The notes beneath the pieces are model-generated. The model saw only the letters and a list, made by a program, of their open reading frames with translations. It searched no databases and was not told the origin of the DNA. The translations under genes were made by a program, and so were the position numbers. Shown here in pieces: positions 1 to 50,815 of a DNA stretch of 50,815 bases; within the stretch, counting starts at the first letter, position 1, and each line of letters begins with the position of its first letter. The DNA lies in the NCBI GenBank assembly GCA_022572185.1, contig JACZWL010000021.1:1-50815 (forward strand). Direction: 5' to 3'. The DNA is from Pseudomonadota bacterium (GTDB taxonomy: Bacteria; Pseudomonadota; Gammaproteobacteria; Steroidobacterales; Woeseiaceae).

Positions 1-51
1 GACCTTCTTGATGAACATCCGTACCACGCATCGAATACAATCCTTTCGTCA

Positions 52-1308
52 ATGTTCGTCCAGACCGTATTTTACCAAGCTTCGTTCTTTATCGAACGAA
101 AACATGAGTTTTTCAACAGCCTGCTAGTGTTTCAGTTTCCAGATGCAATATCGACGGAGGGTTTCCTCGAGCGGTACTGGCAAAAAGCCCTGCTCTTTAT
201 GCCACAAGCCCTGCCAGGCGAATTACCCGAGCTGAGTGCGGACGAACTCGCCTGGCTGGCCACGCTGGACGATGTCGAATCCCGGCTTGTTTTCACGGAA
301 CAGAAAGATGATGCGACACACTATCGGGTCGAACACGGACCTTTCGACGCAAAAATGCTTGCTGCGCTGCCAGCCGAAAACTGGACACTCCTTGTCCAGG
401 ATGTGGAAAAGCATTTGCCGGAATTCAGAGTACTCCTTGGAGAAGCGTCATTCATTCCTGACTGGCGCATTGAAGACCTGATGGTGAGCTTTGCCGTTGC
501 CGGCGGCAGCGCCGGTCCTCACCGCGACAATTATGATGTGTTTCTGTGTCAGGGAACCGGCCGACGTGAGTGGCGGATGGCGCCGGCAAATGCGGGCCTG
601 AAGACAATCGAGTCAGGCGGGTTGTTGCTACTCGAGCCATTCGTCGACGGCAGTCCCGTTACAGCAAGCGACGGTGACGTGCTTTACCTGCCGCCGGGCG
701 TTGCTCACTGGGGTATCGCGACGGAGGACTGCATGACCTATTCGATAGGAATGCGCGCGCCGACTTTGTCTGAATTTTCCGCAAGCCTGGCCCGCATTGA
801 TGACAATGCCAGCATCGAATATGCAGGCAACGATAGTCCTTTTTACAGCGATCCCGACCTCACGGCGGATGAAGCAGAACCTGGCCTGATTTCGGCCCGG
901 GCGCTTGATCGTGCGCGAACGTGTTTTTTAAGCGGCGCGAATCTTCCGCATGACGATTTTGCTTACGCGTTCGGTTGTGTCGTAAGCGATGTCAAAGCGT
1001 GGCTTGCACCGGAGGTTCCAGGCGCTGCGGAGGTCGACGCATTCCTGAAATCATCGGCGGAAGGATCCGAAGTTCGGGTACACGGGATGGCGCGCCTGGC
1101 TTTCTTGACTTCCGGGAAGCGAAATTTTGTGTTTGCCAATGGGTTCGGCAAAACGGTCTCCCCGGCACAACAGGAGGTTTTTCGCCGGCTCTGTGCAAAT
1201 CGAGCGGCAACTGAGGATCTGCTTCAATCCATGCTCAAAAGCGCGGGAGGCGGCGAGCTATTCAGGTGGCTGGTGGCGAAAGGGGCGTTTGACATCCCGA
1301 TGCAGTAG
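52..1308 (+). CDS. roxA: Ribosomal protein uL16 3-hydroxylase (JmjC/cupin oxygenase)
   Basis: RoxA (YcfD) is a 2-oxoglutarate/Fe(II) oxygenase that hydroxylates an arginine of ribosomal protein L16. The JmjC core is clear: the motif GPHRDNYDVF carries Fe ligands H157 and D159, and H219 in VAHWG is the third ligand. The spacing of 62 residues between the histidines equals that of E. coli RoxA. The C-terminal part is the family's winged-helix-like extension. The first about 26 residues look unlike the family, and homology begins near FQFPDAIS, so a GTG start at 127 is possible. The reading frame is also open leftwards to the window edge. It is followed after 7 bp by the GNAT gene. Function is firm; the start is not. 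Confidence 0.9.
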   Translation: MFVQTVFYQASFFIERKHEFFNSLLVFQFPDAISTEGFLERYWQKALLFMPQALPGELPELSADELAWLATLDDVESRLVFTEQKDDATHYRVEHGPFDAKMLAALPAENWTLLVQDVEKHLPEFRVLLGEASFIPDWRIEDLMVSFAVAGGSAGPHRDNYDVFLCQGTGRREWRMAPANAGLKTIESGGLLLLEPFVDGSPVTASDGDVLYLPPGVAHWGIATEDCMTYSIGMRAPTLSEFSASLARIDDNASIEYAGNDSPFYSDPDLTADEAEPGLISARALDRARTCFLSGANLPHDDFAYAFGCVVSDVKAWLAPEVPGAAEVDAFLKSSAEGSEVRVHGMARLAFLTSGKRNFVFANGFGKTVSPAQQEVFRRLCANRAATEDLLQSMLKSAGGGELFRWLVAKGAFDIPMQ

Positions 1309-1315
1309 CCGGACG

Positions 1316-1747
1316 ATGTTACATAAGGCCTTCCTCATACAAAGCGCGAGCTGGCAGGCAGACCGTGCCAGGCTTGAGTTCGTGCGACGCCAGGTCTTCA
1401 TTATCGAACAGAAGATGCCCGAGTCCGAGGAGTGGGACGATGCGGATGAGAATAGTTCTCATGTGCTTGCATTCTCCGAAAAACGTGACGTAGTTGGCAC
1501 TGGGCGTCTGGAGCCGACCGGTAAGATTGCAAGACTAGCGGTACTGGGGGAATACCGTGGACAGGGCGTGGGTTCGGCGATGCTGATTCGCCTGGTCGAG
1601 GAAGCCCGGCAAAGGGGCTTTGGTCAGGTTTACCTGCACGCGCAAACGCACGCGCTGAATTTTTATAAGAAATTCGGTTTTGTCAGCGACGAAGAAATCT
1701 TTGCCGAAGGTGGTAGACCGCACGTCGTGGCACGCCTAGATTTGTAG
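1316..1747 (+). CDS. GNAT family N-acetyltransferase
   Basis: A 143-residue single-domain GNAT protein. It shows the acetyl-CoA pyrophosphate loop as RGQGVGSAM (about residues 78-86), preceded by the beta strand RLAVLGEY and followed by the ALNFYKKFGF strand-helix typical of motif B. It most resembles the small YjcF/ElaA-like acetyltransferases; the substrate cannot be read from sequence. The ATG at 1316 is chosen because conserved GNAT residues begin there; the frame stays open further upstream inside roxA but that part has no family likeness. It lies 7 bp after roxA and 11 bp before the next gene, so the three are probably one transcription unit. Confidence 0.85.
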   Translation: MLHKAFLIQSASWQADRARLEFVRRQVFIIEQKMPESEEWDDADENSSHVLAFSEKRDVVGTGRLEPTGKIARLAVLGEYRGQGVGSAMLIRLVEEARQRGFGQVYLHAQTHALNFYKKFGFVSDEEIFAEGGRPHVVARLDL

Positions 1748-1758
1748 CACGGTACATC

Positions 1759-2256
1759 ATGGAACAAGTTCGGGAAAAAGGTCGTCGCTGGGTTATATCC
1801 ACGGAGGAAGAACTGCGTCAGGCGATCATCGACATCGCCACTGAAACCACGCGTAAGCTGTCCATCTTTACACATGATCTTGAACCGGGAATCTACGACG
1901 ATCCGGATTTTCTCGAAATCATCAAACGTCTCTGCTTGTCGCAGACCTACGCGCGAATTCGCGTACTCATAGCGGACCCGACACGAGCCATCAAGAACGG
2001 TAACAATTTCGTTCATCTTGGCAGACGCCTGAATACCTACATTGAATTCCGCCACGTAAGAGAAGACTTACGCACCCATGCAGAATGCTTTTGTATTGCC
2101 GACGAGACTGCTCTCGTCTATCGTCTGCAGGCCAGTCGTTGGGAAGGCATTGCTGATACCTTCGAACCCGCAGTCGCCAAACTTTACGGGAAGATGTTCG
2201 ACGAGATCTGGCAAGCCAGCGAAGTTGAAATAGAATTCCGCCAACTCGGCATATAA
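1759..2256 (+). CDS. Conserved protein of unknown function, DUF7931-like
   Basis: A 165-residue soluble protein without signal peptide or membrane segment. The pattern (regulatory-looking N-terminus, then helices around LSIFTHDLEPGIYDD, RIRVLIADPTRAIKNG and a C-terminal KLYGKMFDEIW) matches a conserved gammaproteobacterial family that I recall as DUF7931, usually encoded directly after, or fused to, a GNAT acetyltransferase. The fold is reminiscent of phospholipase-D-like domains, but no HxK catalytic motif is present. Context suggests it works with the upstream GNAT protein. The family name is from memory and the function is unknown. Confidence 0.65.
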   Translation: MEQVREKGRRWVISTEEELRQAIIDIATETTRKLSIFTHDLEPGIYDDPDFLEIIKRLCLSQTYARIRVLIADPTRAIKNGNNFVHLGRRLNTYIEFRHVREDLRTHAECFCIADETALVYRLQASRWEGIADTFEPAVAKLYGKMFDEIWQASEVEIEFRQLGI

Positions 2257-2407
2257 ACGGATAAAATTGCCGCGTATTAAATCCACCTGATTTCACGACC
2301 GACGCCGTTACAACGAAACGCAGCGGCAGCCATGGCCATCGCCGCGCTTGTCTGACCCACCACAATCCCGAACTCTTGTCGTAGATTCGGGCTAGAATCG
2401 TCGATCC

Positions 2408-3547
2408 ATGGCGACGTCCCATATAAATCCGCAAGGCAGGAAAATCATCCTCGGCTTGTCCGGCGGTGTCGATTCCGCCGTTGCCGCATTGCTTCTCAAG
2501 CAGCAAGGTGCCGACGTGCAGGCGTTGCACATGTCCAATTGGGAGGACGACGACGGTTATTGCACAGCGGCCGCCGATTTACAGGATGCACGCCGCGTCT
2601 GCGAGCAAATAGACATTCCGCTGCACCACGTCAATTTCGCGAAGCAATACCGTGACCGGGTGTTCAAGTACTTTCTCGATGAGTACCGGGCCGGACGCAC
2701 GCCCAACCCGGACGTACTTTGCAACCGTGAGATTAAATTCGGCGCATTCCGGGATTACGCCAAACGGCTTGGTGGCGAATTGCTGGCGACAGGACATTAC
2801 GCGCGCACGGGCGTCTCCGCTGGGCAGGTGCAACTGATGAAGGGCGCCGATAAGAGCAAGGACCAGAGTTATTTTCTGCACGCGGTCTCTGCCTGCGCGC
2901 TGGCTGAGACGATTTTTCCGCTGGGGGATCTGTTGAAAGCGGATGTCCGCCGTATTGCCCGCGATCATGGTCTGGCCATCCACGACAAAAAGGACAGCAC
3001 AGGCATCTGCTTTATTGGCGAGCGGCCGTTCAGGGAGTTCCTTGCGACTTATCTTCCGGCAGATCCAGGACCTATCCGGACACCGGAAGGCAAGGAGGTC
3101 GGACGGCACCAGGGCCTCATGTACTACACGCTGGGGCAACGCCAGGGCCTGGGCGTGGGCGGCCGGCAGGATTCCGGCGACGCACCGTGGTATGTCGCGG
3201 ACAAGATCCTTGAGGACAACGCGCTAGTCGTTGTGCAAGGCGAGCACCCGATGCTCTACAGCAGCTCAATGGCGACAAGTAACGCCACTTGGATCGGTAA
3301 ACCGCCTGAAAAGCTGTCGCGGACGGGGGCATTGAGCTGCAGCGTCAAGATTCGCTATCGGCAGCCTGACCAGGCATGCCTTGTCAGACAAGAGGGTAGC
3401 GATTTGCTCGAAGTGTCGTTTGCAGTGGAGCAAAGAGCTGTCGCACCCGGCCAGTTTGCAGTGTTCTACGACGGTGACCGCTGTCTGGGTGGCGCCGTCA
3501 TCGACCGCGTGTTTGCCCGGCACGAAATGGTCCGGGCGGCGATATGA
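2408..3547 (+). CDS. mnmA: tRNA-specific 2-thiouridylase MnmA
   Basis: MnmA (TrmU) uses ATP and a sulfur relay to make 2-thiouridine at position 34 of tRNAs for Lys, Glu and Gln. The PP-loop SGGVDS is at residues 18-23. The catalytic cysteines are C105 in CNREIKF and C201 in GICFIGER, spaced as in E. coli (C102/C199). At 379 residues the length is normal. The ATG start lies just upstream of the conserved ILGLSGGVDS. A tRNA-Lys(UUU), one of its expected substrates, is also encoded in this window. The 151 bp upstream carry no obvious gene. acnA follows after 122 bp. Confidence 0.96.
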   Translation: MATSHINPQGRKIILGLSGGVDSAVAALLLKQQGADVQALHMSNWEDDDGYCTAAADLQDARRVCEQIDIPLHHVNFAKQYRDRVFKYFLDEYRAGRTPNPDVLCNREIKFGAFRDYAKRLGGELLATGHYARTGVSAGQVQLMKGADKSKDQSYFLHAVSACALAETIFPLGDLLKADVRRIARDHGLAIHDKKDSTGICFIGERPFREFLATYLPADPGPIRTPEGKEVGRHQGLMYYTLGQRQGLGVGGRQDSGDAPWYVADKILEDNALVVVQGEHPMLYSSSMATSNATWIGKPPEKLSRTGALSCSVKIRYRQPDQACLVRQEGSDLLEVSFAVEQRAVAPGQFAVFYDGDRCLGGAVIDRVFARHEMVRAAI

Positions 3548-3562
3548 CAGTCCCGAATCCGT

Positions 3563-3568
3563 TATAAT
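3563..3568 (+). promoter_or_regulatory. Candidate -10 box upstream of acnA
   Basis: A perfect TATAAT lies just after the mnmA stop codon and about 100 bp before the acnA start. No good -35 hexamer is seen at 16-18 bp, so this is only a candidate promoter. Confidence 0.35.
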
Positions 3569-3612
3569 GCCGCCCCGCTCCGGGCCGCGAACCGGTTCGG
3601 TCACTGTGCAGG

Positions 3613-3652
3613 ACACTGGTCGTCCATCAACATGGCCTTGTTGGACCACTGG
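3613..3652 (+). repeat. Short palindromic repeat, copy a (upstream of acnA)
   Basis: Member of the four-copy family described in the findings. The inner stem GTCCA/TGGAC at 3622-3626 and 3642-3646 encloses a loop related to ATCAATATAGCCTTGTT. The right arm continues as CACTGG, but the left arm is degenerate. It ends 17 bp before the acnA start codon, so it would lie in the 5' untranslated region. Confidence 0.7.
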
Positions 3653-3669
3653 TTTCCCGGGGAAAAAAT

Positions 3670-6348
3670 ATGACGGACAGCTTCGGTGCTCGTTCAACGC
3701 TTGATGTTGGCGGCAATCAGTTCGAAATTTACCGCCTTGATGCGGTTACGGAAGGACGTCTCGAGAGGCTTCCCTTCTCGCTGAAGATTCTGTTGGAGAA
3801 TCTTCTCAGACACGAAGACGGTCGCGATGTCACGCGAGACGACATACTGGCGCTTGCCAACTGGGATGCAGATGCCGAGCCGAGCACCGAGATTTCGTTT
3901 ACGCCGAGCCGCGTGATCCTCCAGGATTTTACGGGCGTGCCTGCGGTTGTCGATCTGGCCGCGATGCGCGACGCGGTCGTAAGTCTGGGTGGCTCTGCTG
4001 ACAGTATCAATCCCCAGTCACCGGCCGAACTGGTCATCGACCATTCCGTGCAGGTCGATCGGTATGGAACGGCTGACGCCCTCGATCTGAACAACAAAAT
4101 AGAATTCAATCGAAACAAGGAACGTTACTCGTTTCTCCGTTGGGGCCAGACAGCGTTCGAGAACTTCCGTGTAGTCCCGCCGAACACCGGCATTGTTCAC
4201 CAGGTAAACCTCGAGTATCTGGGACGCGTTATATTCGACGCCGACAGGAACGGGCAAAGGTGCGCATATCCCGATACGGTAGTTGGCACCGACTCGCACA
4301 CGACGATGATCAACGGGCTGGGTATTCTTGGCTGGGGCGTTGGCGGCATCGAGGCTGAGGCCGCAATGCTGGGACAACCCATCACGATGCTTATCCCGCA
4401 AGTCGTCGGCTTCAAATTAAGCGGCACACTCGCCGCGGGGACGACCGCGACCGATTTGGTTCTCACGGTGACCGAAATGCTCAGGGAAAGAGGTGTTGTC
4501 GGAAAATTCGTCGAGTTCTTTGGTAACGGTCTGGAACATTTGGCGCTGGCAGATCGGGCAACGCTCAGTAACATGTCGCCCGAATTCGGCAGCACCTGCG
4601 CGATCTTTCCGATCGACAACGAAACACTGCGCTACCTGAGGCTGTCCGGTCGCGATGCCGAGCACATCAAGCTGATCGAGGCTTACGCGAAGGAACAGGG
4701 CCTATGGCATCATGCCGGCCAGGCCGACGCTGACTACAGTGACGTACTCGAGCTCGACATGAGCACGGTCGAGCCAAGCATCGCCGGACCGAAACGCCCG
4801 CAGGACCGCATCGCATTGCGCGCGGCGGACACAGCCTTTCGCAGGGATCTGAAAGCCGCCGTAGCCGGGCGGCAGGCAGGTGGCTCGGCACAGGCTGTAC
4901 TCGATGGAGAGGAAGTCGAAATCAGGGACGGTGCGGTGCTGATCGCGGCAATTACCAGTTGCACGAATACATCCAACCCGGCCGTGATGATCGCAGCAGG
5001 ATTACTGGCGAGAAATGCACGTGAAAAAGGGCTGATGACCAAGCCCTGGGTCAAGACCAGCCTCGCGCCGGGTTCCAAGGTGGTCACGGATTATCTTGCA
5101 AAGTCTCAACTTTTGGACGATCTGGATGCCCTGGGTTTTTACACCGTCGGATACGGCTGCACGACCTGCATCGGTAATTCCGGCCCGCTGAAACCGGAGA
5201 TTGCGGAAGCCGTGCAAAGCGGCAACATCGTGGGATGCAGCGTTTTATCCGGCAATCGCAACTTTGAAGGGCGCATTCACCCTCTCGTGCGGATGAACTA
5301 TCTGGCGTCGCCGCCGCTTGTCGTCGCCTACGCGTTGGCAGGGAAAATGGACGTGAATCTCCCCAGCGACCCGCTCGGAGATGATGCGAACGGCAATCCG
5401 GTCTATTTGCGGGATATCTGGCCAGACTCAAAGGAAATACAGGAAGCGATCGCACAAAATATCGATTCCGGCATGTTCAAGTCCAGTTACGACAGCGTCT
5501 TCGCCGGCGACAAGAACTGGAACAGCCTCGATGTACCAGGCGGAGAGATCTATGCCTGGGATGCCGATTCGACTTACGTCAAGAACCCCCCTTACTTTGA
5601 AGGCATGAGCCTGCAGACCAAGCCCGTGGAGGACATTCACGGTGCAAGAGTTCTCGCTTTGCTGGGCGACTCTGTCACGACGGACCACATTTCGCCCGCA
5701 GGCAATATCGCCGCTGACAGTCCCGCTGCCGAGTATCTGAAAGCACAGGGCGTCAAACCCGTCGATTTCAATTCCTATGGTTCCAGGCGTGGCAACCACG
5801 AGGTCATGATGCGCGGCACGTTTGCCAATATTCGCCTGCGCAACCAGCTCGCGCCCGGCACCGAGGGTGGCTGGACCAGGCACCAGCCGGGCGACGAGCA
5901 AATGTCCATTTACGATGCCTCGCTGAAGTACCGCGCGGAAGGCTCACCACTGGTGGTCATAGCCGGAACCGAATACGGGACTGGTTCGTCCCGCGACTGG
6001 GCCGCGAAAGGCACCTTGCTGCTGGGCGTTAAAGCCGTTATTGCCAAAAGCTTCGAGCGGATCCATCGCTCCAACCTGATCGGCATGGGCGTATTGCCTT
6101 TGCAGTTCATGGATGGCCAGGGCGCCGATTCGCTGGGACTGACCGGCAAAGAAGTGATCGATATTGTCGGTCTTGCCGATTCTGACCTGGACACTGTCAG
6201 AGTTACCGCCACTCCCGACGGCGGCGACCCGATCGAATTTAAAGCCAAAGTCCGCATCGATACGCCGAAGGAACGCGAGTACTATGAACACGGTGGCATC
6301 CTTCATTACGTCCTTCGCCAACTGGCTAAAGCAGACAAAGCCGCCTGA
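3670..6348 (+). CDS. acnA: Aconitate hydratase A
   Basis: Aconitase interconverts citrate and isocitrate in the TCA cycle. The protein has 892 residues, as expected for the AcnA/IRP1-type monomeric enzyme. The 4Fe-4S ligands are C431 ([10 protein letters not shown]), C497 and C500 ([14 protein letters not shown]), matching C435/C501/C504 of E. coli AcnA. The C-terminal swivel domain contains [14 protein letters not shown]. The ATG is preceded by a GGGGA ribosome-binding site. The stop codon overlaps the start of the sirtuin gene, implying translational coupling. A short palindromic repeat sits in the leader. Confidence 0.97.
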
Positions 6349-7109
6349 TGGATAAAAATCCGGTGTTTCCCGAGGCGCTTATTGATGCGCTTCGGACGAG
6401 TCGCCATGTCTGCGTGCTTAGCGGGTCGGGCATATCGGCCGAGAGCGGCGTGCCCACGTTCCGTGAGGCACAAACCGGCCTCTGGGAGAAATTCGATCCG
6501 CATGAGCTGGCCACTCCGGAGGCTTTTCTCCGAGACCCCGAACTCATCTGGCGCTGGTACCGATGGCGCCGGCAACTCGTGGCCAAAGTCGAACCGAACG
6601 CAGGACACCGGGCTTTGGTGGACCTGGCGTCGCAGGTAAGGGAGTTCACGCTGATAACCCAGAACGTCGACGGCCTGCATCAACGCGCCGGTAGCGACAG
6701 TGTCATCGAATTCCACGGCAACATTTTCGAGGACCGGTGTTTTGTAGAAGGCTGCATCGTAAAAGACGCGAGTGATGTTTCCTCTGCGGTTCCGACCTGT
6801 CCGGCTTGCGGCGGACAGCTTCGTCCGGGCGTGGTCTGGTTTGGCGAAGCGATCCCCGAGGACGCACTTGACAAAGCAATGGCGGCCGCCTCAAGCTGCG
6901 ACCTGTTCTTCTCAATCGGCACATCGTCACTCGTATGGCCCGCGGCAGGCCTTGCGGAAACGGCACGAGAAGCCGGTGCCACGATTGTCGAAGTGAATCC
7001 CAATCCGACGCCACTATCAAATATGAGCGATTTTTGTCTCAGCGGAAATGCCGGGACCGTACTACCCGACCTGGTATCGCGCTTGCTCGTCCCTGAGCTT
7101 CGCGCTTAG
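6348..7109 (+). CDS. cobB: NAD-dependent protein deacylase, sirtuin class III (CobB-like)
   Basis: A 253-residue SIR2 protein that would remove acetyl or succinyl groups from lysines using NAD+. Visible are the NAD-binding GSGISAESGVPTFR near residue 25, TQNVDGLHQ, the catalytic H123 in FHGN, and a four-cysteine zinc site C131/C136/C151/C154. A tyrosine and arginine in WRWYRWRR sit where class III enzymes have the YxxR acyl-binding pair, which suggests desuccinylase ability (inference). The first glycine-rich motif has Ser where Ala is usual. The ATG overlaps the acnA stop codon (TGATG), so the two are co-translated. Confidence 0.92.
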   Translation: MDKNPVFPEALIDALRTSRHVCVLSGSGISAESGVPTFREAQTGLWEKFDPHELATPEAFLRDPELIWRWYRWRRQLVAKVEPNAGHRALVDLASQVREFTLITQNVDGLHQRAGSDSVIEFHGNIFEDRCFVEGCIVKDASDVSSAVPTCPACGGQLRPGVVWFGEAIPEDALDKAMAAASSCDLFFSIGTSSLVWPAAGLAETAREAGATIVEVNPNPTPLSNMSDFCLSGNAGTVLPDLVSRLLVPELRA

Positions 7110-7245
7110 GCTCCGCCTTGTATCGTTTTCCCCGGTGCGTGCCGCAGCTCCCAGCGCACGATCGTGGGCACACACCGCATCAATCGTTACGGAACTGATA
7201 GACTGTCCGGCCCTCCAAGCGTTTCGCAAACGCAGAACAAGCAAA

Positions 7246-8265
7246 ATGATATTCAAGAAAAACAAATCCGCTGAGAAGGCAGACACGATTCTCGGCAGGC
7301 CTTTATGGCTAAAAACGGTTGGCTGGGTCTTGGTCGCCGTATTCTTGTTTCTCACCGTTGTCGGCTGGTACTGGTCGAGGATGCCGGACGTCTTCTGGGT
7401 TAATCAAAAGGTGGATGGTGAAAAAACGGTAATCGGCTACGCGACCACGGATACCCTCATCCGAGTGGCCGAGACGCTGCTCGATAAGCCGGGTGGTTAT
7501 CTGAGCAACGACGTGATGCTGCCCGGCGTTTTTCTCGACAACATTCCAAATTGGGAATTCGGCGTCCTGCAGCAAGTCCGCGATATGGCGCGTGTCATTC
7601 GAAATGACTACAGCCGTAGCCAGTCGCAGTCCAAGGAAGATGTCGATGTCGTTGTCGGGGAACCGAAGTTCTTTTTCGACAACGATTCCTGGATTCTTCC
7701 GCGTACGGAATCTCAATATCGGGATGCGATCGCAGGGTTCGTCAAATACCGTAACAGATTGGCCGGTGTCAGTGAGCCGCAAGCGCAGTTCTATGCGAGA
7801 GCTGACAACCTTCGTGAATGGCTGGCCCAGGTCGAGAAACGGCTCGGCAGCCTGTCGCGGCGACTGGGTGACAGCGTTGCCACTTCAGTTATTAATACTG
7901 ATCTCGCCGGCGATCCTGCTGCCGAAGCAAATACGTCCCTGGGTGACAGTGTCGATGTCAGGACATCCTGGTTCGAGATCGACGATGTCTTCTTCGAGGC
8001 CCGTGGCACCGTCTGGGCGCTGATTCACTTCTTCCGCGCCGCGGAATTCGATTTTGCACAGGTGCTGGCCGACAAGAACGCCAGGGCAAGCGTCAGGCAG
8101 ATCATCCGCGAGTTCGAAGCAAGCCTGAAGCCGATGACATCACCGATTGTGTTGAATGGCGGCGGTTTCGGGCTTTTTGCCAATCATTCGCTGGTGATGG
8201 CAAACTACATCGCCAGAGCCAATGCGGCCGTGATCAACTTGAGGGAGCTATTGGACCAAGGGTGA
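7246..8265 (+). CDS. DUF2333 family membrane-anchored protein
   Basis: A 339-residue protein with one N-terminal transmembrane helix (about residues 23-43, LKTVGWVLVAVFLFLTVVGW) and a large, probably periplasmic, mostly helical domain. Motifs such as FWVNQKVDGEKTVIGYATT, GGYLSNDVMLPGVFLDN and TSPIVLNGGGFGLFANHSLVMANY match the DUF2333 family as I know it. No catalytic motif is evident. The frame extends upstream to 7048 through the sirtuin gene, but the ATG at 7246 just before MIFKKNK is the sensible start. It stands alone, 136 bp after the sirtuin. Function unknown. Confidence 0.75.
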   Translation: MIFKKNKSAEKADTILGRPLWLKTVGWVLVAVFLFLTVVGWYWSRMPDVFWVNQKVDGEKTVIGYATTDTLIRVAETLLDKPGGYLSNDVMLPGVFLDNIPNWEFGVLQQVRDMARVIRNDYSRSQSQSKEDVDVVVGEPKFFFDNDSWILPRTESQYRDAIAGFVKYRNRLAGVSEPQAQFYARADNLREWLAQVEKRLGSLSRRLGDSVATSVINTDLAGDPAAEANTSLGDSVDVRTSWFEIDDVFFEARGTVWALIHFFRAAEFDFAQVLADKNARASVRQIIREFEASLKPMTSPIVLNGGGFGLFANHSLVMANYIARANAAVINLRELLDQG

Positions 8266-8327
8266 TAGTTCACTTTAAATAATACTGCTAATAATATGAT
8301 TTACAGGGATATTTTAAGCGTTCATTA

Positions 8328-8350
8328 TCGCGGCTGAAGCCGCTCCCACG
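8328..8350. repeat. REP-like palindrome
   Basis: GCGGCT-GA-AGCCGC (8330-8343) inside the sequence TCGCGGCTGAAGCCGCTCCC. This matches the REP consensus common in Pseudomonas, Xanthomonas and relatives. It lies between the convergent ends of the DUF2333 gene and the metallopeptidase gene and may protect or terminate the transcripts. Confidence 0.7.
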
Positions 8351-8365
8351 ACCAGCATTCAATCT

Positions 8366-9121
8366 TCAATAAATACCCAGCCAGCCAGGAACCCGGTTCC
8401 AGCATTCCGTCAGTTCCCGATCCAGCTTCTTATAATTCGGCTCGAATTTCGCGACCAGGCGCCAGAAGCTTTTGGAGTGGTTCATATGCCGTCCGTGACA
8501 CAGCTCGTGAACCATCAGGTACCGAAGCAGTTGCGGTTCCAGGAATAGCAGGCACAGGTTCAGGCTGATTGTGCCCTTGCCGCTGCGGCTGCCCCAGCAG
8601 GTCCGCTGTGCCCGGATCTGCAGCTTCTTGAATGGCATGCGGGTGAGCTCAGACAGTGCCTGGAGCATCGGTTCAAGCTCTTTCCTTGCGACAGAGCCCA
8701 GCCAGCGCCGCAAAGCGTTGACGCAGAGTTTTTCGTTGCGGATTTGGCCCGCGAGAATGACCTGCCCGCCGACAGACCTGAAGCGCACGGATTTCGCACC
8801 GTTGCGAGGCTCGTAGCGAACTGACACCGCCCGCCCAAGCCCCCTGAGCTCGATCGACTCGGGCAACGCGAACGGTTCCGGTGGATGCTTTAACGCGAAG
8901 GATTGCCGTGCTCTGCGGATCCATTCGCTATTCTCTTTGACGAAGGATTCGACCTCTTGGGGCTTTGTACGCCGGGGTACGACGACTTCGACACGCCCTC
9001 GCGGATAGACCTTGATGGACAGCCGTCGGGCTCGTGCGCTCACACGAACGTCAAAGCCCGGCTCAGAGCCGGGCTCATCGTGTTCCGGGAACAGTGATAA
9101 TTGGGGGGCTGCGCCTCGCAC
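8366..9121 (-). CDS. YgjP-like (M48/DUF45) metallopeptidase-domain protein
   Basis: A 251-residue protein of the YgjP/DUF45 family. The zinc motif HELCHGRHMNHSKSFW supplies HExxH plus a third ligand downstream, as in this family. Upstream are CWGSRSGKGTISLN and LLRYLMVHELCH, both family hallmarks. The N-terminal half has the beta-rich KVYPRGRVEVVVPRRT segment. No signal peptide is seen, so it is probably cytosolic. The start is GTG at 9121; a later start cannot be excluded. It lies 10 bp after the VNG-repeat gene on the same strand and is probably co-transcribed with it. Biological role uncertain. Confidence 0.85.
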   Translation of the reverse strand: MRGAAPQLSLFPEHDEPGSEPGFDVRVSARARRLSIKVYPRGRVEVVVPRRTKPQEVESFVKENSEWIRRARQSFALKHPPEPFALPESIELRGLGRAVSVRYEPRNGAKSVRFRSVGGQVILAGQIRNEKLCVNALRRWLGSVARKELEPMLQALSELTRMPFKKLQIRAQRTCWGSRSGKGTISLNLCLLFLEPQLLRYLMVHELCHGRHMNHSKSFWRLVAKFEPNYKKLDRELTECWNRVPGWLGIY

Positions 9122-9131
9122 AGCCCCTATC

Positions 9132-9851
9132 TTACGGGCGTTTGCCGCTAAAGCGAACCGCCTGATCCATGCTCATCACGCCGGAAACGCCGCCGACCTC
9201 CGCTGTGTCGCTGATATACAGCTCGACTTCATGTTCTGCGACGATTTCGCCGCCGACCCGTGATCCGGGGCCGATGATGATCTTCGGCTTACGCGACTTG
9301 TTTTTGCCCGAATTGCCTGGTTTCTCGATCGTCAGATTGCCGTGCAAGTTTGCGCCCTCCTTAAGCGATACATCACCGTTGACGGTGGACAGATTGCCCC
9401 TGATTTCCGCGCCGGTGATCTTGATCTCGCCGTTTACGTTGCTGACGTCCTCACTGACCGTGCTGCCGGAAGCGATGCCGATTTTGCCGTTGACGACCGA
9501 TACTTCTCCCTCGATCGTGACGTTTACGCCGATTCGAATGGTGCCGTTGACGCTGCCAATGTCTTGGGCCTTGACGCCAGCGGCTACTTTGACACTGCCA
9601 TTGACGGTTTCGGCGTCCTCGATCACTGCATTTTCGCCAATGCGGATCGAGCCATTGACGGTCTCGAGATCGCCCGTGACGGTGGCTCCGCTACCGACAG
9701 TGATGCTGCCGTTGACGGTTGATGCGCCCTCAGCCTGGCTGTTGGCGCCAATATCGATACTCTTGTTCATGCCCAGCGCATGTCCCGGCGCCATGATCAA
9801 GAGTGACAGCAGGCCGGCGGCGAGCGATGCGATTCTGAGGTTCTTGGTCAT
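9132..9851 (-). CDS. Exported protein of tandem VNG repeats (beta-solenoid-like)
   Basis: A 239-residue protein with an N-terminal signal peptide (hydrophobic LAAGLLSLLIMAPGHALG). About residues 44-165 consist of seven consecutive 18-19 residue units, each starting (T/S/V/N)VNG(S/T/K/E/D)(I/V) and followed by an alternating hydrophobic pattern. This suggests one beta-solenoid coil per unit, comparable with bactofilin or polymer-forming domains. A basic linker GKNKSRKPK separates a C-terminal part containing IIIGPGSRVGGEIVAEHEVELY. An AGGA ribosome-binding site precedes the ATG. It probably acts in the periplasm or at the envelope as a structural or scaffold protein. No enzymatic motif is visible. 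Confidence 0.75.
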   Translation of the reverse strand: MTKNLRIASLAAGLLSLLIMAPGHALGMNKSIDIGANSQAEGASTVNGSITVGSGATVTGDLETVNGSIRIGENAVIEDAETVNGSVKVAAGVKAQDIGSVNGTIRIGVNVTIEGEVSVVNGKIGIASGSTVSEDVSNVNGEIKITGAEIRGNLSTVNGDVSLKEGANLHGNLTIEKPGNSGKNKSRKPKIIIGPGSRVGGEIVAEHEVELYISDTAEVGGVSGVMSMDQAVRFSGKRP

Positions 9852-9935
9852 ATGAATTTCCTGATATGTTGATTAAGGTGTCGCGGCTTCATCGCTCTCG
9901 GACATCCTGTCCGCCGCGATATTTGTGCGTCCCTG

Positions 9936-9957
9936 CACGGCAAGCCGCTCCTACAAA
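9936..9957. repeat. REP-like half element
   Basis: GGCAAGCCGCTCCTACAAAC, read on the other strand as TGTAGGAGCGGCTTGCC, is a typical REP-type sequence. It lies in the 255-bp intergenic region between the divergent VNG-repeat and ABC-transporter genes. I see no gene in that region. Confidence 0.55.
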
Positions 9958-10106
9958 CGGAGGGCCTGCCGTCCCAATTCTGTTATTTGATACCACCTGG
10001 CGCAAAAAGGTTGGAATCAAAGGTTGATTTTCTATGCCCTTATCCGGCCACAGGGTAACCTTAGGCACTTCCCGATAGACAATGCACTCTTGGTTTGGGC
10101 AACGGC

Positions 10107-10991
10107 ATGGAAATCGCTCTGGAAGCGCGACATCTGGTAAAACAGTACCCTGGCGTGCTGGCGGTCGACGATGTCAGCTTCGAAGTGCGTGCAGGTACTT
10201 GTTTCGGCCTGCTGGGGCCAAATGGCGCCGGCAAAACAACCACGGTCGAAATCATGGAGGGCGTGACTCCTGCCACATCGGGCGAGGTCTATTATTTCGG
10301 CAGCCCAGCGGGCAACAAGTTCCGTGAGGAAGCCGGGATTCAGTTTCAGAACACGGCACTCCAGGATTACCTGACGGTTCGCGAGACTCTGCAGATGTTT
10401 CAGAGTCTGTACGACCGCCAGGCAGACCTGGAGCATATTATCCGCGAATGCTCACTCGAAGAGCTTCAGGATCGGGACAATCGCAAGCTGTCAGGCGGAC
10501 AGCGCCAGCGCCTGTTTCTTGCCGTTGCCCTGGTCAACAAGCCGCGGCTCGTCTTTCTGGACGAACCCACCACCGGACTGGACCCGCAGGCACGGAGAAA
10601 CTTCTGGGATCTCGTCAACCGGATTCGGTCAGACGGTACGACGATCATTCTGACCACGCACTACATGGATGAAGCACAAATACTTTGCGATGAAATCGCC
10701 ATCATGGATTTCGGAAAAATAATCATCCGCGGCAGCCCTGCCGAGCTGCTGCGGCAACGGTATCAGAACGTGATTATCGAACTGCCGCTGGAAGATGTCA
10801 GCGGTGACCTTCAAAGCATCGATCACCGCGTACTGGAGTCGCAAGGCGTCATCGAGATTAGCACCAACGACGTTAACTCGAGCCTGCAGGCGTTAGCGAC
10901 GCATGTAACCGGCCTGAACCGCCTTAAGATTCGTCAACCGAATCTCGAGGATCTTTTTCTCGAGCTCACGGGCCATTCATTGCGCGCCTGA
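10107..10991 (+). CDS. ABC-2 type exporter, ATP-binding protein
   Basis: A 294-residue ABC ATPase. Walker A is GPNGAGKTT, the Q-loop follows at QFQNTALQDYLTV, the signature is LSGGQRQR, Walker B is LVFLDEPTTGLD and the H-loop is ILTTHYMDEA. The DrrA/CcmA-like architecture and the C-terminal NLEDLFLELTG are typical of ABC-2 exporters of drugs, lipids or polysaccharides. The frame opens at a TTG at 10095, but the ATG at 10107 is preferred. The permease follows 41 bp downstream, so these form a two-component half-transporter set. The substrate is not identifiable. Confidence 0.92.
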   Translation: MEIALEARHLVKQYPGVLAVDDVSFEVRAGTCFGLLGPNGAGKTTTVEIMEGVTPATSGEVYYFGSPAGNKFREEAGIQFQNTALQDYLTVRETLQMFQSLYDRQADLEHIIRECSLEELQDRDNRKLSGGQRQRLFLAVALVNKPRLVFLDEPTTGLDPQARRNFWDLVNRIRSDGTTIILTTHYMDEAQILCDEIAIMDFGKIIIRGSPAELLRQRYQNVIIELPLEDVSGDLQSIDHRVLESQGVIEISTNDVNSSLQALATHVTGLNRLKIRQPNLEDLFLELTGHSLRA

Positions 10992-11032
10992 ACCAGGTCG
11001 TCCAACAAGTCAGGGAACCGATAAGACCGCGT

Positions 11033-12058
11033 ATGCTAAAACGAATTCTTGCCATATTTCGCGCCAGAAACCTGGAATTCATGCGTGACCGCAGCTCTCT
11101 GAGCTGGAACATAATTCTGCCGGTCATGTTGATGTTCGGCCTGTCATTTATCTTCGGCGGTGGAGACAGGACACAATACACCGTCGGTGTTTTGCAATCG
11201 GGGCAGCAACTGGAAACGGGCCTGCACCCGTTTCTCGACACCAGATATATTCGTTTTGTCGTTATCAGCAACGAGGAAGATGGTTTTAGAAAAATTGCCC
11301 GGCATCAGCTCGATCTCCTGGTGCAGTTCGATGAGCCACGCCGCTACTGGATAAACCCTGACTCGCCGAAGGGCTATTTCGTCGAATTCGCGCTTTTGCA
11401 GTCCGCTGACCCGGCCAGCTATGGCTTGAAAAAATCTCAGATTACGGGCGACGCAGTGCGTTACGTCGACTGGGTATTGCCGGGCATCCTCGGCATGAAC
11501 ATGATGTTTAGTTGCCTGTTTGGCGTTGGTTACGTCGTCGTTCGTTATCGCAAGAACGGGTTTCTCAAACGTCTGCGCGCGACACCGCTGCGTGCAATCG
11601 AGTTCGTCATCGCGCAAGTTGCGTCGCGGCTCATGCTGATTTTGCTCATCACCAGTTTCGTCTATGCAGGCACGAAATACTTTCTCGATACGCGTATGGA
11701 CGGCTCTTATCTGGTTCTTTTTCTGATTGCGTTTGTCGGTGCCATCGCATTACTCTCGATGGGCCTTCTTGTTGCAGCGCGGATTACGAGCGAAGAGCTC
11801 GCGGGTGGGTTGCTGAATCTCATAACGTGGCCGATGATGCTTTTGTCGGGTGTCTGGTTTTCGCTTGAAGGCGCAGACGCCTGGGTGCGCCAGGTCGCGA
11901 AGATCTTTCCTCTGACCCACATCCTCGATTCGGCACGTGCCGTAATGCTCGACGGCGCTACGCTGGTCGATGTTGCACCTGCACTCATTTCATTGTCGGT
12001 AATGAGTTTGGTTTTCTTAGGACTGGGGGCGGCCATGTTTCGTTGGCGCCCGCGCTGA
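11033..12058 (+). CDS. ABC-2 type exporter, permease protein
   Basis: A 341-residue integral membrane protein of the ABC-2 family. It has an N-terminal transmembrane helix (NIILPVMLMFGLSFIFGG), a periplasmic domain of about 150 residues, then five hydrophobic helices from about residue 155. LKRLRATPLRAIEFVIAQV is the usual cytosolic coupling segment, and LLSGVWFSLEGADAWVRQVAKIFPLTHILD is the family's signature C-terminal loop. It partners the ATPase encoded just upstream. The next gene, tatD, starts 14 bp later and may share the transcript. Confidence 0.9.
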   Translation: MLKRILAIFRARNLEFMRDRSSLSWNIILPVMLMFGLSFIFGGGDRTQYTVGVLQSGQQLETGLHPFLDTRYIRFVVISNEEDGFRKIARHQLDLLVQFDEPRRYWINPDSPKGYFVEFALLQSADPASYGLKKSQITGDAVRYVDWVLPGILGMNMMFSCLFGVGYVVVRYRKNGFLKRLRATPLRAIEFVIAQVASRLMLILLITSFVYAGTKYFLDTRMDGSYLVLFLIAFVGAIALLSMGLLVAARITSEELAGGLLNLITWPMMLLSGVWFSLEGADAWVRQVAKIFPLTHILDSARAVMLDGATLVDVAPALISLSVMSLVFLGLGAAMFRWRPR

Positions 12059-12072
12059 TACTCTGATATCCG

Positions 12073-12870
12073 ATGACTGATCACCTTGTTGATATCGGCG
12101 CAAATCTGACGCACGACAGTTTCGATGATGATCGCGAGCAAGTGATTGAGCGAGCCGCAGATGCCGGTGTCACACGCATCATCGTCACAGGATCCAGCGG
12201 ACAAAGCAGTCAGGACGCACTGGCGCTTTCGAAGTCCAGACCCGGCCAACTGTTTTCGACCGCAGGTATCCACCCACATCATGCGAGTGACTATTCTCCG
12301 GCTCTCCAGGCAACGCTGGCCGGGCTGTTGCGAGAGGATGCGGTGGTTGCCGTTGGCGAGTGCGGCCTTGACTACTTCCGTAATTTTTCGCCACGGGATG
12401 CACAGCGGAACGCGTTTCAATGCCAGCTCGAGCTTGCGGTGGAGTGCGGTCTTCCTGTCTTCCTGCACCAGCGAGATGCGCACAATGACTTCATTGAAAT
12501 ACTGAAGCCGATGATCGACAAGATTTCGGCAGGCGTGGCACATTGTTTTACGGGTGATCGCGACGCGCTTCACGACTGTTTGTCCATGGGGCTTTATATA
12601 GGCGTAACCGGATGGATTTGCGACGAGCGTCGTGGGAAAACACTGCAGGAAATCGTTTCAGATATTCCTTTGGATCGCCTGATGATCGAGACCGATGCGC
12701 CTTATCTGCTGCCGCGAACGCTGCACCAGAAACCAAAGACGCGCCGTAATGAGCCCATGCACCTGACTGAAGTGCTAAGGGTTGTCGCCGAGGCGATGCA
12801 GGAATCGGAAATGACAGTCGCGCAGGCGACGACAGCCAACGCGGAGCGTTTCTTCGGGCTCCAGCCCTGA
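12073..12870 (+). CDS. tatD: 3'-5' ssDNA/RNA exonuclease TatD
   Basis: A metal-dependent TIM-barrel nuclease of 265 residues involved in DNA repair and RNA quality control. It resembles E. coli TatD itself rather than YcfH or YjjV: it starts VDIGANLTHDSF instead of carrying the HxH motif, and shows STAGIHPHHAS, VGECGLDYFRNFSP, VAHCFTGDRDA, GITGWICDERRGKTL and IETDAPYLLPR. It ends 34 bp before the target duplication of MITE copy 1. Confidence 0.93.
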   Translation: MTDHLVDIGANLTHDSFDDDREQVIERAADAGVTRIIVTGSSGQSSQDALALSKSRPGQLFSTAGIHPHHASDYSPALQATLAGLLREDAVVAVGECGLDYFRNFSPRDAQRNAFQCQLELAVECGLPVFLHQRDAHNDFIEILKPMIDKISAGVAHCFTGDRDALHDCLSMGLYIGVTGWICDERRGKTLQEIVSDIPLDRLMIETDAPYLLPRTLHQKPKTRRNEPMHLTEVLRVVAEAMQESEMTVAQATTANAERFFGLQP

Positions 12871-12913
12871 TGTTTCAGAAACGGGGGCGGACCCCATGGG
12901 ATACGTTCCACAT

Positions 12914-13139
12914 CAGTGCTGTCCCATAAGAGATTACATCATTGACTGGATCGCAGTGGTAGCAAGGGCTTCCGATGGGGTGAATCATGACGGACATGAA
13001 TTGCCAGCCTTCACTCTGAGACACGCCGCAAGTACATCCGTGTAGGCTCGGGGCCCGCATCCCTGCGGGCCACGGTCTCAAACTGAAGGCTGGCAACCCA
13101 TGTCCTTGATCGTCGTACTCGGTTTATGGGACAGCAGTG
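12914..13139 (+). mobile_element. MITE-like non-autonomous element, copy 1
   Basis: A 226-bp element with 16-bp terminal inverted repeats CAGTGCTGTCCCATAA and TTATGGGACAGCAGTG (one mismatch). It is flanked by a perfect 9-bp direct repeat GTTCCACAT at 12905-12913 and 13140-13148, the hallmark of a target-site duplication. Inside, 12993-13104 form a long imperfect hairpin whose tip is the perfect stem GGCCCGCA/TGCGGGCC (13052-13071). There is no credible coding region. The left 60 bp between terminus and hairpin are unpaired but conserved in copy 2. It sits between convergent tatD and the NERD gene; the right duplication ends one base before the NERD stop codon. Confidence 0.9.
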
Positions 13140-13148
13140 GTTCCACAT

Positions 13149-13757
13149 CTATAGTCGTTTCCTTCTCGAACGCCGGCCGGATTGGGCAGTCTCCGCCCTC
13201 TCACGAATAAGGTCCCAATGAGGCTTGAAAGCCTTGACCTTCACTTTGGCCACCGGCCTGTCCTTTTCATCAAACTCCTTGAGCAGGCTGTCGAGTGTAC
13301 AGACCAGACCGGGCACCCCCTTGGTGAATTCGGCGCCATCGAGGAACAAAACACGGCCGGTCACTGGCACCTGCCGAACAATCTGACGCACGGCGGCGAT
13401 GCGATCGTATAGCCCATGTTGTGGATTGGCGAAAGTAAAACGATGGTCATCGCTGATAACCGTCCAATCCTGCATCTTGTCGCTGCCGAACACAGAGCCG
13501 CTGACTTCTTTGATATCGACGATGAGCAGTCCCTCGGACGTCAGCAAGAGATGATCAATCTGGATCTCACCTATGTCGGCACTTGGAATAATGAGCCCGT
13601 CAATGCGGTCAAACGCGATCGCGCCAAGCACTTTTGTCAGCCTGCGCGCTTGTCTGTAGCGCCGCTGATAAACGGCGAGCAGCGCCAGCAGCAATACGAC
13701 CAGCAGCAGGGCAAGCAGATAGTTTCCGAGCGAAGCGGCGGGAAGGAAGTCACTCAT
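13149..13757 (-). CDS. NERD-domain membrane-anchored protein
   Basis: A 202-residue protein. It has one N-terminal transmembrane helix (about residues 11-28, NYLLALLLVVLLLALLAV), a basic stretch, then a NERD (nuclease-related) domain. That domain is recognised by IGEIQIDHLLLTSEGLLIVDIKEVSGSVFG, which resembles the D...(D/E)xK core of restriction-type nucleases, and by the following W and FANPQHGLYDRIAAVR. The C-terminus is strongly basic (SGRRSRRKRL). It follows thrC by 39 bp on the same strand and may be read through from the thr operon. The function of single-NERD proteins is not established. Confidence 0.8.
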   Translation of the reverse strand: MSDFLPAASLGNYLLALLLVVLLLALLAVYQRRYRQARRLTKVLGAIAFDRIDGLIIPSADIGEIQIDHLLLTSEGLLIVDIKEVSGSVFGSDKMQDWTVISDDHRFTFANPQHGLYDRIAAVRQIVRQVPVTGRVLFLDGAEFTKGVPGLVCTLDSLLKEFDEKDRPVAKVKVKAFKPHWDLIRERAETAQSGRRSRRKRL

Positions 13758-13796
13758 CGTCCAGGGTTTCCGTGTCCGGACAGGAATCAGGTGACA

Positions 13797-15134
13797 CTAT
13801 TTATCGCCCGGCGGCACATCGCCGTCAAGACAAAATCGATCATGAAGCGCCTTCTTGAACGAGCTCATGTCGGCGGTGATCGATACCGACCGGCTCGGCT
13901 TCGACTGGATTTCCTGCAGGGGATCCGGTAGCGGCACTACATCGCCGATCAATGGTTCGACGATCAGTTCGAATTTCGCAGCGTGTGCAGTGGCGACGAT
14001 GATCCAGTCGTTGGCATCTTTCACCGCCTGACTCAACTGTTGATAAGCATAAGTTGCCGTGGCCGTGTGCGGGCAGATCGCGAAACCGAATGCGGCATAG
14101 TTCTGTCTGATTTGCTGTTCAATATTCTCATCGCTGGCCGTAAAGACCTGGATATGCTTCTTAAGAGCATCTGCGTCACCCAGCAAGTCTCTCAAACGTT
14201 CCATGTTGCTTGGATTGCCGACATCCATTGCCGACGCGAGCGTTGGAATGCTTGCCCGCGGCGCCCATTCCGAGCCGGCAAGATAGTCGGCGATTATCCG
14301 GTTTGCATTTGTTGCAAGAACGATCTCGCCGATCGGCAGACCCATTTCCCGGGTCATGATGCAGGCGAATGCATTACCCAGATTGCCCGTCGGCACAATG
14401 AATCCGGGTCTTCGGCCTGTCTCACGCCAGTGCCGCAGGCTGGTTGCCGCGTAATAGGTGCATTGTGGCAAAAGCCGCCCAATGTTGATGCTGTTCGCGG
14501 AGCTGAAGCGATACTGCTCGCAGAGTGATTGGTCCGCCATAGCCGACTTGACGAGCGTCTGACAGTCGTCAAAGGAACCCTGCACGGCGAGCGACAATAC
14601 GTTGTCGCCCCAGCAGGTCAGTTGATGGGCCTGGCGTTCCGATACCCGACCGTCAGGAAAAAGTACCACGACGTGAATGCCGGGACGCTCGTCAAACGCC
14701 GCTGCAACGGCTCCGCCCGTATCACCCGACGTTGCAACGAGAACGGTCAGTGGCGTTGCCGCCTCTTGCTCGAGCCGGCAAAGACACGCCGCCAGGAATC
14801 TTGCTCCAACGTCCTTAAACGCTGCAGTCGGGCCATGGAAGAGTTCGAGTAGCTCCGCTCTGCCAGTAGCGAACGGCAAACGGGTCAGCGGCAGCGGAAA
14901 AGCAAATGTCTCCAGTAAAATGCTATCCAGCTCGTCAGCAAGCCGGGACCCTTCGAAGAACGGCGTCAGCAGAATTTTCGCGATGTCGAGCACGGAATCA
15001 GCGCCGTCAAAATCATCCGTGTGGAATTGCGGCAGCACGTCAGGAACGAAGAGCCCGCCATCGGCAGCGATGCCGCTTATAAGTGCCTCGTCGAGAGTTT
15101 GCGCCATAGCACCGCGGGTGCTGCGGAATTTCAT
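13797..15134 (-). CDS. thrC: Threonine synthase
   Basis: A PLP enzyme of 445 residues that converts O-phosphohomoserine to threonine, the last step of the pathway encoded here. The PLP lysine lies in GPTAAFKDVGARFLA, and VATSGDTGGAVAAAF is the phosphate-binding loop. The ATG at 15132-15134 overlaps the thrB stop codon in an ATGA arrangement and begins MKFRSTRG, as in E. coli-type ThrC. The longer upstream frame lies inside thrB and is not real. Confidence 0.95.
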   Translation of the reverse strand: MKFRSTRGAMAQTLDEALISGIAADGGLFVPDVLPQFHTDDFDGADSVLDIAKILLTPFFEGSRLADELDSILLETFAFPLPLTRLPFATGRAELLELFHGPTAAFKDVGARFLAACLCRLEQEAATPLTVLVATSGDTGGAVAAAFDERPGIHVVVLFPDGRVSERQAHQLTCWGDNVLSLAVQGSFDDCQTLVKSAMADQSLCEQYRFSSANSINIGRLLPQCTYYAATSLRHWRETGRRPGFIVPTGNLGNAFACIMTREMGLPIGEIVLATNANRIIADYLAGSEWAPRASIPTLASAMDVGNPSNMERLRDLLGDADALKKHIQVFTASDENIEQQIRQNYAAFGFAICPHTATATYAYQQLSQAVKDANDWIIVATAHAAKFELIVEPLIGDVVPLPDPLQEIQSKPSRSVSITADMSSFKKALHDRFCLDGDVPPGDK

Positions 15135-16084
15135 TGACTGTCTTCCACGTGCGCGCCGGGCGCTGTCATCGGGCTGACCCAGGACTGGCATTCGATGCCA
15201 CTGCTGCGGCAAGCCTGTTCCATTGCAGATGCGACATGGGGCGCGTTTGAATCCATGCACAATGCGAAAATACTCGGTCCGCTGCCCGACAGAGACGCGC
15301 CGAGCGCATCTGCCTTCATGGCGGCTTCTTTGACAGCGTCAAAGCACGCGACCGCCGCGGAGCGTTGTGGTTCGATGATGACGTCGTGAAAACTCTGGCG
15401 AATCAACGCATGATCGTCAGCTGCACATCCGGTGATGAAGCCGGCCAGGTAGGCCTGTTGTGACAGCCATTGCTCCAGCGTGTATCCCTTGGCAAGGCTG
15501 CGTCGTGCCTTCGCCGTATCTAGCTGCATTTCGGGATGGAGCAGAACGCTCGATACCCCGGTGGGCGTCTTGATCTGCATCATCCTCGGTAGCAAAACGG
15601 CCGGGCAAAGTACGAGACCGCCCATCAGGCTCGGCGCAACATTGTCGGCGTGCAGGCCGCCACTCGCGTACTTTTCGCCCTCCAGCGCGAATGGCAGGAG
15701 TTGTTCATGCGGAAGCGATTCCGGCAACAGGGCGTTTACCGCGACGACGGCGGCCACGGCGGATGCTGCCGAACCGCCCATGCCTGACTGCAGCGGAACG
15801 CCCTTGCGAAGGAGCAATTCAATGCCAGTCGAATCACCGTGCGCTTGCCAAAGTGCCCGGGCCGCAATTGAGGCCGTATTCTGATCCGGCTCGGTGGAAA
15901 GAGACGGGTGGACTTCGCCGTCGAGGCCGCGAACCTCGGCGATGCTGATACCTGCTGTACCAGTACGTTTTGCCGTTACGCGGTCCCCAACGCCGGCAAG
16001 CGCGAGACCCAACATGTCGAAGCCGACGCAGACATTGCCGATCGAGCCTGGCGCAAAAGCAGTAACCATTGAAGCATCGCTCAT
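15131..16084 (-). CDS. thrB: Homoserine kinase
   Basis: A GHMP-family kinase of 317 residues that phosphorylates homoserine. FAPGSIGNVCVGFDMLG is the N-terminal GHMP segment, PLQSGMGGSAASAVAAV the ATP-binding glycine/serine loop, and LGASLSGSGPSIFAL the C-terminal motif. It is separated from thrA by 34 bp occupied by a short palindromic repeat, and it overlaps thrC by 4 bp. Confidence 0.95.
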   Translation of the reverse strand: MSDASMVTAFAPGSIGNVCVGFDMLGLALAGVGDRVTAKRTGTAGISIAEVRGLDGEVHPSLSTEPDQNTASIAARALWQAHGDSTGIELLLRKGVPLQSGMGGSAASAVAAVVAVNALLPESLPHEQLLPFALEGEKYASGGLHADNVAPSLMGGLVLCPAVLLPRMMQIKTPTGVSSVLLHPEMQLDTAKARRSLAKGYTLEQWLSQQAYLAGFITGCAADDHALIRQSFHDVIIEPQRSAAVACFDAVKEAAMKADALGASLSGSGPSIFALCMDSNAPHVASAMEQACRSSGIECQSWVSPMTAPGAHVEDSQ

Positions 16085-16091
16085 CTTTGCC

Positions 16092-16122
16092 GTCCAACAA
16101 GGCTATATTGATGGACCACTAG
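16092..16122 (-). repeat. Short palindromic repeat, copy b (thrA/thrB junction)
   Basis: In the sense of the thr operon the sequence is CTAGTGGTCC, the 17-nt loop ATCAATATAGCCTTGTT, then GGAC. The inner stem GTCCA/TGGAC occupies 16112-16116 and 16092-16096. The TAG in the leading CTAG is the thrA stop codon (16119-16121). The element fills almost the whole thrA-thrB gap. Confidence 0.75.
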
Positions 16123-18626
16123 TCACCGCCGCCCAGATAATTCGAAAGCCTTAACAGGTCCGCGAAAACCCCTCCCGCGGTGACGGCCGGGCCCGCTCCG
16201 GGCCCCTGCACCACGAGTGGATTGGCCGAGTATCTATCGGTGACAAAACGGACGATGTTGTCGGTCAGGTTAATGTTGCAAAACGCGTGATCCGGCTCGA
16301 CCATGTCCAGGCCGACCGATGCGTCGCCATTGGCATTCAGTTTCGCAATGTAGCGGAGTTTACGTCCCTGGCTTTCCGCTTCGCTGTACAGCTGCCGCAT
16401 CTGGTCGTCGTAACGTGGAAGCCCGTCCAGAAAGTCGTCAATACTCAGGCTACGCAATTCGTCGGGCACCAGATTCTGAACGGGAAAGTCGCCGATCTTT
16501 ATTTTCTGGCCCAGCTCCCGAGCGAGGATGGTGAGCTTTCGCGCGACATCCATGCCGGACAGGTCGTCGCGCGGGTCCGGTTCAGTGTAGCCGCTTTTTC
16601 GCGCCTCCCGGACGATTTCCGAAAACGGGCGAGTGCCGTCATAGACATTAAAAAGATAGGAAAGCGTGCCAGATAATATTCCTTCAACGGAATGAATCTG
16701 ATCGCCTGTATCGACGAGATCACGCAGGGTGCTGATCACCGGCAACGCGGCGCCGACGGTCGTCTCGTAAAAACAATGAGAACTGCCCTGCTTTGCGCAC
16801 TCTTGCATTAATTCGTAGTATGCATAATCGCCGCTTAATCCTTTCTTGTTCGGTGTAATGACGTGAATGCCCTTTTCAAGCCAGCCGGCGTAACGTCTGG
16901 CCACCGATTCGCTTGCTGTACAGTCGATAATGACTGCATGAGGTAAATGGTCGGCATGCACGTGATGTTGCAGACGATCGAGATCGAGATCCTCGCCCGA
17001 CTCGTGCATATTCTCGTCCCAGGTCGCCAACGCGATTCGGCGTTCACCCAGCAACATCTTTCTGGAACGTGCGATCGCGCGCACCCGGAGATCGAGGTTG
17101 AAATCGTTTATTAGACGGTCGCTCTGTCTGTGAATCTGTTGCAGCAGCGTTCCGCCAACCGACCCCGGGCCGATGAGGCCGATGGAAATCGTCTTGGAAG
17201 ATAGATAAAAGCCGGAATGCACTGCCCGAAGCGCTCGTACCGCATCGTCTGAATCGACCACCGCAGAAATGTTACGTTCCGACGATCCCTGCGCGATTGC
17301 TCTCACGTTGATACCGGCACGGCCAAGCGTACCGAAGAATTTCGCCGCCAGCCCGGGTGACCCGGCCATACTGTCGCCCACGACTGCCACGATGCTCTGA
17401 GCGTCTGTTACGTCGACATTCTGGATCTGCCCGCTTGCCAGCTCATCGGCGAACGCGTCACTGATAACGGCTCTGGCACGTTCGGCCAGTTCCTGTGGCA
17501 CGGCGATACAGATTGACTGCTCGGAACTGGCCTGCGATATGAGTGTCACCGACACGCCGGCATGCTTGAGCGCCGCGAAAAGCCGGTCGGCGGTTCCGGG
17601 GACGCCAATCATTCCCGAACCCTCGAGATTGACCAGCGCCATGCCGCCGATCGCCGTGATCCCCTTGATCTGCTCGTCGGAATCGACCTCTGCGACGATT
17701 CGAGTGCCCGGGTGATCGGGGTCAAAGCTGTTTCGAATAACAATCGGGATATCGTGTTCTACTGCCGGTCCCAATGTCTGCGGGTGTATGACCTGCGCAC
17801 CGAAGTATGCGAGTTCCATGGCCTCGCTGTAGGAGAGCTGCTCGATGACGCGGGCCTCCGGCACTTTGTTGGGGTCTGCGCTCATTATGCCGTCGACATC
17901 ACTCCAGATACTCAGCTCGCTGGCATGCGTCAGCGCTGCAAATATTGCTGCGGAGTGATCGCTACCATTCCGGCCGAGTGTCGTCTGCAGGCCTTCCTCG
18001 TCCGAGGCGATAAATCCGGTGATGACGGCGATCCCGTTGAAATCGCGATCGACGATTCTTGCAAAATTTTCTCTTGATTCATGCCAGAGAATACTCGGGC
18101 CAAGTCCGCTCTGACGCACCGTCACGATCTGGCGTGCATCGATCCAGGTGCCGCCGCGATCGCTGCCTATCTCTTGTTCAAGCAGAGCCGCGAGGAGTCT
18201 TGCGGACCAAATCTCTCCATAGCCTGCAACGACATCGCGGCTGCGCTGGGGAGCAGACTTGGCCAGTGCGATTGATTGCAGGATATCTTCGATGTCTGCG
18301 GCATCCTGCCCCCAAAGGTCCAGCAGGCCGACCAGGGCCTCGCTTTTGACGAGTTCCCGTGCAGTATTGGCGTATCGCTCGCCGATGCAGTGCAGTTCCG
18401 CAGTAAAGCTATGGTCATCCTGCTCGGCCAGAACAGCCAGTCGCAGGAGTTCGTCCGTCATTCCAGCCATCGCGGATACCACCGCGCCGATCCTGGCTTC
18501 GGTCTGATCAGTGAGGATCGCAGCGACACGGCGAAAGCAGTCCGCGTCGGCAAGGCTGCTGCCACCGAACTTGTGAATTTTCCAGCGATTTTGTGCCACT
18601 ACTGTCGAGCCCGGCCCGGGAAACAA
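16119..18626 (-). CDS. thrA: Bifunctional aspartokinase I / homoserine dehydrogenase I
   Basis: An 835-residue fusion catalysing the first and third steps of threonine synthesis. The N-terminal aspartokinase starts at KIHKFGGSSLADADCF. Two ACT domains follow around residues 310-465, with GVSVTLISQASSEQSI and GINVRAIAQGSSERNI. The homoserine dehydrogenase begins at ISIGLIGPGSVGGTLLQQI (NAD(P)-binding) and contains GILSGTLSYLFN and GYTEPDPRDDLSGMDVARK. No ATG precedes the conserved start: the frame opens with TTG at 18626, and a GTG at 18599 is the alternative. No threonine/isoleucine-rich leader peptide is visible upstream. The gene lies just downstream of tRNA-Lys on the same strand. Confidence 0.95.
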   Translation of the reverse strand: MFPGPGSTVVAQNRWKIHKFGGSSLADADCFRRVAAILTDQTEARIGAVVSAMAGMTDELLRLAVLAEQDDHSFTAELHCIGERYANTARELVKSEALVGLLDLWGQDAADIEDILQSIALAKSAPQRSRDVVAGYGEIWSARLLAALLEQEIGSDRGGTWIDARQIVTVRQSGLGPSILWHESRENFARIVDRDFNGIAVITGFIASDEEGLQTTLGRNGSDHSAAIFAALTHASELSIWSDVDGIMSADPNKVPEARVIEQLSYSEAMELAYFGAQVIHPQTLGPAVEHDIPIVIRNSFDPDHPGTRIVAEVDSDEQIKGITAIGGMALVNLEGSGMIGVPGTADRLFAALKHAGVSVTLISQASSEQSICIAVPQELAERARAVISDAFADELASGQIQNVDVTDAQSIVAVVGDSMAGSPGLAAKFFGTLGRAGINVRAIAQGSSERNISAVVDSDDAVRALRAVHSGFYLSSKTISIGLIGPGSVGGTLLQQIHRQSDRLINDFNLDLRVRAIARSRKMLLGERRIALATWDENMHESGEDLDLDRLQHHVHADHLPHAVIIDCTASESVARRYAGWLEKGIHVITPNKKGLSGDYAYYELMQECAKQGSSHCFYETTVGAALPVISTLRDLVDTGDQIHSVEGILSGTLSYLFNVYDGTRPFSEIVREARKSGYTEPDPRDDLSGMDVARKLTILARELGQKIKIGDFPVQNLVPDELRSLSIDDFLDGLPRYDDQMRQLYSEAESQGRKLRYIAKLNANGDASVGLDMVEPDHAFCNINLTDNIVRFVTDRYSANPLVVQGPGAGPAVTAGGVFADLLRLSNYLGGGD

Positions 18627-18690
18627 AGGCGCTAATCATAGCGGCACATGATTCGGTCGTCGCGTGTTTTCTAATAAGTGCGTAGAAAAA

Positions 18691-18766
18691 TGGTGGGGGC
18701 ACCAGGAATCGAACCTGGGACCAGCGGCTTAAAAGGCCGATGCTCTACCAACTGAGCTATACCCCC
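18691..18766 (-). tRNA. tRNA-Lys (anticodon UUU)
   Basis: A 76-nt cloverleaf with encoded CCA. The acceptor stem GGGGGTA pairs with the 3' strand before ACCA, the D-arm is AGCTCAGTTGGTAGAGC, the anticodon loop CTTTTAA gives UUU, and the T-arm is CAGGTTCGATTCCTG. It lies between cpoB and thrA on the same strand. It has its own good promoter upstream and could feed transcription into thrABC. Confidence 0.97.
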
Positions 18767-18848
18767 GTTTTGAACAGCGGCGCTTCAGGTGACAAGCCAT
18801 ACTTGTCCACGCCGTTCAAGTGGCAGGCTGGTGCGAGTGCCGGCCGGC

Positions 18849-18876
18849 ATCATACCGGACGGCAGGCAAATGACAA
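18849..18876 (-). promoter_or_regulatory. Sigma-70 promoter for tRNA-Lys
   Basis: On the minus strand TTGTCA (18871-18876), a 16-bp spacer and TATGAT (18849-18854) make a good housekeeping promoter about 75 bp upstream of the tRNA 5' end. The leader contains a small hairpin (GACAAG/CTTGTC near 18790-18806). Confidence 0.65.
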
Positions 18877-18931
18877 GCTGTGGTTGTCGCATGACATTTG
18901 TTCTTTCTGGCGGCGGTACTACATTCGCTGC

Positions 18932-19711
18932 CTACTGGCCATCGCTGTCCATCCGCTTCAGGCGTTGTTCGGCCAGCCGGGCGGCAGTTGTGTCGGGATA
19001 GTCGGCCTGCACCCTGCCAAGCGCGCGCCGCGCCGCGTTCCAGCGCTCCAACTCATAGTTGCAATAGCCAACTTTTAGCAAGGCATCCGGCACCTTGCGT
19101 GACGTCGCATAGTTGTTGATGACCTTCTCGAATTCATCAAGCGCCAGGTCATACTGTTGCGTCACGTAATACGATTCCGCGAGCCAATATTGAGCATTGT
19201 CTGCGAGCTGACTGTCCGGATAGCTGACGAGAAATTGCTGAAACGCCATAGCGGCCGGTTCATAGCGCTGCTCTTTGAGCAACTCGAATGCAGCCTGATA
19301 GTTATCGCGATCGGAACCGCCGGGCACCGGCAGCTGTCCGGGCGCGAGCGAGCCGCCGTCGAGAACGCTGAGCCGGCCTGTAGAACCACGCGACAGGCGT
19401 TCCAGGTTTTGAATTCGCATATCAAGGTCGGCATAGAGCTCACGCTGTCGCTCGACGGCACCCGTCGCGTCATGCTCGAGCGTCTCAATCCGACCTTGAA
19501 ATTCGCGGGTCCGCTGTTGCAACTCGTCGGTCTGTATTGTCAGATCGATGAGGCTGCCGCTTGCCAACATGCGCTCGATCGCGCTGAGCCGTCGCTCGAG
19601 TTCGTTCAGCTTCACCAGCACCGGATCTTCGGCCTCCTGCGGCATCATGGCGCAACCTGCTGCCAGGACAGGCAGTATTACGACAATCGCCAGAATCTTT
19701 TGTCTGATCAC
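18932..19711 (-). CDS. cpoB: Cell division coordinator CpoB (YbgF)
   Basis: A 259-residue periplasmic protein linking Tol-Pal constriction to peptidoglycan synthesis. It has an N-terminal coiled coil (about residues 30-110, rich in LxELERRLSAIE-type heptads) and a C-terminal TPR domain beginning at YQAAFELLKEQRYEPAAMAFQQFL and including PDSQLADNAQYWLAES. Unusually, the signal peptide ends VLAAGC with Cys at residue 20, a plausible lipobox, whereas E. coli CpoB is soluble. It starts 12 bp after pal and is the last gene of the tol cluster. Confidence 0.93.
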   Translation of the reverse strand: MIRQKILAIVVILPVLAAGCAMMPQEAEDPVLVKLNELERRLSAIERMLASGSLIDLTIQTDELQQRTREFQGRIETLEHDATGAVERQRELYADLDMRIQNLERLSRGSTGRLSVLDGGSLAPGQLPVPGGSDRDNYQAAFELLKEQRYEPAAMAFQQFLVSYPDSQLADNAQYWLAESYYVTQQYDLALDEFEKVINNYATSRKVPDALLKVGYCNYELERWNAARRALGRVQADYPDTTAARLAEQRLKRMDSDGQ

Positions 19712-19723
19712 GTTTGCTCGCTG

Positions 19724-20248
19724 TTAGTTGAGGTACTTGATTTCGACACGCCGGTTCAATGCATATGATTCTTCATTACTGCCAAACGCTGCCGGCCGTT
19801 CCTCGCCAAAACTCACCGTCGAAATCTGACTGGTGGTCGCGCCCTGAATAAGCAGCATGCGGCGCACAGCCTGAGAACGGCGCTCGCCAAGGCCGATGTT
19901 GTACTCGCGCGATCCGCGTTCGTCCGCATGGCCTTCCAGGCGGATCCGCGCAGCCGAATTATTCGACAACCTGTTCGCATGCCGGGCAAGCAGATCTGCA
20001 TATTGCGGCTTGAGATCAGACTGATCGAAATCGAAATAGATGATCATGGTCATGGCAGCGTCGCTGCCTTCAAACGGAACGTCTTCGCCGCCGAAGGCGG
20101 AGCGGTCCTCAAAGCCGCTTGAGCTGGAGCCGTCACCGCTACTGTCCATGCTGCCGTCGCCTGCCTCAGGATCGGGAATCGATGTCGATGCGCAGCCCGC
20201 AACTATGGCTGCCAGAAGGCTGATCAGGAATATTCTGTATTGGCTCAT
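19724..20248 (-). CDS. pal: Peptidoglycan-associated lipoprotein Pal
   Basis: A 174-residue outer-membrane lipoprotein that binds peptidoglycan and TolB. The lipobox is IVAGC with Cys at residue 19. A flexible Gly/Ser/Asp linker follows, then the OmpA-like domain with IYFDFDQSDLKPQYADLL and LEGHADERGSREYNIGLGERRSQAV. The ATG at 20248 has an AAGGA site 8 nt upstream; the longer open frame upstream is disregarded. 108 bp separate it from tolB. Confidence 0.95.
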   Translation of the reverse strand: MSQYRIFLISLLAAIVAGCASTSIPDPEAGDGSMDSSGDGSSSSGFEDRSAFGGEDVPFEGSDAAMTMIIYFDFDQSDLKPQYADLLARHANRLSNNSAARIRLEGHADERGSREYNIGLGERRSQAVRRMLLIQGATTSQISTVSFGEERPAAFGSNEESYALNRRVEIKYLN

Positions 20249-20356
20249 TTTGCTGTCCTTTTGGTGGTTTTTAGAATGCTGGGCAAGACTTTGCAGCAAT
20301 ATCCATTTAAAAATCAATGATATCTATGCATTTTATAAACTAAATCCTGGATTTTG

Positions 20357-21664
20357 CTAGGGCCGTGGAAACGGTGACCAGACCGGCTCGCGCACATCAG
20401 CCCCGCCCGAGCCCATACGCTGTCTGATCAGGCCATCTGCAGAAACCGTTTCCAGGACGCCATTTTGTCCCTGCCGTGTCGCATAAATCAATGTGTCGCT
20501 ATTCGGTGCAAAACTCGGCGACTCATCCTGGCGCCCGCTCGACAACACCAGAAAATTGCCGCTGTCCAGGTCGAGAACGCCTATTCTGTAATTTCCCCGG
20601 TCGAGATGCACCATCGCCAGCTTTTTGCCGTCAGGCGACAAGCGAGGGCGCGCATTATAACTGCCTTCGAAGGTAATGCGCTCCGGCGTGCCGCCGGAGG
20701 CATCGATCCGGTATACCTGAGGCCCGCCGCTCCGGTCCGACGTAAAATAGATCTGCTTGCCGTCGGGCGACCAGCTGCCTTCGGTATCGATCGCCCTGCT
20801 GGTTGTCAGGCGTGTCACATCCCTGGTCGAGAGATCCATTACATGGATATCGAGATTTCCGTCGGCACCGCCGAGCGTCAACACAAGATTGCGGCCATCG
20901 GGTGAAAACGCAGGCGCACCATTGATTCCGGTACGGCTGGACACTTTGATTCGGTTGCCGGTACGCACCGTTTGCACAAACACGCTGGACTTGTGGCCTT
21001 CAAAAGAAACATACGCAAGCCTGCGGCCGTCAGGCGACCATGCCGGCGACATGATCGGATCCGTCGATTCCATGATCGTGTGCTCGTTCTCGCCGTCCGC
21101 GTCAGACACGACCAGCGTATATATCCTGTTGCCACTGTCCTGCTGCGCCGTGACGTATGCAATTTTTGTTGCAAAGACACCCTGAATTCCGGTCAGCTTC
21201 TCAAAAATCATATCTGCCGCCCGGTGCGCGACAAGCCGCACCGTGCCCCTGCTCGCCGGCATGCGGTAGCCGACCAGCTGCTCCCGTCGAAAAACATCAA
21301 ATAACTGAAATTGTACGCTGTATGCGTTCGCTCCGGTCTGTGTAACCCGCCCGATAATGACGGCCTCGACGCCGAGAATCGACCAGTCGTCGAAATCCAC
21401 CTCGACGCCGGTCGTCGGCTTCTGCAACATGTCCTCCTCCGGAATCGGCCCGAAGCGACCGCTCCGCTGCAAGTCAGCTCCGATGACCCCGGCGACATTC
21501 AGCGGCGCGCTGGCGTCGCTACCCTCCCAGCCGAAAGGCACGACAGCGACGGGCGCACGTTTGCCGGCCCCCTGCGTGATCTCAATTTGTAGCTCCGCCG
21601 TCGCTTGTGACGCCAGGAGCGTCAGGACGCCGGCGGCAAAGCACCTTTTAAAGGCTTCCTGCAT
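20357..21664 (-). CDS. tolB: Tol-Pal system translocation protein TolB
   Basis: A 435-residue periplasmic protein with a Sec signal (GVLTLLASQATA), the TolB N-terminal domain (about residues 25-165) and a six-bladed WD40-like beta-propeller. The propeller is recognised by repeated SPDGR/SPDGK motifs: SPAWSPDGRRLAYVSF, APAFSPDGRNLVLTL, EGSWSPDGKQIYFTSD and RPRLSPDGKKLAMV. It binds Pal and the C-terminus of TolA. The start at ATG 21664 fits the signal peptide. Confidence 0.95.
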   Translation of the reverse strand: MQEAFKRCFAAGVLTLLASQATAELQIEITQGAGKRAPVAVVPFGWEGSDASAPLNVAGVIGADLQRSGRFGPIPEEDMLQKPTTGVEVDFDDWSILGVEAVIIGRVTQTGANAYSVQFQLFDVFRREQLVGYRMPASRGTVRLVAHRAADMIFEKLTGIQGVFATKIAYVTAQQDSGNRIYTLVVSDADGENEHTIMESTDPIMSPAWSPDGRRLAYVSFEGHKSSVFVQTVRTGNRIKVSSRTGINGAPAFSPDGRNLVLTLGGADGNLDIHVMDLSTRDVTRLTTSRAIDTEGSWSPDGKQIYFTSDRSGGPQVYRIDASGGTPERITFEGSYNARPRLSPDGKKLAMVHLDRGNYRIGVLDLDSGNFLVLSSGRQDESPSFAPNSDTLIYATRQGQNGVLETVSADGLIRQRMGSGGADVREPVWSPFPRP

Positions 21665-21695
21665 AGTCGTGACCCGGATCAAACCAGAGAGGCCC

Positions 21696-22499
21696 CTATT
21701 GTTCAGGTTTAAATGTGATGCGCAAGTTTCGATCGAACAATGCCGGATTCTCGGGTTCCGGCAACGGCGAGGCTTTGAAGACAGCCGCTTCGATCGACCG
21801 CTGAACAGCATCGTCTCCGTTGCACTGGCCGATAGTTACTCCGACGACTTCCCCGCCCGGTAATTGCCTGACATTAACGACGCATTCCAGCCCAGGCCTG
21901 GCGCTCAGGGGCCTGACCCAGTTGCGTTGAATCCTCTGCCGGATGGCATAGAGATATCGAGCCAGCGCCCCGGAATTCATGGCCTCCAGGCGCTCCGCCT
22001 CCTCGGCAATTTCGCGATCAAACAGTCTTTGCCTTTCAGCCTCCTCTGCTTCCCGGCGCTTGCGTTCGTTCTCAACTCGCTGGCGTTCAACATCTGCGAG
22101 CCGTTTTCTCTCCGCCTCGTCACGGCGGCGTTGCAGTTCGGCTTCCCGGCGGCGTTTTTTCTCGGCAGCCTCTTGTTGCTGCTGTTTCTTGAGTCTTGAG
22201 ATACGCTGTTGTTCGATTCGAAGGTCCTCCTGGCGCTTGCGTTCCTCGGCCGCGATTCTTTCCTGTTCCGAGATAGCCGGTTCCGGTTCGATTTCCGGCT
22301 CGATTTCCGGTTCGGGCTCCGGCTCCGGCGGTGGCCGGCGCAGCGCTTCTTCGGTCACTAACGTGCCTTTGATCGCCAGCGGTACTGCAGGATGTACCGG
22401 TCGCGAGAAATCGAATACAAATAACATCGCCGCGATTATCGCTGCGTGCAGTAATCCGGCGAAGAAAACCGGAATGACGTTGTACTGGTCGTGAAGCAC
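21696..22499 (-). CDS. tolA: Tol-Pal system protein TolA
   Basis: An inner-membrane protein spanning the periplasm. It has one transmembrane helix (VIPVFFAGLLHAAIIAAMLF), a Pro/Glu-rich stretch of EPEP repeats, a long Arg/Lys/Glu/Gln-rich helix, and a C-terminal domain with YLYAIRQRIQRNWVRP and ECVVNVRQLPGGEVVGV. A start at GTG 22499 gives 267 residues and a short cytosolic tail. The frame also opens at ATG 22580, but that part lies within a large palindrome and reads as unconserved sequence. No strong ribosome-binding site decides between them. Confidence 0.88.
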   Translation of the reverse strand: MLHDQYNVIPVFFAGLLHAAIIAAMLFVFDFSRPVHPAVPLAIKGTLVTEEALRRPPPEPEPEPEIEPEIEPEPAISEQERIAAEERKRQEDLRIEQQRISRLKKQQQQEAAEKKRRREAELQRRRDEAERKRLADVERQRVENERKRREAEEAERQRLFDREIAEEAERLEAMNSGALARYLYAIRQRIQRNWVRPLSARPGLECVVNVRQLPGGEVVGVTIGQCNGDDAVQRSIEAAVFKASPLPEPENPALFDRNLRITFKPEQ

Positions 22500-22522
22500 C
22501 CTAGTCCGAATTTTCCGTGAGA

Positions 22523-22642
22523 GTCCGGCAGTGTGGGCGTGAGATCGTTGTGACTGGCGCAGCTCTGGACTGAGAGCCATAGCGAGCTATGGCTCGATGG
22601 AAGAGCCAGTCAGGCGCAACGAGATCCGGCCACACACCGGAC
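22523..22642. repeat. 120-bp nested palindromic element between tolR and tolA
   Basis: The ends GTCCGG (22523-22528) and CCGGAC (22637-22642) pair. They are followed inward by imperfect pairing of GTGTGG/CCACAC, GATCGTTG/CAACGAGATC and GACTGGC/GCCAGTC. A second perfect hairpin GAGCCATAG/CTATGGCTC lies inside at 22574-22595. The element occupies the middle of the 258-bp gap that splits the tol operon, where most relatives have little spacing. No second copy is seen in this window. Confidence 0.7.
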
Positions 22643-22757
22643 AGCCAATGAAAACTACGAAGTGTCACCATAGAGGAATATCGAAATCCGTTCGCAAATT
22701 AAATCGTTGTCACTGATCTCGGGCGGTCTCATGGAATATTCGGCCTTGCTTGCTGCC

Positions 22758-23201
22758 TTACTCTGGAACCGGGTACGTTTCCAGGGGATCGGTGACGAAG
22801 CCGACGTGCTCAGCGCCGCCCTGTTGCAGGAGCACCATCGCGCCCACGACATGGCCGTAATCAACGGCTCTGTCAGCCTTAATGAGGATCGGCGTCTCGG
22901 GACGGTTGCGCAACACCGCAGCTGTGCGTGCGACGATTTCTTTTGCGCTCGCCGGCTGATCTTCGTCGTCACCAACATTGATGTAAAGATTACCGTCGGC
23001 ATCGACACTGAGCACGAGTGGCGGCTGATTTGGAACGTCGTCAATTGGTTCTGCGCCGGCTTTTGGTAACTCCACGTCTACGCCTTGTGTCAGGAGTGGT
23101 GCGGTCACCATGAAAATAATCAGCAGGACAAGCATGACATCGATGTAAGGCACGACGTTAATTTCTGCCATCAACTTGCGCTTTCGCATCGGTGCTGACA
23201 T
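22758..23201 (-). CDS. tolR: Tol-Pal system protein TolR
   Basis: A 147-residue ExbD/TolR protein with one transmembrane helix (PYIDVMLVLLIIFMVTAPLLTQGVDVELP) carrying the conserved Asp of the proton channel formed with TolQ. The periplasmic domain contains PPLVLSVDADGNLYIN and DYGHVVGAMVLLQQGG. The ATG at 23201 is 1 bp after the tolQ stop codon. The longer upstream frame lies within tolQ and is a shadow. Confidence 0.95.
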   Translation of the reverse strand: MSAPMRKRKLMAEINVVPYIDVMLVLLIIFMVTAPLLTQGVDVELPKAGAEPIDDVPNQPPLVLSVDADGNLYINVGDDEDQPASAKEIVARTAAVLRNRPETPILIKADRAVDYGHVVGAMVLLQQGGAEHVGFVTDPLETYPVPE

Positions 23202-23202
23202 C

Positions 23203-23889
23203 TCAAGCTCCTTTTTGCGAATGCGAATGTCGCTGCAAAATACTGGAAAACTCCTCCATGAATCCGTCGTAGCGAATTTCCAGGCGCGCAACCTTGTCTG
23301 CATAACTGTTGTAGGCGATGACCGCCGGAATGGCGGCGAACAGGCCCATGGCAGTGGCCACCAACGCCTCTGCGATTCCCGGGGCAACCATTGCAAGGGT
23401 CGCGGACTGCACGTTGCCAAGGGCACGGAAGGAATTCATGATGCCCCAGACTGTTCCAAACAGGCCGACATAGGGACTGGTCGAGCCGATCGTTGCAAGC
23501 GTCGCCAGACTTTGCTCCAGCCGGTCGACCTCGCGCATTTGTGCGACCCTCATCGCGCGCCGGCATTCGTCGACTATTTTGTCGCGTTTGACATCGCCCT
23601 GTTGCGATACGCGGTTGAATTCCCGGAAACCCGACTCGAATATGCTGGCCATGCCAAGACTGCCGCCCGGCTCTCGCGTGGCGCTCCGATAAAGTGTGTT
23701 CAGGTCGCCGCCAGACCAGAAGCTCGCTTCGAAGTCGTCCGACGCAGATTTCGTGCGCCGAATCAGCCGTCGCTTGGTGAATATAATGCTCCAGGATATA
23801 AACGATGCGGCCAGCAACAGGAGCAGCACAAGCTGCACAGGAAAACTGGCGCCCATAACCAGGCTAAGTAACGACATATCAGTTGTCAT
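23203..23889 (-). CDS. tolQ: Tol-Pal system protein TolQ
   Basis: A 228-residue MotA/TolQ/ExbB proton-channel protein with three transmembrane helices: LVLLLLLAASFISWSIIF, TSPYVGLFGTVWGIMNSF (the conserved channel motif) and ALVATAMGLFAAIPAVIAYN. With TolR it energises TolA. It overlaps the end of ybgC by 4 bp, consistent with one operon. Confidence 0.95.
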   Translation of the reverse strand: MTTDMSLLSLVMGASFPVQLVLLLLLAASFISWSIIFTKRRLIRRTKSASDDFEASFWSGGDLNTLYRSATREPGGSLGMASIFESGFREFNRVSQQGDVKRDKIVDECRRAMRVAQMREVDRLEQSLATLATIGSTSPYVGLFGTVWGIMNSFRALGNVQSATLAMVAPGIAEALVATAMGLFAAIPAVIAYNSYADKVARLEIRYDGFMEEFSSILQRHSHSQKGA

Positions 23890-24311
23890 GGTGGGGATCC
23901 CTCAAATAATGAAGCAGGCACCCGAACGGGTTTCAGCGTATCGGTGCTCAGTAATGCTGCCCGCGTTGTGCCCCGGCACAGCAATGCGCCGTCAAGTGAG
24001 TTACGAAATATCTGCTGTTCGATCAAAAAGCTCGCTCGCGCCAGGCTGACGAGATTGACCGTCACCAGTAATTCATCATTGAACCTGGCTGGTTCCAGGA
24101 AATCCGCGTGCGTGTCGACGACGACAAAAACCCGCCTGTCATCGCGCATCAGGGCATCCTGTTCGATGCCGAGCGATCGCAACCACTCGGTCCTCGCCCG
24201 TTCCATGAATTTGAAATAGTTGGCAAAATAGACAAGTCCCTGCGCGTCGCTGTCTTCGTAATAAACGCGCACGGGCCACGCGAAGGGTTCTTGACGGGTC
24301 TTTGTGTCCAA
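23886..24311 (-). CDS. ybgC: Tol-Pal system-associated acyl-CoA thioesterase YbgC
   Basis: A hotdog-fold thioesterase. YYEDSDAQGLVYFANYFKFMERARTEWL contains the catalytic Asp of the 4-hydroxybenzoyl-CoA thioesterase type, and FVVVDTHADFLEPARFNDEL follows. A TTG start at 24311 gives 141 residues, the family's usual length, without overlapping ruvB. An ATG at 24362 would overlap the end of ruvB by 41 bp and add an unconserved N-terminus. Confidence 0.9.
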   Translation of the reverse strand: MDTKTRQEPFAWPVRVYYEDSDAQGLVYFANYFKFMERARTEWLRSLGIEQDALMRDDRRVFVVVDTHADFLEPARFNDELLVTVNLVSLARASFLIEQQIFRNSLDGALLCRGTTRAALLSTDTLKPVRVPASLFEGSPP

Positions 24312-24321
24312 GAATCCCAGC

Positions 24322-25371
24322 TCAGGATTTGTCAAAAAGGGGCAGCTCAGGGGCTGCATCACGCTGTGGCGGCGTCAGACCGAAATGCAGATACGCGTTT
24401 CGGGTTGCAACCCGGCCACGGGCCGTTCGCATGATGAATCCCTGCTGGATCAGGTATGGTTCGAGCACGTCCTCGATCGTGACCCGCTCCTCGCCGACGG
24501 CGGCGGAAAGGCTTTCGATGCCGACCGGACCGCCGTCGAATTTTTCGATGATCGTCTGCAGCAAGCGCCTGTCCATGGCATCGAAGCCATTTGGATCGAC
24601 CTGGAGCATATCCATTGCACTCACCGCTACCTGTTCCGTGATGACGCCGTCGGCCTGCACTTCGGCAAAGTCTCTGACACGCCGTAGCAGGCGATTGACA
24701 ACCCTCGGCGTTCCCCGCGCCCGTTGGGCGATCTGGTGGGCACCGTTCAGTTCCAGCGGCAGATCGAGTATTCCTGCCGACCGGTTCGCAATTGCCTCAA
24801 GTTCCTCCGTCGTATAGAACTCGAGTCGTTGCACAATACCGAAACGGTCGCGAAGCGGGGACGTCAGCAGACCTGCGCGAGTTGTTGCCCCGACGAGGGT
24901 AAACGGTGGCAGGTCGAGCTTGATCGAACGTGCCGCGGGACCCTCACCGATCATGATGTCGAGCTGGAAATCCTCCAATGCCGGGTAGAGTACTTCCTCG
25001 ACAACAGGACTCAGGCGATGGATCTCATCGACAAACAAAACATCGTTTGGCTCCAGGTTTGTGAGAATCGCCGCAAGATCGCCGGGGCGCTCGAGAACGG
25101 GCCCGGAGGTCTGTCTCAGGTTGACCCCCATCTCATTGGCAACGATGTGCGCCAGGGTTGTCTTGCCCAGACCCGGCGGTCCGAAGATCAGCACATGATC
25201 CAGCGACTCGCCGCGATTTCTGGCAGCCGTAATGAATATTGTCATCTGTTGCTTGACCGTGGCCTGACCGATAAAATCATTCAGTATTTTCGGTCTTATC
25301 GCCCGGTCGAATGCCTTGTCCTCGGCGCGAGGCACGGCGCTTGTCAATCGTTCATGTTCGATGCTGGTCAT
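24322..25371 (-). CDS. ruvB: Holliday junction branch migration ATPase RuvB
   Basis: A 349-residue AAA+ motor. Walker A is GPPGLGKTT, Walker B is LFVDEIHRL, sensor I lies in [20 protein letters not shown], and the C-terminal winged helix includes [16 protein letters not shown] and EPYLIQQGF(I/M)MRT(A/P)RGR. It works with RuvA and RuvC on recombination intermediates. It is separated from ruvA by 47 bp containing a short palindromic repeat. Confidence 0.97.
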
Positions 25372-25374
25372 GTT

Positions 25375-25422
25375 CTAGTGGTCCAGTCTGAGTCCATCAA
25401 TATAGCCTTGTTGGACCACTAG
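25375..25422. repeat. Short palindromic repeat, copy c (ruvA/ruvB junction)
   Basis: A perfect 11-bp outer stem CTAGTGGTCCA/TGGACCACTAG (25375-25385 and 25412-25422) encloses a duplicated GTCCA and the 17-nt loop ATCAATATAGCCTTGTT. The ruvA stop codon TAG (25419-25421, minus strand) is part of the CTAG end. The element fills the ruvA-ruvB gap and ends 3 bp before the ruvB ATG. Confidence 0.8.
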
Positions 25423-26009
25423 CTTACAGCCTGGCGCAGTGCGAGCCGGATGATGTCTTCAGCAGATTTTTCCGCGGTATCCAGGCTGCCAAGCAAGCGG
25501 TTGATTTCGTTCGCCCTGTAACCCAGGGAAATCAGCGCATCAAATGCCTCGTTTCTGGGGTCGGATCGCGTTGTCCCGCTTTTATCGCTACCCGAATCTG
25601 TGGATATCCTGTCGATGCGGTCACGCATGTCGATAATCAGGCGTTCGGCAGTCTTCTTACCAACGCCGGGTATTTTGACGAGCATGGCAGTGTCTTCGTA
25701 CTGCACGCAACGCTGGAAATCAGCGACGGTCATGCCCGACAGAATTGCGAGGCCCATTTTGGCACCTACCCCACTGACCTTCAGAAGCGACCGGAACAGG
25801 GTCTTCTCTTCTTCGGTGGAAAACCCGAACAAGGTCTGTGCATCTTCGCGCACCACAAGATGCGTATAAAGGAAGAGCTCCGACCCGATCCCGGGCAGTG
25901 CAAGAAATGTCGACATCGGCGTTTCAATTTCGTAGCCGACACCGCCACACTCGAGAATAATCTGCGGTGGCTGCTTGTGCGCAAGGCGGCCGCGAAGAGA
26001 GCCGATCAT
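25419..26009 (-). CDS. ruvA: Holliday junction branch migration protein RuvA
   Basis: A 196-residue protein. It has the N-terminal OB fold (MIGSLRGRL... GVGYEIETP), the two helix-hairpin-helix motifs LLKVSGVGAKMGLAILS and LVKIPGVGKKTAERLIIDMRD, and the C-terminal RuvB-binding domain (NEAFDALISLGYRANEI). The start at ATG 26009 overlaps the ruvC stop codon by 3 bp. The longer frame upstream lies within ruvC. The stop codon is provided by a repeat element. Confidence 0.96.
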   Translation of the reverse strand: MIGSLRGRLAHKQPPQIILECGGVGYEIETPMSTFLALPGIGSELFLYTHLVVREDAQTLFGFSTEEEKTLFRSLLKVSGVGAKMGLAILSGMTVADFQRCVQYEDTAMLVKIPGVGKKTAERLIIDMRDRIDRISTDSGSDKSGTTRSDPRNEAFDALISLGYRANEINRLLGSLDTAEKSAEDIIRLALRQAVS

Positions 26010-26527
26010 TGAGTCCCTGCACCTGTTGACTTGCCGGACAGCCGCGCGTTCAAACGTCGCTGGTGTCCGTGGCAAAGAGCTGTAGCCAGCGCATCCGCCG
26101 CGTCGGCAGACGGTGCGCCGTCGAGTCGCAAAAGGGAAACCACCATGTGCTGGACCTGGTCCTTGGTCGCAGAACCGTTGCCGACCACCGCCTGCTTGAT
26201 CTCTCGTGGCGCATATTCGAAGACCTCGACATCCAGTTCGAACGTGGCGCACAGAGCTGCCGAACGGGCATGACCCAGCTTCAGGGCGCTGCCCGCATTT
26301 CGATGGACGAAAACGCTTTCGATGGCAACGGCATCGGGCCGGTACTCAGAAACGATCTGGCTTACTGATTCAAAGATGCGCTTGAGTCTGTCCGGAAATT
26401 CACCCTCGGTGCTTTGCACCGTGCCACACGCCACGTAAGTCGGGTTGTCGGCTTCGAAGTCAAGCACACCGAAGCCGGTCAGCCGCGACCCCGGGTCAAT
26501 TCCGAGAATTCTCAATTTGTCAGACAA
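26006..26527 (-). CDS. ruvC: Holliday junction resolvase RuvC
   Basis: A 173-residue RNase H-fold endonuclease. The acidic residues are D11 in ILGIDPGS, Glu in AVAIESVFVHRN, and the Asp pair in SADAADALATALCH. YAPREIKQAVVGNGSATKDQVQHMV is the family's signature. It is followed by ruvA with an ATGA overlap and preceded by yebC with a 21-bp gap. Confidence 0.97.
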   Translation of the reverse strand: MSDKLRILGIDPGSRLTGFGVLDFEADNPTYVACGTVQSTEGEFPDRLKRIFESVSQIVSEYRPDAVAIESVFVHRNAGSALKLGHARSAALCATFELDVEVFEYAPREIKQAVVGNGSATKDQVQHMVVSLLRLDGAPSADAADALATALCHGHQRRLNARLSGKSTGAGTQ

Positions 26528-26548
26528 ATCGCATCCTCAGCCGTCGCT

Positions 26549-27292
26549 TCATAACTGGGCCAGAATCTCTTCACTAATGTCAGCATTGCTGTAGACGTTC
26601 TGCACATCATCAAGGTCCTCGAGCATTTCAAGCATCTTGATCATCGAACTGGCTTCCTGCAATTCCAATTTGGAATGACTTGAGGCCCGCATGGTCACTT
26701 CAGCAATGTCCGGAGCGAATCCGGCTTCGAGCATCGCATGTCTGACCGATTCAAAGTCTGCGGGATCGGTCAGTACATCGATCGACATGTCTTCATCGAC
26801 GATGACGTCTTCGGCTCCTGCTTCGATTGCGGCGTCCATGATGGTGTCTTCGTCGCTCCCTGCAGGGTATGAAAGAAGACCAACGTGATTGAAAATGTAG
26901 CTGACCGAGCCGTCGGCGCCCAGATTACCACCGAATTTCGAAAACGTGTGGCGGACCTCCGCGACGGTCCGGTTGCGGTTGTCGGTCATGCAATCGACCA
27001 TGACTGCCGTCCCGCCGGGCCCGTAGCCTTCATAACGGATTTCCTGGTAGTCGGTTCCATCCAGTTCACCCGCGCCTCGTTTGATGGCTCGGTCGATATT
27101 GTCCTTGGGCATGCTTTGGGACTTTGCTTTCTCGACCGCAAGCCGTAATCTCGCGTTCGCGGCAATGTCCCCACCGCCGCTACGCGCAGCAATCGTGATT
27201 TCGCGAATCAGCTTGGTAAACAGCTTACCGCGCTTTTTGTCCTGGGCGCCCTTGCGGTGCTGAATATTCGCCCATTTACTGTGTCCTGCCAT
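26549..27292 (-). CDS. yebC: YebC/PmpR family transcriptional regulator / translation factor
   Basis: A 247-residue protein starting MAGHSKWANIQHRKGAQDKK, the invariant YebC N-terminus, with EIRYEGYGPGGTAVMVDCMTDNRNRT at its centre. The family binds DNA in some species and relieves polyproline stalling in others. An AGGA site precedes the ATG. It is the first gene of the ruv-tol cluster, divergent from relA. Confidence 0.95.
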   Translation of the reverse strand: MAGHSKWANIQHRKGAQDKKRGKLFTKLIREITIAARSGGGDIAANARLRLAVEKAKSQSMPKDNIDRAIKRGAGELDGTDYQEIRYEGYGPGGTAVMVDCMTDNRNRTVAEVRHTFSKFGGNLGADGSVSYIFNHVGLLSYPAGSDEDTIMDAAIEAGAEDVIVDEDMSIDVLTDPADFESVRHAMLEAGFAPDIAEVTMRASSHSKLELQEASSMIKMLEMLEDLDDVQNVYSNADISEEILAQL

Positions 27293-27488
27293 ATTTCCTG
27301 ATCACAAATCGCGGCCGCAGGAGCCAACAGGCCTCTGCAGCATGTCATTGATCATCGAGGGGTCGAAGAATCGCCCCGCCTTCTCTCCGGGCAGAGGAAC
27401 AACCGGGCAAACCGGCGCAACCGCAAAAGAAGCCTGAAACGCTTTCATACCCAATGTCCAAACGCCCAAGGACCTGTTTCGGACCGAT

Positions 27489-27518
27489 GGGCCGCGGCCC
27501 GAATTCTGGGCGTATGAT
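27489..27518 (+). promoter_or_regulatory. Candidate relA promoter region
   Basis: A perfect 12-bp palindrome GGGCCGCGGCCC (27489-27500) lies 12 bp upstream of a -10-like TATGAT (27513-27518), about 42 bp before the relA start. No convincing -35 is seen. The rest of the 267-bp yebC/relA divergent region shows nothing identifiable. Confidence 0.3.
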
Positions 27519-27559
27519 AACGGTTCTTAGTACCTCGCACACCACTGAAACATCGCCAA

Positions 27560-29692
27560 ATGGTCACTTCCGAGCTCGAAAACTTGAAAAAAAGCAGCGA
27601 TGAGGAAAGGCTTGTCGCCGCTGCACGGGAATTTCTCGATGCACTGCCCGAGCAAGAGCAGATCAGGCAGCAACGCGCGGAAGGCCGGGCCATTGCAGAT
27701 ATTGTTGAGGGTCTGGGACTGTCGCCCGACGTGATTGCGGCCGTTCATGTCTATCCTCTTCTCCGTGACGATCTGCTGGGGAGCGCGAAGCTGGAGGCCA
27801 GCGATATTGGGGAGCTGGCCGGCATCGCCCATGGGCTGGTACAGCTTGGCAGGTTCAGGCTGCCGCCAGACTGGCAGCCCGGCGAGGCGCTTGCCGTGCA
27901 GCAGTCGGAGGCGCTGCGCAAAATGCTATTGGCCGTCGTGTCCGATGTGCGCCTCGTCCTCGTGCGCATCGCCGAACAGCTGTATCGACTGCGCCTCGCG
28001 AAAAAAGCACCGATGGATGAGCAACAGGCACTGGCCATCGAGACCCGCGAGATCTATGCGGCGCTGGCGAACAGGCTCGGCGTATGGCGACTCAAGTGGG
28101 AACTGGAGGACCTCGCTTTCCGGTATCTCGAACCGGTTACCTATAAGCAAATCGCGCAGTCCCTGAACGAAAAGCGCACAGAACGGGAATCGTTCATTGC
28201 CACGGTCAAGTCACAACTGCTGGTCGAACTCGCAAAGGCAGGCCTCGACGCAGACATCAGCGGCCGGCCCAAGCATATTTACAGCATATGGCGAAAGATG
28301 CAGCGTAAGGGATCGGGTCTCGAGCACATTTTCGACGAGCGTGCCGTGCGGGTGCTCGTCAACGACGTCAGAGAATGTTACGCGGCGCTCGGCGTCGTTC
28401 ATAACCTGTGGTCATACCTGCCGGGTGAATTCGACGACTACATCGCGAATCCGAAGGAAAATAATTACCAGTCATTGCATACGGCCGTGATTGGTCCGGA
28501 AGGCCGAACGGTTGAAGTGCAGATACGCACACACGATATGCACCGGCAGGCAGAACTCGGTGTCGCTGCGCACTGGCGCTACAAGGAAGGCAGCCCTCCG
28601 GAAGCGGCGTTCGATCAGAAGATTCGTTTTATCCGACACATACTCGAACCGTCGGACCGGGATGATGAGCTGCTCGACCAGATTCGTGACGACGTGTTCG
28701 AGGATCGCGTATATGCGGTCAGCCCGAAAGGCGACGTCGCCGAAATGCCCGCCGGCTCGACACCGCTGGACTTTGCTTATCACGTACACACACAGGTCGG
28801 TCATCGATGCCGTGGCGCCAAGGTCAACGGCCGGATAGTGCCGTTAAGCTACAAAGTCCAGAACGGCGATAAAATCGAGATTATTACAGCGAGCGAGGCG
28901 AAACCGAGCCGCGACTGGTTGAACCCGCAGCTTGGCTACCTGGCAGCAACACGAAGCCGGGCCAAGGTCAGGTCGTGGTTCAGACAGCAGGACAAGGAAC
29001 AAAACCGGCGGCAGGGACGGGAAATGCTCGAGCGTGAATTGGCGCGATTGAACGTACGCGACATACCGGCCAACGAGATCGCAAAGCATCTCAAGTTCAA
29101 AGACAGCGCGGCGCTTTGCACTGCGCTCGGCGCCGGAGACTTGTCCACTGCCGCGATCGCAACTGCGCTGCAGAACCTGCGCCGTGATGAATATGGCGAA
29201 ATTCTGAAAAAGCCGCGGCAGAGAAAGTCAAAGGCAGCGCAGCGAAATAAGACCTCGATCAGTGGCATTGGTGATCTGCTCTCCACATTTGCCAGGTGTT
29301 GCCGTCCCGTGCCACCGGAACATATTGCCGGTTACATCACGCAAGGCCGCGGTGTCAGCATCCATCGCCAGGACTGCGGCAACTTTCTCCGCCTGAACTC
29401 GCGGAATCCGGAACGCGTCATCGAAATTGACTGGGGTAACTCCGAACATGCGAGCTACCCTGCGGAACTCAAGTTGTACGCGTACGATCGACAAGGCCTG
29501 CTACGCGATATCAGCAGCGTCCTTGCCGATGAAAAAATCAGCGTGCTGGCCATGCAAACGAAATCGGATAAAAAACGAATGCAGGCTATCATGGAGCTCA
29601 GTATTGAAGTCCCGGGCTTGCCGGCATTGAGTCGGATCATCAGCCGACTCGAGCAAGTGCCGAACGTGACATCAGTTCGTCGCAGAAATTAA
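27560..29692 (+). CDS. relA: GTP pyrophosphokinase RelA
   Basis: A 710-residue (p)ppGpp synthetase of the stringent response. The N-terminal hydrolase-like domain lacks the HD metal-binding motif, so it is synthesis-only RelA rather than SpoT. The synthetase domain shows SGRPKHIYSIWRKM, FDERAVRVLV and EFDDYIANPKENNYQSLHTAV (acidic EFDD of RelA types). The TGS domain (VYAVSPKGDVAEMPAGSTPLDFAYHVH), a zinc-finger-like FARCCRPVPPE and a C-terminal ACT domain (ELKLYAYDRQGLLRDIS) follow. Monocistronic and divergent from yebC. Confidence 0.95.
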   Translation: MVTSELENLKKSSDEERLVAAAREFLDALPEQEQIRQQRAEGRAIADIVEGLGLSPDVIAAVHVYPLLRDDLLGSAKLEASDIGELAGIAHGLVQLGRFRLPPDWQPGEALAVQQSEALRKMLLAVVSDVRLVLVRIAEQLYRLRLAKKAPMDEQQALAIETREIYAALANRLGVWRLKWELEDLAFRYLEPVTYKQIAQSLNEKRTERESFIATVKSQLLVELAKAGLDADISGRPKHIYSIWRKMQRKGSGLEHIFDERAVRVLVNDVRECYAALGVVHNLWSYLPGEFDDYIANPKENNYQSLHTAVIGPEGRTVEVQIRTHDMHRQAELGVAAHWRYKEGSPPEAAFDQKIRFIRHILEPSDRDDELLDQIRDDVFEDRVYAVSPKGDVAEMPAGSTPLDFAYHVHTQVGHRCRGAKVNGRIVPLSYKVQNGDKIEIITASEAKPSRDWLNPQLGYLAATRSRAKVRSWFRQQDKEQNRRQGREMLERELARLNVRDIPANEIAKHLKFKDSAALCTALGAGDLSTAAIATALQNLRRDEYGEILKKPRQRKSKAAQRNKTSISGIGDLLSTFARCCRPVPPEHIAGYITQGRGVSIHRQDCGNFLRLNSRNPERVIEIDWGNSEHASYPAELKLYAYDRQGLLRDISSVLADEKISVLAMQTKSDKKRMQAIMELSIEVPGLPALSRIISRLEQVPNVTSVRRRN

Positions 29693-29774
29693 AGGGGATT
29701 CTGCCCGAGTGTCTCGCCCGTAGTTGCGTAGCTGGGGACAGGCCCCGGGACAGACCCCGTTAGCTGTGGCGATA

Positions 29775-31202
29775 TCATTTATTGATGAAGTTCAACGCGC
29801 GTTTGTCTACGGCCAGCGAAGCCTCGTGTATGGCTTCGGTCAGGCTCGGATGTGCATGTATCGTGCGTTGAAGGTCCTCGGTACTTGCCGAGAATTCCAT
29901 CGCGAGGACGGCTTCGGAAATCAGCTCACCGGCCATTGGGCCGATGATGTGAACGCCGAGAACTTCGTCGTCGTCTTTTGCTGCAATAATCTTGACCATG
30001 CCGGCGGTCTGCTCCATCACTTTAGCCCGGCCGTTCGCAGCGAAGGGAAACGTACCTGTTTTGTATGGCCGGCCGCTGGCCATGACTTCCTCTTCGGTCT
30101 TGCCGACCCAGGCAATTTCCGGCGCCGTATAAATGACCGAGGGAATGACATTGTAGTTGAGCTCGGCAATTTCGCCTGCGATGAGATCGGCGGCCATAAC
30201 GCCTTCTTCGGAGCCTTTGTGGGCCAGCATCGGGCCCCGGACACAGTCACCGACAGCAAACACGCCCTTGACGCTGCTGCGGCATTGATCGTCGACCTCG
30301 ATGCAGCCGTGGTCGTCGGTCAGCACACCGGCATCGTCGGCAAACAGGCCATCGGTAAAAGCCCTGCGACCAACGGCGACGATCAGTTTTTCAACGTTAA
30401 CAGTTTGGGAACCGTCCTTGTCTTCGTACTTGACCGTGACGCCCTTAGCCGACGCTTTCGCTGACGTGACTTTGGCGCCAAGATGTATTTTCAAGCCCTG
30501 TTTCTTGAAGTGCCGTACCGCGTCTTTCGCAATCTGCCTATCGGCCATAAACAGAAAGTCATCCATCGCTTCCAGAATTATGACGTCCGCCCCAAGCCGG
30601 TTCCAGACGCTACTGAGTTCGAGGCCGACTATGCCGGCGCCAACGACGCCGAGCGTCTTGGGGACTTCCGAAAATTCCAGCGCGCCCCAGGAATCGACGA
30701 TGCGCTCACCATCGAATGGCGCGACCGCCAATTCGATCGGCGTTGATCCGGATGCGAGAATGACGTAGCGCGCATCGAGTACTTCAACGTCGCCATCGGT
30801 CGGCGTGAACTCGACCTTCTTGCCCGCCAACAGTTTTCCGTGGCCGACGAGCCCTTCTATCTTGTTCGCCTTGAACAGTCCGGCAATGCCGCCGGTCAGC
30901 TGTCTGACAATAGTGGCCTTGCGTTTCTGCATCGCAGCGATATCGATAGCGACGCCGGACATTTTGATACCGTGTTTGCCGAACTCATTTTCGGCGCGAT
31001 GAAACAGCTCCGAAGATTCCAGCAACGCTTTTGAGGGTATGCACCCTGCATTCAGGCAGGTTCCACCGAACGCGTTACTGCCGTCCAGGTTTTCCCATTC
31101 GTCAATGCAAGCTACGTTCATACCGAGCTGGCTGGCGCGGATTGCCGCGACATAACCGGCTGGTCCAGCGCCGATAACAATAAGGTCAAAACTTCTGCTC
31201 AT
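29775..31202 (-). CDS. lpdA: Dihydrolipoyl dehydrogenase (E3 of the 2-oxoglutarate dehydrogenase complex)
   Basis: A 475-residue FAD disulfide oxidoreductase that reoxidises dihydrolipoamide. The FAD motif is VIGAGPAGYVAAIRAS, the redox-active disulfide C49/C54 is in GGTCLNAGCIPSKALL, the NAD-binding motif is VVGAGIVGLELSSVW, and the C-terminal active site includes HAHPSLTEAIHEA. It is the last gene of sucA-sucB-lpdA, 48 bp after sucB. It converges with relA; a GC-rich palindrome-like stretch lies between. Confidence 0.96.
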   Translation of the reverse strand: MSRSFDLIVIGAGPAGYVAAIRASQLGMNVACIDEWENLDGSNAFGGTCLNAGCIPSKALLESSELFHRAENEFGKHGIKMSGVAIDIAAMQKRKATIVRQLTGGIAGLFKANKIEGLVGHGKLLAGKKVEFTPTDGDVEVLDARYVILASGSTPIELAVAPFDGERIVDSWGALEFSEVPKTLGVVGAGIVGLELSSVWNRLGADVIILEAMDDFLFMADRQIAKDAVRHFKKQGLKIHLGAKVTSAKASAKGVTVKYEDKDGSQTVNVEKLIVAVGRRAFTDGLFADDAGVLTDDHGCIEVDDQCRSSVKGVFAVGDCVRGPMLAHKGSEEGVMAADLIAGEIAELNYNVIPSVIYTAPEIAWVGKTEEEVMASGRPYKTGTFPFAANGRAKVMEQTAGMVKIIAAKDDDEVLGVHIIGPMAGELISEAVLAMEFSASTEDLQRTIHAHPSLTEAIHEASLAVDKRALNFINK

Positions 31203-31250
31203 GAATTTCTCTTGTGTTTGACTGCGACGGTCGCCGCAGCATTCGTCGAT

Positions 31251-32489
31251 CTACAATTGCAACAGTAGCCGGCCGGGATCCTCGAGCGAGTGCTTGAGGC
31301 TCACCAGAAACTGCACTGCTTCCCGGCCATCGATTATCCGATGATCGTATGTCAGGGCAACATACATCATCGGCCGGACGAGCACTTCGCCGTCGACCGC
31401 CATCGGCCGATCCTGGATCGCGTGCATGCCCAATATGCCGCTCTGTGGCGGGTTGAGAATCGGTGTCGACAACAGTGAACCGAAAATACCACCATTGGTG
31501 ATCGTAAAAGTTCCGCCGGTCAAGTCTTCCATGGTCATCGTGCCATCTCCGGCTTTCTTGGCCAGTGCCGCAATGTTGCCTTCAATTTCGGCAAAACTCT
31601 GGCGGTCGACATCACGAAGTATCGGGACCATCAGACCACGGTCGGACGACACCGCAATTCCGATGTCGTAATAGTCGTGATAGATAACATCGCTGCCTTC
31701 AACGGATGCGTTGACAACCGGAAACTTCTTTAACGCCTCGACCGACGCCTTGACAAAGAATGACATAAAGCCGAGTCGTTCGCCGTGTTCTTTTTCAAAC
31801 GCTTCCTTGTATCGCTTACGCAAGGAAATTACCTTGGTCAGGTCAATTTCGTTAAACGTCGTAAGCATCGCGGCGCTGTGTTGAGCTTCCACCATGCGCT
31901 CGGCAATACGTGCGCGCAACCGCGTCATCGGCACACGCTGTTCATTCCTCCCCGCAATCGCAGGCACGTGGCCCGCCGCAACGGCCGGCGCGGGATCGCC
32001 CGGGGTTACATTTTCGTCGGCGTGACTTTTCAGGTAGGACATCACATCCGCTTTGGTAATTCGGCCGTCCTTGCCGCTGCCGGTGACAATTATTGCGTCC
32101 AGGTCGTGCTCATCGAGCAGACGCCGCACGGACGGGCTTAGTTTGTGTGCGCTTGCCACGCTTTTTAGCGCCCGGACCTCGGCATTTTCAAGCTCAGCTT
32201 GCTCGGCCAACTGTGTCTCCGCATTGGCTGGCGGTCGCGCGGTGGCTCCCGCGCCTTCCAGGAGAATCGCAAGCACCTGGCCGCTCGTTACCGTCGTGCC
32301 GCCGGCAATTTTGATTTCCTGCAATGTGCCCGATGAGGGTGCCGGCACTTCAAGCACTACCTTGTCTGTCTCCAGATCGACGAGATTCTCGTCTCTTGCA
32401 ACCGCGTCGCCTTCTTTCTTGTGCCAGGCGAGCAGGGTTGCGTCAGTCACTGACTCGGGCAACTGAGGAACTTTGATTTCGATACTCAT
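31251..32489 (-). CDS. sucB: Dihydrolipoyllysine succinyltransferase (E2 of 2-oxoglutarate dehydrogenase)
   Basis: A 412-residue E2 core. It has one lipoyl domain with lipoyl-lysine K43 in [10 protein letters not shown], a peripheral-subunit-binding domain ([33 protein letters not shown]) and the catalytic acyltransferase domain ending [18 protein letters not shown]. The ATG at 32489 begins [14 protein letters not shown], preceded by a GGAAG-type ribosome-binding site; the 13 codons further upstream are not conserved. It lies 38 bp after sucA. Confidence 0.96.
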
Positions 32490-32527
32490 TTGATCTTCCG
32501 TGTTTCTTTTCTTGGCGTGTCGGATCA

Positions 32528-35383
32528 CTACTGCTTATTGGTTTTGCTGGCCTTCACTTTTATATCGAGCGCAGCCTCGACCAGGGCCCGCTGTTGCTGG
32601 AGATGTAATTTGAAGTTACCTGATGCCGGTGCTGCTGCGCCCGGCCGGCCGGCATAATAAAGTTGCCGTGGGCCGCCCAAGGGCTCCTGCAGACGATGCC
32701 GAATCTGATACCAGGCACCCTGGTTCTGCGGTTCTTCCTGGCACCAGACGATGTCGTTCGCGTTCGGGTAGCTGGCGATGATCTTCGCGAACTCTTCAAC
32801 CGGAAACGGGTAGAGCTGTTCGATGCGGACGATCGCAACATAGGAAATATTGTGTATGTGCCGCGCCTCAACGAGATCGTAATAGACCTTGCCACTGCAG
32901 AAAACGAGCCGCTGCGTATTCTTCGCGACAATGTCGCTGCCGTCGGGAATGATCAGCTGAAAGCAGCCCTCGGACAAAGCACTCAGCGGAGACACTGACA
33001 TTTTGTGGCGCAGCAGACTCTTCGGCGTCATGACGATGAGCGGTTTGCGAAAAGATCGCAGCATCTGCCTGCAAAGCAGGTGAAACATTTGCGCGGGCGT
33101 GGACGGCACACATACCTGCAAGTTGTGTTCCGCAGACAATTGCAGGAATCGCTCGAGCCGGCCAGATGAGTGTTCGGGCCCCTGTCCTTCATATCCGTGC
33201 GGCAAGAACAGGGTCATGCCGCACAAACGTCCCCATTTCGCTTCACCGGAACTGATGAACTGATCGATAACCACCTGGGCACCGTTCGCAAAATCGCCGA
33301 ACTGGGCTTCCCAGATTACCAGCGTGTTCGGCTCTGTCGTCGCATAGCCATACTCGAAGGCCAGGACGGCCTCTTCGGATAGCAGGGAATCGATGATCCT
33401 GAACGACGAGGGGCGGTCAGAAATATGCTCGAGCGGAATGTATTCCTGCCGGTTGGCCTGGTTATGCAGTACTGCATGGCGGTGAAAGAAAGTGCCACGA
33501 CCACTGTCCTGGCCCGTCAGGCGGCAATTGTGACCCTTTTTTATGAGGCTGGCATAGGCCATCGTTTCGGCGAAGCCCCAGTCCATATCGATTTCACCGG
33601 CCACCATTTTTACTCGCGCGGCCATGATGCGCTGTACCCTGCCATGCGGCACGAACCCGGCCGGCATCGTGGTGATCGATTTGCCGAGTTCTGCGACCAG
33701 CGCCGGACTGAGCGTGGTATCGACCGGTTCGTCCCAGTTGGCGCCGAGGTATGGGTGCCAGTCGACCGTGAACTCGTCGCCGATCAAGCCGAGCGACGAC
33801 TTTGGCACGGGTTCTCCGCGATCGAGGCGTTCCCGGTAGTCCTCCTGCAACTGGCGGATGCCGGCAGCATCGATCAGACCCGCGTCGACGAGTCTTTCGG
33901 CGTAGAGTTCGCGGGTTGTTTTTTGCTGCCGGATTCGTGCGTACATGACCGGCTGCGTTGCAGCCGGCTCGTCCGCTTCATTGTGTCCGTGGCGGCGATA
34001 GCAAACGAGGTCGATCACGACATCCTTCTTGAATCTTTGCCGGTATTCCAGAGCCAATCGCATGACGAAAATCGCCGCTTCGGGGTCGTCACCGTTGACA
34101 TGAAATATCGGTGCCTCGATCATCTTGGCGACGTCGCTGCAATACGGCGTAGAACGCGCATCCTGCGGGCGGCTGGTCGTGAAGCCGATCTGGTTGTTTA
34201 CAACGATGTGAATAGTTCCACCGGTTCGGAACCCGTTTGTCTGCGACATCTGGAATGTTTCCGTAACCACGCCCTGCGCACAGAATGCGGCATCACCATG
34301 CACCAGCACGGGTACGACTTCCTGTCGCTCCAGGTCGCCACGACGCTGCTGGCGTGCCCGTACCGAGCCTTCCACGACCGGATCGACTATCTCCAGATGT
34401 GAGGGATTAAACGCGAGCGCAATATGCACATTTCCGCCCGGGGTCTTCATGTCCGCCGAAAATCCCATGTGATATTTGACGTCGCCCGAGCCCTTGATCC
34501 CGGTCGGGTCGATACTGCCCTCGAACTCTTCGAACAGGTCTTCCGGAGACTTGCCCAGCACATTGACCAGGACATTGATTCTGCCGCGATGCGCCATGCC
34601 GATCACGAACTCGCGCACACCCGCCTTGCCGCCCTGCTGAATAAGATCGTCGAGCATCGGAATGAGGCTCTCGCCCCCTTCCAGGGAAAAACGTTTCTGG
34701 CCCACAAAACGCGTGTGTAAATATCGCTCGATGCCTTCCGCGCAGGTCAGCTGATCGAGGAGCCATCGTCGTTCGCCATCTTCAAGCCCACCAGACACGG
34801 CGCCCTGCTCGAAATGCTTGCGCAACCAGAGCCGCTCCCGCGCACGCGAAACATGGGCGAACTCGGCGCCTATCTTGCCGCAATAGATTTTCTTCAGGAG
34901 CGCGTAGATATCCCGTAGCTTCATGCGGCGGCTTCCTGTACCCGCCAGACCGCCCGTGGAGAATTCGGAGTCCATGTCAGCCTCTGTCAGGCCGAGATAG
35001 TCCAGTTTCAGGACGCCGGGTACGTGCCGTTCCTGAAGTTTCAGGGGATCCAGATCAGCAATTTGATGTCCCCTGAGGCTATAGACCTGGATCAGGCGGG
35101 ACACTGCGGCTTGTTTCTCGTTCGCTGCCGTCAGGCTGGATGCTGCGAAGGCCGTGGTTCCTCCGTTGCCATGGCCGGCCCGGGACCTTTCCAGCAGACG
35201 CCGCCGGATCGGCGTATGTGCTATTTCTGCCTGACCGTCGCCAAGACTCCGGAAATAGCGTCGCCAGACCTCCAATACATCGTCCGGATTCTCCATAAAT
35301 TGCTCGTACAGCGCTTCAATCGCAGCTGCGTTGCTGCCGAATAGTGGCGAAGACGCATATTGGTCTTTTAGGGAATTGCTCAT
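32528..35383 (-). CDS. sucA: 2-oxoglutarate dehydrogenase E1 component
   Basis: A 951-residue thiamine diphosphate enzyme, normal length for SucA. It begins with the E2-binding helix [22 protein letters not shown]. It shows the E1 catalytic-core landmarks [45 protein letters not shown] and [13 protein letters not shown], and [25 protein letters not shown] in the transketolase-like domain. First gene of the sucA-sucB-lpdA operon. No sdh genes are adjacent. Confidence 0.97.
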
Positions 35384-35416
35384 AAGGCAATACAGGTACG
35401 GACTTCAGGAGTACTC

Positions 35417-35422
35417 AGTATA
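35417..35422 (-). promoter_or_regulatory. Candidate -10 box for sucA
   Basis: On the minus strand TATACT lies about 35 bp before the sucA start codon, inside the 203-bp region between sucA and the DUF5658 gene. No clear -35 is seen at 17 bp. Low-confidence promoter call. Confidence 0.3.
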
Positions 35423-35445
35423 ATTGGCTTGGGGGCGGATGGCCG

Positions 35446-35470
35446 AAAAAAAGGGGCGCTAGTTTAGCCC
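35446..35470 (-). terminator. Possible intrinsic terminator after the DUF5658 gene
   Basis: On the minus strand GGGCTAAACTAGCGCCCC is followed by seven T residues. The stem is short and imperfect, so this is a weak terminator candidate that would insulate sucA from the upstream gene. Confidence 0.35.
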
Positions 35471-35586
35471 AGGCCTTTCCGCGAGGGAATCAGTTTGCTG
35501 CAAGCCGAATGTTTCAGCTTTGCAATAGTCGATCAAAGACCAGGCGAGAGCACAGGGTTGCACTCCATCGCGATAAAATATCCGAC

Positions 35587-36057
35587 CTAAAACATGTGCA
35601 GCAGATAGACGAACTCGTAGCAGACGAGGCATGCATAGAAACTGAAAAATATGGTCAGGATGATCCCGGTCCGCATGAGATTGAACATTCTCAATCGCGA
35701 CAGAAATACGAGCATAAGAATGCCGAGGCCGGTCAGCAGCAACTTGGTTGCAGCAAACGTCAGCGTGCTCTTGCTAAGCACCAACGCCATGACTGGATTG
35801 ACTTCGACCGCACCACGATCGAGCAGCTGCAGCGTGAAGAAAGCATCCATGCAGCTCAGTAACATCGTTCCCGTGGCCAGGAAAAACAACCACGGGTGAT
35901 GCCAGTCCGTGTATGTTGGCTCGCCCTCATCGCCGCGGCGCGTGCTGCGCCGCCGCGACCGCAAAAAGCCGTAAAACACGGTTCGCCACGATAACTCACG
36001 CCGGGTTTTGCGGTGGCGGCTGTCAGGCAGTGACTCTGTTCGCTCCAGATTACTCAC
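35587..36057 (-). CDS. DUF5658-type small membrane protein
   Basis: A 156-residue protein with a basic, hydrophilic N-terminus of about 45 residues and three transmembrane helices (WLFFLATGTMLLSCMDAFF, TLTFAATKLLLTGLGILMLVFL and GIILTIFFSFYACLVCYEF). The first helix and following loop, SCMDAFFTLQLLDRGAVEVNPVMA, match the DUF5658 family as I know it. No enzymatic motif is present. It is between the cytochrome gene and sucA, all on the same strand. Function unknown. Confidence 0.75.
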   Translation of the reverse strand: MSNLERTESLPDSRHRKTRRELSWRTVFYGFLRSRRRSTRRGDEGEPTYTDWHHPWLFFLATGTMLLSCMDAFFTLQLLDRGAVEVNPVMALVLSKSTLTFAATKLLLTGLGILMLVFLSRLRMFNLMRTGIILTIFFSFYACLVCYEFVYLLHMF

Positions 36058-36124
36058 GATTGCTCTGTTCTATTGCTCATGGCCAGTTGCTATCCGTCTG
36101 CGTATTCTAGGAAGCAAGTAGTCC

Positions 36125-36667
36125 TCAGTCCCGCGATTCCGTCACGCTATCTGCGCTCCCGGCTTTGATACCGCTGTCCGTGTATTGCAGCAGGTAGGCG
36201 ATCAGCCCGTTTCTGTCCTGCCGCTCCGACAATCCCGGGAAGCTCATGCGATTGCCCGGGAGGAAGGCAAACGGCTCCGCCAGCCAGGCATCCAGAGCCC
36301 GTGGCGTCCAGACAAAGGCACTGGCCGACAACGCGCCTGAGTACGGATAATCCGGGACGCTGCCCGCAGTCCTGCCAAAAACGCCGAACAGGTTTGGCCC
36401 TACTATGGTGGCACCGCCCTCCTCCAGACTGTGACAGGCGCGACATCGCATCGACAATGCTTCGCCACGGCTGATATCGGCAGAAGCGTATGCATCCTCT
36501 GCAAGATAATCTTCGGCAGAGCGTACTGTTTGCTCACCGAGTATGGCCGCCGTCAAGGGCGCGGCTGTCGCACGGCTCTTCGACGCGGTATCTGTTGCGC
36601 TTTGCCCGCAGGCACCTAGCGAAAACGTGACTGCTGATACCCAGGCAATCAGGACTACTCGACTCAT
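36125..36667 (-). CDS. Class I c-type cytochrome, probable lipoprotein
   Basis: A 180-residue exported monohaem cytochrome. The signal peptide ends FSLGAC with Cys at residue 20, a lipobox. A low-complexity linker follows, then haem-binding C75-R-A-C78-H79 and the motif GPNLFGVFGRTAG. The distal ligand is probably Met in NRMSFPGL. This is the mitochondrial/c2-type pattern, expected to carry electrons at the periplasmic face. The ATG lacks a strong ribosome-binding site, and a short palindromic repeat sits immediately upstream. No oxidase or dehydrogenase partner is adjacent. Confidence 0.88.
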   Translation of the reverse strand: MSRVVLIAWVSAVTFSLGACGQSATDTASKSRATAAPLTAAILGEQTVRSAEDYLAEDAYASADISRGEALSMRCRACHSLEEGGATIVGPNLFGVFGRTAGSVPDYPYSGALSASAFVWTPRALDAWLAEPFAFLPGNRMSFPGLSERQDRNGLIAYLLQYTDSGIKAGSADSVTESRD

Positions 36668-36680
36668 TTACTGTTGCACC

Positions 36681-36719
36681 ACTAGTACTCCATCAATATC
36701 ACCTTGACGGAGTACTAGT
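36681..36719. repeat. Short palindromic repeat, copy d (upstream of the cytochrome gene)
   Basis: A perfect 11-bp stem ACTAGTACTCC/GGAGTACTAGT encloses the 17-nt loop ATCAATATCACCTTGAC. The loop matches the other three copies, while the stem has two paired substitutions relative to copy c. Just outside, TTGCACCACTAG (36674-36685) resembles the right arm of another copy, suggesting a second, eroded element in tandem. It ends 14 bp from the cytochrome start codon. Confidence 0.8.
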
Positions 36720-37071
36720 TCGATCCGCTTATGTTTTACTTCATGGATCCTATCGCAACCGCTGCTTACAAGCTCTCTTGACTTACAGGAAGGCCCGTGT
36801 CACGAACTCTTATGATCGATGTTTGTGGGCATTATTCTTCTTATTGCGCCCATGCTGTAGCAAGTACCATGCTTTCTTTGTAAGGCAATTGTTATACAGA
36901 TTCGTATTCACAACGCATTCCCTGAAAAGTCCGAATGTATAAAATGTCGACGACCGCATTCGAGTTCGAATCGGGTCATCGATACGGAAATTCGCGGATT
37001 AGCAGACACAGGCAAAAGCGACATAATCAGGTCGTCGGCAGATCGGCCTGCCGTCGGCCGGGGCGCTCTCT
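36720..37071. other. 352-bp intergenic region upstream of alkB
   Basis: AT-richer than its surroundings, with no convincing gene. The only structure I can point to is a perfect interrupted palindrome ATTCGA-GT-TCGAAT at 36958-36971, about 100 bp before alkB, shortly after a -10-like TATAAA (36939-36944). It could be an operator for an alkane-responsive regulator, but no regulator gene is adjacent. I see no reliable -35 box. Confidence 0.4.
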
Positions 37072-38268
37072 ATGAAAGGCTATACCGCAACACTCGATAG
37101 TGGGGAGGCGATTTTCTACCGGGACCGCAAACGGTGGTTTTGGTTACTTTCCGTTCTGTATCCGCTGCAACCATTTCTCGGCATCTGGCTACACGCCGAG
37201 ACTGGCAACGAAGCATGGCTATTGCTGCCCCTCGCGCTCGGTTATGTTGCAGCACCGATACTTGATTGGCTCCTCGGCGAAGACGAAAACAACCCGCCCG
37301 AGGCCGTCGTCCTGCAGCTCGACAGGGATCGCTACTATCGTTTCCTGACTTACATCGTCGTACCACTCCACTATGTCGGGCTGATCGGAGTTGCCTACTG
37401 GGCTGGTACGCAAGAACTGGCCTGGTGGTCGTTCATTGCCCTGGCAGCCGTCGCTGGCATTGCCAGCGGGCTCGGTATTAATACCGGACACGAGCTCGGG
37501 CACAAAAAGTCGAAGCTCGAACGATCCCTGGCGAAAATCGTTCTTGCCGTGCCGGCATACGGCCACTTCTGGATCGAACACAACCGCGGCCATCACCGCG
37601 ATGTGGCAACACCCGAAGACCCGGCGAGCGCCAGAATGGGTGAGAGCATTTACAAATTCGCACTGCGAGAGATTCCCGGTGCTTTCCGGCGTGCCTGGGA
37701 TATCGAAAGAGAGCGCCTCGAGCGGTGCGACAAGCCGGTGTGGAGCACCGATAACCAGATTCTGCAGTCGTTGTCGCTATCAGCCGTGCTGCAGCTCGGA
37801 CTGATTATCGCCTTCGGCTGGAAGATGATTCCTTTTCTTGTTATCCACAATGTCCTCGCATGGTGGCAGCTGACAAGTGCCAACTACGTCGAGCACTATG
37901 GCTTGTTGCGACTGAAAGACCAAAAGGACAAGGTCGAACGCTGTCAACTGCATCATTCGTGGAACAGCAATCATATTTACAGCAATCTGGTCCTCTTTCA
38001 CCTGGAAAGACACTCCGATCACCATGCGCACCCTCTGCGCCGATATCAGTCGCTGAGACATTTCGATGATTTGCCGAGCCTGCCTAACGGATATTTCGGC
38101 ATGTACCTGCTCGCATATGTTCCGGGTCTTTGGTATCGGGTGATGGACCAGCGTCTGCTTGCCCTGGATCACATCGACGGGGACCTGGACAAAGTCAACG
38201 TCGATCCATCCAAAAAGAAGGCGCTGTATGAGAAATACGGCCAGTCTCAAAAACTGCAGGCAGGCTGA
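37072..38268 (+). CDS. alkB: Alkane 1-monooxygenase AlkB
   Basis: A 398-residue integral-membrane di-iron hydroxylase that oxidises medium-chain n-alkanes to 1-alkanols. The histidine boxes are HELGHKK (from H140), EHNRGHHRDVATPEDPAS (H170, H174, H175) and LERHSDHHAHPLRRYQ (H314-H318). The AlkB-specific NYVEHYGLLR separates it from fatty-acid desaturases. Six hydrophobic helices precede and separate the boxes. Its electron donor, rubredoxin, is encoded 6 bp downstream; no rubredoxin reductase or transcriptional regulator lies alongside. Confidence 0.96.
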   Translation: MKGYTATLDSGEAIFYRDRKRWFWLLSVLYPLQPFLGIWLHAETGNEAWLLLPLALGYVAAPILDWLLGEDENNPPEAVVLQLDRDRYYRFLTYIVVPLHYVGLIGVAYWAGTQELAWWSFIALAAVAGIASGLGINTGHELGHKKSKLERSLAKIVLAVPAYGHFWIEHNRGHHRDVATPEDPASARMGESIYKFALREIPGAFRRAWDIERERLERCDKPVWSTDNQILQSLSLSAVLQLGLIIAFGWKMIPFLVIHNVLAWWQLTSANYVEHYGLLRLKDQKDKVERCQLHHSWNSNHIYSNLVLFHLERHSDHHAHPLRRYQSLRHFDDLPSLPNGYFGMYLLAYVPGLWYRVMDQRLLALDHIDGDLDKVNVDPSKKKALYEKYGQSQKLQAG

Positions 38269-38274
38269 AGCTCG

Positions 38275-38436
38275 ATGAGCAAATTCAAATGCCCTGAATG
38301 CGCTTATGTCTTCAGCGAGGCAGACGGCGATGAGCATGAAGGCTATCCGCCCGGCACCGAGTTTGCATCGCTGCCGGAGGATTTTGCCTGCCCGGACTGT
38401 TCGGTTCGTTTCAAGGAAGACTTCGAAAAAGTCTAG
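38275..38436 (+). CDS. Rubredoxin, electron donor to AlkB
   Basis: A 53-residue protein starting MSKFKCPECAYVF and containing EGYPPGTEFASLPEDFACPDC. The iron is bound by CPEC (C6, C9) and CPDC (near C39 and C42). In both knuckles the residue after the second Cys is Ala or Ser instead of the usual Gly, and the common YD after the first knuckle is VF, so it is a divergent rubredoxin. It starts 6 bp after alkB and is surely co-expressed with it. Confidence 0.9.
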   Translation: MSKFKCPECAYVFSEADGDEHEGYPPGTEFASLPEDFACPDCSVRFKEDFEKV

Positions 38437-38536
38437 GCAGGATCAACCCCGAATCTCCTGAAAAGAGTCACTTTCGGTGATTCTGCTTCCCAAGCCCGCG
38501 CAACTAGACTGCTCCCTTTGACCTTGCGAGAAGCCA

Positions 38537-39349
38537 GTGCCCTTATCAGTGCCGTCTGTGCGGGCCCCGATCGTGGCAATCATGATTTTTCAGGTTGCTG
38601 CACTATTTGCCCGTGCTTTTCTGGAAATTCGTCTGATCGATAGCGGCGAGCCGCAGCCTTTTGCCCAGGATCTCAGTTATCTCGTCGTACCACCGATACT
38701 GATCATCCTGATGTTTCCCATCCTGCGCCGGCACGGGTCTTACCTGCGTTCTCTGTTGCGTCGACAGGATTTGACTGTTCGGCTCATTGCCGCGTCTGTC
38801 CTTCTCGGGTTCGCGTTACGAATGAGTTTTTGGGGTGGCCTGATTTCCTTTGTTTCTTTCGGAGTTTTGCGAAACACCGATGCAAATGCAGTTGTTGGCC
38901 CTGTGATTTCGTTTGGCTGCCCCGATCCCGGGATACTCGCATTGAGTTTAGTCGTGGTGTCTTTTCTCATTCCCGTGACAGAGGAGATTATTCATCGCGG
39001 CTTGATTTTGCAGTCCTTATTACACAGGGGAAAAATCCTGGCGATCGTGCTGTCTTCGGCTTTGTTTGCTATTGCGCACGACCCGCAGGCAATAGTAGTT
39101 GCGTTCATCGGCGGGCTTTTTATCGGCGTGCAAATGATCAACTGCAGGACTCTGTGGGGTCCGCTGGTTACGCACGCAACTTATAACGCCGTGGTGATTC
39201 TTGACTCGGAATGTCTGAGGGTACAATGGATTCCGATTGATACAACCCCTGCGATGCTTGGTACGGGCTTAATCGCAACGGCCTTGGCCGTCGTTGGGAT
39301 CTCCTTCAGTATTTGCCTCGTACTGCAAAAGGAACATCGAGGCGCATGA
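38537..39349 (+). CDS. CPBP family intramembrane glutamic endopeptidase
   Basis: A 270-residue polytopic membrane protein of the CPBP (CAAX protease and bacteriocin-processing, Abi) family. Catalytic motifs are EExxxR (E149, E150, R154 in VTEEIIHRGLI), FxxxH (ALFAIAHDP, about H185) and HxxxN (THATYN). Some members process prenylated proteins; others confer immunity to bacteriocins. The start is GTG at 38537; an ATG at 38582 is the alternative. It is convergent with a small gene for a leader-bearing peptide and shares its terminator, which raises a functional link (inference). Confidence 0.85.
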   Translation: MPLSVPSVRAPIVAIMIFQVAALFARAFLEIRLIDSGEPQPFAQDLSYLVVPPILIILMFPILRRHGSYLRSLLRRQDLTVRLIAASVLLGFALRMSFWGGLISFVSFGVLRNTDANAVVGPVISFGCPDPGILALSLVVVSFLIPVTEEIIHRGLILQSLLHRGKILAIVLSSALFAIAHDPQAIVVAFIGGLFIGVQMINCRTLWGPLVTHATYNAVVILDSECLRVQWIPIDTTPAMLGTGLIATALAVVGISFSICLVLQKEHRGA

Positions 39350-39361
39350 GCGCCCCGATGT
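39334..39361. terminator. Bidirectional hairpin terminator between CPBP gene and peptide gene
   Basis: ACATCG-A-GGCGC and GCGCC-C-CGATGT pair over 11 bp with one internal mismatch and a 4-nt ATGA loop. The loop carries the stop codon of the CPBP gene. It lies between two convergent genes. There is no long T tract, so its strength is uncertain. Confidence 0.55.
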
Positions 39362-39370
39362 CTGCACTTA

Positions 39371-39565
39371 TCAGCTACTCCAGGCGGCTGCGACACGCTC
39401 GATCACGTGCGATACCGCCTGAACGACGCCTTCATAGATATTGACGAGATCATCGCCAAAGCTCCCGGAATTCGTTACTCCGCCAATATCGTTGCCCGAG
39501 CCGCCCGAGCAGCCGTCACCTGCGCCTGATACAAAGCTTAGTTCACTTGAATTTAGTTCACGCAT
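39371..39565 (-). CDS. Small secreted peptide with bacteriocin-type leader
   Basis: A 64-residue peptide beginning MRELNSSELSFVSGAG, the classical class II bacteriocin/microcin leader (MRELxxxELxxVSGG), with Ala at the penultimate position of the cleavage motif. The predicted core is DGC followed by a Gly/Ser/Asn/Asp-rich stretch and an amphipathic C-terminal helix LVNIYEGVVQAVSHVIERVAAAW. It has a single Cys. The ATG at 39565 is chosen because a perfect GGAGG lies 8 nt upstream (39574-39578); an earlier ATG at 39580 would overlap that site. No C39-peptidase exporter or modification enzyme is in the window. Confidence 0.7.
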   Translation of the reverse strand: MRELNSSELSFVSGAGDGCSGGSGNDIGGVTNSGSFGDDLVNIYEGVVQAVSHVIERVAAAWSS

Positions 39566-39803
39566 AGCATCAACCTCCATGTTTCCGCTTGATTACCGTG
39601 TTACGCCGATCGCGTGATTTGACAATAGCCGATTCCGGCGATTTTCGAAGTGTGATTTATTCGGCGAAATTGCAAGAAACAGGCGCCGAAAGGGGATGCC
39701 TTGACCGCCCTGTGATGCATAACACAGTTCCCGTTGCGAACCCCGTCTACGCTGTGAAACTCGGGAAAACCCAATAATTGCCGGTGATGAGCGGAGTACC
39801 GAT

Positions 39804-40466
39804 ATGAATGCTTTGCGAGCAAAACTGACTGTCCTGCTGCTAGGCCTCGCGATGGCCGGTAGCGTATCTGCAGCTGACAACCTGTGGCTGGGATTCAAGG
39901 CCGGCACGCTCGGGCTGGGACTTGAAGCGACCTGGCGGCCGCTGCCCTGGTTCGACATCCGCGCGGGCGCAAATTCCTTTGATTACGATGACGATGGCTC
40001 GCAGGCCGGCGTCAACTACAACGCGACGCTACATCTCGAGACCTATTATGCGACGCTGAACTTTCGTTTTCCTTTGAGCCCGTTCCGGGTAACCGCAGGC
40101 GCGTTTTCTAATGGCAACGAGTTGCAGATGGTGAGCATGGATTCACCTTCGTTCGATATCGGCGGTGTCCCTTTCACCCAGGACGAAGTCGGAATATTGC
40201 GAAGCACGACCTTCTTTGAAGATGTTGCCCCCTACCTCGGTTTCGGATACGACTTCAATGTATTCGGCAAGGTGGGCTTGAATCTCGATATTGGCGTGCT
40301 GTGGCAGGGCGAACCCTCCGTCACGCTCACAGCCGATGGCCTTCTCGCAAGCGACCCTACTTTCATGGCAGCGCTCGAGGCCGAGCGTCTCGAAATCGAG
40401 GCCGAATTTGAAGACTTCAAAGCCTTCCCGGTCCTGTCGCTCGGATTCAGTTTCAATTTCTTCTGA
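39804..40466 (+). CDS. Outer-membrane beta-barrel protein
   Basis: A 220-residue protein with a clear signal peptide (LTVLLLGLAMAGSVSA, cleaved before ADN). The mature sequence alternates hydrophobic and polar residues in strands such as LWLGFKAGTLGLGLEATW, YYATLNFRFPL and VAPYLGFGYDF. It ends LSLGFSFNFF, the terminal aromatic typical of barrels inserted by BamA. Length and pattern suggest an 8-stranded barrel. A GGAG site precedes the ATG. A strong terminator follows, so it is monocistronic. Role unknown. Confidence 0.8.
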   Translation: MNALRAKLTVLLLGLAMAGSVSAADNLWLGFKAGTLGLGLEATWRPLPWFDIRAGANSFDYDDDGSQAGVNYNATLHLETYYATLNFRFPLSPFRVTAGAFSNGNELQMVSMDSPSFDIGGVPFTQDEVGILRSTTFFEDVAPYLGFGYDFNVFGKVGLNLDIGVLWQGEPSVTLTADGLLASDPTFMAALEAERLEIEAEFEDFKAFPVLSLGFSFNFF

Positions 40467-40523
40467 GGAAGAGATCAGTTTTCGGGCCGATCCGCGTACG
40501 CTTCGCCCGACGAAACATAAATC

Positions 40524-40555
40524 GCCCGATGTTTGCATGAACATCGGGCTTTTTT
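40524..40555 (+). terminator. Rho-independent terminator of the beta-barrel gene
   Basis: A perfect 10-bp stem GCCCGATGTT/AACATCGGGC with a 6-nt loop is followed by six T residues. It is 57 bp after the stop codon. Confidence 0.9.
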
Positions 40556-40721
40556 GTCTGGCGCCGACTAATTCAGCCAGGACGCACTCCGGCAGGAAGA
40601 TTGTGGCTGGCCAAAGCGGTACCTATCAATGTCACACAGGCGTCTTCCATGCATGATTTTGTTACCTTAGCCTGGAGTCGGGCCCGCAGATTCGTGACCC
40701 ACCCTAGCCGAGGTATCAGAA

Positions 40722-41147
40722 ATGACATCAATCACCGACCAGATACGACGCAATTCCGTTGCCCTCATCAGTCTCGTCGTTGCCCTCTCGAGCCTGGGAT
40801 ACAATACCTGGCGCAACGAACAAACCGAAAGTAACCGAAATGTCCGTGTAGCCGGCATGCAGCTGCTCTTGAAGCTCGGTGAACTGGACAGGGTCGTATT
40901 CTTCGCCCACTACGACAGGGATAATCAGGAAGGCAATCCGCGCACAGGCTGGTCCTATGCGTTGACCGTGCGAGATCTCGGTGCCCTGACACCCGAACCG
41001 GCCAACGGTGCTGCGGCAAGCCTTGTCGACGTCTGGCAGGAAAACTGGTCGGGCCTGGGCGCATCAGACGAGGCGGCAGCGAAGATTTCAGACAGCATCG
41101 ACAAAACCCGAAACGATGTCCTGCAAGTGCTGGCGCAACTCGATTGA
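40722..41147 (+). CDS. Membrane-anchored protein of unknown function
   Basis: A 141-residue protein with one N-terminal transmembrane helix (about residues 12-30, SVALISLVVALSSLGYNTW), a coiled-coil-like segment rich in Arg/Asn/Glu, and a helical C-terminal domain ending DKTRNDVLQVLAQLD. It contains FFAHYDRDNQEGNPRTGWSY but no motif I recognise. A GAGG sequence lies about 10 nt before the ATG. It converges with the MFS gene, with only 2 bp between stop codons. Confidence 0.65.
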   Translation: MTSITDQIRRNSVALISLVVALSSLGYNTWRNEQTESNRNVRVAGMQLLLKLGELDRVVFFAHYDRDNQEGNPRTGWSYALTVRDLGALTPEPANGAAASLVDVWQENWSGLGASDEAAAKISDSIDKTRNDVLQVLAQLD

Positions 41148-41149
41148 GG

Positions 41150-42325
41150 TCAAACCCGAACCAGCGGATCGCGGCGAACGATGAACAGCCCCGCGACGAT
41201 CACCAGGAGCAGCGGGATCGGAAGCAAAACAAGTGTGGACCAGCCGTAGTAGTACATTACGGTTCCCGCGAGCAGTGATACGATGGCCGATGTGCCGAAC
41301 ACGCTGAATTCGTTGACGGCCTGCGCTTTGAACCGCTCGGCCATCGAATAGGTCAGCGTAAGCATCGTCGTACCGCCAACATAGAGAAAATTCCAGCCGA
41401 CGCCCAGCATAACCAGGGCAAACCAGTAATGCATAATCGACTGTCCCTGTAATCCAAGCAATACCGACGCCAGCAGCGCTATGGCACCCACGGTCATCAT
41501 CTTGACCGTACCGAGCCGCTCGATCAGCAACCCGGACACCAGGGACGGGACGTACATGCCGAGGACGTGGGCCCGGATTACATTGGCTGTTTCCTCGAGA
41601 GAATAGCCGTCGTTGATGTGCATGCTGAGTGGTGTGGCCGTCATGATCAAGGTCATCACGCCGTAAGCGACCGTGCCGCCGAGTACCGCAACGATAAACA
41701 CCGGTTGTCTGACAATCTGAGCCAGCGATCTATGGGATTGCGTTGTCGTGCCGTGTTCCTCGCCGCGCAGGGGACCGAGCATCAGAAACAGCAGTGACTG
41801 GACGACATACAACGCAGCTACTACCACCAGGGTTCCCACATAGGGGACGTCGCCAAGCCAGGATTGCGCGTGTTTGACAAGTTCGGAGCCGGCGAAGGCC
41901 CCCCCGATCGCACCGAGCAGCACAATCGAAATCGCACGGCCGGCATGGTCCTGCTGGACGCTCTCAACCGCGGCGTACCGGTATTGCTGCGTAAAAGCCA
42001 TGTTGATGCCGAAGATGGCGGCAGCAACGATGAATAACGGAAAGCTCGAGACCGCGACTGCGTATGCTGCCAGCAGTGCCGACGCGGCCGCCGACAGCGA
42101 CGCAAGCGCAGAACCGAGCTTGCGCCCGATAGCACGCATCAGGAGCGTTGCCGGTACAGTTGTGGCTGCGACACTGATTATCATGACCGACACCGGTAGT
42201 GTGGCCAGTGCCTGGTTGCCGGCCAGTCCCGAACCGATTATCCCGCCGAGCGTCACCAGCACGATGGCGCCTGTCGCCGAAATCAACTGGCAGCTGATGA
42301 GAATTGACAGGTTGCGTTTGGCCAT
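41150..42325 (-). CDS. MFS transporter
   Basis: A 12-helix major facilitator of about 391 residues. The loop after helix 2 is RAIGRKLGSALASL, a degenerate form of the MFS motif A, and the second half starts around QPVFIVAVLGGTVAYGVMTLIMTATPL. The architecture resembles drug/metabolite-exporter-type MFS proteins of the YfcJ/UMF1-like kind; the substrate cannot be read. The ATG at 42325 (MAKRNLSILIS) is chosen; another in-frame ATG lies at 42346. It is divergent from arfB, sharing a 42-bp region. Confidence 0.85.
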   Translation of the reverse strand: MAKRNLSILISCQLISATGAIVLVTLGGIIGSGLAGNQALATLPVSVMIISVAATTVPATLLMRAIGRKLGSALASLSAAASALLAAYAVAVSSFPLFIVAAAIFGINMAFTQQYRYAAVESVQQDHAGRAISIVLLGAIGGAFAGSELVKHAQSWLGDVPYVGTLVVVAALYVVQSLLFLMLGPLRGEEHGTTTQSHRSLAQIVRQPVFIVAVLGGTVAYGVMTLIMTATPLSMHINDGYSLEETANVIRAHVLGMYVPSLVSGLLIERLGTVKMMTVGAIALLASVLLGLQGQSIMHYWFALVMLGVGWNFLYVGGTTMLTLTYSMAERFKAQAVNEFSVFGTSAIVSLLAGTVMYYYGWSTLVLLPIPLLLVIVAGLFIVRRDPLVRV

Positions 42326-42355
42326 AAGTGCGGCATTCTCACACATTTCGGCACG

Positions 42356-42361
42356 TATAAT
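42356..42361 (+). promoter_or_regulatory. -10 box of arfB, predicting a leaderless mRNA
   Basis: A perfect TATAAT ends 6 bp before the arfB ATG, so transcription would start at or very near the A of the start codon. No Shine-Dalgarno sequence is present between them. The -35 region is weak. Confidence 0.45.
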
Positions 42362-42367
42362 TGCCGC

Positions 42368-42784
42368 ATGCTCAGGATCAACGACAACGTTTCCGTCCCC
42401 CTGGCCGAGATAGAAATTTCAGCTATTCGTTCCCAGGGTGCGGGCGGTCAGAACGTCAACAAGGTGTCGACAGCTATTCATATTCGATTCGACGTTCGGG
42501 CATCGTCGGCGCTTTCGGATAATGACAAGGCGCGTGTGCTGCGCCTCCGGGATCAGCGTATTTCCAAAGAGGGCGTCATCGTTATCAAGTCCCAGAGATT
42601 CCGCAGCCAGGACAAGAACCGGTCAGACGCACTTGAAAAGCTGGCGGAGATGATTCGAAAAGCGCTGGTCGAAAAAAAGCCGCGGAAACCGACCAGACCA
42701 TCCAAACGATCCAAGGAAAAACGTCTCGACGAAAAGATAAAACGCGGCCGACTAAAAGAAACGCGGCGCAAAATTATCGAATGA
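42368..42784 (+). CDS. arfB: Alternative ribosome-rescue factor ArfB (YaeJ)
   Basis: A 138-residue peptidyl-tRNA hydrolase that frees ribosomes stalled on mRNAs without stop codon. The catalytic GGQ is at residues 26-28 (SQGAGGQNVNKV). The long basic C-terminal tail (KKPRKPTRPSKRSKEKRLDEKIKRGRLKETRR) is the segment that inserts in the empty mRNA channel, distinguishing ArfB from RF1/RF2. Length is normal. Possibly leaderless (see the -10 box). Confidence 0.95.
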   Translation: MLRINDNVSVPLAEIEISAIRSQGAGGQNVNKVSTAIHIRFDVRASSALSDNDKARVLRLRDQRISKEGVIVIKSQRFRSQDKNRSDALEKLAEMIRKALVEKKPRKPTRPSKRSKEKRLDEKIKRGRLKETRRKIIE

Positions 42785-42809
42785 CTCTCAGAAAAATATT
42801 CACAAAACG

Positions 42810-44729
42810 TTACGCAGCGTCGCAAAGCACATGGTCGTTATTCCATCGGCATCCAATGCTGGCCCAGTAATCGGTGAGGCCCAGTGCCCGCAAAAGTTCG
42901 GGAAATTCTTCGTGTTCACGAAGCACTTTAAATTCATCCAGATAAATTATTTCGAGTTCGTAGAATTCACCCGACTCCTGCAGATCCCAGGCTGCCGCCA
43001 TCGCTTCATCCCCCTGACCCAGCAATGCCCAAAGCGTGAGTTCTATGTTCTTCTGCAAATCACCGCTTGCTACAGCAGCAGAAACAGATGCAACGGTATC
43101 ACCAAGGCTTTCTGCGTCGGACGCGTTCATGAATCCGTCGAAAACCGCATCAACCCATCCCGTTGGCTGGCCGTATGATACCAATGCTTCTTTCGCCTTT
43201 TGTCTCGCCTCGTCTATTCGTTGTTCACGTATCAGGAAAAGCGTGTAGGAGAGATTGTGAATCCAGGACCCTACTTCTTTGTCGGCAGCTCTTGCGTAGA
43301 ATCTGTCAGCGTTTTCCGCGTCGTTCAGCCAGTGATAGGCAACGCCAAGTCTCGCATTCAGAATAGGCGATGCGGTGTCCATTTCCTGGGCAATCTTCGC
43401 CTGTTCCAGTGACTTCTCGAGTAGCCCCACGTCTGCCAGAAATCGCGAATACCAGTGGTGTGACGTCGGATAGACACTTGAACTGTTGATCGCAGTCTCG
43501 AAGGCTTCGGCCGCGTCCGCCCAGTTGAATCTTTTGGTTTCAACAAATCCGTAGACCGTACCCGCGGAGTCTCGAATCCCGGGGTCTAATTCGGCCCCGG
43601 TATCGGCGGTTTCGATGGCCATTGCGTACATCGATTCCCGGTCTGCGGACGGATAGTCGGCCAGTAGTACATATGAATTCGCGAGCCCCAGATACGCAGC
43701 TCCGTAGTTTGGGTCCAGATTTATCGCTTCAGTGAAAAATTCCACGGCTCGATTGAGTTCTGGCTCCGAGCGTTTGCTAAATGCGAAGTCGCCGAGCAAG
43801 TAAAGGTCATACGCCTCGAAGCTGGCCGGTCGGGTGGCTGCAGTTACCGCCAAATCCGACTCACCCAAAATCGCATCACGTACACGGTTGGCGACTCGTT
43901 CATGCAGCCCGAACACTTCCTCCACTTCCTCGGCCGCGCCGTCGATACTTTCAGACCAAAGAACCACACCGTCACTTGCCACCAGCTGCGCGGTGATTCT
44001 TACTCGCCCGCCTGCCTGCTGAACGCTGCCCGTTACCACTGAGTCAACGCCCAGCTCTCCTGGAATTTGATGAACAGGGACTTCGCACGGTGCTTTAACG
44101 ACCCTGAGGTCTGGCACGCGATAAAGTGTACTTACCAGCTGTTCCCTGAATCCATAGACAAACGCCTCGTGCGGTTTCGTACTCATGTTTTCAAACGGAC
44201 ACACGACGACCGAGCTCATGGAGGATGGCCGATTGCCAAGGACGACAATGGCGATCACGGCGATCGCCAGGGCACCGCCCACGATTGGCCACACATACGC
44301 AGGGAAGAACGGGCTTTTTGCAGGCTCGTCCGGCTCAGGAGCGACGAGTGGCGTAACCGGCAGCATCAGTCGATAGCCGCGCCGTGCGATTCTCTCGATA
44401 TAGGTGGGATCCCGGCTATCGTCACCGAGACAGCTGCGAATAACAGAGATACTGCGGGTAATTGGCTCGTCGCTCATCGCGCGGCCGTCCCACAAGGCCT
44501 CGACAAGGTCCTCGTTACTGACAACCTCGCCTTGACGGCTCGCCAGAAATACCAGCACATCCATCGGGCGCGGTTCAACCGTCACCCGGGTCTCACCGTC
44601 CTGCAACAAATTGCGATCGGGTAAGACAGTCCACGGCCCGAGTTCGAATCCGCTCCTCAGATCTGTAAACGTCGCCAAGCTGATGGTCTCCGCTCTATTG
44701 CGATTTATTCTTGTGGCAGCAGCGCTCAC
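42810..44729 (-). CDS. CadC-like membrane transcriptional regulator with TPR domain
   Basis: A protein of up to 639 residues. It has an N-terminal OmpR-type winged helix (FELGPWTVLPDRNLL... VEPRPMDVLVFLASRQGEVVSNEDLVEALW... ITRSISVIRSCLGDD... IERIARRGYRLM), a transmembrane helix (VWPIVGGALAIAVIAIVVLG, about 150-170), a periplasmic adenylate-cyclase-associated/FlgO-like domain (VVVCPFENMST... DSVVTGSVQQAGGRVRITAQLV), and a TPR-rich C-terminus of about 330 residues. The start is GTG at 44729; a TTG at 44678 with a GGAG upstream is an alternative. Such proteins sense periplasmic signals and act directly on DNA. The target genes are not evident. Confidence 0.85.
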   Translation of the reverse strand: MSAAATRINRNRAETISLATFTDLRSGFELGPWTVLPDRNLLQDGETRVTVEPRPMDVLVFLASRQGEVVSNEDLVEALWDGRAMSDEPITRSISVIRSCLGDDSRDPTYIERIARRGYRLMLPVTPLVAPEPDEPAKSPFFPAYVWPIVGGALAIAVIAIVVLGNRPSSMSSVVVCPFENMSTKPHEAFVYGFREQLVSTLYRVPDLRVVKAPCEVPVHQIPGELGVDSVVTGSVQQAGGRVRITAQLVASDGVVLWSESIDGAAEEVEEVFGLHERVANRVRDAILGESDLAVTAATRPASFEAYDLYLLGDFAFSKRSEPELNRAVEFFTEAINLDPNYGAAYLGLANSYVLLADYPSADRESMYAMAIETADTGAELDPGIRDSAGTVYGFVETKRFNWADAAEAFETAINSSSVYPTSHHWYSRFLADVGLLEKSLEQAKIAQEMDTASPILNARLGVAYHWLNDAENADRFYARAADKEVGSWIHNLSYTLFLIREQRIDEARQKAKEALVSYGQPTGWVDAVFDGFMNASDAESLGDTVASVSAAVASGDLQKNIELTLWALLGQGDEAMAAAWDLQESGEFYELEIIYLDEFKVLREHEEFPELLRALGLTDYWASIGCRWNNDHVLCDAA

Positions 44730-44812
44730 ACCAATAGTACGTTAAGAATGGCCCGGATTCCGCTCTGTCGATGTTGGCGTCATCTGCAGGGCTTGACTCA
44801 AGGTGTTATTTT

Positions 44813-44826
44813 GTTACCGTGGTAAC
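44813..44826. promoter_or_regulatory. Palindromic operator candidate upstream of the 84-aa gene
   Basis: The perfect interrupted palindrome GTTACC-GT-GGTAAC lies 26 bp before the start codon of the 84-residue protein, with a -35-like TTGACT at 44793-44798. The position suits an autoregulatory operator. Which protein binds it is unknown. Confidence 0.45.
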
Positions 44827-44852
44827 ACTCATGATCAATCACCGAAGCCACC

Positions 44853-45107
44853 ATGCCAGAACGTCAGATCCAGAGGACCCAGACCGGGGTCCGCATCGAG
44901 AAATCCCTCCTCAAAGTCCTGAAGGGCCTCGCAGAGTACTGTGAGCTGTCGCTTGGAGACCTTCTGGAGGGCATTGTCCTGCACAGTTTTGAAGGCAAAG
45001 CGCCCTTCTCTGAGGAAACGATCAAGGTCGTGAATGGCCTCAAGGCCGTCTACGGCTGCAGCTTGACGGCTGCCGACAGCCACCAATTGTTGGAGGCGGA
45101 GCAATGA
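44853..45107 (+). CDS. Small protein, possible ribbon-helix-helix type, unknown function
   Basis: An 84-residue soluble protein. The segment GVRIEKSLLKVLKGLAEYCELSLGDLLEGIVLHSFEGK has the strand-helix-helix pattern of ribbon-helix-helix DNA-binding proteins (short beta strand TGVRIEK, then two helices). The C-terminal half is helical and ends [11 protein letters not shown]. Its stop codon overlaps the next gene's ATG (ATGA), indicating a two-gene operon. A palindromic operator candidate lies just upstream. The fold assignment is by eye. Confidence 0.6.
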   Translation: MPERQIQRTQTGVRIEKSLLKVLKGLAEYCELSLGDLLEGIVLHSFEGKAPFSEETIKVVNGLKAVYGCSLTAADSHQLLEAEQ

Positions 45108-45580
45108 GTACCCGGACTGCATCGCCTTGCAGTGCTTCAACCAGCATTGAGGCTTTCGAGGATACCGCAGTCGATCCCGATCGCTTCGATCACGAGGCCC
45201 ACATCCATATCGGCTGGTCGTACTTGCAGCTATACGAACTCGAAGAAGCGCTTTACAGGTTCAGCGCTGCGCTGCGGCGCTTGACCAAGCGTCTCGGTAT
45301 CGAAACGAAGTATCACGAAACGATAACCTGGTTCTTCATGATTCTGATCGCCGAGAGGCGATCGACATCGGCATCGAACGACTGGCAAGTATTCAAGCAG
45401 CGCAACGCGGACCTTTTTGCCAGGCGGCCCTCAATAGTCAGTCACTATTATTCTGACGAGCGCCTCGGCACATCGCTGGCCCGGACACAATTCGTGCTGC
45501 CGGACCGCGTTCCGCCAGCCCGGGAGATCACACCACGGGCGCACAACACATCAGAACAGCCCCTCGATCCGCCCTGCTGA
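45104..45580 (+). CDS. Conserved helical protein with HxxH motif, unknown function
   Basis: A 158-residue soluble protein. Key segments are [35 protein letters not shown] and [19 protein letters not shown]. The conserved His residues (HEAHIH and YHET) occur in a broadly distributed, unnamed family that I recall only as hypothetical proteins; they could bind a metal. A GGAG site precedes the ATG. It is translated together with the 84-residue gene. Its 3' end overlaps the 3' end of fhs by 30 bp (convergent genes). Confidence 0.65.
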
Positions 45581-47227
45581 ATTAACGCGTATGTTTTCGG
45601 CAGCCGGTTTCCTCGGCAACCCGGGCATGGTCATGATGGCGCCGCACACCACAACGACGAATTCGGCGCCGGCCGCGAGGCGAATTTCTCGAATTGGCAC
45701 AACATGCCCTTTTGGCGCACCGAGCAGATTCGGGTCCGTTGAAAAACTGAATTGAGTCTTAGCCATGCAAACCGGATAGCTGCCGTAACCACTTTTTTCG
45801 AACTCGGCAAACTGCTCACGAACCTTCTTGTCTGCGATGACGTCATCGGCGCCATATATCGTTCTGGCGATATGGCGGGCCTTTTCCCACAAGCTCAGGT
45901 CATCGTCGTAAAGCGTCCTGAACTGAGCCTGTTTTGAATCGGCCAGGTGCACGACGTGCTCGGCCAGTTCAGCCGCGCCTTTGCCGCCTTCCGCCCAGTG
46001 CCGGCATTCGATAGCCTCAAGACCGAAACCACGGCAGTAGTCTTTAATGACTTCGGCTTCGGCATCGGTGTCGGCGCTGAACCTGTTGATGGCGACCACA
46101 ACGGGCACGCCGAAATGGCCCAGGTTGCGGATATGCTGGCCGAGATTGATGCAACCTTCCTGCAGCGCATCGGTATTTTCCTCAGACAGCATCTTCTTCG
46201 ACACTCCGCCATGCATTTTCAAGGCTCTGATTGTCGCCACCAGTACCACGGCAGCCGGAGTCAGGTTGGCCTTGCGACATTTGATGTTGAAAAATTTCTC
46301 CGCTCCAAGGTCGGCGCCGAATCCCGCTTCCGTCACTACGTAATCAGCGAATTTCAGTGCTGTCTTGGTTGCAACGACTGAATTACAACCATGCGCGATG
46401 TTGGCGAACGGTCCACCGTGTATCAGCGCCGGGTTGTTTTCCATGGTCTGTACGAGGTTCGGCATGAAAGCGTCTCTGAGTAATGCTGTCATCGCGCCTT
46501 GTGCATTGAGTGCTTTGACTGTGACCGGGGAAAGATCACGCGTATAGCCAATGACGATGTTCGCCAGGCGTAGCCCAAGATCTTTGAGGTCAGCAGCCAG
46601 GCAAAAGACTGCCATGATTTCGGAGGCGACGGTGATGTCGTAACCGGACTCTCGCGGCACACCGTTAATCCTCCCCCCGAGTCCAATCGTAATGTTGCGA
46701 AGTGCACGGTCATTCATGTCGACAACGCGTCGCCAGGTGATACGGCGGGGATCGAGTCCGAGTTCGTTGTCCCAATGAATGTGGTTGTCAATCAGCGCCG
46801 CCAACAAGTTGTGAGCCGCGCCGATCGCATGAAAGTCGCCCGTGAAGTGAAGATTGATGTCGGTCATCGGGATGACCTGAGCGTAACCGCCACCGGCCGC
46901 TCCGCCTTTCATGCCAAAGCAAGGACCAAGACTTGGTTCACGAAGACAGATTACGGCGTTCTTGCCGATGTAATTCAGCGCATCACCAAGCCCGACTGTT
47001 GTCGTGGTTTTGCCCTCACCTGCCGGCGTCGGTGAAACGCCTGTCACCAGAATCAACTTGCCATCGTCGTTCGATGCTGCAGCATTGATCGACTCGTAGT
47101 CGATTTTGGCTTTATCGTGACCCCACGGAATCACAGATTTCCCGGAGATGCCGAGTTTCTTGCCAATGTCCTGAATCGGCAGCATCTTTGCCGCCTGGGC
47201 GATCTCGATATCTGGTTTTTGACTCAC
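45551..47227 (-). CDS. fhs: Formate-tetrahydrofolate ligase
   Basis: A 558-residue ATP-dependent enzyme making 10-formyl-THF from formate, giving one-carbon units for purines or serving formate assimilation. The P-loop is [42 protein letters not shown] and [16 protein letters not shown] are family signatures. A GTG start at 47227 ([13 protein letters not shown]) is preferred. The frame stays open upstream to an ATG at 47377, but that extension reads through a palindrome and into MITE copy 2 and should not be annotated as protein. A hairpin GCACT/AGTGC lies in the short leader. Confidence 0.94.
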
Positions 47228-47288
47228 TTTGAAACCCCATTGCACTCCGCCAGTGCAGTTTATAGAAAAAAGAGTGTCATAGAAAAAT

Positions 47289-47335
47289 GTCAGACATATT
47301 TTCCCTCGCAGCCAACATCGGAAAATAGATCTGAC
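47289..47335. repeat. Small palindromic repeat next to MITE copy 2
   Basis: GTCAGACATATTTTCC (47289-47304) pairs with GGAAAATAGATCTGAC (47320-47335) at 14 of 16 positions, with a 15-nt loop. It resembles intergenic palindromes of the GTCAGAC-TATTTTCC type seen in other gammaproteobacteria. MITE copy 2 is inserted at its right edge. Confidence 0.6.
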
Positions 47336-47337
47336 AC

Positions 47338-47562
47338 CACTGCTGTCCCATAAACCGCGTACCACGATCAAGGACATGGGTTGCCAGCCTTCAGTCTGAG
47401 ACCGTGGCCCGCAGGGATGCGGGCCCCGAGCCTACATGGACGTACTCGCGGCGTGTCTCAGGGTGAAGGCTGGCAATTCATGTCCATAGTGATGCACCCC
47501 GTCGGTACCCCGGCAACCACTGTGACCCAGTCAATAATGCAAACTCTTATGGGATAGCAGTG
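47338..47562 (-). mobile_element. MITE-like non-autonomous element, copy 2
   Basis: A 225-bp element highly similar to the reverse complement of the element at 12914-13139. Terminal inverted repeats are CACTGCTGTCCCATAA and TTATGGGATAGCAGTG. The flanking 9-bp direct repeats ATCTGACAC (47329-47337) and ATTTGACAC (47563-47571) differ at one base, so this copy may be the older insertion. The internal nested hairpin with tip GGCCCGCA/TGCGGGCC is conserved. It occupies the 362-bp region between the PQQ-dehydrogenase gene and fhs and displaces whatever promoter fhs originally had upstream. Confidence 0.9.
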
Positions 47563-47589
47563 ATTTGACACCTTTCTTGTGCAGTTAGA

Positions 47590-48822
47590 TCAAGGGGCAG
47601 CAACGATCTGGTAGATTTCCCCGGCGCCGTAGTGCAGCACATACAATTCGCCGTCCACTCCCTCTGCGAAAGACGAGATACTGAGCGTAGTATCGTCGAG
47701 TTCATCGGGTGCAACGCCTTGCGCGCTGGTCGCCAGCACTCCCCATATGCGACCAGAACCGAAATCGCCGAATACGTAGTATCCCCGCAAATCAGGAATT
47801 GCAGCGCCGCGATACACGAACCCGCCGGTTACCGAAATATTCCCGGCGACATGGCCATATTCGGTGATTGGATCCACATTGTTGGTTGAACAACCTGAGG
47901 GTGGTTCGAAACAATGCGCACCCTCGCGCTCGTCCCATCCATAATTCATTCCCTGATCGACTCTGTCGATTTCCTCCCACTCGTTTTGTCCGACGTCGCC
48001 TACCCACAGCTCACCGGTCTGACGGTCAAAACTGAAGCGCCACGGATTGCGAAATCCCCAGGCATAAATCTCGGGGCACGGCATTGTGCCCACGCCGTCG
48101 ACGCAGTCGGTATTTGACGAAAACGGATTTGTCGCTGGAATTGCATACCGGGCCGGCGGCGGGACATCGACGTCAAGGCGCAGGATGCTGCCCAGAATAT
48201 AATTTGTGTCCTGCGCACGGTCGCTCGGATCTCCCCCGCCACCACCGTCACCAAAGCCAATATAGAGATTCCCATCCGGCCCAAAAGCAATATTGCCGCC
48301 GTTATGATTTGAAAATTCCTGGGGGACAGTCAGGATTTCGAACTCCGACGACTCGTCAAGATTTCCGGTCGCCGGATTGCGCGTAAAACGGGAGAGGACC
48401 GACACCAACGGTGCCCCGGTTCGTGTATAGGAAACGTAAACCTGATCGTTGTTTGCGAAATCCGGATGAAAGGCCATGCCAAGAAGCCCGGCTTCGTTCG
48501 CTGCGGAATTTACGCGGCCGCTAATATCGATGAACACGGAACTGGATGATGCGTTCGGGTCATTATCAAACACTCTGACCACACCAGACTTTTCGACGAC
48601 AAACCAGCGCGAGTTATCGCCCGGCGCCTGCATTAGTGCGACCGGAAGATTGAACGTCAGCTGACTGAAAACCCTTTGCACATCCGTCTCCAACGAGCCC
48701 GACGGCGGCGGTGGAAGCGGTGGCGTAGCAACAGACTGTGTCGAAGCCCCTCCCCCACAGGCGGACAGGAATAACATCAGTCCTAATGCCGATACAGATC
48801 GAACAGCAACAGAATGCTGCAC
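47590..48822 (-). CDS. PQQ-dependent sugar dehydrogenase-like lipoprotein
   Basis: A 410-residue exported beta-propeller protein of the soluble glucose dehydrogenase/aldose sugar dehydrogenase family. The signal ends LFLSAC, a lipobox, followed by a Pro/Ser-rich linker. Diagnostic motifs are NEAGLLGMAFHPDF, NHNGGNIAFGPDGNLYIGFGDGG, YAWGFRNPWRFSFDRQTGELWVGDVGQNEWEEID, GGFVYRG and YYVFGDFGSGRIW. It would oxidise a sugar or polyol in the periplasm if PQQ is available. The GTG start at 48822 has a GGAG 8 nt upstream; a TTG at 48840 is in frame but lacks a good site. Confidence 0.88.
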   Translation of the reverse strand: MQHSVAVRSVSALGLMLFLSACGGGASTQSVATPPLPPPPSGSLETDVQRVFSQLTFNLPVALMQAPGDNSRWFVVEKSGVVRVFDNDPNASSSSVFIDISGRVNSAANEAGLLGMAFHPDFANNDQVYVSYTRTGAPLVSVLSRFTRNPATGNLDESSEFEILTVPQEFSNHNGGNIAFGPDGNLYIGFGDGGGGGDPSDRAQDTNYILGSILRLDVDVPPPARYAIPATNPFSSNTDCVDGVGTMPCPEIYAWGFRNPWRFSFDRQTGELWVGDVGQNEWEEIDRVDQGMNYGWDEREGAHCFEPPSGCSTNNVDPITEYGHVAGNISVTGGFVYRGAAIPDLRGYYVFGDFGSGRIWGVLATSAQGVAPDELDDTTLSISSFAEGVDGELYVLHYGAGEIYQIVAAP

Positions 48823-49019
48823 GGTTAATCTCCAGTGCAATGCCCAATAAAGCCGATCATAGGGGCAAGCCTTAATGCAGTCACGATGTCGCCAGTCGGC
48901 GACCTGTGACAGCCCATATTCACTGGCCCAATCTCGCCTGGAAAGTGCTATGTAAAATCACACTCGATCATTGTATGCGGGTACTATCGAAAAGCACCCA
49001 GCCCGACAAAAGGATAAGA

Positions 49020-50267
49020 ATGACGTCGACCCTCCGCCGCTGGTTGATCATGACCGTCCTGAGTATTTCAGGCGGCGTCATTTTTTTACTGCCGTTCCTG
49101 CAGGAAGTCTATTACATACCGATAGCCCAGGCGCTGAACCTCAGTAACACCGAGGTTGGTTCTCTGATGAGCATATTCGGCGTAACGGCATTGATTTCAT
49201 ATTTTCCCGGTGGCTGGTTGGCAGACCGCGCGTCGCCAAGGAAGCTGATATCGACTTCACTTTTGTCGACCGGGGCAACCGGTCTCTACTTTGCTACCTT
49301 CCCAAGCTACCAAATGAGCCTCGCGATTCATGCGTTCTGGGGTGTCAGTATTACTTTTCTTTTCTGGGGAGCAATGATCCGCATTACACGCAACTGGGCG
49401 CCACCCGACCAACAGGGTAGAGCTTTCGGCATCCTTGAGACAGGCCGCGGATTCGGAGAAGTGCTGAGTTCCATGGCTTTCCTCGCAGTCTTTGCAGCGC
49501 TTGGCAGCGGCGATCTCGCGCTGTCCATGGTCATCACTCAGTTTTCAGCACTCTTCATTCTGCTCGGGATCCTTGCCTGGTTCGTACTGGAAGACACAGT
49601 CGGGCAAAGCCACGGTGCCGGCGAAAAATCCAGAATCGGTCTTCGGGAAATCATCCGCGTATTGAAAATGCCGATCGTCTGGTTGATAGCAATCGTCATT
49701 CTTACGGGATACAGCGCTTATTGGGGCTTGTTTCGATTTACGTCCTATGCGACCGATATTTTTGCCCTGAGCGTCACGATCGGAGCAGCAATCAGCGTCG
49801 GGAAAATGTGGCTGAAGCCGGTTGCAGCATTAATCGCCGGTTTCATCGCTGACAAATTCGGCATCGCCAGGTCTATTGCCTGGTTATTCGTATTTTTGAT
49901 TGCCAGTTACGTTATCGTCGCTGTCCTGCCCGGCAAATCAGCAATGGTTTCTGTGATGCTGCTCATGGTTGCCATTGCATCGCTCGCGGTATTCGCAATG
50001 CGTGGAATCTATTTCGCGTTGCTGGAAGAAGGAGGCGTGCCGTTGGCAGTAACCTGTACCGCGGCAGGCATCATATCTGCGATTGGCTATACACCGGACA
50101 TCTTCATGCCGCTCCTGGGCGGCATTCTTCTGGACACCTTCCCGGGCGCCGCCGGTTATCGTTATTTCTTTTTGACGACTGCGGCGATATGCGGCGTCGG
50201 CCTCGTTGCGTCCCTGCTAATCTATCTGAAAATCGTCAAGAATCCCTCTGGAGAGTCTGCAACATGA
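49020..50267 (+). CDS. MFS transporter coupled to an M20 amidohydrolase
   Basis: A 415-residue major facilitator with 12 predicted helices. Landmarks are GGWLADRASPRKLIS (motif A between helices 2 and 3) and FGILETGRGFGEVLSSMAFLAVFA. GLFRFTSYATDIFALSV begins the second half. It resembles organic-acid/sugar-phosphate-type (NarK/GlpT-like) carriers. The ATG at 49020 has an AAGGA site 7 nt upstream; the open frame before it is not conserved. Its stop codon overlaps the start of the amidohydrolase gene (ATGA), suggesting uptake of the substrate or release of the product of that enzyme. Confidence 0.87.
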   Translation: MTSTLRRWLIMTVLSISGGVIFLLPFLQEVYYIPIAQALNLSNTEVGSLMSIFGVTALISYFPGGWLADRASPRKLISTSLLSTGATGLYFATFPSYQMSLAIHAFWGVSITFLFWGAMIRITRNWAPPDQQGRAFGILETGRGFGEVLSSMAFLAVFAALGSGDLALSMVITQFSALFILLGILAWFVLEDTVGQSHGAGEKSRIGLREIIRVLKMPIVWLIAIVILTGYSAYWGLFRFTSYATDIFALSVTIGAAISVGKMWLKPVAALIAGFIADKFGIARSIAWLFVFLIASYVIVAVLPGKSAMVSVMLLMVAIASLAVFAMRGIYFALLEEGGVPLAVTCTAAGIISAIGYTPDIFMPLLGGILLDTFPGAAGYRYFFLTTAAICGVGLVASLLIYLKIVKNPSGESAT

Positions 50268-50815
50268 GAATCAACCTATTTATTTTCGTATGCCTTCTAT
50301 TTGGGTTTGCAGGTCATGCTGAGGAGTCTGGCCATACGCTCGATGACGCATTCGCATCTGTTGAGTCGAAAGTCATTGCTTGGCGCCGTGACATTCATCA
50401 AAACCCGGAACTTGGAAACCGCGAATTCGAAACAGCCAGAAAAATCGTCGAGCACCTCGAAGGGCTCGGGTTTGATGAGGTGAGAACGGGCATTGCCCAT
50501 ACCGGCGTCGTCGGCATCCTCAAAGGTGGCAGGCCCGGCCCGACGATCGCTTTGCGCGCCGACATGGACGCCCTGCCAGTTGCAGAACAAACCGGCCTGC
50601 CGTTTGCATCGAAAGTCAAAGCCGAATACAACGGCAAGCAAGTCAGTGTCATGCATGCCTGCGGTCACGACACGCATGTGGCGATTCTGATGGGTGCTGC
50701 CGAAGTGCTGGCCAGCAACCGGGACAAGATATCCGGCACCATACAGTTCTTCTTCCAGCCGGCAGAGGAAGGTGCACCCGCCGGCGAGGAAGGCGGCGCA
50801 AAGCTGATGATCAAA
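50264..50815 (+). CDS. M20 family amidohydrolase (N-acyl amino acid/hippurate hydrolase type), partial
   Basis: The first 184 residues of a gene cut by the window end. A signal peptide (INLFIFVCLLFGFAGHA) implies export. The M20D fold follows: WRRDIHQNPELGNREFETA, IALRADMDALPVAEQTGLPF, VMHACGHDTHVAILMGAAEVL (metal ligands C, H) and FFFQPAEEG (catalytic Glu pair). These enzymes cleave N-acyl or N-acetyl amino acids and small peptide amides. It is translationally coupled to the MFS gene by ATGA. Confidence 0.92.
   Translation, partial: MRINLFIFVCLLFGFAGHAEESGHTLDDAFASVESKVIAWRRDIHQNPELGNREFETARKIVEHLEGLGFDEVRTGIAHTGVVGILKGGRPGPTIALRADMDALPVAEQTGLPFASKVKAEYNGKQVSVMHACGHDTHVAILMGAAEVLASNRDKISGTIQFFFQPAEEGAPAGEEGGAKLMIK

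Follow-up and report, generated by a model that had tools for sequence, protein, structure and literature searches.

We describe in Woeseiaceae a cassette of two convergent genes that very probably encodes an exported-peptide system: a 64-residue precursor with a double-glycine-type leader stands beside a CPBP-family intramembrane protease, the pair occupies one chromosomal site, and a C39-peptidase ABC transporter encoded elsewhere in the genome accompanies it. The pairing of peptide and CPBP is strong, and the association with C39 exporters strongly supports export by such a system. A microcin-like exported peptide with the CPBP as its immunity protease is the reading that best explains these observations, and we consider it reasonably probable; for the part that assigns immunity to the CPBP the chances are about even.

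A conserved leader peptide gene converges with a CPBP protease gene

The window, i.e., the whole stretch of 50,815 nucleotides that was analysed (contig JACZWL010000021.1), contains the cassette and its two borders, with the following features.

37072..38268, + strand: AlkB-type fatty-acid desaturase family protein (PF00487), one border of the cassette site
38537..39349, + strand: CPBP (Rce1-like) intramembrane glutamic protease, 270 aa, start codon uncertain (PF02517, E 2.9e-18)
38918..38920, + strand: CPBP Cys, C128 of the 270-aa form (C116 of the model), invariant in 47/47 orthologs
38981..38998, + strand: CPBP motif EExxxR, with E, E, and R invariant in 47/47 orthologs
39065..39079, + strand: CPBP motif FxxxH, with F and H invariant in 47/47 orthologs
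39173..39175, + strand: further CPBP His, invariant in 47/47 orthologs and presumably of the catalytic type
39212..39214, + strand: second CPBP Cys, C226 (C214 of the model), invariant in 47/47 orthologs
39335..39360, no strand assigned: hairpin between the convergent genes, with the CPBP stop codon TGA within its ATGA loop
39371..39565, - strand: peptide precursor gene, 64 aa, stop codon included
39374..39520, - strand: predicted mature peptide, 49 aa, with a single Cys near the N-terminus, a Gly/Ser linker, and a conserved YEGxVxxxSHVIERVA amphipathic helix
39521..39565, - strand: leader MRELNSSELSFVSGA, with L-12, E-8, L-7, V-4, G-2, and A-1 (from the 15-row alignment of relatives) and a predicted cut after GA
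39574..39578, - strand: ribosome-binding site GGAGG, 8 nt ahead of the peptide ATG
39804..40466, + strand: outer-membrane protein (CarO model at E 5e-11, below its cut-off), the other border of the site

An earlier note on this DNA had proposed a peptide gene of this length with a bacteriocin-type leader, a perfect ribosome-binding site, and an amphipathic C-terminal helix with a single cysteine, and all of these elements held in the comparison with relatives. A first search recovered the peptide in 15 of 59 other genomes at E <= 2.6e-9, and a profile matched 51 of the 107 genomes of the family at E <= 0.01, leader included, with three of the 51 (G061, G084, G110) counted on fragments at contig ends. 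Two leader-only matches were set aside: G032:C16 is the remaining half of a gene split at a contig end, and G010:C112, which likewise ends at a contig end, was taken as a cut gene too. A scan of named genomes gave 43 peptide loci, 41 of which have the coordinates of peptide loci in the Woeseiaceae set; one is from Burkholderiales. All 14 complete relatives begin at MRxL and, read by eye, their peptide genes are also preceded by GGAG or GGAGG. A longer start giving 69 aa, at an in-frame ATG at 39580, was rejected because it overlaps the ribosome-binding site and the relatives lack it.

The invariant columns of the 15-row alignment include M1, R2, L4, E8, G14, C19 (the only cysteine of the window peptide), Y44, E45, G46, S52, E56, and R57, with departures in a few further peptides, e.g., YEA in G100. 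Among 49 full-length peptides from 48 loci, residues -2/-1 are GG in 27 (one of them by eye) and GA in 22, so that the SGAG site, which had been regarded as unusual, is ordinary in this family; GG or GA is a known cleavage motif of such leaders according to the available part of PMC10233263. Exactly one cysteine follows residue 16 in 48 of the 49 peptides. The helical moment of the C-terminal segment in the window peptide is 0.469, compared with a shuffle mean of 0.181, and only 0.1% of 5000 shuffles reach this value; in 48 of the 49 peptides, this segment exceeds its shuffles in amphipathicity (p < 0.05). The AlphaFold model of the peptide has a helix at 33-63, at low confidence (mean pLDDT 64). 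Mean pairwise identity over 820 pairs is 0.71 for the C-terminal part of the peptide, 0.70 for AlkB, and 0.385 for the CPBP. The expectation of homologues with the same leader and different cores was thus borne out for the leader and not for the core, which is conserved here and is variable in shared-leader double-glycine families. The peptides that we compared with Pfam and NCBIfam matched no model above cut-off.

The neighbouring gene does encode a CPBP protein, as had been claimed: its Pfam match is above cut-off, and the EExxxR, FxxxH, and H residues are all present. The AlphaFold model is helical (mean pLDDT 89), and its best match among solved structures is SpdC (6u0o; prob 1.00, E 5e-3, TM 0.45), with none at E <= 0.001. 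Short strands beside the two invariant cysteines (model residues 111-114 and 215-218) suggest that C128 and C226 may form a disulphide. The CPBPs tested against NCBIfam CPBP models (MroQ, MrtJ, and MrtS among them) match below cut-off only, and a tblastn search of plasmids with two CPBP queries gave distant CPBP matches, none covering more than 80% of the query.

The co-occurrence of the two genes is nearly perfect. A CPBP ortholog (profile, E <= 1e-48) is present in 50 of the 51 peptide-plus genomes and in none of the 56 others, i.e., never without the peptide; the sole peptide-plus genome lacking it is G061, in which a contig end leaves just 22 residues of the peptide. Three peptide-minus genomes (G125, G002, G106) match the CPBP profile weakly, at E 1e-13 to 1e-17. 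Peptide and CPBP are adjacent on opposite strands, in convergent orientation, in 49 of 50 genomes, the exception being G084, where each of the two sits at the end of a contig of its own. The stop codons are 21 bp apart in the window and 5 bp apart in the median of 47 cassettes, among which the value of G066 is off because of its two peptides. In that genome, two divergent peptides (L137:2410-2613, 3790-3993) flank a single CPBP. The earlier note had also described a hairpin with the CPBP stop in its loop, acting as a terminator shared by the convergent genes. The hairpin stands, with folding energies of -25.8 kcal/mol (z -4.0) on the peptide strand and -20.6 kcal/mol (z -3.2) on the other; its role as a shared terminator is only plausible, since it failed the terminator scan.

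The cassette occupies one chromosomal site

In the 37 cassette-plus genomes with both flanks on one contig, the distance between the flanks is 1269-2964 bp. The corresponding cassette-minus set consists of 26 rows from 25 genomes (G102 gives two rows, and 31 more peptide-minus genomes are outside this count), and 23 of these rows, or 22 of the genomes, have a gap of 117-422 bp, i.e., a short empty site. A rubredoxin gene lies inside the two widest of these short gaps (G064 and G001). The other three genomes (G115, G023, and G002), which were counted as cassette-minus, have gaps of 1676-3023 bp filled with other DNA. Given these short empty sites and the single shared location, the cassette behaves as one block that is acquired or lost at this location. 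We rejected a mobile cassette in view of the identical site of all 37 resolved loci.

Other genes were observed around this site. An unrelated frame, by its look a membrane acyltransferase, is found at the cassette site of G115 and G023 (L156:2424-3725, L157:2882-4270). In G093, an additional 490-aa frame (L159:3716-5188) lies between CPBP and AlkB, and this is the only one of the 37 resolved cassette-plus sites above 1.7 kb. In the window (37072-38436), a rubredoxin gene (PF00301) directly follows the AlkB-type desaturase; rubredoxin is also present in 8 of 15 cassette loci of relatives. The two proteins are likely an alkane or fatty-acid hydroxylation pair.

Exporters of the C39 type co-occur with the cassette

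The prediction that the exporter must be elsewhere in the genome, and should be a C39-peptidase ABC transporter, was supported. The window genome encodes one such transporter (C4:18410-20488) with C39, transmembrane, and ATPase domains, and an HlyD-family protein (C4:20475-22082) adjoins it. Both are unlinked to the cassette, and no leader peptide was found within 12.5 kb around the transporter. The window genome thus has the C39 ABC and membrane-fusion genes expected of a class II microcin, with export itself being predicted.

Across the family, a C39 transporter (E < 1e-15) is present in 48 of the 51 peptide-plus genomes vs 12 of the 56 others (Fisher p 4e-15). PF03412 alone counted 63 genomes; G001, G087, and G091 were excluded because their sole matches score 22-24 bits in frames of 290-323 aa, and such weak matches are present in 11 genomes. 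The association holds on the AlkB tree, which was built from 86 of the family's 107 genomes (of the others, 15 were not entered, 3 have no AlkB in the stretch, and 3 only a short piece), and where the cassette changes at least 17 times and the exporter 19. On the supported branches of the careful tree, 12 independent contrasts show the exporter changing the same way in 9.3 (mean), the opposite way in 0.0, and unchanged in 2.7 (median p 0.004). The quick tree gives 9 contrasts with 7.1 the same way (median p 0.016), as do the genomes at least 85% complete (9 contrasts, 7.1 the same way, p 0.016); with genomes at least 90% complete there are 7 contrasts, 5.4 the same way and 0 opposite (median p 0.0625).

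These transporters are not one ortholog. Among 18 compared with that of the window genome, 7 are 49-60% identical to it and partly share its neighbourhood, and 11 are 32-39% identical. A scan for leader peptides around the C39 genes of the 60 positive genomes linked other cargo to them in two genomes (G002 and G115, both cassette-minus), with a leader pattern that alone recovers 45 of the 49 known peptides, on stretches many of which end at contig ends, and with the second C39 place of G115 left out. A pattern match in the cassette-plus genome G110 (L186, contig edge) is a piece of transporter by its sequence and was not counted. The peptides beside the C39 exporter of the two cassette-minus genomes are Gly/Ala/Val-rich and of the double-glycine type (L151:7958-8176; L153:6886-7104, 7165-7344); they are other cargo, possibly other bacteriocins.

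A linked version of the system in Burkholderiales

In a Burkholderiales bin, one operon holds the genes for the peptide, the CPBP, and a membrane-fusion protein, followed by the beginning of a C39 transporter gene. Among 399 Burkholderiales genomes, 14 have a peptide match at E <= 0.05, of which 5 are peptide-CPBP loci; the remaining matches were rejected, being leader-only, in long frames, or with a core that is not recognisable. Within one Burkholderiales family, the peptide is found in 12 of 28 genomes. The CPBP follows 13 of 13 peptide genes, the membrane-fusion gene comes next in 12 of 12 carriers (that of G803 being a fragment at a contig end), and the C39 gene comes next in all 10 carriers whose stretch reaches that far. 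In G832, two peptide-CPBP pairs stand in tandem. Both lineages share the leader and, apart from some deviations, the helix Y[ED]xxVxxxSHVIERV; a Cys shortly behind the leader is usually shared as well. The system is rare elsewhere: a class sample of 367 other genomes gave no peptide match, and a phylum sample of 318 others gave two weak matches only, both within long frames (557 and 572 aa) and regarded as chance hits.

The clustering of precursor, immunity, membrane-fusion, and C39 transporter genes that is expected of class II microcins is therefore seen in Burkholderiales, whereas in the window genome only precursor and CPBP are together. This bears on the possibility of coincidence, in which unrelated small genes would stand side by side and the exporter would have nothing to do with them. 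The unlinked exporter of Woeseiaceae and the diversity of its C39 transporters could be read this way, but the linked genes of all 12 Burkholderiales carriers refute it, and the distributions of CPBP (50/51 vs 0/56) and C39 (48/51 vs 12/56), the empty sites, and the tree-controlled contrasts further argue against it; we regard coincidence as hardly credible.

Several Burkholderiales clusters contain more genes. Further leader peptides lie upstream of the peptide-CPBP pair (L301:2861-3025, 3103-3264; also L276, L277, L278, L279, L300, and L302-L306), including one with GGLPPGAALDE or a near variant and, in several clusters, Pro-rich ones after the GG site; three of these upstream peptides were compared with Pfam and had no match. 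A family-2 glycosyltransferase-like gene is upstream in 6 of 9 clusters compared (L301:1895-2731, with the Pfam assignment made on this copy; L278, L300, L302, L304, L305) and could be a peptide modifier or a mere neighbour. In G563 (L280:1834-17401), the leader MRELSVNEVGFVSGG recurs in front of several cores, next to two copies of a 379-aa TraB/GumN-like gene, and a CPBP-like gene (L280 6580-7479) stands ~0.5 kb before a leader peptide with a different core. CPBP genes can thus stand near other leader peptides too.

The additional leader peptides and the glycosyltransferase-like gene would suit a secreted or cell-surface peptide without diffusible killing, e.g., a single-Cys dimer or a modified peptide that the CPBP trims before or after export, as would the amphipathic helix and the one post-leader Cys, near the cleavage site, of 48/49 peptides. 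However, no modification gene happened to be noticed beside the Woeseiaceae cassette, and the sorting-type CPBP models (MrtJ, MrtS) matched only below cut-off. Such a peptide seems to us improbable.

Likeness to known systems

The gene pair and its distant exporter seem to be conserved relatives of the microcin antibiotic systems found in gut bacteria. Microcin S (E. coli G3/10, class IIa) has a double-glycine leader precursor, an adjoining CAAX/CPBP-family gene, an HlyD-family membrane-fusion protein, and a C39 ABC transporter; its operon order, mcsS-mcsI-mcsA-mcsB, is that of the Burkholderiales operons, and mcsI, a CAAX-protease family gene, conferred self-immunity, according to the available text of PMC3316575. 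There are several differences: the precursor of MccS has 120 aa, with Cys thought to form a disulphide, and is plasmid-borne, whereas the window peptide has 64 aa and one post-leader Cys; McsI, which we likened to the window CPBP by description and not by sequence, has 216 aa and, unlike it, no transmembrane helices predicted in that paper. Woeseiaceae also differ from microcin S by the fixed site between conserved genes, the convergent CPBP, and the unlinked exporter. Microcin V / colicin V (CvaC, Cvi, CvaB, CvaA) shares the leader type, the GG or GA cleavage, and an exporter made of a C39 ABC and a CvaA-like protein, but its model (MccV, PF17508) matches the window peptide only at E 0.051 over residues 1-48, below cut-off, as does that of the E492 group (E 0.087), and Cvi is not known to be a CPBP.

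Among Gram-positives, SkkI and PlnI are CPBP / Abi-type bacteriocin immunity or maturation proteins. With these and with SilX the system has in common the CPBP family, the catalytic residues, and the peptide gene alongside; it differs in that the host is Gram-negative and that the NCBIfam CPBP models remain below cut-off. Among titles and abstract beginnings of the literature on CPBP/CAAX and bacteriocins, Woeseia bacteriocins, microcin mining, proteolytic immunity, and MroQ, we found no description of this system. The available portions of PMC11494933 and PMC13174018 make no mention of CAAX, CPBP, Burkholderiales, or Woeseiaceae, that of PMC9746304 none of CAAX, CPBP, or Burkholderiales, and that of PMC13101503 none of CPBP or CAAX; the accessible part of PMC13174018 does cite, by title, a paper on the proteolytic immunity of a Vibrio microcin.

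Role of the CPBP protease

In our preferred reading, that of a microcin-like peptide with an immunity protease, the precursor would be guided by its double-glycine-type leader to the C39-peptidase ABC transporter and the HlyD/CvaA-like membrane-fusion protein encoded elsewhere in the genome. It would be cut after GA; the product, secreted at a length of ~49 residues with its single Cys and its amphipathic helix at the C-terminus, would act on the membrane of competitors like a class IIa microcin. The CPBP in the inner membrane of the producer would neutralise the peptide, probably by cutting or holding the YEGxVxxxSHVIERVA helix. This helix is a likely recognition site of the CPBP because it is the core element best kept in both lineages and because the CPBP is always beside it.

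The precursor has the double-glycine (GG or GA) leader of a class II microcin, and the CPBP, adjacent to it in 49/50 genomes, would be the dedicated immunity protein. Two observations favour immunity: the tandem arrangement of peptide-CPBP pairs, as toxin-immunity pairs do, and the fast evolution of the CPBP relative to AlkB. Several others count against the preferred reading. First, the conserved core, the single fixed site, and the absence of orphan CPBPs do not fit a classical bacteriocin, and immune relatives might be expected to keep an orphan CPBP ortholog. Second, G066 has two peptides and a single CPBP. Third, the C39 transporters are diverse. Fourth, McsI differs from the window CPBP by its lack of predicted transmembrane helices. 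Fifth, the MccV and E492 matches are below cut-off and the net charge of the peptides is acidic (median -5); microcins are usually neutral or anionic, with microcins N, PDI, and S named as exceptions, in the available part of PMC10233263.

The conservation of the peptide helix and the absence of orphan CPBPs favour instead a role in maturation or signalling. The peptide would then be a secreted intraspecies signal or self-recognition peptide conserved across Woeseiaceae, and the CPBP a protease for its maturation, turnover, or sensing. The strict pairing with CPBP, the conserved core, the fixed site, and the joint loss of cassette and exporter are all consistent with this. There are also precedents. 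MroQ is a CPBP-type protease acting in agr. SilX, a CAAX protease, is needed for bacteriocin production through the signal peptide SilCR, whose activity requires it, and not for immunity (PMC9298176, in its available part), which counts against the immunity reading. On the other hand, a look that was not systematic showed no sensor or regulator next to the cassette or among the few Burkholderiales flanking genes run on Pfam (EamA, rhodanese, glycosyltransferase), and the tandem duplication of the whole peptide-CPBP pair suits immunity better. We thus prefer immunity, an evenly balanced proposition, to maturation or signalling, which we hold to be possible and on the unlikely side. Extended to both lineages, the signalling idea would make the peptide a conserved secreted language, shared by Woeseiaceae and one Burkholderiales family, that serves signalling or the recognition of kin instead of killing; the CPBP would read or process the conserved helix, and the exporter, at its distant locus, would be retained for this single cargo and disappear when the cargo does. 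We find this rather doubtful.

Implications for Woeseiaceae

Woeseiaceae are marine-sediment bacteria, and for this family, represented mostly by metagenome bins, the cassette and its exporter provide a defined peptide-protease-exporter system for bench tests. Because the helix is conserved and the pairing strict, it can be tested directly whether a CPBP beside double-glycine peptides is an enzyme of proteolytic immunity or of maturation. The system also suggests that cargo and exporter can be chromosomally unlinked and yet be kept or lost together, and that gene-cluster mining would miss such cases.
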